From Clostridia bacterium (GTDB lineage Bacteria > Bacillota > DTU086), in the NCBI GenBank assembly GCA_012519005.1, contig JAAYRB010000149.1:1-35213 (forward strand): a DNA stretch of 35,213 bases. The letters are read 5' to 3'. A model generated the notes under the pieces. The model did not search any database. It was not told the origin of the DNA and saw only the letters and a list, made by a program, of their open reading frames with translations. Positions 1 to 35,213 of this stretch are shown here, piece by piece. The translations under genes and the position numbers were made by a program. Positions within the stretch are counted from its first letter, which is position 1. Each line of letters begins with the position of its first letter.

Positions 1-1
1 C

Positions 2-295
2 GTTTCTTTAGAGGTACTTTTGGGACATAAGGTGGACCGAAAAGATTTGTTAAGATGTTTACTTGAGGAACTGGATAGGTACTATTCCATATTTCTATAT
101 GAAGGTATGGAACCGATTCTAGATGTATGGGAAAAAAGAAATTGCACTTTGGGCAGGGAAATAATTTTAAAACAAGGGGATAATCTTTTCCGGGGAACTG
201 CAGTGAATATCACCCAGGAGGGCGGTCTGGTATTAAAAGATTTTGAAGGTAGTGAGAGGGTATTTTATTCCGGGGACGCAACAGTTATAAAATGA
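2..295 (+). CDS. birA: Biotin--[acetyl-CoA-carboxylase] ligase, C-terminal part (partial)
   Basis: This is the 3' end of a gene that enters from the left edge, open in frame 2 with no start in the window. About 97 residues remain. The part LGREIILKQGDNLFRGTA, followed by a GGLVLKD stretch and a short strand ending SGDATVIK, matches the small SH3-like C-terminal domain of BirA-type biotin protein ligases. The family attaches biotin to biotin-dependent carboxylases through biotinyl-AMP; in bifunctional members an N-terminal HTH represses biotin genes, but that part is not visible here. The next gene, coaX, begins 33 bases downstream, so the two cofactor genes probably share a transcript. The assignment rests on the C-terminal domain and the coaX neighbour only. 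Confidence 0.8.
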   Translation, partial: VSLEVLLGHKVDRKDLLRCLLEELDRYYSIFLYEGMEPILDVWEKRNCTLGREIILKQGDNLFRGTAVNITQEGGLVLKDFEGSERVFYSGDATVIK

Positions 296-328
296 CAACC
301 AATGTTTCAAATGGGGAGGGTCAATGGG

Positions 329-1096
329 ATGTTGTTTGTGACGGACGTGGGAAATACGGATACAATGATCGGAGTATTCCCCCTAGGAGGGGGAGCCCCC
401 ATCTCATGGAGATTGGGAACCGATGAGAGAAGGACCATGGATGAATATGAAGTGCTCCTGGATAGTTTACTGGCAAGGGACTCTATTTCAAAGAATCATA
501 TTGTTGGGGCGGTAATATCTTCTGTGGTGCCAACCCTGACAGGTGTTTTTGAAAATCTCTACATAAAAATGTTCGGATTTAACCCCTTGATTATTGGTCC
601 CGGCGTAAAAACAGGGATGCCCATCAAATTGGATAATCCCAGGGAGGTGGGGGCGGATAGAATAGCCAATGGAGTGGCGGCCTATGAAACCTATGGAGGG
701 CCCACTGTTGTAGCTGATTTTGGGACTGCCACTACTTTTGATGTGATCTCGCCTGGGGGGGATTACTTGGGGGGTACCATTGCACCGGGGATAAATATCT
801 CCATGGAGGCATTATTTCAAAGGGCAGCAAAGCTCCCCCGGGTGGAAATCCATAGGCCGCCAAAAATTATAGGTAAGAACACAGTTATGAGTATCCAGGC
901 CGGTGTTCTGTGCTCTGTAATTGGTTGCGTAGATTATACTGTGGCGGCTATTGAGGAAGAAATGGGGGAAAAGGTCAGGGTTATAGCCACGGGCGGCCTT
1001 GCCCCTGTAGTGGGGGGGCTAACCCCTAAGGTTGATATTGTGGATCAGGAATTAACCCTGAGGGGTTTGAAAATTATTTATTGCCGCAATAAATAA
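329..1096 (+). CDS. coaX: Type III pantothenate kinase
   Basis: CoaX phosphorylates pantothenate with ATP, the first step of coenzyme A synthesis in the cytoplasm. The protein has 255 residues, normal for the family. The N-terminal phosphate-binding motif DVGNT is at residues 6-10, GADRIANG is near residue 108 and DFGTATTFDV follows around residue 130; all are hallmarks of the ASKHA-fold type III enzyme. An in-frame ATG lies 27 bases upstream at 302, but a GGGGAGGG ribosome binding site at 313-320 sits 8 bases before the ATG at 329, and family members start directly at MLxVxDVGNT, so 329 is preferred. It lies between birA and dusB, a common Clostridia arrangement. Confidence 0.95.
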   Translation: MLFVTDVGNTDTMIGVFPLGGGAPISWRLGTDERRTMDEYEVLLDSLLARDSISKNHIVGAVISSVVPTLTGVFENLYIKMFGFNPLIIGPGVKTGMPIKLDNPREVGADRIANGVAAYETYGGPTVVADFGTATTFDVISPGGDYLGGTIAPGINISMEALFQRAAKLPRVEIHRPPKIIGKNTVMSIQAGVLCSVIGCVDYTVAAIEEEMGEKVRVIATGGLAPVVGGLTPKVDIVDQELTLRGLKIIYCRNK

Positions 1097-1110
1097 TGAG
1101 GTGTTGATGG

Positions 1111-2076
1111 ATGAAAATAGGTAGTGTTCAGCTTAAAAACAATGTTCTTGCCGCACCTATGGCCGGTGTAACGGATAAAGCCTTCCGAATCCTAGCCAGG
1201 GAGGCCGGCTGTGGGATGGTTTATACGGAAATGGTCAGTGCCAAGGCTCTCACCTATGGAAACAGGAAAACAAGTGAAATACTGGATTTGTCCGGGGAAC
1301 CCAGTCCCTTGGCAGTACAAATATTCGGCTCTGATCCCCAGGTGGTGGCGGAAGGGGCGGATATAGCCGTCAAAGCCGGGGCGGACATTGTAGATATAAA
1401 TATGGGCTGCCCTGCCCCAAAGATAGTTCGTAATGGTGAAGGAGCCGCCCTCATGCTGGACATGGATCTTGCCCTGGAGGTGGCTGGGGCTGTGGTGGAG
1501 AGAGTTGATGTACCAGTCACAGTTAAGATGAGAAAGGGTTGGGACCAACAGAGTGTAAATTCTGTGGAAATGTCCGTGGGTATGGAAGGGGTTGGCGTCA
1601 GCGGGATAACCGTTCACGGACGTACTAGGGATCAATTTTACGCCGGTAGGGCCGATTGGGATATTATAAAGGAAGTTAAGAGGGCAGTGGGTATACCTGT
1701 AATTGGGAATGGTGATATATGGAAACCCCAGGATGCAAGGGATATGTTGGAATACACACAATGTGACGGTATTATGGTGGGAAGGGGGGCCATGGGAAAC
1801 CCATGGCTCTTTGAGCAAATCCTGTCCTATATACGGGACGGGTCGCTGCTGCCGGAACCAACTCCCAAGGAAAGGATTTTATTGGCAGGCAGGCATCTGA
1901 GATTGGCAGTCAAATTTAAGGGAGAAAAAAAGGGAGTAATGGAGATGAGGAAGCACCTGGCCTGGTATTTAAAGGGTTTTCCTGGGGCTTCGGGATGGCG
2001 CAATAAAATTAACCAGACTGACAGCCTCGAGGCTGTAGAGGAGCTGCTGGGGGAAATACTTCAAGTTACAGCTTGA
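1111..2076 (+). CDS. dusB: tRNA-dihydrouridine synthase, DusB type
   Basis: This flavoenzyme reduces specific uridines of tRNA D-loops to dihydrouridine using NAD(P)H. It has 321 residues with a TIM-barrel N-terminal part (LAAPMAGVTDKAFR near residues 13-26) and the signature DINMGCPAPKI, whose Cys100 is the expected catalytic acid. Downstream are the FMN-phosphate region GNGDIW and MVGRGAMGNPW, then a helical C-terminal domain. The ATG at 1111 has GAGGTG just upstream. It follows coaX by 14 bases and is probably cotranscribed with it. The 3' end of the gene doubles as the left arm of an intrinsic terminator, closing the unit before the next cassette. Confidence 0.95.
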   Translation: MKIGSVQLKNNVLAAPMAGVTDKAFRILAREAGCGMVYTEMVSAKALTYGNRKTSEILDLSGEPSPLAVQIFGSDPQVVAEGADIAVKAGADIVDINMGCPAPKIVRNGEGAALMLDMDLALEVAGAVVERVDVPVTVKMRKGWDQQSVNSVEMSVGMEGVGVSGITVHGRTRDQFYAGRADWDIIKEVKRAVGIPVIGNGDIWKPQDARDMLEYTQCDGIMVGRGAMGNPWLFEQILSYIRDGSLLPEPTPKERILLAGRHLRLAVKFKGEKKGVMEMRKHLAWYLKGFPGASGWRNKINQTDSLEAVEELLGEILQVTA

Positions 2077-2100
2077 AATCTTCCCAGGGCTCTTTTTTTT
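2041..2100 (+). terminator. Intrinsic terminator embedded in the dusB 3' end
   Basis: GAGC at 2041-2044 pairs with GCTC at 2089-2092, CTGGG at 2047-2051 with CCCAG at 2083-2087, and an inner TTCAAG/CTTGAA stem (2060-2065 with 2072-2077) closes the loop. Eight T residues follow at 2093-2100. The dusB stop codon lies inside the hairpin. Confidence 0.75.
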
Positions 2101-2185
2101 ATCTTTGTAAAATATGAATAAAAGGGTTAAAATCTACCTAGAATAACTTTGTCCACACTTCTGTGCACATATGGGGGTCAGGGAT

Positions 2186-2722
2186 ATGGATTTGATCCGG
2201 GTTGGGAACAAGCTAATCAGCAGAGAAAAAACCCAAAGACATATAGACAGGATTCTCCAACTCCGAGTTGAGGGATATTCTCAGCAGGAGGTGGGGAAAA
2301 AACTCAATATTGACAGAACCTTTATCTCAAGGTTGGAGGCTTTAGGAGAGGTGAGAAGGGGTCAGAGGGTTGCCGTGGTGGGTTTCCCCATCCTCAACAA
2401 GCATGAACTACAGGAATCACTTCTTCAAAAAGGAGTAGAATACATACTGTTGTTCACAGAAGAGGAAAGGTGGCAGTTTGTTGATGAGTCTGAAGGTATA
2501 GAGCTCCTCAATAAAATAATGACAATTATCACCGAGCTTAAAAATTATGACGCGGTAATAATGATTGGCTCCAACTATCGTATCAGGCTCTGTGAGGCTC
2601 TACTGGATAAAGAGGTGGTGGGAGTTGAAATTGGAAAATCCCCCATAGAGGAGGATAAGCATGTTCCCGTACACAAAATCCAAGAGCTTGTCGAGGCAGT
2701 AATGGTAAAAACATTGTCATAG
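2186..2722 (+). CDS. HTH regulator-like protein of the reductase cassette
   Basis: A 178-residue protein. Residues about 12-52 form a helix-turn-helix of the XRE/sigma-region-4 kind (ILQLRVEGYSQQEVGKKL then DRTFISRLEALG), so DNA binding is likely. The C-terminal two thirds start with GQRVAVVGFPI, a Rossmann-like beta-alpha start, and are otherwise unfamiliar; they could sense a nucleotide or a lipid-pathway ligand, which is speculation. An ATG also exists at 2171, but it has no ribosome binding site, while GGGGG at 2173-2177 precedes the ATG at 2186. The gene sits 12 bases before a quinate-dehydrogenase-like gene, which overlaps the reductase-like gene, so it is probably their regulator. I found no convincing operator. 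Confidence 0.7.
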   Translation: MDLIRVGNKLISREKTQRHIDRILQLRVEGYSQQEVGKKLNIDRTFISRLEALGEVRRGQRVAVVGFPILNKHELQESLLQKGVEYILLFTEEERWQFVDESEGIELLNKIMTIITELKNYDAVIMIGSNYRIRLCEALLDKEVVGVEIGKSPIEEDKHVPVHKIQELVEAVMVKTLS

Positions 2723-2734
2723 GAGGATGCGAGA

Positions 2735-3682
2735 ATGAAGAAAATCGTTGGCGTGAGCCTTGGCTCATCCAAAAGAAACCACAGGGTACTGTGCCATATA
2801 TTGGGGCAAAAAATGATGATTGAAAGGGTGGGCACAGATGGTAATCTGGATGAGGCAATTGCCATCCTGAGCCGCCTTGACGGAAAGGTTGATGCCTTCG
2901 GCATCGGGGGTATAGATTTGTATATCCATGCGGGTGGGAAGAGATATTTTTTAAGGGATGGAAGGAAGATGGCAAATGCAGTTAAAAAAACACCCATTGT
3001 TGATGGCAGCGGCTTAAAAAACACCCTGGAAAGGAAGGTTGTAAAGTACCTACATAATTCCGACCTACTGCCGTTGAACAACCGAAAGGTTCTATTAGTA
3101 TGTGCCGTGGATAGATTTGGCATGGCAGAGGAGATGTATAATTTTGGGGCAAAGGTGGTGCTGGGGGATCTTATCTTTGGTTTGGGTATACCCATCCCCA
3201 TTCACTCATTAGAGGGTCTTGACAGACTTGTACGGCTGCTGGCCCCCTTGGTGGGATTTCTACCTACAAAATATCTGTATCCCTCAGGCAGCGGGAACAA
3301 GGTACCCAGTGAAAAGGCACAAAAATACTATCATTGGGCGGAAATAATAGCAGGAGATTTTCATTATATCAAGCGTCATATGCCTGAGAGAATGGATGGC
3401 AAGATTGTTGTTACGAATACCGTAACGGCCTCTGACATAGATATTTTGAAGCAAAGGGGTATTGCAAAACTGATTACCACCACCCCAGAGTTTAACGGCC
3501 GTTCCTTTGGTACCAATGTGATGGAAGCCCTGATGGTGGCCTTGTTGGATAAGCCCACCGAGCAAATAACCCCTACGGACTATTTGGCCTTGATTGACAG
3601 GCTTGGCTTTGAACCCAGGGTGTTGAATTTCACCAAACAAAATCAAAAGGACAGCCTGACTGCTTTAGGAGGCACAATTTGA
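2735..3682 (+). CDS. Quinate 5-dehydrogenase-like protein of unknown function
   Basis: A 315-residue soluble protein. From memory, relatives in Clostridia carry the automatic name quinate 5-dehydrogenase, but I see no clear AroE-type catalytic residues and treat the name as unproven. It begins KKIVGVSLGSSKRNHR, contains a glycine-rich AFGIGGIDLYIHAGGKRY around residues 54-71 and has a conserved-looking C-terminal part with IVVTNTVTASDIDILKQRG and TTTPEFNGRSFGTNVMEA. Neither membrane segments nor a signal peptide are visible. The start at 2735 follows AGGAGG at 2721-2726. Its TGA shares one base with the ATG of the acyl-ACP-reductase-like gene, indicating translational coupling and a linked function, perhaps as partner or substrate supplier. 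Confidence 0.55.
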   Translation: MKKIVGVSLGSSKRNHRVLCHILGQKMMIERVGTDGNLDEAIAILSRLDGKVDAFGIGGIDLYIHAGGKRYFLRDGRKMANAVKKTPIVDGSGLKNTLERKVVKYLHNSDLLPLNNRKVLLVCAVDRFGMAEEMYNFGAKVVLGDLIFGLGIPIPIHSLEGLDRLVRLLAPLVGFLPTKYLYPSGSGNKVPSEKAQKYYHWAEIIAGDFHYIKRHMPERMDGKIVVTNTVTASDIDILKQRGIAKLITTTPEFNGRSFGTNVMEALMVALLDKPTEQITPTDYLALIDRLGFEPRVLNFTKQNQKDSLTALGGTI

Positions 3683-4773
3683 TGTATGATTTCTCATTCA
3701 TGATTCACCCCATGGAAGCGGATGATTTATCTAAAAAGTTCAACTTTACCAAGGGAATATCATCGAAATATTTGGAAAAAATATTACGTTTTTTCCCACC
3801 TTTCAAGGCCGGTACAATCGAGGGGATAAAATCAAAATGTACAGGCAAGGAAATTTCAGGTTTTTTTGCAGTATGTCCACTGACAACCCGACAAATTTTA
3901 GGCCTTCCGCAGGAATTGGTTCTTAGAAAAATCATAAATACCGGTAGGATGGCGGAAAAACAAGGTAGTATGCTGTTAGGTCTCGGTGCCATGACCGCCG
4001 TGGTGGGGGATGCCGGTCTTACAGTTTCAAAGGAGCTGGGCATCCCTGTAACAACGGGCAATAGTTATACCATTGCCCTGGCCATGGAGGGGGCAAAAAA
4101 AGCAGCAAAAAAAATGGGCATAGACATCGCTCAAGCGGAGGTTGCAGTCGTGGGGGCTACGGGGTCCATTGGAGCAGTGTGTGCTAAACTCATGGCGATG
4201 GATTGCAAATATCTTACCTTGGTTGCCCAAGATAAATCCAAACTAAATGCCCTGGCGAGGGATATAATTTATGAGACTGGCCAGGCGGTGCGTATAACCA
4301 GTGACCTGAAGGGAACATTAAAGGAAGCCCAAATCGTGATTACAGTAACTTCGGCCATGAATACCATCATTGAACCGGAGGATCTTGCCCCTGGATCCGT
4401 GGTCTGTGATGTTGCCCGGCCAAGGGATGTGGCCCGAAGGGTTACAGAGGAGAGGAAAGATGTTTTGGTTATCGAAGGGGGATTGGCGGAGATACCTGGG
4501 GATGTCAGGAGTACATTGGACATGGGCTATCCAGAGAATATTACCTTTGCATGTACCGCTGAAACCATGATCTTAGCCTTGGAGGGAAAAAGGGAGGGCT
4601 GGACTCTGGGCAGGGAAATATCCTTCAATCAAGTGCGGGAAATTCATGAACTTGGGAAAAAACATGGTTTTAAGCTTGCAGGCTTTAGGAGTTTTAACCG
4701 GAAGTTAACCGAGGAGGATATCAGGCTTATTAGAAAAAATGGTTCCTTGCCCGGGGGCTCCAATGCCGTGTAA
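3682..4773 (+). CDS. Long-chain acyl-ACP reductase-like oxidoreductase
   Basis: This 363-residue protein would usually be labelled shikimate dehydrogenase-like, but its whole layout follows cyanobacterial acyl-ACP reductase (AAR, about 340 residues). A GLGAMTAVVGD segment (100-110) is followed by TTGNSYTIALAMEGAKKAAKKMGID (124-148), the NADPH Rossmann motif VVGATGSIGAVC (156-167) and FACTAETMILALEG (289-302). Cys291 sits where AAR has its catalytic cysteine, which forms the acyl-enzyme before NADPH reduction to fatty aldehyde. The ATG at 3682 has AGGAGG at 3667-3672; a TTG one codon earlier is less likely. No aldehyde-deformylating oxygenase is in the window. The fold family is well supported; the substrate is inferred. 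Confidence 0.7.
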   Translation: MYDFSFMIHPMEADDLSKKFNFTKGISSKYLEKILRFFPPFKAGTIEGIKSKCTGKEISGFFAVCPLTTRQILGLPQELVLRKIINTGRMAEKQGSMLLGLGAMTAVVGDAGLTVSKELGIPVTTGNSYTIALAMEGAKKAAKKMGIDIAQAEVAVVGATGSIGAVCAKLMAMDCKYLTLVAQDKSKLNALARDIIYETGQAVRITSDLKGTLKEAQIVITVTSAMNTIIEPEDLAPGSVVCDVARPRDVARRVTEERKDVLVIEGGLAEIPGDVRSTLDMGYPENITFACTAETMILALEGKREGWTLGREISFNQVREIHELGKKHGFKLAGFRSFNRKLTEEDIRLIRKNGSLPGGSNAV

Positions 4774-4815
4774 TTTCGGATAATTCAGCTGGACCATTAT
4801 GGGAAATTCCAGGTC

Positions 4816-4844
4816 TTGACAATGCAATTATAGGTTTATATAAT
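4816..4844 (+). promoter_or_regulatory. Consensus sigma-A promoter of greA
   Basis: TTGACA at 4816-4821 and TATAAT at 4839-4844 are separated by exactly 17 bases, a perfect vegetative promoter. Transcription from about 4851 gives greA a leader of roughly 220 bases. Confidence 0.8.
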
Positions 4845-4886
4845 ATCATTTAGCTTCAATACATTCCGCAGATCTATGCCTCTGTA

Positions 4887-4956
4887 CCCGGCACTTAATG
4901 CATGAGATAGCCCGAATGTCCGCGGCCATCTCTAATCCCATGCACTAAGTGCCGGG
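4887..4956 (+). ncRNA. Large hairpin in the greA leader RNA
   Basis: CCCGGCACTTAATGCATG at 4887-4904 is nearly the inverse complement of the segment ending GTGCCGGG at 4956, giving a roughly 20-bp imperfect stem in a 70-base element downstream of the greA promoter. No T run follows, so it is not an ordinary terminator. It could be a structured 5' UTR, a small RNA or a palindromic repeat unit. The rest of 4774-5071 holds only the promoter and the ribosome binding site. Confidence 0.6.
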
Positions 4957-5071
4957 TTAAGTTATATGTGTATTGGGGTTTATTGTACTGGCATTTTTGA
5001 TTATGGTTTTTCATATACTGAGGAAAGTTTTAAAACATGTGAATCAGAATGATGTTAAGGAGAGAATGGTT

Positions 5072-5548
5072 ATGATAAATAAAGAAAACATCCTGACGGC
5101 TGAAGGATTAAAAAGGATTGAAGAAGAACTCTGTTATTTGAAGTCAGTCAAGAGGAGAGAGATTGCAGATAGAATAAAGCAGGCCATAGAGTTTGGGGAC
5201 ATATCCGAAAATTCCGAATATGATGAGGCTAAAAAAGAGCAAGCCTTCACAGAAGGAAGGATTATAACTCTAGAAAAAAAACTTCGATATGCCCAGATAA
5301 TTGATACCAGCAATGTAACCAATGAAAAGGTTTGCCCGGGCTCTAAGGTTACCCTAAAGGATTTAGAATTTGGGGATGTATTCAAATATGAAATTGTGGG
5401 CTCCGCAGAGGCGGATCCCATGGAAAACAGGATTTCAAATCAATCCCCCGTAGGGAAAGCAATTATGGGCAAAAAGGTAGGCTCTGTTGTGGAGGTGGAA
5501 GTTCCTGAGGGAGTTATCAAGTACGAAATAATGGAAATAGAGATTTAA
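5072..5548 (+). CDS. greA: Transcription elongation factor GreA
   Basis: GreA enters the RNA polymerase secondary channel and stimulates cleavage of backtracked RNA. The 158-residue product has the N-terminal antiparallel coiled coil with [16 protein letters not shown] near its tip (the acidic D and E residues are the functional pair) and a C-terminal FKBP-like domain with [24 protein letters not shown] at 5057-5062 lies 9 bases before the ATG at 5072 and only 3 before the in-frame ATG at 5066. The frame stays open upstream to a TTG at 4973 with a hydrophobic translation, but that would exceed the family length. lysS follows 27 bases downstream in the same operon. Confidence 0.95.
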
Positions 5549-5575
5549 GGAAAGTAATAAGGGGAGGCAGTTTTC

Positions 5576-7042
5576 ATGGATCAAGACATTAGCGATATAA
5601 TCAAAGCCAGGTTTCAAAAACTTGATAAATTAAACGACAAGGGAATCAACCCCTATGGTCAAAAATATGACAGAACCCATGGGGCATCGGAAATTATCGA
5701 GGATTTCGAGGATCTCGAAAACAAAAATGTGTCCATCGCAGGCAGAGTTATGGCCAAAAGGGTGCATGGAAAAGCCGGTTTTGCTCATCTCCAAGATATG
5801 AGTGGGCAAATTCAGATTTACGGCAGGGTAGATGATTTGGGGGATCAATACCAGCTGTTTAATGATCTGGATATCGGCGATATAATCGGAGTCAACGGAG
5901 ATGTATTTAAAACCAGGAAGGGCGAAGTAACTGTCGCTTGCAAGGAGATAACCATGTTGTGTAAATCCCTTAAGCCCCTACCGGAAAAATGGCATGGCCT
6001 CAAGGATGTGGAGCTTCGCTACCGCCATCGCTACGTGGATCTTATTGTCAATCCTGAGGTAAAAGATGTTTTTATCATGCGAAGCAAAATCATCAGTACC
6101 ATGAGGGAGTATCTGAACGACAGAGGTTTTCTAGAGGTAGAAACCCCTACAATGCATTCCATCCCTGGTGGAGCCAATGCAAAACCTTTCATTACCCATC
6201 ATAATGCATTGGATATAGATCTGTATCTGCGTATTGCCCTTGAGCTGCATCTAAAGCGGCTGTTGGTGGGTGGTTTTGATAAAGTGTATGAGATAGGGAG
6301 AATATTTAGAAATGAGGGTATTTCTACCAAGCATAATCCTGAGTTTACCATGCTTGAATTATATCAGGCCTATGCGGATTATGAAGTAATTATGGAACTT
6401 GTGGAGGATATGGTTTCCCATATCGCGGAAAAGGTATTGGGCACCACGAAAATAAGCTATCAGGGTTCCGAAATTGATCTCTCCCCACCCTGGCAGCGGC
6501 TCACTATGTTGGATGCCATTGAAAAATATTTGGGTATAGATCTAAAGGCTGCTGAAAGCCCAGGGGACCTCAAGGAGATAGCTGAGAAATTTGGCATTGA
6601 GACGGATGAACCCATCAGTAGGGGTAAGCTGATCAATGATGTTTTTGAAAATGAAGTGGAGGCAAGATTGATCCAGCCTACATTTATCACAGATTACCCC
6701 ATTGAGATTTCACCCCTTGCCAAGAGGAAAGAGAATGATCCTGATTTTACATATCGGTTTGAAGCCTTTGTCGGAGCCTTTGAGCTGGCGAATGCATTTT
6801 CAGAACTGAACGATCCCCAGGATCAGAGGGGCCGCTTTGAGCAGCAGGCTAAGTTGAGGGAGGCAGGGGACGAGGAGGCCCACGCCATGGACGAGGATTT
6901 TCTACTGGCGCTGGAGTATGGTATGCCTCCCGCCGGTGGTCTGGGCATAGGTATTGATAGATTGATAATGATTCTAACGGACAATGCCTCCATCAGGGAT
7001 GTCATTCTCTTCCCTACCATGCGCCAAAGGGATGATCAGTAA
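5576..7042 (+). CDS. lysS: Lysyl-tRNA synthetase, class II
   Basis: LysS charges tRNA-Lys with lysine. The 488-residue protein shows the N-terminal OB-fold anticodon-binding domain ([21 protein letters not shown] at about 54-74) and a class II catalytic core: motif 1 around [21 protein letters not shown], motif 2 at [18 protein letters not shown] with its arginine, and motif 3 at [15 protein letters not shown] near the C-terminus. Length is standard. The ATG at 5576 is preceded by AAGGGGAGG. It forms an operon with greA and ends at a strong terminator about 125 bases later. It is the usual gene before ctsR in this group. Confidence 0.97.
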
Positions 7043-7114
7043 AAAACACATGATCCTTAATGGGTATGGGATTGAATAAAATACTACCATGAGACGTGAA
7101 TTATATACGGCGAG

Positions 7115-7148
7115 TAAGCATTTTTCGCACTATTAGCCCTAATGCTTA
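7115..7148. repeat. Inverted repeat between lysS and its terminator
   Basis: TAAGCATT at 7115-7122 and AATGCTTA at 7141-7148 are perfect inverted complements separated by 18 bases, just ahead of the lysS terminator. Function is unknown. The long gap 7043-7444 otherwise contains that terminator, the ctsR promoter and the CtsR operator. Confidence 0.45.
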
Positions 7149-7166
7149 TGTAAAAATGATTAGTCT

Positions 7167-7197
7167 AAAGCCCTGTGGAAATACAGGGCTTTATTTT
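7167..7197 (+). terminator. Intrinsic terminator after lysS
   Basis: AAAGCCCTGT at 7167-7176 pairs perfectly with ACAGGGCTTT at 7183-7192 around a 6-base loop, followed by ATTTTAT. It ends the greA-lysS transcript. Confidence 0.85.
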
Positions 7198-7355
7198 ATG
7201 GGTTTCTTGTCATGGGCTTATAAATTTTGCGGCCTCCACCTATGCAGCCGTGTGTTTATCAATGAAATAACTAACTGGATTGAGTAATTTCAAGATAAAC
7301 ACATAAAATATCCCTATAATACCCCAATGGGGATGTAAATATTTGTCTCAAGGAT

Positions 7356-7385
7356 TTGCATAATCAGTTGAGGATGATAGATAAT
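7356..7385 (+). promoter_or_regulatory. Promoter of the ctsR-mcsA-mcsB-clpC operon
   Basis: TTGCAT at 7356-7361 and GATAAT at 7380-7385 with an 18-base spacer form a plausible sigma-A promoter. The CtsR operator begins 11 bases downstream, over the predicted start of transcription. Confidence 0.55.
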
Positions 7386-7396
7386 ATAGACAACAA

Positions 7397-7413
7397 GGTC
7401 AATGATAGTCAAG
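7397..7413 (+). promoter_or_regulatory. CtsR operator (heptad direct repeat)
   Basis: GGTCAAT-GAT-AGTCAAG at 7397-7413 matches the known CtsR box, two direct heptads of the RGTCAAA type separated by 3 bases, with one mismatch in the last base of each heptad. Placed between promoter and ctsR, it predicts autorepression relieved by heat or protein stress. Confidence 0.85.
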
Positions 7414-7444
7414 GTTAGAAAAAGCTTTGGGAAAGGTGGCTGCA

Positions 7445-7912
7445 ATGGCAGTTTTAGCAGATCGGATCGAGCAATATATTAAGGAGCTGCTGGAAACCAG
7501 TGAGGGAACAATCCGAATCAGGCGTAATCAATTGGCCGAAAAATTCATGTGTGTTCCTTCACAGATAAATTATGTATTGAACACAAGATTTAACCTTGAG
7601 CAAGGTTATATAGTGGAAAGCCGTAGGGGCGGGGGGGGCTATTTGAAAATTATAAAGCTTCCTCTTGACAGCGGCAGGGAGATTATGGACTTGTTGAGCA
7701 GAACCCCCGATGTGGTTTCTCATGCGGCCGCCAAAAGGGTACTGAGGCGCCTATATGAAGAAGATTTTTTGACAAAAAGGGAAATGTTATTGATGAACTC
7801 CATTATCAGGAGAGAGGTAATATCCCTTGAGCTTCCTGATAGGGATATCTTGAGGGCAAATATTTTAAAAGCCATGATTGGTACGATGTTGAGGGATGAA
7901 TTCAGCCGCTAA
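7445..7912 (+). CDS. ctsR: Transcriptional repressor CtsR
   Basis: CtsR is the dimeric class III heat-shock repressor that controls clp genes and is inactivated by heat and by the McsA/McsB system. The 155-residue protein has the family's N-terminal winged HTH (NQLAEKFMCVPSQINYVLNTRF) and the glycine wing ESRRGGGGYLKI, which contacts DNA. The C-terminal domain ends with an IRREV/LRANILKAM helix region. The ATG at 7445 has AGGTGG just upstream; a TTG at 7427 is in frame but would add residues not typical of the family. It is the first gene of ctsR-mcsA-mcsB-clpC and is preceded by its own binding site. Confidence 0.96.
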   Translation: MAVLADRIEQYIKELLETSEGTIRIRRNQLAEKFMCVPSQINYVLNTRFNLEQGYIVESRRGGGGYLKIIKLPLDSGREIMDLLSRTPDVVSHAAAKRVLRRLYEEDFLTKREMLLMNSIIRREVISLELPDRDILRANILKAMIGTMLRDEFSR

Positions 7913-7927
7913 GGGGGTTGTGGGTAC

Positions 7928-8452
7928 ATGTTATGTGAGGAGTGCGGGAAAAACGAAGCAAGGGTTCATATCACTAAAATAATTAATGATAAAAAAAAGT
8001 CTATAAATTTATGTAATGAATGTGCAGCGAAGCATCAGAAAAAGCATATGATCGGCTTTGATCTGGAACCAAGTTTCTCTATTCATACATTCCTTGCCAG
8101 CCTTACTGAGGATATGAACCTCGGTCAGGATGTGGAATATTCCCCCATGGGGAACAGGCAATGTGAAAAATGTGGATTGACTTATAAAGAGTTTGGCAAA
8201 CTGGGTCGGTTGGGCTGTGATCAATGTTACAACACTTTTAGAAAAGGTATTGAGCCCCTATTAAAAAGAATCCACGGCAATTCCATTCACAAGGGTAAGA
8301 TACCGTTAAATATAGGGGAACATATCCGGCGTAAAAGAGAAATTGAACAATTGAAGGAAGACTTGCAGGTTTTGGTGATTAATGAACGATTTGAAGAGGC
8401 TGCTGTGATGCGGGATAAGATAAGGGAATTGGAAGCAAAATTGAATGGGTAG
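7928..8452 (+). CDS. mcsA: Protein-arginine kinase activator McsA
   Basis: McsA binds zinc and activates the arginine kinase McsB, so it helps deliver phosphoarginine-marked proteins to ClpC. The 174-residue protein has two CxxC pairs near the N-terminus (CEECGKNEARVH and LCNECAAKH), a second zinc module (CEKCGLTYKEFGKLGRLGCDQC at about 78-99) and a C-terminal UVR motif, LVINERFEEAAVMRDKIREL. These are the expected elements and length. It follows ctsR by 15 bases, uses ATG with GGGGG upstream, and is followed by mcsB 17 bases later. Confidence 0.95.
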   Translation: MLCEECGKNEARVHITKIINDKKKSINLCNECAAKHQKKHMIGFDLEPSFSIHTFLASLTEDMNLGQDVEYSPMGNRQCEKCGLTYKEFGKLGRLGCDQCYNTFRKGIEPLLKRIHGNSIHKGKIPLNIGEHIRRKREIEQLKEDLQVLVINERFEEAAVMRDKIRELEAKLNG

Positions 8453-8469
8453 GGAGGGGTACTGCAGCT

Positions 8470-9558
8470 ATGGATAATATAGGAATCAGAAATTCACTGA
8501 GCAGGTGGGTCAGAGATACCGGTCCCTATTCCGATGTGGTGATCTCCAGCAGAATCAGGCTTGCAAGAAATTTAGAAAAGTACTTTTTTCCTTCTCGCCT
8601 TTCCCATGACAGGCAAGAAGAAGTTGTAAATGAAATAGAGGCAGTAATTTCCAAACCTGGGATTAGTGAAAACACAGAGGGGCTTAGGACAGTCAGACTG
8701 GAGGGGCTCCCGGTTATACAGAGGCAGATGATGGTTGAAAAGCATATAATTAGCCCACAGCAAGCGAAAACCAATGGTCATCCCGGGAAGGCCGTGGTAC
8801 TGCAGGATGATGAAGCCGTGTCAATAATGGTTAATGAGGAGGACCATCTACGTATCCAGGTACTGCTTCCCGGCCTCATGCTTTGGGAAGCCTGGGATAT
8901 GGCAAATAATATAGATGATACCCTGGAGACTAAAGTGACATATGCTTTCGATGATGAGCTTGGATACTTAACTTGCTGCCCCACCAACCTTGGATCTGGT
9001 CTTAGGGCATCAGTAATGGTTCATCTGCCCGGCCTGGTACTCACTAATCAAGTGAGCAAGGTGTTGAAGGCATTGTCCCAGGTGGGTCTTGCAGTCCGGG
9101 GCCTCTATGGTGAGGGTTCGGAGCCCTTGGGCAATCTTTTCCAGGTGTCCAACCAAGTAACCCTTGGTAGGGTAGAAAAGGAAATCATAGAAGATTTGAT
9201 CAGTGTCACTAAAGGGTTGATAGAGCAGGAAAGATCAGCCAGGGAGCTGCTGTTAAATAGTGACACCGGTTCCCAGCTGACTGACAGAATATATAGGGCC
9301 TATGGGATACTGAGCCATGCCAGGATAATCAGTACCCAGGAAGCTCTTGGGCTTTTGTCCAGCCTGCGTCTAGGCGTGGATATGGAAATTATCGGAAATG
9401 TGGAGCCCAAAAAATTGGATGAACTGATGGTTTTAATTCAGCCGGGGTTTGTTCAGTATATCGCGGGGGGAGATTTATCCAGCGATGAAAGAGATGAGGC
9501 CCGGGCGGATTTGATTCGTGATTACCTGGCTAAAGATAAGGATATTGGCGAAAGCTGA
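8470..9558 (+). CDS. mcsB: Protein arginine kinase McsB
   Basis: McsB phosphorylates arginine side chains of damaged proteins and of CtsR, marking them for ClpCP degradation. The 362-residue sequence is of the guanidino phosphotransferase family without its N-terminal creatine-kinase-like domain. The nucleotide-binding arginines appear in VVISSRIRLARNLEKY (residues 24-39), and the catalytic loop YLTCCPTNLGSGLRASVMVHLP (about 165-186) contains the conserved cysteine. The start ATG has GGGAGGGG 12 bases upstream. It lies between mcsA and clpC in the usual order, so it is expected to be CtsR-regulated. Confidence 0.97.
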   Translation: MDNIGIRNSLSRWVRDTGPYSDVVISSRIRLARNLEKYFFPSRLSHDRQEEVVNEIEAVISKPGISENTEGLRTVRLEGLPVIQRQMMVEKHIISPQQAKTNGHPGKAVVLQDDEAVSIMVNEEDHLRIQVLLPGLMLWEAWDMANNIDDTLETKVTYAFDDELGYLTCCPTNLGSGLRASVMVHLPGLVLTNQVSKVLKALSQVGLAVRGLYGEGSEPLGNLFQVSNQVTLGRVEKEIIEDLISVTKGLIEQERSARELLLNSDTGSQLTDRIYRAYGILSHARIISTQEALGLLSSLRLGVDMEIIGNVEPKKLDELMVLIQPGFVQYIAGGDLSSDERDEARADLIRDYLAKDKDIGES

Positions 9559-9584
9559 ATAAATATTTCGCGAGGTGATATTTA

Positions 9585-12077
9585 ATGAGAAGGTTTACTG
9601 AGAGAGCACAAAAGGTGCTGCTTCTAGCTAAAGAGGAGTCCAACAAATTAGGTTACCCGGCGGTGGGTACTGAACATCTGCTTTTAGGTCTAATACGCGA
9701 GGGACATGGTATTGCAGCCAGGGCCATAGGGAGCCTGGGCATTAAAAATGAAGTGGTACGTAAGGAAATTGCCAAGCTTGTGGGGAAAGGGGAAAGTAAA
9801 GGGCAGCCGGAGGGTCAGGAAATAACCTTGACACCTCGTGCCAAAAATGTTTTGGAGCTGGCCGGAAATGAGGCTAGGGGTATGGGTGTCAATTATGTTG
9901 GCACGGAGCACATATTGTTGGGTCTGTTGAGGGAAGGTGAGGGGGTTGCGGCCAGAGTGTTAAACGGCCTTGGTGCCACCACGGATAAGGTCCGCCAACA
10001 GGTAATGCTTTTATTGGGCGGCTCCGGCGGGCCGATGGGATTTCCCATGTTCGGTTTCCCTGGGTCCGGTGCATCACCCCAGGGTTATGGTTCCGGTCAG
10101 GCCGCAAAGAGCAAGAGTGACACCCCTACCCTGGATGAATTTGGTACTGATCTGACTCAAATGGCATCAGAGGATAAGCTCGACCCTGTTATCGGCAGGA
10201 GCAAGGTCATCGATAGAGTAATACAGGTTTTGAGCAGAAGGACGAAGAATAACCCGGTGCTCATCGGTGAACCCGGCGTGGGAAAGACTGCAATCGTGGA
10301 AGGACTGGCACAGAAAATTTTAGAAGGTAAGGTTCCGGAAATTCTTGATGGCAAGAGAGTAATGAAACTTGATATGGCCAATATTGTTGCAGGAACCAAG
10401 TACCGCGGTGAATTTGAGGAGCGCTTCCGTCGGATAACAGAGGAGATCAAAAAATCAGGCTCGGTGATTATGTTTATCGATGAGCTGCACACAGTTATTG
10501 GTGCCGGGGCAGCGGAGGGCGCCATTGATGCGGCCAACATTTTAAAGCCTGCTCTTGCCCGGGGGGAACTGCAGTGTATAGGTGCCACTACTTTGGATGA
10601 ATACAGAAAGTATATTGAAAAGGATGCCGCTTTGGAGAGAAGGTTCCAGCCCATCACAGTGGATGAACCCGATGTGGAGGATGCCGTTGAAATTCTAAAG
10701 GGACTGAGAGATCGCTACGAGGCTCACCACAAGGTTGAGATTACGGATGAGGCAATAGAAGCAGCAGCGAAGCTCTCAAGCCGTTATATTGCAGATAGAT
10801 TTTTACCGGATAAGGCAATAGATTTGATAGATGAGGCTGCTTCCAGGGTAAGGCTGGAAGTAACCACCGCCCCTCCGGAGATAAAGGAAATGGACAAAAG
10901 GCTGGAGGAAATCCAAAAGGAAAAAGAAGCAGCAGTAAATGAACAGAACTTTGAACAGGCCGCAGGGCTGAGGGATGAAGAAAAGGAGATAAAAGCTAAG
11001 CTGGAAGAATTACGGCAGCAATGGGGACATGAAAAGGGCACGGAAAAGACCAATGTTACTGGGGAGGATATATCTAAGATCGTATCTGATTGGACCGGTA
11101 TCCCAGTTATCAAGCTGGAGGAAGAGGAAGCGGAACGTCTGTTGAAACTGGAGGATACCCTTCATGAAAGGGTTATTGGTCAGAAGGATGCGGTAAGAGC
11201 GGTGTCAAGGGCTATACGCCGTGCTAGGGCTGGCCTGAAGGATCCAAAGCGTCCCGTGGGTTCGTTTATTTTCTTGGGTCCCACTGGAGTGGGCAAAACG
11301 GAGCTGGCCAGGGCGCTGGCAGAGGCCATGTTTGGGGATGAAGATGCCATGATCCGCCTAGACATGTCCGAATATATGGAAAAACACACAGTTTCCAAGC
11401 TGATAGGTGCCCCTCCCGGATATGTTGGGTATGATGAGGCCGGGCAGCTTACGGAAAGAGTGAGAAGGAAACCATATAGTGTTGTACTCTTCGATGAGGT
11501 GGAAAAAGCCCACCCCGATGTATTCAATGTGCTGCTGCAGGTACTTGAGGATGGCCGCCTCACCGATGCCCAGGGTAGATTGGTGGATTTCAGGAATACA
11601 GTCCTTATTATGACCTCCAATGTGGGTGCCACAACCTTTAGATCGGAAATAACTGGTTTTTCCAAGGGTTCACAGGCGGACAGCTATAAGGATATGAAGG
11701 CCACAATTATGAATGAACTGAGACGCACATTTAGACCGGAATTCCTAAACCGTGTGGATGAAACAGTTGTTTTCCACTCCCTGAGCATGGAAAACATCAA
11801 AAGCATCGTGGATCTAATGATAGCGGAGTTGGCAGAGAGATTGAAGGAAAATGATATGATGATTGAGATAGCAGAAGAAGCCAAGGTGGCCCTTGCAGAA
11901 GAAGGTTTTAGTGAGGAATATGGGGCCAGGCCGCTGCGGAGAGCTATACAGCGCTTTATTGAGGATGAAATCTCAGAGGCTATGTTAGAGCAAAAGTTAG
12001 ATTCTGGCGATACGATTTATGTCTATGCTGAGGACGGTAAGGTAAAAATAGAGAAGAAAGAAACAGCAAAGATCTGA
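9585..12077 (+). CDS. clpC: ATP-dependent Clp protease ATP-binding subunit ClpC
   Basis: ClpC is a hexameric AAA+ unfoldase that feeds proteins to ClpP. The 830-residue protein contains the N-terminal double Clp-N repeat (about 1-145), which binds adaptors and phosphoarginine, then AAA-1 with Walker A GEPGVGKT near residue 229, a middle domain with the UVR-like [19 protein letters not shown], and AAA-2 with [22 protein letters not shown] near residue 565. A glycine-rich linker (about 145-170) is somewhat long but not abnormal. GCGAGGTGAT precedes the ATG. It ends the CtsR-controlled operon; a terminator follows within 40-75 bases. Confidence 0.97.
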
Positions 12078-12115
12078 GTTCATTATTGAGTAAAAATTCT
12101 TTTTGTACCTCAATC

Positions 12116-12154
12116 AGGCGTTGGTCATTGTCATTATGACCGGCGCCTTTTTTG
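12116..12154 (+). terminator. Intrinsic terminator after clpC
   Basis: AGGCGTTGGTCAT at 12116-12128 pairs with ATGACCGGCGCCT at 12136-12148 (two G-T pairs) around a 7-base loop, followed by TTTTTT. It closes the heat-shock operon before radA. Confidence 0.85.
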
Positions 12155-12199
12155 GGTTAGAATTGGAGGAGTGGGACTTCAGGATGGAGAGGTGAGCCT

Positions 12200-13567
12200 A
12201 TGACCAAGAAAAGAACATCGTTCTGCTGTGATCTATTTGGGTATGAGGCCCCGAAATGGTATGGCAAATGTCCCCAGTGCGGAGAATGGAACAGCCTACG
12301 AGAACAAACAATAAAACAAAAAACCAATTTTGGCAATATGACAAAGGCGGGATCGGGGGATCTTCCGCGGCCAATTATGGATGTGAGAAATAGGGAGGAG
12401 GGCAGGCAGACCACCGGAAGCGGAGAGTTGGATAGGGCATTGGGCGGGGGGGTGGTGTCGGGATCCATCACCTTGATTGCAGGAAGCCCCGGGGTGGGAA
12501 AATCAACTCTTCTGCTTCAGATTTCAGATAATGTCAGCCAACAAAGGGGAAAGGTATTGTATATATCCGGTGAGGAATCTCCCGGCCAAATAAGATTGAG
12601 GGCAAATAGACTGAATGTACAATCCCCTGACTTATTTATAGGGTCTGAAACTGATATTGATCACATCTGTGAGCAGATTGAGAAAATCAAACCAGTGCTT
12701 GTGGTGGTGGATTCCATTCAGACGGTCCACGATCCTTCTCTTAAAAATCAACCGGGGAGTATAACCCAGGTGAGGCAATGCTGCAGAATACTTATGAAAC
12801 ATGCAAAAGACTTGAATATACCAATCTTCATTGTAGGGCATATTACCAAGGGGGGAACAATAGCCGGGCCGAAAATCCTGGAGCATATAGTGGATTCAGT
12901 CCTTTATTTTGAGGGGGATTCCTTCCATATGCACCGGATTATCAGGGTAGAAAAAAATCGTTTTGGCTCAACCAATGAAATCGGTGTTTTTGAAATGCGG
13001 GATTCCGGCTTGATTGACGTCCCCGATCCTTCCACGATTTTTTTAGAGGAAAGTCAGGCCCGGGAGGCGGGCACCCAGGTGGTGGCGGCTATGAAGGGAT
13101 CCAGACCAATTTTTCTGGAGATCCAATCCCTTGTTTCCGAAAGCCCTTTCGGAAACCCCCGAAGGCTGGCCAATGGTGTTGATTACAATAGGCTCTTACT
13201 CATGCTGGCGGTTTTAGATAAAAAAGCCGGATTACATATGAACAAAGAAGATGCCTATGTAAATATTGCCGGAGGCCTGCGGGTAGATGAACCGGCCATC
13301 GATTTAGCCCTATGTATCAGCCTAGCATCCAGCTTCAGAAATTTGCCTGTGTCCCCCAGGACATTTGCATTTGGGGAAGTGGGCCTGACAGGAGAAATAA
13401 GGGCCGTGTCCCAGGCTGAGCTAAGGGTGAGGGAAGGGGAGAGGCTTGGGTTTGAACGCTGTATACTTCCAAAAAAAGTAGGGGATCAGTTGGGGAGAAT
13501 CGGCAATCTTGAATTGATTGGGGTTACCGCCGTAGATGAAGCCTTGGAATATGCTTTGGAGGGATAG
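12200..13567 (+). CDS. radA: DNA repair protein RadA (Sms) with altered zinc finger
   Basis: RadA is a hexameric helicase that extends branched recombination intermediates. The 455-residue protein has a RecA-like core with Walker A GSPGVGKST at 95-103, the RadA-specific KNRFG motif at 252-256, and a C-terminal Lon-like domain. Its N-terminal C4 zinc finger is unusual: CCDLFGYEAPKWYGKCPQCGEW shows Cys10, Cys24 and Cys27, but position 13, normally the second cysteine, is Phe (codon TTT at 12236-12238). Cys9 is an extra cysteine that might compensate. The ATG at 12200 follows GGAGAGGTGAG. disA follows 3 bases later, the usual neighbour. Confidence 0.95.
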   Translation: MTKKRTSFCCDLFGYEAPKWYGKCPQCGEWNSLREQTIKQKTNFGNMTKAGSGDLPRPIMDVRNREEGRQTTGSGELDRALGGGVVSGSITLIAGSPGVGKSTLLLQISDNVSQQRGKVLYISGEESPGQIRLRANRLNVQSPDLFIGSETDIDHICEQIEKIKPVLVVVDSIQTVHDPSLKNQPGSITQVRQCCRILMKHAKDLNIPIFIVGHITKGGTIAGPKILEHIVDSVLYFEGDSFHMHRIIRVEKNRFGSTNEIGVFEMRDSGLIDVPDPSTIFLEESQAREAGTQVVAAMKGSRPIFLEIQSLVSESPFGNPRRLANGVDYNRLLLMLAVLDKKAGLHMNKEDAYVNIAGGLRVDEPAIDLALCISLASSFRNLPVSPRTFAFGEVGLTGEIRAVSQAELRVREGERLGFERCILPKKVGDQLGRIGNLELIGVTAVDEALEYALEG

Positions 13568-13570
13568 TAT

Positions 13571-14656
13571 TTGCCGGAAAAAAACAGGCTGTCCAAAGAG
13601 GAGTTAATAACATCTCTCAAGATGCTTGCGCCGGGGACAATGCTCAGATCCGGGCTGGAAAGCATCTTGAATGCTAACAAGGGTGCATTGGTTGTAGTAG
13701 GAGATAACGATGAAATTATGGGCCTTGTTGAAGGTGGTTTCAATATTAATTGTCAATTCACGGATTCCGCATTATATGAACTTGCCAAAATGGATGGTGC
13801 CATAATTTTAGATGGAAAGGTTGAAAAAATACTGAGGGCCAATGCCCATCTACACCCTCTAGTGACTATACCCTCAAACGAAACAGGTATTAGGCATCGT
13901 ATAGCACAGAGGGTAGCAAGGCAAACTGATGCCCTTGTTGTGGCCATATCTGAGCACAGGGGTACGATATCTTTTTACAAGGGTTTGCTAAAATATGTAC
14001 TGAGAGATACGGGATTTATATTAACGAAGGCAAATCAAGCGGTTCAGACATTGGACAAATACCGATATATACTAAACAGAACGCTGGATGAACTGAGCGC
14101 CCTTGAAATTAAAGGGATCAGTACAGTAAATGATGCCGCCGAGGCCATTCAGCAGGCAGTCTTGGTACTGCATATAATTGAGGAATTGGAAATATATATC
14201 TGTCAATTGGGAAGCGAGGGAAAGCTGGTAAATATACAGCTTCAAGAAATCAACTGGGATTTAAAAAAGGAGATACTTCTCCTAATTCGGGATTACTATC
14301 AGCCGGGAAAAACCCTTCCATATCCCAGGGATATACTGAATCACATCCAATCAAGCCCAAGGTTTGAACCGCTGGACTTAAGGGAGATATCAAGAATTCT
14401 GGGATATGGATATTCCGAGGAGGCTTTAAGGGTATTGGCTTACCCGAAAGGGTACAGGGTCATGAGCAAAATAGCACCGATTCCGGTTACAGTGGTGGAT
14501 GATCTTGTAAATACCTTTGGGAGCTTAAATAATCTCATGGCCAGCAATGTGGAGGGCCTCACAAAGGTAGAGGGTATCGGAGAGGCAAGGGCCCAGACGA
14601 TAAAGGAGGGTTTTTTGAAATTTCACAGGGATATTTTGGACCAAGGCTCGGAGTAA
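13571..14656 (+). CDS. disA: DNA integrity scanning protein DisA, diadenylate cyclase
   Basis: DisA makes c-di-AMP from two ATP and scans DNA for branched structures, pausing synthesis at lesions. The 361-residue protein has an N-terminal DAC domain with the two key motifs, DGA at residues 75-77 (MDGAIILD) and RHR at 108-110 (GIRHRIAQR), a long helical spine, and C-terminal helix-hairpin-helix motifs (NLMASNVEGLTKVEGIGEARAQTI) for DNA binding. The start is TTG at 13571, 3 bases after the radA stop, with GGAGGG inside the end of radA. Coupling with radA is consistent with RadA acting as a DisA partner in Bacillus. Confidence 0.97.
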   Translation: MPEKNRLSKEELITSLKMLAPGTMLRSGLESILNANKGALVVVGDNDEIMGLVEGGFNINCQFTDSALYELAKMDGAIILDGKVEKILRANAHLHPLVTIPSNETGIRHRIAQRVARQTDALVVAISEHRGTISFYKGLLKYVLRDTGFILTKANQAVQTLDKYRYILNRTLDELSALEIKGISTVNDAAEAIQQAVLVLHIIEELEIYICQLGSEGKLVNIQLQEINWDLKKEILLLIRDYYQPGKTLPYPRDILNHIQSSPRFEPLDLREISRILGYGYSEEALRVLAYPKGYRVMSKIAPIPVTVVDDLVNTFGSLNNLMASNVEGLTKVEGIGEARAQTIKEGFLKFHRDILDQGSE

Positions 14657-14681
14657 AAGAAATTTTAAAAAATAATATCCA

Positions 14682-14710
14682 TTGACATGGTTGGGCCCTC
14701 TTGATATAAT
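14682..14710 (+). promoter_or_regulatory. carD promoter P1, consensus
   Basis: TTGACA at 14682-14687 and TATAAT at 14705-14710 with a 17-base spacer form a perfect sigma-A promoter directly after disA. Confidence 0.8.
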
Positions 14711-14722
14711 ATTTAGTTAAAT

Positions 14723-14751
14723 TTGACACCAGCGAGTATCTTTGATATAAT
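14723..14751 (+). promoter_or_regulatory. carD promoter P2, consensus
   Basis: TTGACA at 14723-14728 and TATAAT at 14746-14751, again 17 bases apart, repeat the P1 arrangement exactly 41 bases downstream. Both -10 boxes lie in the longer shared string TTGATATAAT. Confidence 0.8.
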
Positions 14752-14787
14752 TTATGTTACTAAATATTATCATTAGGAGGTTATTCG

Positions 14788-15264
14788 ATGTTCAATGTAG
14801 GGGATAAGGTAGTATATCCAATGCATGGGGCCGGAGTGATAGAGGCCATCGAGGAAAAGGAGATCCTTGGCAAAAAAAGTAAGTACTATATAATGAGAAT
14901 GCCCATAGGAAATATGAAGGTTATGGTACCCATGGACAATGTTCAGGATGTGGGATTGAGAAGGGTGGTTGGCAATAAGGACATTAGTAAGGTGATGGAT
15001 ATTTTGAGCAACGGTGGGTCGGAAATGTCCTCCAACTGGAACCGCCGCTACAAGAAAAATCTAGAGAAAATTAAGAGCGGTAATATATTTGAGGTTGCGG
15101 AAGTTGTAACCAATTTGATGGCTAGAGAAAAAGAGAAGGGCCTATCCACTGGGGAAAGAAAAATGCTTGAAAATGCAAGGCGTATATTGACCAGTGAGAT
15201 CGTACTTTCCCAGGGTAAAGAAGAGGAGCAGGTAGAATCCATGCTGGAGGCAGTTTTTGCATAA
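14788..15264 (+). CDS. CarD family transcriptional regulator
   Basis: CarD/CdnL proteins bind the RNA polymerase beta subunit and stabilise open promoter complexes. The 158-residue protein begins MFNVGDKVVYPMHGAGVIEAIEEKEILGKKSKYY, the RNA-polymerase-interacting domain shared with Mfd, followed by a helical C-terminal DNA-backbone-binding domain with the REKEKGLSTGERKMLENARRIL region. Length is typical. AGGAGG at 14775-14780 precedes the ATG. It stands behind two perfect tandem promoters, so strong constitutive expression is likely; in other bacteria this regulator acts at rRNA and other core promoters. Confidence 0.93.
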   Translation: MFNVGDKVVYPMHGAGVIEAIEEKEILGKKSKYYIMRMPIGNMKVMVPMDNVQDVGLRRVVGNKDISKVMDILSNGGSEMSSNWNRRYKKNLEKIKSGNIFEVAEVVTNLMAREKEKGLSTGERKMLENARRILTSEIVLSQGKEEEQVESMLEAVFA

Positions 15265-15279
15265 TTTTCTCCGCATGGA

Positions 15280-15308
15280 TTGTAGCTTTTCTTTTAAGGT
15301 TGTATAAT
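15280..15308 (+). promoter_or_regulatory. Promoter upstream of the PIN/TRAM gene
   Basis: TTGTAG at 15280-15285 and TATAAT at 15303-15308 with 17 bases between form a likely sigma-A promoter for the yacL-ispD-ispF unit. Confidence 0.6.
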
Positions 15309-15350
15309 ATTCAAGTGGTAAAGATAGACTAAAAAAAGGGAGGTGAACAT

Positions 15351-16478
15351 ATGCTTTACAGAATTAGTAGACTTTTGATAACCTTACTGGCGGCGGTGGG
15401 GAGTTTTACAATCAGCCGTACCCTAACAGCGGAAGGACTGTCATGGCCTGTTGAGATCCTATGGTCTGTTTTGATTCTCAGCACCATAGTTGGTGGATTA
15501 ATAGGCTACAGTATATCCCCATGGATTTATCGACATGTAAAAAATTTTACCAGCTGGCTTGAGCAGTACCTACATAAGATTCCTGTTCAGGACATGGTCA
15601 GCGGTGCCATGGGGGTGATTATCGGACTCATAATTGCTACTTTATTAGGGCTGTCTTTTTCAAAAATCCCCCTTGTGGGGCCATATTTTTCTCTGGTATT
15701 AAGCCTGGTCCTTGGGTACTTGGGGTGGAGTGTGGGAGTTAAGAAAAAAGGGGAGTTTCTTGCACTTTTTTCAATCCTTCCCCGCTTTGCTAAGGACAAG
15801 AAACCCGGCCCCCCCGCGGAGCAAAAGGGGCTTTATAAAATACTTGATACCAGTGTGATAATTGATGGCCGCATAGCTGATATCTGTAAAACTGGATTTG
15901 TGGATGGGACGCTGTTAATACCCAATTTTGTTTTAGAAGAATTGAGACATATTGCAGATTCATCTGATTTGTTGAAGCGTAATCGGGGTAGGCGGGGTCT
16001 AGATATCCTAAATAAAATCCGTAAGGAATTAGATGTCAATGTGGAGATTTATGAAGGGGACACTACCAGCAATGAGGAAGTGGACAGCAAACTCGTGAGG
16101 TTGGCTCAAAAATTAAACGGTAAAATCATTACTAATGATTTTAACCTGAATAAGGTAGCCCAGCTTCAGGAAGTAAAGGTTCTGAATATCAATGATTTGG
16201 CCAATGCAGTAAAACCGGTTGTTCTACCCGGGGAGGAGATGTTGGTTCAGGTAATAAAAGAAGGTAAGGAAATTGGCCAAGGGGTGGCCTATCTAGATGA
16301 CGGTACAATGATAGTGATTGAAAACGGGCGGAAGCTTATCGGCAAAACTGTCACCGTTGTGGTTACCAGTGTACTGCAAACCTCCGCGGGAAGAATGATA
16401 TTTGCAAAGCCTAGGGATGAGGCCAAGGAAGTTGGCAGCAGAACCTACGGGCAGGAGGAATACCAGTGCATCACTTGA
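15351..16478 (+). CDS. yacL: Membrane-anchored PIN/TRAM domain protein (YacL-like)
   Basis: The 375-residue protein has several hydrophobic N-terminal segments (about 8-25, 36-56, 84-105 and 112-130), then a PIN nuclease-like domain starting ILDTSVIIDGRIADI with acidic residues Asp166 and Asp172 and a later TNDFNLNK motif, and a C-terminal TRAM domain (about 300-365) expected to bind RNA. It therefore looks like a membrane-tethered ribonuclease. The family's substrate is not settled as far as I know. The ATG at 15351 follows GGGAGGTG. The gene overlaps ispD by 13 bases, the conserved order in Clostridia and Bacilli. Confidence 0.9.
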   Translation: MLYRISRLLITLLAAVGSFTISRTLTAEGLSWPVEILWSVLILSTIVGGLIGYSISPWIYRHVKNFTSWLEQYLHKIPVQDMVSGAMGVIIGLIIATLLGLSFSKIPLVGPYFSLVLSLVLGYLGWSVGVKKKGEFLALFSILPRFAKDKKPGPPAEQKGLYKILDTSVIIDGRIADICKTGFVDGTLLIPNFVLEELRHIADSSDLLKRNRGRRGLDILNKIRKELDVNVEIYEGDTTSNEEVDSKLVRLAQKLNGKIITNDFNLNKVAQLQEVKVLNINDLANAVKPVVLPGEEMLVQVIKEGKEIGQGVAYLDDGTMIVIENGRKLIGKTVTVVVTSVLQTSAGRMIFAKPRDEAKEVGSRTYGQEEYQCIT

Positions 16479-17185
16479 CGGCAATAATAGCCGCCGGCGG
16501 GTCAGGGACGAGAATGAATGCCGGGGTAAATAAGCAATACCTTCAACTCTTGGACAAGCCTGTCTTGGTCCATACCTTGGATTTATTTGAGAGATCTCCT
16601 CTTGTAAATGAGATTATAGTTGTGGTTCCTAAGGATGAAATAGAGCATTGTAAAAAGGAAATAATAAAACCCCTGGGTTTTACGAAAATAGAGAGGATCG
16701 TTGGGGGAGGCGCGGAGCGCCAGGATTCGGTTTATAATGGTCTTACCGCTTTGGATGACAGCTGTGAATATGTGGCCGTGCATGATGGGGCGCGGCCACT
16801 TTTAACGTCCGAAACCCTATCCCGGGTGGTCATGGAGGGTTTTAGACATGGTGCAGCGGTTGCCGCCGTTCCTTTAAAAGATACTATAAAAACAGGGAAT
16901 ACAGAGGGTTTTGTTACGGGTACACCGGAAAGAAGCGGAATATGGACTGTTCAGACACCCCAGGTCTTCGAAAAGGGGCTGTTGGTCAGGGCCTATGAAT
17001 ATGCCAGAAGGGTTTCATTTGTTGGAACCGATGATTCCATGCTCGTGGAAAAACTAGGGGCACCTGTCAAGCTCGTTCTGGGGGATTATGAAAATATAAA
17101 AATCACAACCCAAGAGGATATGGTGGTGGCTTCGCAAATACTGACCTGGAGGCGTGAAAAAGATGAGGGTGGGGATGGGTTATGA
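16466..17185 (+). CDS. ispD: 2-C-methyl-D-erythritol 4-phosphate cytidylyltransferase
   Basis: IspD couples MEP to CTP in the non-mevalonate isoprenoid pathway. The 239-residue protein starts at GTG 16466, inside the end of yacL, and shows the nucleotidyltransferase signature AIIAAGGSGTRMNAGVNKQY (residues 6-25) with the CTP-binding glycine loop and Lys, DGARPLL near residue 107, and GTDDSMLVE near the C-terminus. Length fits the family. Overlap with both yacL and ispF implies coupled translation. ispD plus ispF adjacency shows that the organism uses the MEP route. Confidence 0.96.
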   Translation: MHHLTAIIAAGGSGTRMNAGVNKQYLQLLDKPVLVHTLDLFERSPLVNEIIVVVPKDEIEHCKKEIIKPLGFTKIERIVGGGAERQDSVYNGLTALDDSCEYVAVHDGARPLLTSETLSRVVMEGFRHGAAVAAVPLKDTIKTGNTEGFVTGTPERSGIWTVQTPQVFEKGLLVRAYEYARRVSFVGTDDSMLVEKLGAPVKLVLGDYENIKITTQEDMVVASQILTWRREKDEGGDGL

Positions 17186-17636
17186 TATCCATAGGTTGGT
17201 GCCGGGAAGGCCTTTGATTTTAGGGGGTGTGGAAATTCCCTTTCATCTGGGACTACAGGGCCACTCCGATGCAGATGTTTTGCTGCATGCCCTTTGTGAT
17301 GCACTTCTTGGGGCTGCCGGCGAAAGGGATATTGGATACCATTTTCCCCCGGATGATCAACGCTTTGAGGGTATATCCAGTATGGTGCTCTTGTCCGAAG
17401 TGAAAAAGATTATTGGGGACGGGCTTGCAGTCATAAATATAGACGCTGTAATTATTGCAGAAAAACCTAAGTTGGCACCTTTTACTGAAACTATGGAAGG
17501 AAATATTGGACATTGTCTAGATATAAACCCTAAGGATGTAAATATAAAGGCCACTACAAACGAAGGAATAGGGGGTATCGGTAGGGGTGAAGCCATCGCC
17601 GCCCATGCTGTTGTCAGCATTAAATTGCTAAGGTAA
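17163..17636 (+). CDS. ispF: 2-C-methyl-D-erythritol 2,4-cyclodiphosphate synthase
   Basis: IspF cyclises CDP-ME 2-phosphate to MEcPP in the MEP pathway. The 157-residue product contains the metal-binding start MGYDIHRL (Asp and His ligands), the GHSDADVLLHALCDALLGA motif and the C-terminal TTNEGIGGIGRGEAIAAHAVV loop. A GTG at 17154 is also in frame, but GGAGG at 17148-17152 is 10 bases before the ATG at 17163 and only one before the GTG. The gene overlaps ispD by 23 bases. The 166 bases after it hold only a likely gltX promoter; I see no clear terminator. Confidence 0.96.
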   Translation: MRVGMGYDIHRLVPGRPLILGGVEIPFHLGLQGHSDADVLLHALCDALLGAAGERDIGYHFPPDDQRFEGISSMVLLSEVKKIIGDGLAVINIDAVIIAEKPKLAPFTETMEGNIGHCLDINPKDVNIKATTNEGIGGIGRGEAIAAHAVVSIKLLR

Positions 17637-17748
17637 GCATGCCTAAAATATTTTGACTCTGGGGGATATGTTTCGATTTTACTGCTGTCCAAGTCCTATA
17701 TCTTTTAATGTTTGCTTGGCGGCATTTCTATAACTTTGGTCCGGTCGC

Positions 17749-17777
17749 TTGATTTTAAATTTGATAATATAGATAAT
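17749..17777 (+). promoter_or_regulatory. Probable gltX promoter
   Basis: TTGATT at 17749-17754 and GATAAT at 17772-17777 with 17 bases between lie 25 bases before the gltX start. This is a reasonable but not perfect match. Confidence 0.45.
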
Positions 17778-17802
17778 AATTAAAAATCGGGGGTGTACTC
17801 AG

Positions 17803-19272
17803 ATGGGGGAAATGAGGGTCAGGTTTGCACCGAGCCCAACAGGTCCTTTACATATTGGTGGGGCGAGGTCGGCATTATTTAATTATTTACTGGTAAGGAA
17901 GCATCAAGGGAAATTTATTTTAAGAATAGAAGACACGGATCAGGAACGTTCAAGCCGGGAATCAGAAATAGATATCATGGATTCCCTGAGATGGCTTGGT
18001 TTAGATTGGGATGAAGGGCCGGATGTGGGAGGCCCCCATGGGCCTTATAGACAGACAGAAAGGCTTGACATCTATAGAAAATATACTGAGATGCTCATGG
18101 ACAAAAAGATGGCCTATTTATGCTATTGTACTGAGGAAGAGCTTGAGGAGCAAAGGCAGGAACTTAAAGCCCGGGGGCAAATGCCCAGATATATGGGGAA
18201 ATGCTATGGATTAAGTGAAGACGAGCGTAAAAAACTTGAAGATGAAGGTCGTAAGCCTGTTATTAGATTCCGTGTGCCGGAAAATGAGCTGATAAAAATC
18301 AATGACCTGGTCAGGGGCGAGGTAAACTTTGAAAGCAGCGGCATTGGCGATTTCGTGATTGTGAAATCTGATGGCATTCCAACCTATAATTTTGCCGTGG
18401 TCGTGGATGATCATGAGATGAATATAAGCCATGTAATCCGGGCGGAGGAGCATCTGTCAAATACTCCAAGGCAGGTACTAATTTTTGATGCATTGGGTTT
18501 AAAGAAGCCTGAGTTTGCCCACATTTCCCTAATTTTGGGTAAAGATCGCTCGAAAATGAGCAAACGCCATGGTGCCACATCCTTGAATCAATACAAAGAA
18601 GAAGGATATCTTCCCGAAGCTCTTGTTAATTTCCTTGCACTTTTAGGGTGGTCCCCGGAGGGGGAAGAGGAAGTTTTTACACTGGAGGACCTGACCAGTT
18701 TGTTTGATCTTGAACGAGTAGCCAAAAGCCCGGCAGTTTTTGATTTGGAGAAACTTCGTTGGCTGAATGGTGTTTATATCAGAAAAAGTCCTATTGACCG
18801 CATTGCAGGGCTGGCCTTACCCTATTTAACCCAGGCCGGCTATGTGGGTGAGGATGGGGCGAACCTTGAGTATATTGAAAAGATAGTGGATGCTGTTAGG
18901 GATTACCTTGGATCAGTAAGTGAAATCAAAGAGCATGTGGGCATATTCTTTGACAAGGAATTGACCTTTGAGAGTGAAAAGGCTGTTGATGTACTCAGAG
19001 GAGAGCAGGTGCCGGGGGTTTTGGATTTGTTGACAAAGAAAGTGCAAAATGAAGGAGAGTTGACCCCCGATAATACCAAAAAAATGATAAAAAGCATTTG
19101 TAAAGAGTTGGATCTAGGGGGCAGAAAAGTATTTATGCCTGTCAGGGTGGCTCTCACAGGAAAAATGCATGGTCCAGAAATGCATGATGTGATACCTATT
19201 CTGGGTGGAGGAGAAATCCTTCGCAGAATAAATATCAGTTTAGAAAAGGCCGGCCATACACTTGACGGTTGA
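17803..19272 (+). CDS. gltX: Glutamyl-tRNA synthetase
   Basis: GltX charges tRNA-Glu; in bacteria lacking GlnRS it also mischarges tRNA-Gln for amidation. The 489-residue class I enzyme has the HIGH-like motif PSPTGPLHIGGARSALFN near the N-terminus, the editing-free Rossmann core with EDTDQERS, and the KMSKS equivalent DRSKMSKRHG around residue 252. A helical anticodon-binding domain forms the C-terminal third. GGGGGTG 8 bases before the ATG at 17803 supports that start; an ATG at 17812 is possible. The last codons contain the -35 box of the following promoter. Confidence 0.97.
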   Translation: MGEMRVRFAPSPTGPLHIGGARSALFNYLLVRKHQGKFILRIEDTDQERSSRESEIDIMDSLRWLGLDWDEGPDVGGPHGPYRQTERLDIYRKYTEMLMDKKMAYLCYCTEEELEEQRQELKARGQMPRYMGKCYGLSEDERKKLEDEGRKPVIRFRVPENELIKINDLVRGEVNFESSGIGDFVIVKSDGIPTYNFAVVVDDHEMNISHVIRAEEHLSNTPRQVLIFDALGLKKPEFAHISLILGKDRSKMSKRHGATSLNQYKEEGYLPEALVNFLALLGWSPEGEEEVFTLEDLTSLFDLERVAKSPAVFDLEKLRWLNGVYIRKSPIDRIAGLALPYLTQAGYVGEDGANLEYIEKIVDAVRDYLGSVSEIKEHVGIFFDKELTFESEKAVDVLRGEQVPGVLDLLTKKVQNEGELTPDNTKKMIKSICKELDLGGRKVFMPVRVALTGKMHGPEMHDVIPILGGGEILRRINISLEKAGHTLDG

Positions 19273-19290
19273 AACACCTGCTATTATAAT
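19262..19290 (+). promoter_or_regulatory. Promoter of the cysE-cysS T-box transcript
   Basis: TTGACG at 19262-19267, overlapping the final codons of gltX, and TATAAT at 19285-19290 with exactly 17 bases between form a strong promoter giving a leader starting near 19297. Confidence 0.75.
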
Positions 19291-19296
19291 TCTATT

Positions 19297-19556
19297 AGCA
19301 TGATATTTTGCAAATACCATGATGGGGAGAGTAGATGGGGGTACTGCCGAAAGAGAGGGGCGTCACCGGCTGAAAGCGCTCCGGCCAAGGCCTTTGTTGA
19401 AGTGCACCCCGGAGTCTTGGGACTGAAAATAGTAGGTTCCAACGGTATGAACCGTTATAATATCCAAGAGGAATGGGTTTCTGTTTGCATTTGGGAAACC
19501 ATTCCAGCAGAGTGGGACCGTTAGACCTTTCGCCTCTGTGGCGAAGGGTTTTTTTA
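19297..19556 (+). ncRNA. T-box riboswitch leader, cysteine specific
   Basis: The leader shows T-box elements in order. A lower stem GGGG (within 19320-19330) pairs with CCCC at 19407-19410 and is followed by AGAGTAGA, the S-turn side of the specifier loop. An AGAGAG distal element comes next, and the loop GAAGTGCA carries TGC (Cys) at 19403-19405. Then come a stem III hairpin AACGGT/ACCGTT, a GGAATGGGTTTC/GAAACCATTCC helix, the T-box proper AGAGTGGGACCG at 19509-19520, and the terminator. Uncharged tRNA-Cys should bind and allow readthrough into cysE and cysS. The limits and fold are by eye. Confidence 0.88.
19526..19555 (+). terminator. Regulated terminator of the T-box
   Basis: CCTTTCGCC at 19526-19534 pairs with GGCGAAGGG at 19540-19548 around a 5-base loop, followed by seven T. 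Its left arm follows the T-box sequence directly, as required for competition with the antiterminator. Confidence 0.88.
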
Positions 19557-19642
19557 TTGTAAATGTAATTCAAAACATTCCTGTTGTATCTAAGGGTATT
19601 ATACGTTGGCACCAACAACTAAATATAAGGAGGAGAGGTACC

Positions 19643-20335
19643 TTGTTCTCTCGTTTTAAAAGAGATCTCGATGTGGTTTTTGAGAGAGACCCAGCCGCGA
19701 GGAGCGTTTTGGAGGTTTTGTTATCCTATCCCGGTTTTCATGCATTGATACTTCACAGGATGGCGTACAAATTGCAAAAAAAAGGTTTCAAACTTTTGGC
19801 CCGGCTGATTTCCCAGCTTAATCGTTTCTTAACCGGGATCGAGATACACCCCGGTGCGGTAGTAGGGGAAGGTCTTTTTATTGACCATGGTATGGGTGTT
19901 GTTATTGGTGAAACCTGTGAAATAGGAAATAATGTTACCCTCTATCAAGGTGTTACCCTTGGGGGAACAGGCAAAGAAAAAGGTAAAAGGCACCCCACTA
20001 TCGGGGACAATGTAGTGGTAAGTGCAGGGGCCAGGGTTTTAGGTTCCATAAATATAGGCAATAATGTAAAAATAGGCGCCGGTTCCGTGGTGCTCAGGGA
20101 TGTGCCAGAGAACTGTACCGTCGTCGGTGTTCCCGGGCGGGTGGTGAAAAGAGACGGCCGAAGGGTAGGAGACCCCGGACTGGAAAGCCAAATAGACCTT
20201 CAGCACAACAGGCTTCCCGACCCAGTGGCGGAAATGATGCTGTGCATGCAAAGGAAAATAGAGCGCCTAGAAAATAGAATCTCTGAGTTGGAGGTATCCT
20301 TGGATGAAGATGAAGGTATTCAACACATTAACTGA
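19643..20335 (+). CDS. cysE: Serine O-acetyltransferase
   Basis: CysE transfers acetyl from acetyl-CoA to L-serine, giving O-acetylserine for cysteine synthesis. The 230-residue protein begins [33 protein letters not shown], the family's N-terminal helical region, and continues with a left-handed beta-helix of hexapeptide repeats ([30 protein letters not shown]), ending in a short coiled helix. TTG at 19643 is chosen because AAGGAGGAGAGG lies at 19627-19638 and homologues begin here; the longer open frame runs into the T-box terminator. It overlaps cysS by 32 bases and is controlled by the T-box. Confidence 0.95.
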
Positions 20336-21764
20336 TGGGAAGGAAGATTTTATTCCCCATAAAGATAAAGAAGTAACAATGTATGTATGCGGCCCCACAA
20401 CCTATAACTATATCCATTTGGGTAATGCTAGGCCCATGGTGGTATTTGATACTATCAGACGCTTCCTGGAGTATATAGGATATAAGGTAACCTATGTACA
20501 AAATTTCACAGATATCGATGATAAAATTATTGACAGGGCTGCTGAAAAGGGACAGGACCCTTTTAAATTGGCAGAAAAATATATCGATGAGTACTTCCAT
20601 GATGCAGAGAAATTAAAGGTCAAAATGGCCGATTTTCATCCCAGAGTAACCCAGAATATGAATGAAATTATAGAAATGGTTCAGAATTTGATTGCCAATG
20701 GATGTGCCTATGAGGTTTCCGGGGATGTGTATTTTGATGTTTCCAGTTTCAAGACATATGGCAAGCTGTCAGGAAGATCTCTTGATGATTTGAAATGCGG
20801 TGCAAGGGTTGAAATAGACGCGAAAAAAAACAATCCTCTTGATTTCGCCGTATGGAAAGCCTCGAAAGAGGGGGAGCCCGGTTGGGAAAGCCCTTGGGGG
20901 CGCGGTCGACCCGGTTGGCACATAGAATGTTCCGCCATGTCAATAAAGTATTTGGGTACAGAAATCGATATTCACGGCGGCGGCTACGATCTTGTATTCC
21001 CTCATCATGAAAATGAAATTGCCCAAGCCGAGGCATGTACCCGTAAGCCCTTCGTGCGTTACTGGATTCATAATGGCTTCATAACGGTGAATGAAGAGAA
21101 GATGTCTAAATCCCTGGGTAATTTTTTCCTGGTTCGGGAGATCCTAAAGAAATTCCCCGGTGAAGTTGTGAGGTTTTTTCTTCTTTCTACTCACTACCGA
21201 AGCCCCATAGACTTTGATGATCAGAAACTTAATACCTGTGCAAAAGGCCTTGACAGAATCAAGAATACCTTTGCTTCCCTAGAAGAAGCCTTGGCACAAG
21301 GGAATTTTGAAAACAATGACGAAGAATCAAATACTGCCGATTTGAGGGAATTTAAACAGGCCATTGAAGCCGCCGGGGATAAATTTATCAATGCCATGAA
21401 GGATGATTTTAACACTGCTTTGGCCATAGCGGCTATCTTCGATTTTTGTAAAGATGTTAATACATTCTTGCACAACGGCATAAAGGGTATTGCCAAAGAA
21501 AAAAAGCATCTCGAAAAGGCAAGGGATTTATTTATTGATCTTTGCGAAGATGTTCTTGGTATTTTATTTTCGGATGATCAGGGTTCCTCGGCAGGTGATT
21601 CCTATGGGCTGGTCAATGATTTGATGGAATTGCTTCTTGAAATCCGGGAAAGAGCCAGGGAAAACAAGGATTGGGGGACTGCCGATACCATCAGGGATGG
21701 TCTAGTAGAAATGGGTATCGAAATTAAGGACACACCCCAGGGGCCTAAATGGGATTTGCATTAA
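20304..21764 (+). CDS. cysS: Cysteinyl-tRNA synthetase
   Basis: CysS charges tRNA-Cys, the tRNA sensed by the leader upstream. The 486-residue class I enzyme has the zinc and ATP motifs [18 protein letters not shown] near residues 28-45, [14 protein letters not shown] and [11 protein letters not shown] in the middle, and [10 protein letters not shown] near residue 268, followed by the DALR helical domain. GGAGG at 20290-20294 is 9 bases before ATG 20304; the ATG at 20310 is a possible alternative. The start lies inside cysE, indicating translational coupling in a cysteine-use operon. Confidence 0.97.
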
Positions 21765-21794
21765 GGATTATCAAGGAAAAATGGGTTCCACTGG

Positions 21795-21865
21795 GAATGT
21801 GAGGAATCTTACTCGATATGGTTGTGACTCCCTAATGTCATTCCGAACGAATGTGAGGAATCTTA
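21795..21865. repeat. Two copies of a 17-base intergenic repeat
   Basis: GAATGTGAGGAATCTTA occurs at 21795-21811 and again at 21849-21865, 54 bases apart, between cysS and thyX. The second copy is preceded by CATTCCGAAC, giving the look of a dispersed REP-like element known in many genomes. No gene lies in this 146-base gap. Confidence 0.6.
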
Positions 21866-21910
21866 TCTTGATGATGTTAGTTGGGTTTTTAAAGGAAGGG
21901 TGAGGCTTTA

Positions 21911-22582
21911 TTGAAGGTACAGCTGATAAACTATACCAGAGATCCCGAAAAAACTGTTGCCGCTGCGGCTCGCCTATGCTATTCCGATAAGTATGGGTCG
22001 GAGCTTATGCAAGACCTAGCTCAAAGTGAAATCGAGTCCTTGATCCGAAGGCTTTATGCCATGGGTCATCTAAGCCCCTTTGAGCATGCAAACTTCACAT
22101 TCAGCATAGAGGGCGTCAGTCGTGCCCTGTCCCATCAGCTGGTTAGGCACAGGATTGCTTCCTACTCTCAGAAATCCCAGCGTTATGTCTCTGAGGATGC
22201 TTTTGAGTATGTGATGCCACCAAGTGTTTTTGAGAAAGACGAGGCTAGGGCAACTTTTGAATCTGCCATGGGGAAAATTCAGGCAGCATACAAGGAACTG
22301 AGTGCGGCGATTCCCAGGGAAGATGCCAGATATGTGCTTCCCAACGCCTGTGAGACAAATGTTATTTGTACATTCAATGCCCGCTCTCTTTTAAATTTCT
22401 TCAAGCAGAGATGCTGTAATAGAGCCCAGTGGGAAATCAGAAAAATGGCCACTGCCATGCTTGGGGAAGTCCGAAAGGCTGCCCCCATAATTTTTGAAAA
22501 GGCCGGTGCCGCATGCGATGCGGAAGGGTATTGCCCGGAGGGAAAAATGAGCTGCGGCAAACTAAAAAGTGAAAGTGAATAA
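21911..22582 (+). CDS. thyX: Flavin-dependent thymidylate synthase
   Basis: ThyX makes dTMP from dUMP using methylenetetrahydrofolate, FAD and NADPH. The 223-residue protein contains the diagnostic RHRIASYSQKSQR at residues 79-91 (RHRxxSxxxxSxR class), SPFEHANFTF before it and the substrate-binding NARSLLNFFKQRCCNRAQWEIR later. The start is TTG at 21911 behind AAGGAAGGGTGAGG. A short C-terminal tail with several cysteines (CDAEGYCPEGKMSCGK) resembles other Clostridia ThyX tails. It is the last gene of the recognisable housekeeping block; a terminator follows. Confidence 0.96.
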   Translation: MKVQLINYTRDPEKTVAAAARLCYSDKYGSELMQDLAQSEIESLIRRLYAMGHLSPFEHANFTFSIEGVSRALSHQLVRHRIASYSQKSQRYVSEDAFEYVMPPSVFEKDEARATFESAMGKIQAAYKELSAAIPREDARYVLPNACETNVICTFNARSLLNFFKQRCCNRAQWEIRKMATAMLGEVRKAAPIIFEKAGAACDAEGYCPEGKMSCGKLKSESE

Positions 22583-22617
22583 AGGGTTTATTTTGATAAA
22601 GGTAAATTTAAAATTAT

Positions 22618-22656
22618 GGTACTGCCATTATTAGCATAAACGGCGGTACCTTTTTT
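22618..22656 (+). terminator. Intrinsic terminator after thyX
   Basis: GGTACTGCC at 22618-22626 pairs with GGCGGTACC at 22642-22650 (one G-T pair), followed by six T. It marks the boundary between the housekeeping block and the accessory genes. Confidence 0.8.
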
Positions 22657-22689
22657 GTTGTTCACCCGATGTATCCAAGTTAAAATTAT

Positions 22690-22718
22690 TTGTATAGTAT
22701 ATTAACAGGTTGTATTTA
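22690..22718 (+). promoter_or_regulatory. Weak promoter candidate
   Basis: TTGTAT at 22690-22695 and TATTTA at 22713-22718, 17 bases apart, precede the small membrane protein gene. The match is only moderate. Confidence 0.3.
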
Positions 22719-22746
22719 GTAAAAAAGCGGGGAGGGTAAGAATCTT

Positions 22747-23010
22747 ATGGATATTGGCCGTATACTAATTTTTATGCCTCTAGCGGTATATTGTTTTTAT
22801 TCTTTTTGTAAATCAAAACAGGATATATATATAATACTTGGGACTTTGGGTTGGTATGCCGCAATTTATTCGGGTAAAAATAGTATCTACCAATCCCTAC
22901 AGGGAATTCCGAAATCCCTTATAAAATTAGTGACAATCCTCCTTGTGGTTTATATGTCAGTGTCATATATTAGAATATCAATTGAAAAATATAAAGAATA
23001 CAGAAAATAA
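22747..23010 (+). CDS. Small membrane protein, unknown function
   Basis: An 87-residue protein that I do not recognise. It has three hydrophobic stretches, about residues 5-20 (ILIFMPLAVYCFYSF), 27-42 (IYIILGTLGWYAAIY) and 60-78 (IKLVTILLVVYMSVSYI), and a basic C-terminus (EKYKEYRK), so it is probably an integral membrane protein with two or three spans. The ATG is supported by GGGGAGGG at 22730-22737, 9 bases upstream. It is followed 48 bases later by a DUF362 gene on the same strand. No nuclease, toxin or enzyme motif is visible. Confidence 0.55.
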   Translation: MDIGRILIFMPLAVYCFYSFCKSKQDIYIILGTLGWYAAIYSGKNSIYQSLQGIPKSLIKLVTILLVVYMSVSYIRISIEKYKEYRK

Positions 23011-23058
23011 ATATACTATTACATTTTTTAAAGCCGGGGAAGGTGGCAGAAATAAAAT

Positions 23059-24111
23059 ATGTATAAAGATTTGATATTCGTAAAATACGGGAACAACCCC
23101 ACAGAAATGATAGGTGAACTGTTGGACAGAGCGGAAATCGAGAAAGAGATACCAAGCAAAAATGCACTGATTGGGATAAAACCAAATTTGGTATTAGCAA
23201 AACCATCAGAATCTGGAGCCACAACCTGTCCAAAACTGGTAGAAACCCTTGTGGCTTACCTTAAGACTAGGGGTTATCACAATATCGTAATATTGGAAGG
23301 CTCCTGGGTGGGAGATAGGACATCTAGGGCTTTTAAAGTATGTGGATATGAGGAAATATCTCAAAAGTACAAGGTTCCTTTGATTGATCTACAGGAGGAT
23401 GAGGTTGAAAGCCTCGTAGTCGAGGATACTAAAATTTATATCTGCAAGAAAATTAATTCCGTGGACTATATGATAAACATGCCGGTTTTAAAGGGTCATT
23501 GTCAAACCCGCATTACCTGTGCTCTGAAAAACATGAAAGGATGTATTCCTGACAAAGAGAAAAGGCGGTTCCATACCATGGGTCTACACAAGCCTATAGC
23601 TTATCTCAGCAGGATTATCAAACAGGATCTCATTATAGTGGATGGAATCATAGGGGATTTGAATTTTGAGGAAGGTGGAAACCCTGTTCAAATGAATAGA
23701 GTCATATTGGGTAAAGATCCCGTTCTTATAGACAGCTATGTGGCTCAACTTTTAGGTTATGATATAGAAGATATTCCCTATATACAAATGGCCGAGGCCC
23801 TTGGGGTGGGATCAAGCAGTCTGGAAGATAAAAATATAATAGAATTAAACAAAGATGATTCTGTCACAACATTACAAAAAACTAGGCATATTAAGGATCT
23901 GGAGCAATATATCCAGGAGGATTCCGCCTGCTCCTCCTGCTATGCCAGCCTCATCCACGCTTTGGACAGGCTGAAGGACAGAGGTGATCTCCACAGATTG
24001 AGAGAAAAAGTGCATATAGGTCAGGGATACAAAGGTAAGAAATCCGGGGGTATGGGGGTAGGCATATGTACAAAAGGCTTTAACAAAAATCTTGGCGGCT
24101 GCCCCCCCTAA
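23059..24111 (+). CDS. DUF362 domain protein
   Basis: A 350-residue cytoplasmic protein of the DUF362 type. The marks are ALIGIKPNLVLAKPSESGATTCPKLVETLVAYLKTRG near the N-terminus, EGSW, INMPVLKGHCQTRITCALKNMKG around residues 140-160 and LIIVDGIIGDLNFEEGGNPVQMNRVILGKDPVLIDS around 195-230. Toward the C-terminus it carries ACSSCYASL, then GICTKGF and a final GGCPP, so four cysteines could bind a metal or Fe-S centre. The molecular function of this family is not established. The ATG has GGGGAAGGTGG about 13 bases upstream. The neighbour downstream is a carboxymuconolactone-decarboxylase-like gene. Confidence 0.8.
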   Translation: MYKDLIFVKYGNNPTEMIGELLDRAEIEKEIPSKNALIGIKPNLVLAKPSESGATTCPKLVETLVAYLKTRGYHNIVILEGSWVGDRTSRAFKVCGYEEISQKYKVPLIDLQEDEVESLVVEDTKIYICKKINSVDYMINMPVLKGHCQTRITCALKNMKGCIPDKEKRRFHTMGLHKPIAYLSRIIKQDLIIVDGIIGDLNFEEGGNPVQMNRVILGKDPVLIDSYVAQLLGYDIEDIPYIQMAEALGVGSSSLEDKNIIELNKDDSVTTLQKTRHIKDLEQYIQEDSACSSCYASLIHALDRLKDRGDLHRLREKVHIGQGYKGKKSGGMGVGICTKGFNKNLGGCPP

Positions 24112-24189
24112 AGCAAGGGATATTATAAGTTTTCTTGTAGGTGATAATAAAGAGGGATAATATTAAATTAAGTCAGGGAGGAATTTACA

Positions 24190-24603
24190 ATGGCAAATGA
24201 ACGCTATGAAAAAGGTATCAAGAAAATTCAGGAGTTTACGGTTTCACATGATGATGAGAACCCAACGGGGGAAATGGAGATTGGCGAGGGGTTTAAAGAT
24301 CTGGCCCCGGATTTAAGCAAGCATGTTGTTGAGTTTGCTTTTGGGGAGATTTATTCACGCCCGGGATTGGATAATAAACAAAAGGTCCTGGTAACAATTT
24401 CAGGTCTTGTTGCCCAGGGAATGCCCCAGATTGAAATACATATAAATTCCGGACTCAATGTTGGTCTTACCCCCGAGGAGATCGTCGGTTGCATTATGCA
24501 CCTCCTACCTTATACAGGATTTCCAAGGGTGCTCAATGCCTTAAAGGTTGCCAAGAAAGTGTTTGATGAAAGGGGAATATCGATTACGGTACCTGGGAGC
24601 TAA
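24190..24603 (+). CDS. Carboxymuconolactone decarboxylase family protein
   Basis: The 137-residue protein resembles the small all-helical CMD/PcaC family: KQKVLVTISGLVAQGMPQIEIHINSGLNVGLTPEEIVGCIMHLLPYTGFPRVLNALKVAKKVF covers the core. It has a histidine in EIHI, but no CxxC of the AhpD peroxidase branch, so a redox role is unlikely. In anaerobes most such proteins are uncharacterised and true protocatechuate breakdown is improbable. AGGGAGG at 24175-24181 is 8 bases before the ATG. It stands alone between a DUF362 gene and the serpin gene. Confidence 0.8.
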   Translation: MANERYEKGIKKIQEFTVSHDDENPTGEMEIGEGFKDLAPDLSKHVVEFAFGEIYSRPGLDNKQKVLVTISGLVAQGMPQIEIHINSGLNVGLTPEEIVGCIMHLLPYTGFPRVLNALKVAKKVFDERGISITVPGS

Positions 24604-24752
24604 GTAGGGCTCTATAATTTTGGGTTATCATTTATCAGGATGTTGATACAGTGGCGTGGCTGGATTTGGTGTGTATCCACTATAACGAATAGGTTTCTGT
24701 GTGAAATCACCAAATCTATTAGGCTGTATAATTTTACGGAGGTGAAATCTAA

Positions 24753-25979
24753 ATGAGGAAAACAGTGGTGGCAGTTTTATCAATTGCTTTATTCTCAATG
24801 CTTTTATTAACGGCTTGCAGCGAGGGCAATGTGGTGGAAGGAGGAAAATATGACATATCAAATATAAATCAGGACATGATTGACGGCGGCAGCCAATTTG
24901 CCTTTGATGTATTCAAAAGTCTAAATAATGAGGATGCTAATAAAAGTATCTTCATATCCCCACTGAGTATCTCCTCTGCACTTACCATGACCTATAATGG
25001 GGCGGAAACAACGACAAAAAAGGCCATGGAGGAAGTACTGGGCCTTGGGGATTTGGACAGGGCTGTCGTCAACGAGAATTACAGCCATTTATTGAATTAC
25101 CTTCAAAATGCAGATGAAAGCATTGAACTTAATACTGCAAATTCCATATGGATTAGATCCGGTGAGGAAATAAAGAAAGACTTCCTGGAGAAAAACAGAA
25201 ATAACTTCAATGCGGAGATTGACACCTTAGACTTTTCTAGGGATTCTTCTGTGGATACCATAAACGAATGGATCGACAACGCCACCAAGGGCAAAATCAG
25301 CAAAATGCTTAATCCACCCATAAATCCCGATGTTATTATGTATCTTATCAATGCTATCTATTTCAAGGGTGAATGGGGCATGCAGTTTGACCCGGAAAGA
25401 ACATTTGATGGCGAATTCAAAACATTAAGCGGTAATAAACAAACCGTAAAAATGATGAGCCTTAAAGATGAATTCCAATTTATAGAGGGCGATGATTGCA
25501 AGGCTATCAGGCTTCCCTATGGAAATGGCCAGATGTCAATGTATGCTGTACTTCCTAATGAAAGTATCAGCATCAATGATTTTATCAAGGATCTAGACAG
25601 GGAATGGTGGGCCAATATTCGTGGTAACCTCGTGGAAACCGATGATGTCCTTGTACAAATGCCAAAGTTTAAATTGGAATATGGTATCAAAAACCTCAAT
25701 GATAACCTAAAAAACTTGGGTATGGAGGAAGCCTTCGGTGACGAGGCTGATTTCTCCGCTATAAGGGAAGATGTATATATTAGCAATGTTTTACATAAAG
25801 CTGTCATTGAAGTAAATGAAGAGGGAAGTGAAGCTGCCGCTGCAACAGTTGTGGAGGTGCAGGAAATGGCAGCCATGGAGCCTACAACCTTTATAGCAGA
25901 CAGACCCTTTGTATTTATAATAGCCGATGATACCACAGGATCCATACTTTTTATTGGTAAGCTTTTGGAAGTAGAATAA
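24753..25979 (+). CDS. Lipoprotein serpin (serine protease inhibitor)
   Basis: A complete 408-residue serpin. Residues 1-22 form a lipoprotein signal ending LLLTAC, with Cys22 the expected lipid-modified residue, so the inhibitor should be tethered to the outside of the membrane. Typical serpin signatures follow: NKSIFISPLSISSALTMTYNGA, LINAIYFKGEWGMQFD, VLHKAVIEVNEEGSEAAAAT and FIADRPFVFIIADDTTGSILFIGKL. The hinge is intact, with small residues at P15-P9, so it should be inhibitory. By alignment with alpha-1-antitrypsin (P17 = Glu356), P1 is Met372 and P1' Ala373, suggesting elastase-like or subtilisin-like targets. ACGGAGGTGA precedes the ATG. Confidence 0.95.
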   Translation: MRKTVVAVLSIALFSMLLLTACSEGNVVEGGKYDISNINQDMIDGGSQFAFDVFKSLNNEDANKSIFISPLSISSALTMTYNGAETTTKKAMEEVLGLGDLDRAVVNENYSHLLNYLQNADESIELNTANSIWIRSGEEIKKDFLEKNRNNFNAEIDTLDFSRDSSVDTINEWIDNATKGKISKMLNPPINPDVIMYLINAIYFKGEWGMQFDPERTFDGEFKTLSGNKQTVKMMSLKDEFQFIEGDDCKAIRLPYGNGQMSMYAVLPNESISINDFIKDLDREWWANIRGNLVETDDVLVQMPKFKLEYGIKNLNDNLKNLGMEEAFGDEADFSAIREDVYISNVLHKAVIEVNEEGSEAAAATVVEVQEMAAMEPTTFIADRPFVFIIADDTTGSILFIGKLLEVE

Positions 25980-26082
25980 AAGATAAATGTATAGTGATCC
26001 CCACCAGTGAATTAGATAACTTCGTTTGTCTTAGATTGATTCCGGTTTTTGATCAACATATTTAATAATATAGTGAAACTTT

Positions 26083-26126
26083 AGGACATCACACTTATAT
26101 ATCATATCAAGGGTGGTGTCCTTTTT
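26083..26126 (+). terminator. Intrinsic terminator between serpin and blaI-like genes
   Basis: AGGACATCAC at 26083-26092 pairs with GTGGTGTCCT at 26113-26122 (one G-T pair) around a 20-base loop, followed by a T-rich run (TTTTTATTTAT). Confidence 0.75.
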
Positions 26127-26142
26127 ATTTATAGAGAGGCTA

Positions 26143-26171
26143 TTGACAACCCTGGTCTATGGGAATAGACT
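26143..26171 (+). promoter_or_regulatory. Promoter of the BlaI-like/M56 operon
   Basis: TTGACA at 26143-26148 and TAGACT at 26166-26171, 17 bases apart. The -10 box and the spacer lie inside the first operator. Confidence 0.7.
26154..26171. promoter_or_regulatory. Operator O1 for the BlaI-like repressor
   Basis: GGTCTAT-GGGA-ATAGACT is an 18-base dyad with one mismatched outer pair, covering the promoter spacer and -10 box. Confidence 0.75.
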
Positions 26172-26185
26172 TAAGGCATATGCTA

Positions 26186-26203
26186 GGTCTATGAAGATAG
26201 ACC
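26186..26203. promoter_or_regulatory. Operator O2 for the BlaI-like repressor
   Basis: GGTCTAT-GAAG-ATAGACC is a perfect 7+4+7 dyad with the same half sites as O1, 32 bases further on (about three helical turns), between promoter and start codon. Confidence 0.8.
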
Positions 26204-26218
26204 AAAAGGAGTTGTGCC

Positions 26219-26578
26219 ATGAGTAAATTAAATCTCACGGAAACAGAGTACCGCTTCGCATGTATTGTGTGGGAAAATGAACCCCTGGGCTCCGGTGAAT
26301 TGGTGGAGCTTTGTAATGAAGAACTGGGGTGGAAAAAATCCACAACCTATACGGTGTTAAAAAGGTTATGCGACAGGCAAATATTTAAAAATGTAAACGC
26401 CACCGTCAGTGCAATGGTGAAAAAAGAGCAGGTGCAGAAATTTAAAAGCGAAAAATTTATTAACAGGACATTCAACGGATCCCTACCCCATTTTATTACA
26501 AGTTTCATGAGTGATAGAAAGATTTCACAGGCGGAAGCGGATAAACTGAAGAAGCTTATTGACAGCTATAAGGGTTAG
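26219..26578 (+). CDS. BlaI/MecI/CopY family repressor
   Basis: The 119-residue protein has the BlaI-type winged helix: ETEYRFACIVWENEPLGSGELVELCNEELGWKKSTTYTVLKRLCDRQIF, then a helical dimerisation tail with MSDRKISQAEADKLKKLIDSYKG. In this family a zinc-dependent membrane protease cleaves the repressor after sensing an antibiotic. AAAGGAG precedes the ATG at 26219. Two identical dyads overlap its promoter, so it most likely represses its own operon. The M56 protease gene starts 10 bases after its stop codon, the usual sensor partner. Confidence 0.93.
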   Translation: MSKLNLTETEYRFACIVWENEPLGSGELVELCNEELGWKKSTTYTVLKRLCDRQIFKNVNATVSAMVKKEQVQKFKSEKFINRTFNGSLPHFITSFMSDRKISQAEADKLKKLIDSYKG

Positions 26579-26588
26579 GGGTGGGGAT

Positions 26589-28271
26589 ATGACGTATTTT
26601 CTGACGGACACCTTATTCTTAACGATGCTTAATATGAGCATTACCGCAAGTTATGTAATTGTTTTTGTATTGGCCGCAAGGTTGTTTCTTAAAAGGGTCC
26701 CAAAAATATTTTCCTATGCTCTATGGTCTATTGTATTATTTAGGCTAATATGCCCCTTTGGCTTTTCTTCCCCTTTCAGCCTTTTAAAGGCCTTTACTTC
26801 GAACACGGCTAAAATGGGCCACATTACAGGAAACACAGATTTAATGATGCAACCGAGCACATATACTGAGATAGGTAATGTGAGTTCCTTTATCAGTGAT
26901 TCCCTTCCGGCGGCAATGCCAAATGCCGGCGTAAGTCCCGTGCAAACCACTATATCTATCCTGTCTATTATTTGGATAATGGGTGTGCTGACTATGATTA
27001 TCCATGGTATTTATTCCTACTATAGATTAAAACAAAAGGTCAGTACGGCAATGCTTTTGAAGGATAATCAGTTTGAGTGCGAAAACATCGCAACACCCTT
27101 TATACTGGGAATAAAAAATCCTAAAATTTATTTACCCGTGGGCCTGTCTGTGACGGAAAAAAACTTTATATTGAGACATGAGGAAATACATATTAAAAGA
27201 TTTGACTATATAATCAAGCCCCTGGCATATTTTGTGCTGTGTATTCACTGGTTTAACCCCCTGGTGTGGCTTAGCTTTACATTGATGGGCCGTGATATGG
27301 AAATGTCCTGTGATGAGCAAGTGATAAAGGAACTGGGTCCTGAATTGAAAAAGGATTACAGTAAATCCCTGTTGTCCCTTGCCACAGACAGGATGGTCCT
27401 TGGTGTAAGCCCCCTCTCCTTCGGGGAATCCGCCGTAAAGGGACGGATCAAAAATATACTTAATTATCGGAAACCTACATTATGGGTAATTATAGTAGGC
27501 ATAGTGTTAGTGGTGGCCTTAGGCGTGGGATTGCTCAGCAATCCCAGTGCGGCTGTCTTGGAAGATGATAATGAAAAGATTCGGATGGCGGAAATTTGGG
27601 CAACGGCTTTAAAAACCCGAGACGGAAAGCCTCGTTATGAGATGATGTCAGAAAACATGAAAGAAAAATTCATTACAGAGCAAAAATTGAGGGCCGGAGA
27701 AGACTGGAATTTTAATATCGGCTATTCCAGCCCACGGGTTGTTGATTTCGAAATCCAGATGAACGGTGACACCGCCAGCATTATATATCATCAGGAAGAC
27801 AGCGGAGGGGATAAGTATGACCGCACTGAAATTCTTACATTCGGGATTGAGAACAACAGACTTGTAATTACAGATGCCCGGCAAAAAATTGAGGAGTGGG
27901 ATAGGTGGTCATATTTCGCAACCGATGCCAAGATGGCCCTGGATGTTTATACAGAGGCACTTCTTAATAGTGATTATCTTACCATCCTCTCCCTTACCCA
28001 TGATGCAGCCTTTGACCCGGAAGGGCAGGAGGTCTGGGATACTGTCAACATTAATGATGTAAAAGTGATAAAAGCAGATGTGCGGGAGAATAAGGCCTGC
28101 TATTGGTTGGAGCTTAATATCAAAGATGGAGGATATTCCGCTTTTGAAACCGGAGTTTCCCCGAGATGGTTGTGGCTTGTAAAAGGTGAACATGGTTGGT
28201 ATGCTGAGGGACTAATGACCGGAGGGCCGCCCATGGAAGACTGGTGGTATTCAAAAGATCCTATGAAATAA
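26589..28271 (+). CDS. BlaR1-like M56 membrane metalloprotease with unusual C-terminal domain
   Basis: The 560-residue protein has N-terminal membrane spans (about 10-33, 42-58, 120-142) and an intracellular M56 zinc protease with HEEIH at 197-201 and the downstream CDEQ ligand region at 241-244. The last span is WVIIVGIVLVVALGVGLLS at about 299-317. In BlaR1 and MecR1 the outer part is a penicillin-binding domain with an SxxK motif. Here the outer 240 residues show no such motif and look like two NTF2/DUF4829-like repeats (EMMSENMKEKF, AALLNSDYLTILSL type), so the sensed signal is probably not a beta-lactam. ATG 26589 is preferred over an upstream TTG at 26559 because GGGGTGGGG lies just before it. 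Confidence 0.88.
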   Translation: MTYFLTDTLFLTMLNMSITASYVIVFVLAARLFLKRVPKIFSYALWSIVLFRLICPFGFSSPFSLLKAFTSNTAKMGHITGNTDLMMQPSTYTEIGNVSSFISDSLPAAMPNAGVSPVQTTISILSIIWIMGVLTMIIHGIYSYYRLKQKVSTAMLLKDNQFECENIATPFILGIKNPKIYLPVGLSVTEKNFILRHEEIHIKRFDYIIKPLAYFVLCIHWFNPLVWLSFTLMGRDMEMSCDEQVIKELGPELKKDYSKSLLSLATDRMVLGVSPLSFGESAVKGRIKNILNYRKPTLWVIIVGIVLVVALGVGLLSNPSAAVLEDDNEKIRMAEIWATALKTRDGKPRYEMMSENMKEKFITEQKLRAGEDWNFNIGYSSPRVVDFEIQMNGDTASIIYHQEDSGGDKYDRTEILTFGIENNRLVITDARQKIEEWDRWSYFATDAKMALDVYTEALLNSDYLTILSLTHDAAFDPEGQEVWDTVNINDVKVIKADVRENKACYWLELNIKDGGYSAFETGVSPRWLWLVKGEHGWYAEGLMTGGPPMEDWWYSKDPMK

Positions 28272-28362
28272 ATGTAGATGATTTAACTAAAATGCCTATC
28301 ATAAACAGTGGACATCATAAAGGGAAAGAATATCTTCAGGACTTTAAAACCCCTACTTTTGT

Positions 28363-28392
28363 TTGAAATAACATGTTTTTATATGGTATAAT
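28363..28392 (+). promoter_or_regulatory. Promoter of the ABC-F leader
   Basis: TTGAAA at 28363-28368 and TATAAT at 28387-28392 with an 18-base spacer. Transcription would start near 28399, 23 bases before the leader peptide. Confidence 0.6.
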
Positions 28393-28421
28393 CGAAATAA
28401 CAACTTGGAAGAGGTGTACGC

Positions 28422-28445
28422 ATGAAGATATTTCTTGCTAAATAA
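28422..28445 (+). CDS. Leader peptide MKIFLAK of the ABC-F gene
   Basis: ATG at 28422 encodes seven codons (MKIFLAK) and TAA, preceded by GGAAGAGGTG at 28407-28416. Short leader peptides are a recognised feature upstream of antibiotic-resistance ABC-F genes, where ribosomes slowed by the drug change the fold of the leader. The codons 28431-28443 pair with 28514-28526, which fits such a role. It is too short to confirm from sequence alone. Confidence 0.7.
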   Translation: MKIFLAK

Positions 28446-28663
28446 TTAATAAAATACGCACAGCTATTCAGTTGTTCTTATTGCCTAAAGCAATGACAGG
28501 TGTTGCTGTGTCCATTTAGCGAGAAATTTCCTTCAATATAATATTAACTTTAGAATATTATACTTATATTTTTTGTAATATTAGTTGGGATTTTTCTGTT
28601 CCCAACTTTTTTTATTTTGATATAATTTCTCGCTTTATACTAATTTAGGAGGGAGAAATTATA
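28431..28663 (+). promoter_or_regulatory. ABC-F attenuator with alternative pairings
   Basis: Four segments can pair. Segment 1 (28431-28443, inside the leader peptide) pairs with segment 2 (28514-28526) over 13 bp with one G-U. Segment 3 (28621-28631) pairs perfectly over 11 bp with segment 4 (28653-28663), which covers the spacer and first base of the ABC-F start codon. Segment 2 (28518-28528) also pairs perfectly over 11 bp with segment 3 (28624-28634). Thus 1:2 plus 3:4 would be OFF, and 2:3 would be ON when a ribosome stalls on the leader. Inner hairpins CACAGC/GCTGTG and ATTGC/GCAAT lie in the 1:2 loop. The fold is read by eye. Confidence 0.65.
28583..28613 (+). terminator. Intrinsic terminator in the ABC-F leader
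   Basis: AGTTGGGA at 28583-28590 pairs with TCCCAACT at 28600-28607 around a 9-base loop, followed by a T run to 28613. Lying between leader peptide and structural gene, it would act as an attenuator. Confidence 0.8.
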
Positions 28664-30135
28664 TGGCCTTGATAGATATCAGCAATCTAACATTTGAATA
28701 TCCCGGGAGCTTTGAACCCATTTTCAATGATTTAAATTTAAAGTTAGATACGGACTGGAAATTGGGCTTTATAGGAAGGAATGGTTATGGTAAAACAACA
28801 TTTTTAAAACTTTTAATGGGTGAGCTTTTCTACAAAGGGTCCATTACTAAACCGCTACCCATGGCCTATTTCCCTTTTTCCATTGATCATTACGATATCA
28901 CAACTTTAAATTTATTGGAGTTACTTCAGCCCGATTTTGAGTTGTGGAGATTGATGAAGGAAATGCATCCATTGGAAGTAGGGGAAGAAGTGTTGTATCG
29001 CCCGTTCAACACATTAAGCGGCGGTGAGCAAACTAAGATTCTATTGGCGCTGCTATTTGCGGAAGAGGAGAGGTTTTTACTCATTGATGAACCTACCAAT
29101 CACTTAGACAGCCGTGGCAGGGAGGTGGTGGCCGAATATTTAAATAGCAAGAAAGGATTTATACTGGTGTCCCATGACAGGGAATTTATAAATGATATAG
29201 CGGACCATATCTTGGCCATAGAGAAAAATAAGGTTGTTCTTCAAAGGGGTACCTATGATACCTGGGAACAAAACAAAAATTATGAAGATCAGTATGAACT
29301 GGAAAAAAATCAAAGGCTCAGGAAAGAACTGAGAAGGCTGAAACAATCAGCCAGGGAAGTGGCCACTTGGTCCGATAAGGGGGAGGCTGCTAAATTCGGG
29401 TCCGGTCCAGTGGATAGAGGTTTTATAGGACATAAGGCAGCAAAAATGATGAAACGTTCGAAGAATATAGAAAGCAGATATGAGAAGGCCATAGGGGATA
29501 AAGAGAATTTATTAAAAAATATAGAACCCATAGAACCATTGCAAATGAATGTGTTGGGGCATCATGCAAAACAATATGTAAATATAGAAGATTTTACAGT
29601 TGCTTATGGCAGTAAAAACGTTTTTAAACCCTTACAATTCACGGTTGAAAAAGGTGACTGCGTTGTATTAAAGGGAAGTAATGGAAGCGGCAAATCAAGC
29701 ATCATTAAAGCGATTCTGGGGGATAAGATTCCCTGGAGGGGTAGGCTTGAAGTTGCCAAGGGGATTATTATTTCCTATGTCCCACAGAAATTTCATTTTG
29801 TAAAAGGAAGCATAAATGAATTTATTGATAAAGAGCAAATAGATAAAACAAATTTCCTGACCATTTTGAGGAAGCTTGGGTTTTCAAGAAATCAATTTGC
29901 TATACCCATTGAAAGCTTCAGTATGGGGCAAAGGAAAAAGATATTCCTGGCAAGGTCCATATGCGACAATGCACATTTATTTATCTGGGATGAACCTCTC
30001 AACTATATTGATGTAATCTCAAGAATTCAAATAGAGAATATGATTTTGGATTACTCGCCAACCATGGTTCTAGTGGAACATGACAGGAGATTTGTAGATA
30101 AAGTGGCCACAGACATTATAGAATTGTCTGAGTAA
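28663..30135 (+). CDS. ABC-F ribosome-protection protein, Lsa-like
   Basis: The 490-residue protein has two ABC ATPase domains without membrane spans. Walker A GRNGYGKTT is at 38-46, LSGGEQTKILLALLF and LLIDEPTNHLD follow, and a charged linker (about 190-300) leads to the second domain with GSNGSGKSS, FSMGQRKKIFLARS and FIWDEPLNYID. Phrases such as DTDWKLGFIGRNGYGKTT, GFILVSHDRE and HILAIEK strongly recall Lsa proteins, which displace lincosamides, streptogramin A and pleuromutilins from the ribosome. The actual drug range cannot be told from this sequence. AGGAGG at 28647-28652 precedes the ATG; expression appears leader-controlled. The next gene starts 37 bases later. Confidence 0.92.
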   Translation: MALIDISNLTFEYPGSFEPIFNDLNLKLDTDWKLGFIGRNGYGKTTFLKLLMGELFYKGSITKPLPMAYFPFSIDHYDITTLNLLELLQPDFELWRLMKEMHPLEVGEEVLYRPFNTLSGGEQTKILLALLFAEEERFLLIDEPTNHLDSRGREVVAEYLNSKKGFILVSHDREFINDIADHILAIEKNKVVLQRGTYDTWEQNKNYEDQYELEKNQRLRKELRRLKQSAREVATWSDKGEAAKFGSGPVDRGFIGHKAAKMMKRSKNIESRYEKAIGDKENLLKNIEPIEPLQMNVLGHHAKQYVNIEDFTVAYGSKNVFKPLQFTVEKGDCVVLKGSNGSGKSSIIKAILGDKIPWRGRLEVAKGIIISYVPQKFHFVKGSINEFIDKEQIDKTNFLTILRKLGFSRNQFAIPIESFSMGQRKKIFLARSICDNAHLFIWDEPLNYIDVISRIQIENMILDYSPTMVLVEHDRRFVDKVATDIIELSE

Positions 30136-30172
30136 ATATTGCATCCGGATTATTCTATGGAGGTATGATTTT

Positions 30173-30913
30173 GTGCAGGACAGATATGCAGGGGATGTGG
30201 GGGACTTTGGCAAATTCGGTTTGCTTCGTAATATAGCAGGAACAGGACTGAAGATTGGCATCAATTGGTACCGGAGTTATAAACCGGAGGAACACAAAAA
30301 GGGTGACGGGAAATATATAGGTTATCTGTATGATAAATCATTTTTGGGCTGTGATGATGAGTTGTTGGAATCCCTTCGGTCCGTTGTGGAAAGTGACAGG
30401 AGTATAGCTGCACTTGAGGGGGAAAATTTAATACCCAATGCAAGGTATTACTCGGAAATCCTCAAACCTGGAAATGATAGCATATTTTCAAGGGATCTAT
30501 GGTTCGAAAAATCCCAGGAGGTTTTAGCGGACTCAGATATTATATTTTGTGATCCGGATAATGGTCTGCTTGTGAAGAGCGTCTCGCTTAATTCATCAAA
30601 AAGTGATAAATATATAACAGAAAAAGAATTGCTATCCTATTACGGGATGGGGAAAAGCGTTATATTCTATAATCACAGAAGCCGTGAAAAAGAGGCTGTA
30701 TATTTAAGGAGATTTGTGCCGCTTATGGAGGGGCATGAACTGCGGAATGCGAAATGGAAAGCACTAAAATTTGCCCGCGGGTCCGTAAGGGATTATTTTT
30801 TTATCCTTCAGCCCCCACACGTAAACCCATTGGAAGCCGTGATAAGTGATATGATGAAAAGCAATTGGAATAAGCATTTTTCTATAATGGATGTCAGGAA
30901 GATTGCGGGTTAA
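30173..30913 (+). CDS. Uncharacterised protein with DPDNG motif
   Basis: A 246-residue soluble protein beginning QDRYAGDVGDFGKFGLLRNI, a start I recall from a widespread family of unknown function (MQNxYxGDxGDFGKYGLLR). A second landmark is IIFCDPDNGLLVKS around residues 123-136, a little like the acidic motif of SAM-dependent methyltransferases, but no glycine-rich SAM loop is obvious. A C-terminal FARGSVRDYFFILQP segment follows. The start is GTG at 30173 behind TATGGAGGTATG. It follows the ABC-F gene by 37 bases and may be cotranscribed, though a functional link is not evident. I do not assign a reaction. Confidence 0.6.
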   Translation: MQDRYAGDVGDFGKFGLLRNIAGTGLKIGINWYRSYKPEEHKKGDGKYIGYLYDKSFLGCDDELLESLRSVVESDRSIAALEGENLIPNARYYSEILKPGNDSIFSRDLWFEKSQEVLADSDIIFCDPDNGLLVKSVSLNSSKSDKYITEKELLSYYGMGKSVIFYNHRSREKEAVYLRRFVPLMEGHELRNAKWKALKFARGSVRDYFFILQPPHVNPLEAVISDMMKSNWNKHFSIMDVRKIAG

Positions 30914-30924
30914 CCTAAACAACC

Positions 30925-30972
30925 GGGGGAAGCAGATGCTCCCCATTCCACTGAATACACTTCTGTATTCAG
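30925..30972. repeat. Two adjacent hairpins after the DPDNG gene
   Basis: A GGGG-AGCA/TGCT-CCCC dyad at about 30926-30944 is followed by a perfect CTGAATACA (30951-30959) and TGTATTCAG (30964-30972) hairpin with a CTTC loop. Only a weak T-rich stretch follows, so termination is possible but uncertain. The rest of 30914-31094 shows nothing else I can name. Confidence 0.5.
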
Positions 30973-31094
30973 GTTGTATATTATTGCGTAAACCCCAGGA
31001 CTAGATAGATATATTTGCTCTTATATTACATATTTTGTATACGCTTTATGATGTTTGCTCTTAATAAAAGGCTTAAATTAGGAGGGGTTGTCCT

Positions 31095-31427
31095 ATGAAA
31101 AAGATCTATACCACAAGCGAGATAAAATCGAAACTATTGCCAGTGTTTAGTGTAGCCCCCGTTGAAAAGGCCATACTTTTCGGATCCTACGCAAAGGGAA
31201 ACCCAACACGGACTAGTGATATTGATATAGTAATTGACAGCAAAGGCAAGATAAGGGGTATTGATTTTTTTGGCGTACTCGAGGACATTGTGAATGTCCT
31301 TGACGTTCCCGTTGATTTGATTGAGGCGTCGCAAATTATAGATGGGAGTCGTGTGCAACGTGAAATTTTAGAAACGGGGGTACTGATTTATGAAAAAGCA
31401 TATTGGTTGACAGCATTAACAATTTAG
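31095..31427 (+). CDS. Minimal nucleotidyltransferase (MNT) protein, orphan
   Basis: The 110-residue protein has the nucleotidyltransferase signature KAILFGSYAKGNPTRTSDIDIVID (residues about 26-49): the GSxAxG loop plus two metal-binding aspartates, with a third acidic residue in PVDLIEA. Such MntA proteins are usually antitoxins that AMPylate a HEPN ribonuclease encoded next door. No HEPN gene is present on either side: downstream is a 214-base gap without an open frame of note. The C-terminal tail AYWLTALTI extends beyond the usual end at YEK and looks like read-on into non-coding sequence. AGGAGGGG precedes the ATG. Confidence 0.85.
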   Translation: MKKIYTTSEIKSKLLPVFSVAPVEKAILFGSYAKGNPTRTSDIDIVIDSKGKIRGIDFFGVLEDIVNVLDVPVDLIEASQIIDGSRVQREILETGVLIYEKAYWLTALTI

Positions 31428-31556
31428 AGGGTATGAAAGAGGCAAGAGGGTAAAAAAGGTAAAAGATAGGGATGGTAAATTATCTCCTGTAGGCACAGGC
31501 TTCTGTACCTGGATTTCTTGTAGGATCAGGCAGATGAATTGTTGGCCGTAACGAAA

Positions 31557-31585
31557 CAGCCGGCGGGATCTGTCCCAGCCGGCTG
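31557..31585. terminator. Strong GC-rich hairpin, probable - strand terminator
   Basis: CAGCCGGC at 31557-31564 pairs with GCCGGCTG at 31578-31585, with an inner GGGA/TCCC stem. On the - strand it lies just after the stop codon of the SurA-like gene and is followed by TTTCGTT, so it may end the - strand unit, perhaps working in both directions. Confidence 0.55.
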
Positions 31586-31641
31586 AGAAATTGATTCATC
31601 GTGTAGATCGCCCCGAGTAAAATAACAACTCCTTAAATATT

Positions 31642-32385
31642 CTACATAGTTAGGTTGGTGAAACTTATTATATACTCCTTTGCCTTTTCCACTGAAAGAT
31701 TTGCCAAAAGTTCTTCGTCAATTATTTCCACTTGTGCCTCTTTTATTAATTTAGTTTGGTAATCTCTTAATAGTTGATAACCTTCCTCTACCGAATCCGC
31801 TTGTTCAATGATATTTTGTTGCAACGCACCAATAGAGTTATTTTTTTGTGCGGCTCTGGCAGCAAATTCGTTCCAATACGCATCTTCCCCAATTTCATTG
31901 ATTATCTCTTGGTATGGCTCGGAAAGTTGGAAACCATCTTCCTCAGCAATCTGTCTATTCTTTTTTATAAATGATCTTGCCTCCTCCAACGAAATGTCCA
32001 AACCAATTTTTTTTGCTTCTCCATATTCAGCGGCATCTAAAATTTGGCAACCCAATCCAATTTCTTCAGGGGAATAATCATCCCTCATTTTAAGCCACTT
32101 TTCATCATAAGCAGTAAATGTGTCCTTGCCAACATTAGCTTTTAGATATTCAGTACCATAACGTGATTTTTCAACAGATCCCAAATAGTCTTTGGCTAAA
32201 ATGTTCTCTCCATTCACTTTTGCTACAACTCTATCTCCATTTGGAGTAAGTTGGCCAGCAACTTCAGCTTCAGCTACCCCTACTTGTGGATCTTCCATAG
32301 CGTTATCTGTGGAAGCAATAACAGAAGCCACCATGAGTAACAGTGCTATGATAGAAACAGTTATAACCGCCTTTTTATTTTTCAT
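31642..32385 (-). CDS. Secreted SurA_N-like protein
   Basis: A 247-residue exported protein. Residues 1-25 (MKNKKAVITVSIIALLLMVASVIAS) form a signal peptide or membrane anchor. The region NGDRVVAKVNGENILAKDYLGSVEKSRY resembles the N-terminal chaperone segment of SurA/PrsA-type foldases, but no peptidyl-prolyl isomerase domain follows; the rest is helical and charged. GGAGGAGGTATC precedes the ATG on the - strand. It is the last of three exported-protein genes downstream of an ECF sigma factor. The gap 31428-31641 holds only the hairpin described at its left. Confidence 0.65.
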   Translation of the reverse strand: MKNKKAVITVSIIALLLMVASVIASTDNAMEDPQVGVAEAEVAGQLTPNGDRVVAKVNGENILAKDYLGSVEKSRYGTEYLKANVGKDTFTAYDEKWLKMRDDYSPEEIGLGCQILDAAEYGEAKKIGLDISLEEARSFIKKNRQIAEEDGFQLSEPYQEIINEIGEDAYWNEFAARAAQKNNSIGALQQNIIEQADSVEEGYQLLRDYQTKLIKEAQVEIIDEELLANLSVEKAKEYIISFTNLTM

Positions 32386-32407
32386 ATTGATACCTCCTCC
32401 TTACAAC

Positions 32408-32926
32408 TTATAGCCACATCCTGAGGTCGTAAGTCCTTGCCTTATTATAGAATTGGCCATGACCATCCCAGCATTTCATCCAGTAGGTTACAACTGCCTT
32501 GGCACCATTCCGTTTATTCATGATAACACTACTTTCATTATAGCCACCATATGGTAGATTATATTTTCCACCAATATCGTTATCAGTACGTTTCCAACTG
32601 GTAATAGTTTTTATCAATGTACCATTCATGTTCTTTAATAAGGTGCTGGAACCCGCATCAACAGTCCATGGACCGAATGTCTTTTTACCATCATAAACGG
32701 TTCCCGAATTCTGACTATAATTTACCTTATATTCAGAAGAACTATAGTTTTCCCATCCTTCCCATGATTGATTCCATTGATCGTAATAGTATGGATATAA
32801 ATCATAGATAAACTGATGCCTATACTGGTCTGTTTTTTGAACCTCACCTGCAAAAGCTATCTGAGATGCCAACAAAACAAAAATTAACACTAATAGCGTA
32901 AACAATGAAGCCTTCCTTTTTAGCAT
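32408..32926 (-). CDS. Small secreted protein, unknown function
   Basis: A 172-residue protein I do not recognise. Residues 1-26 (MLKRKASLFTLLVLIFVLLASQIAFA) form a clear signal peptide with an AFA cleavage site. The mature part is rich in Tyr, Trp and Asn (YDLYPYYYDQWNQSWEGWENYSSS) and probably beta-structured, with only one cysteine. CTCAAGGAGGGAG precedes the ATG. It lies 22 bases before the SurA-like gene, so the two are probably cotranscribed. The upstream gap 32927-33136 shows no clear promoter. Confidence 0.6.
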   Translation of the reverse strand: MLKRKASLFTLLVLIFVLLASQIAFAGEVQKTDQYRHQFIYDLYPYYYDQWNQSWEGWENYSSSEYKVNYSQNSGTVYDGKKTFGPWTVDAGSSTLLKNMNGTLIKTITSWKRTDNDIGGKYNLPYGGYNESSVIMNKRNGAKAVVTYWMKCWDGHGQFYNKARTYDLRMWL

Positions 32927-33136
32927 TCTACTCCCTCCTTGAGAAAAAATTCAAACTGGCCAATTGATTATCCTTGAATTAATTTCCTCCTAGCATTTTT
33001 ATCCGGAAGGTGGTGCTCCTCCATAATTTAAATGCACAGTTCACATTCTACGCAGGAAGTTATTTGGCCAAACACTTGTAGAGCCGTTGGACGGCCGAAT
33101 GTGCCCGCTGGATTTTTAGCATTTCGTGACACTTCT

Positions 33137-33583
33137 TTACAATGCATAGGCTTCGTTATAGCCCGTTACCCTTTCACCCGTACCGTTCCTGTATACAGTG
33201 GCAGTGATTGTTAGCCGGTAGGTGTAACCTTGTGATACATAATGGGTTTTATCAAAAAGCAATCTGCTACCTATAGCTTCGAGGTTGCTCCAAGTCTTTA
33301 CGGTGGTGTATGTACCATTTGTATTTTTGCGTGCTAGCACCACCGTACTGCTGATCCTGGTTGTTCCGGATTTACCAATCACCATTGCACCGCAGAGTCC
33401 TCTGCCTCCATCAAATGAAAGGTCAGCCTTTACTGAATCGGTGTTGACCCATTGCACACCAATAGCCCCAACCTCGGCATCCTGTGTTTTCGCATCCCCG
33501 TTTGCGTATACCACGCTTCCCATTGCAAAGAACAATATAAGGGTTAACAACAAGACAGTGCATTTTCTGATGCATACAATCAT
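33137..33583 (-). CDS. Small secreted beta-rich protein, unknown function
   Basis: A 148-residue exported protein. After a signal peptide (MIVCIRKCTVLLLTLILFFAMGSVVYA) the mature chain is built of short beta-like strands with TGTTRISSTVVLARKNTNGTYTTVKTWS-type repeats, somewhat like DUF6147 proteins, an uncertain match. AAGAAGG lies 7 bases before the ATG at 33583 but only 1 before that at 33589, so 33583 is chosen. An ECF-type promoter motif lies upstream. It sits between the sigma/DUF4367 pair and two further exported proteins. Confidence 0.6.
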   Translation of the reverse strand: MIVCIRKCTVLLLTLILFFAMGSVVYANGDAKTQDAEVGAIGVQWVNTDSVKADLSFDGGRGLCGAMVIGKSGTTRISSTVVLARKNTNGTYTTVKTWSNLEAIGSRLLFDKTHYVSQGYTYRLTITATVYRNGTGERVTGYNEAYAL

Positions 33584-33635
33584 AAACATACCTTCTTTCC
33601 TTTAAATTTAATGGTTTATCTCTGCCACTATTATA

Positions 33636-33663
33636 TAAACGTCCGAAGGTACAATTTGGTAAC
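33636..33663 (-). promoter_or_regulatory. ECF-type promoter candidate
   Basis: On the - strand GTTACC (33658-33663) and CGTTTA (33636-33641) are separated by 16 bases, close to the xGxAAC-N16-CGTN pattern of ECF sigma factors. It lies 53 bases before the exported-protein gene and would tie it to the neighbouring sigma factor. Confidence 0.35.
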
Positions 33664-33686
33664 ACTTTTTCGGCAATATTTCTTAA

Positions 33687-34403
33687 TTATTTTTCAATGC
33701 TTTCCCCCATACGGATTAAATCATCTGTGATGTCTACACTTTGGGAAATTAGGGTAAAAACTATACCTTCTGATTCCCAGATCAACACACTGGCATCCTC
33801 ATCTTTTGTCCCTTCAAACAAATGAGCCTTGTTGCCGGAAATTTCTATTTCTGTGTAAATGGTGTTCTCGTTGTCAACAGATGTTTTTACAGTGCCGTCA
33901 GGATTCTGATCAAATATTATTTCTTCCCCGGTCTCGTTTCCGTATATAAATACAATGGTGTTGCCAAACTTTTCGGTTTCGGTTTTTTTAAAACCTTCTG
34001 GAATATATGTTGGATAATATAAGCCATTTTGCTTTGTGTCCTTTGTTTTCGTTGAGTCTTCAAACTGTATGGATGTATATTTGTCCCGCCACTCTATTAT
34101 GGTATTGAAGATGGCATTTCTTGTTGCCTCAACGCTCAGGGCCGCAGTGGTTAAGAGGGTAAATATAATAGCAATATAGGTGACAGCCCTACCTAGGCTT
34201 TTTGCAAAATGTTTTCTCTTGGCCTTTATACGGCTCCTTTTAATGTGTTTTTTTATTTGTATTTCCAATTCAGGAGAGGGCTTATAGGCTCTATTTAACT
34301 CTTTATTTGAGGGCAGTTGTTCCATTTCTTGCCGGAAGGCTTGGAAAACAGCCACAGCAAGCAATGCGTCAAAAAGTTTTTCATTTTTGTCTTTGTCAAT
34401 CAA
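33687..34403 (-). CDS. DUF4367 membrane protein, probable anti-sigma factor
   Basis: The 238-residue protein has a charged cytoplasmic N-terminal part, one membrane span (AVTYIAIIFTLLTTAALSV at about 73-91) and an external DUF4367 domain ending ISGNKAHLFEGTKDEDASVLIWESEGIVFTLISQSVDITDDLIRMGESIEK. One-pass proteins of this kind next to ECF genes commonly act as anti-sigma factors. Translation starts at TTG 34403, eight bases inside the sigma gene, with GAAGGAGGGGGA upstream, so the two proteins are coupled. The zinc-binding HxxxCxxC motif of ZAS anti-sigmas is absent, so the mode of inhibition is unclear. Confidence 0.75.
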   Translation of the reverse strand: MIDKDKNEKLFDALLAVAVFQAFRQEMEQLPSNKELNRAYKPSPELEIQIKKHIKRSRIKAKRKHFAKSLGRAVTYIAIIFTLLTTAALSVEATRNAIFNTIIEWRDKYTSIQFEDSTKTKDTKQNGLYYPTYIPEGFKKTETEKFGNTIVFIYGNETGEEIIFDQNPDGTVKTSVDNENTIYTEIEISGNKAHLFEGTKDEDASVLIWESEGIVFTLISQSVDITDDLIRMGESIEK

Positions 34404-34947
34404 CGAAGTCCCCCTCCTTCCTAAGCAGCTTTTTCAATGCTTTTCTTGCCCTGCTCATACGCATTTTGGCGTTTTCCCGGCTGATGCCTAGGATTTCCCC
34501 AATCTCATCATAGGAATAATCCATCTCTATTTTTAGATATAGAATGTCAGAATAGTTCTTGTTGAGCTTGGTTATACATTCTGCGATTTTATTGCAGGCT
34601 TCTCTTGCCGAAACCTTATCTAATACTGGCTCCTCAGAAATTGAAGACACCATATACTCTTCAAAAGGTATTGTTTTATTGCGGTTTCGTTGACGCAGGA
34701 TATCATAAGCGGTGTTTCTCACTATAATAACGACGAAACCCCTAGTTTGGTAACAGTCGATTGTCTTTATTTTTTCAAGGTTATGAATTATCTTTAAAAA
34801 GGCCTTGGAAACGGCATCCTCTGCGAGATGGGGTTCTTTTAAAATGCTATTGGCTATATAAAGCATGGTCCCGCAATAAAGCTTATAAAGAGCAGCCGCT
34901 TTTTCACGGTCCTCTTCATTTTCGATTGCCATTATAAGGGCAAACAT
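34396..34947 (-). CDS. ECF-type RNA polymerase sigma factor
   Basis: The 183-residue protein has sigma region 2 (YCGTMLYIANSILKEPHLAEDAVSKAFLKIIHNLEKI, residues about 24-60) and region 4 with YSDILYLKIEMDYSYDEIGEILGISRENAKMRMSRARKALKKLL (about 133-176); region 3 is missing, as in ECF sigma factors. AGGAGG lies 8 bases before ATG 34947. It overlaps the DUF4367 gene, its likely regulator, and precedes three exported-protein genes that may be its targets. Its own control region is interrupted about 70 bases upstream by sequence resembling a group II intron end. Confidence 0.9.
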   Translation of the reverse strand: MFALIMAIENEEDREKAAALYKLYCGTMLYIANSILKEPHLAEDAVSKAFLKIIHNLEKIKTIDCYQTRGFVVIIVRNTAYDILRQRNRNKTIPFEEYMVSSISEEPVLDKVSAREACNKIAECITKLNKNYSDILYLKIEMDYSYDEIGEILGISRENAKMRMSRARKALKKLLRKEGDFVD

Positions 34948-35019
34948 ACGCCTCCCCTCCTACAAGAAAAAGTGTCTATGTCTTTTCTTGTTACATTATA
35001 ACATTAACCCCATTATCTG

Positions 35020-35213
35020 GTGCGGCCTCCTGAAACTCTGCTTGTAGGAGCAGGCTAACCCGGTAATGTCCTGATGGGAATCAACCAGTGCACGGCAGCT
35101 AAGTGTTTTAAAAAAGATGGCTTGAAAGGGAAGGGGAAGGGGGTGGTTGTATGTCATGAGGGGGTAGAATTGGATCAATCCGAGTTTGCTGCTGGATTAA
35201 CAAAAAGTAGGCA
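35020..35213 (+). mobile_element. Possible 5' end of a group II intron (partial)
   Basis: GTGCG at 35020-35024 is the 5' boundary motif of bacterial group II introns. It is followed by compact, structured sequence (CTCCT/AGGAG and CTGCT/AGCAG hairpins), a GCTAACCCGG stretch and a purine-rich run around 35125-35142 with no open frame, running off the window. The recognition is from overall appearance only; no exon-binding site, domain V or reverse transcriptase is in view. Confidence 0.35.

Follow-up and report, generated by a model that had tools for sequence, protein, structure and literature searches.

A probable two-layer, ribosome-mediated attenuator in the leader of an Lsa-like ABC-F resistance gene, and its relation to a wider family of Lsa-type leaders

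The leader of an Lsa-like ABC-F resistance gene in the window (the whole 35,213-nucleotide stretch of Clostridia bacterium DNA that was analysed) is probably a ribosome-mediated attenuator that acts twice, on transcription and then on translation. Most likely it belongs with the two-layer attenuators of VmlR and CplR, its second layer being ermC-like, and follows a known strategy with previously undescribed parts. This reading is based on what the sequence and the comparison with relatives show, namely the segments and the terminator, how they are conserved and some of their covariation, and it corrects a purely translational one. The original prediction had described an ermC-like switch in the 242 bases at 28422-28663, in which helices 1:2 and 3:4 alternate with 2:3, and had overlooked both the intrinsic terminator and the promoter (Table 1). 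A single RNA segment, segment 2, appears to serve three successive partners, which makes this leader a compact case.

Table 1. Features of the ABC-F leader and gene, in window coordinates
Feature	Position	Strand	Basis or remarks
Predicted sigma-A promoter, TTGAAA-18-TATAAT with extended -10 TG	28363..28392	+	11/12 consensus match
uORF MKIFLAK, ATG AAG ATA TTT CTT GCT AAA TAA	28422..28445	+	SD-like GGAAGAGG upstream
Hairpin GCACAGC...GCTGTGT between segments 1 and 2	28458..28511	+	Predicted in every fold; arms roughly conserved in relatives
Segment 2, ATTTAGCGAGAAATTTCCTTCAATA	28514..28538	+	Partners: segment 1, terminator 5' arm/loop, segment 3
Intrinsic terminator, AGTTGGGA / TCCCAACT, 9-nt loop, U-tract TTTTTT	28583..28614	+	Lies between segments 2 and 3; conserved in five leaders
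Antiterminator arm (terminator 5' arm and loop)	28586..28597	+	Pairs with segment 2 at 28522-28533
Segment 3, ATATAATTTCTCGCT	28620..28634	+	Alternative partners: segment 4 or segment 2
SD AGGAGG (28647-28652) and segment 4 (28653-28664), reaching the AU of the start codon	28647..28664	+	Sequence, folding
Lsa-like antibiotic-resistance ABC-F ATPase, 490 aa	28663..30135	+	Profile scores

The gene, its uORF and the close relatives

The ABC-F protein scores 675 bits against the Lsa model NF000167, the best value among all models but short of the curated cut-off of 750, and passes the cut-off of the ribosomal protection-like ABC-F model NF000355 (451 bits vs 380). A genome scan returned four close homologues, L014, L015, L016 and L017, with 81, 79, 77 and 64% protein identity, respectively. 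Their flanks have no similarity to those of the window, and therefore the conservation described below belongs to the leader and the gene. This close-clade comparison comprises five leaders only (the window and L014-L017). A TATAAT-like box occupies the equivalent position in all four relatives, and in the window the transcript would start near 28398-28400.

Other searches for close-clade members extended the set little. A pattern scan of 399 genomes of the phylum matched only the window, and a search of plasmid DNA gave no match; searches at the levels of order and class covered only 4-5 genomes, and viral contigs carried homologues of 48-49% only. Genome G157 has a gene at 83% on a contig that starts inside the gene, and the leader was not found elsewhere in that genome. 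Neither the window nor any of 18 related loci reached the gathering score of an Rfam model.

As originally proposed, the uORF codons pair with segment 2: the repeat search found that 28427-28443 (segment 1) and 28514-28530 are 88% complementary over 17 nt. A 14-bp uORF helix arose in 5/400 dinucleotide shuffles, and the leader as a whole is more stable than its shuffles (folding z -4.69). In L014-L017 the MxIFLAK pattern and the bases ATATTTCTTGCTAAATAAT are invariant, and segment 1 and the bases around it are identical. The hairpin between segments 1 and 2 could act as a pause hairpin.

Terminator and antiterminator

The terminator, whose stem arms are 28583-28590 and 28600-28607, was missed by a pattern scanner that allows loops of up to 8 bases, the loop here having 9. 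Its presence in the leader is predicted from sequence and covariation: the pair tables contain three compensatory pairs across the five leaders, and segment 2, the terminator, the U-tract and the antiterminator are retained in all four relatives. The antiterminator helix between segment 2 and the terminator 5' arm keeps 9-11 of 12 pairs in each of the five leaders. At its pair 10, a change from C-G to U-A accompanies a change from G-C to A-U in the terminator, a three-way covariation that takes in segment 2 and the 3' arm of the terminator. Judged by these signatures, the transcription layer appears universal in the clade.

Constrained folding, in which occlusion was modelled as a ribosome sitting at the uORF start codon, gave a matching picture. 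When the uORF was free, helix 1:2 was certain and the antiterminator had P = 0.002; when it was occluded and the 3' arm of the terminator was still missing, the antiterminator rose to P = 0.96. Folding and covariation over the five sequences thus predict an antiterminator that is mutually exclusive with the uORF stem and with the terminator. After synthesis of the 3' arm, the terminator is favoured at equilibrium (P about 0.97) even with the uORF occluded, and therefore antitermination must be kinetic, like that of other attenuators.

The start-codon hairpin and helix 2:3

The second layer concerns the start region of the ABC-F gene, where the repeat search found segment 3 (28620-28634) to be 93% complementary to 28650-28664 over 15 nt. 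The core of this helix, 28620-28631 with 28653-28664, consists of 12 perfect base pairs. The pairing with the start region therefore holds as first described, except that it had been thought to take in just the first base of the start codon, while the perfect core includes both its A and its U. Base accessibilities, from which the sequestration was read, leave the AU of the start codon only 0.02-0.06 unpaired in the free fold. Segments 2 and 4 have the direct repeat AGCGAGAAATT / AGGGAGAAATT in common, and the earlier observation that this repeat lets segment 3 pair perfectly with either was correct, as 28518-28528 and 28624-28634 (helix 2:3) are 100% complementary over 11 nt.

Whether segment 3 moves to segment 2, as had been claimed, was assessed for the full-length leader by constrained folding with the Turner and Andronescu energy models at two temperatures. 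In the window with its uORF occluded, P(2:3) was 0.09 at 37 °C and 0.36 at 50 °C with Turner parameters, under which 3:4 still outweighed 2:3, and 0.93-0.94 with those of Andronescu. The two helices would thus be near balance in the window, a case that prediction cannot decide. In L014 and L015, by comparison, occlusion gave P(2:3) of 0.86-0.95 and opened the SD and AUG with both energy models and at both temperatures.

The relatives differ in this layer. Helix 2:3 retains 12-13 of 14 pairs in the window, L014 and L015; in L016 it is weakened by A-C mismatches, and L017 lacks segment 3 and with it any partner for 2:3, so that conservation of 2:3 throughout the clade was ruled out. Helix 3:4 is kept in three of the four relatives, with compensatory pairs (U-A/A-U/C-G and U-A/C-G) across the window and L014-L016, including a U-A to C-G change in L016. 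Four of the five leaders have the start-codon layer, which is convincing as a predicted switch in two or three of them.

These differences could mean that the leader regulates by transcription attenuation only, the terminator and antiterminator doing the work and the 3:4 hairpin and 2:3 complementarity being incidental or a passive restraint on translation. L017, which has the uORF, segment 2, the terminator and the antiterminator but no segment 3, would fit this explanation, as would L016, with 2:3 broken and 3:4 kept, and the low P(2:3) of the window with Turner parameters. We nevertheless regard it as unlikely, given that a perfect 12-bp helix at the SD and start codon arose in 0/400 dinucleotide shuffles and a complement to segment 3 within the stretch 28446-28582 in 0/2000, that 3:4 carries compensatory changes, and that simulated stalling opens the SD and AUG in L014 and L015.

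The opposite simplification, ErmC-type translational attenuation with a hairpin at 28583-28614 that is no working terminator, was in essence the original proposal. Its layout of 1:2, 3:4 and 2:3, which does resemble ermC, stands, together with the compensatory changes in 3:4, the strong predicted sequestration of the start codon and the in silico opening in L014 and L015. As the sole layer, however, such a switch is very improbable: a U-tract hairpin with three compensatory pairs lies between segments 2 and 3 in all five leaders, segment 2 has a second partner in this hairpin and co-varies with its 5' arm, and most of the wider Lsa-type leaders with this uORF motif also have a terminator.

Proposed mechanism

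The terminator is conserved in the five leaders and contains the better-conserved partner of segment 2, so the preferred two-layer reading places transcription attenuation first and the ermC-like step on the read-through mRNA. In the sequence of events that we infer, including the drug-dependent arrest, the efficiency of termination and the order of the steps, the uORF would be translated in the absence of drug and its ribosome released, so that segment 1 pairs with segment 2 as an anti-antiterminator and the terminator forms. Transcription would mostly halt at about 28614, and the few read-through transcripts would have the SD and the first two start-codon bases hidden in 3:4. If a drug of the Lsa spectrum that inhibits early elongation (lincosamide, pleuromutilin, streptogramin A) arrests the ribosome on the first uORF codons, segment 1 would be covered; the freed segment 2 could then pair with the 5' arm and loop of the terminator before its 3' arm is made, letting the polymerase read through. 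In the finished mRNA, segment 2 could shift to segment 3, whereupon the terminator hairpin would re-form harmlessly and the SD and start codon would be freed.

An extremely improbable alternative has the uORF report a general slowdown of translation (amino-acid or initiation-factor limitation) and not an antibiotic, for which the unconserved uORF peptide of the wider family, implying that no specific codon is sensed, and the induction of VmlR by general translation defects as well (PMC9226507) can be cited, but the regulated gene is a target-protection ABC-F and the demonstrated trigger in VmlR, CplR and MsrD is drug-induced arrest.

Comparison with known attenuators

The original prediction considered translational attenuation unusual for ABC-F genes, a view that is outdated. 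VmlR combines transcription and translation layers in a four-part layout whose fourth, SD-sequestering stem is disfavoured by the induced fold (PMC9226507). In CplR the synergy of transcriptional and translational attenuation was shown with reporters (PMC10201436). According to a review, msrA is translationally attenuated (PMC8615237), and MsrD is controlled by a terminator (PMC10314930).

The vmlR leader of Bacillus subtilis shares with the window a uORF inside an anti-antiterminator stem, an intermediate hairpin, an intrinsic terminator and an SD-sequestering hairpin, and its induced fold is described as incompatible with the first stem, the terminator and the SD hairpin (PMC9226507). The two differ in the uORF (MIN in vmlR, MKIFLAK here) and in the ABC-F subfamily; unlike in vmlR, segment 2 of the window has three explicit partners and segment 4 extends into the start codon. 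The cplR gene of Clostridioides difficile is an ABC-F gene under uORF-controlled dual attenuation (PMC10201436), as proposed for the window, but its SD is sequestered by the terminator hairpin itself, whereas in the window the terminator and the SD/start hairpin are separate. The window has in common with ermC the segment logic of 1:2 and 3:4 versus 2:3 and a start region hidden in 3:4. Unlike ermC, it has a conserved terminator separating segment 2 from segment 3, and it departs from the ermC type, with its conserved peptide for drug-dependent stalling, in that MxIFLAK is conserved within the close clade only.

LsaA has been assigned the uORF MAGN (PMC10201436), and lsaA and the wider Lsa-type leaders resemble the window in combining an Lsa-type ABC-F gene with a short uORF. 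The wider leaders also commonly have the TTTCTTGC of segment 1 and a complementary segment 2. They differ in that the second partner of segment 2 is the terminator loop and 3' arm, in that a terminator occurs where the window clade has segment 3, and in their uORFs, which are MxxFSC, MDISC or start-stop instead of MKIFLAK. No description of MxIFLAK or MxxFSC leaders was found in the open-access literature.

The wider family of Lsa-type leaders

Among about 110 homologues, mostly with 48-54% identity, many have TTTCTTGC early in the leader upstream of the gene. In these wider leaders the complementary GCAAGAAA follows about 60-80 bases after TTTCTTGC, and the 3' arm of the terminator repeats TTTCTTGC. 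The way in which the motif is read was compared in 64 leaders with a candidate uORF, a set that includes some duplicates and one probably mis-anchored leader (L100): 36 end in SC-stop (mostly MxxFSC), 6 read FLA in the frame of the window, 17 show a candidate start-stop uORF immediately ahead of the motif, 3 have a two-codon uORF and 2 have others.

The uORF peptide, its frame and its length thus vary, and the UUUCUUGC/GCAAGAAA switch is kept. That the same RNA bases are kept in two frames and also outside any frame argues that RNA pairing, and not the peptide, is selected. This suggests that early arrest is sensed and not the uORF peptide, in keeping with drugs that stop ribosomes on the first codons. 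In 49 distinct leaders, 87.6% of positions pair between segment 2 and the loop and 3' arm of the terminator (2:T3), compared with 82.8% for permuted partners (0/2000; relatedness ignored), and controls slid in register gave 0.39-0.49 paired. This covariation, uncorrected for relatedness, serves as support only.

Taken together, Lsa-type genes across the Firmicutes, including plasmid-borne lsa(E), may use one undescribed switch, in which UUUCUUGC:GCAAGAAA alternates with GCAAGAAA:terminator, the uORF peptide is irrelevant and a ribosome arrested at or beside the start codon acts as the sensor. To this the window clade would have added an ermC-like start-codon switch, using one segment for antitermination and then for translation. 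This proposal is tentative and, in our estimation, falls slightly below an even chance. It would link intrinsic and plasmid-borne Lsa-type resistance to lincosamides and pleuromutilins, lsa(E) included, to one testable leader, and the peptide-independent family is a more interesting lead than the window leader itself. With a peptide that shifts or is absent, the natural candidate start-stop variants allow a direct test of what the uORF senses.

The candidate start-stop uORFs (ATG-TAA, ATG-TAG, ATG-TGA) directly precede TTTCTTGC in Lsa-type leaders of Paenibacillus and Cohnella (L034, L038, L044, L048, L068, L076, L077, L089, L090 and others) and lie some 200-215 bases before the ABC-F gene begins. 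Among these candidates, one uses GTG and many have a long SD spacing of about 12; the ATG-TAA of L089 has the usual 9.

The plasmid gene lsa(E) (L119, pJEG050), which is of clinical relevance, has a leader with the uORF MYNFSC. At L119:248-430 this MYNFSC leader, segment 2 and the terminator lie about 350-170 bases upstream of lsa(E), and an extra stretch of 150 bases with a further small reading frame separates the terminator from the gene. The Lsa-like ABC-F matches in the genomes L100 and L102 each contain, according to the search, one in-frame TAA.

Genomic surroundings

Directly upstream of the ABC-F leader, at 26219-28271 of the window, a gene resembling BlaI/penicillinase repressors overlaps one for a BlaR1-like M56 peptidase. 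The gene at 24753-25979 of this bacterial genome encodes a serpin (serine protease inhibitor) of full length, which matches PF00079 with 395 bits. Just downstream, at 31095-31427, lies a gene for an MntA-like nucleotidyltransferase, which scores 49.8 bits against a type VII antitoxin model, below the cut-off of 60.
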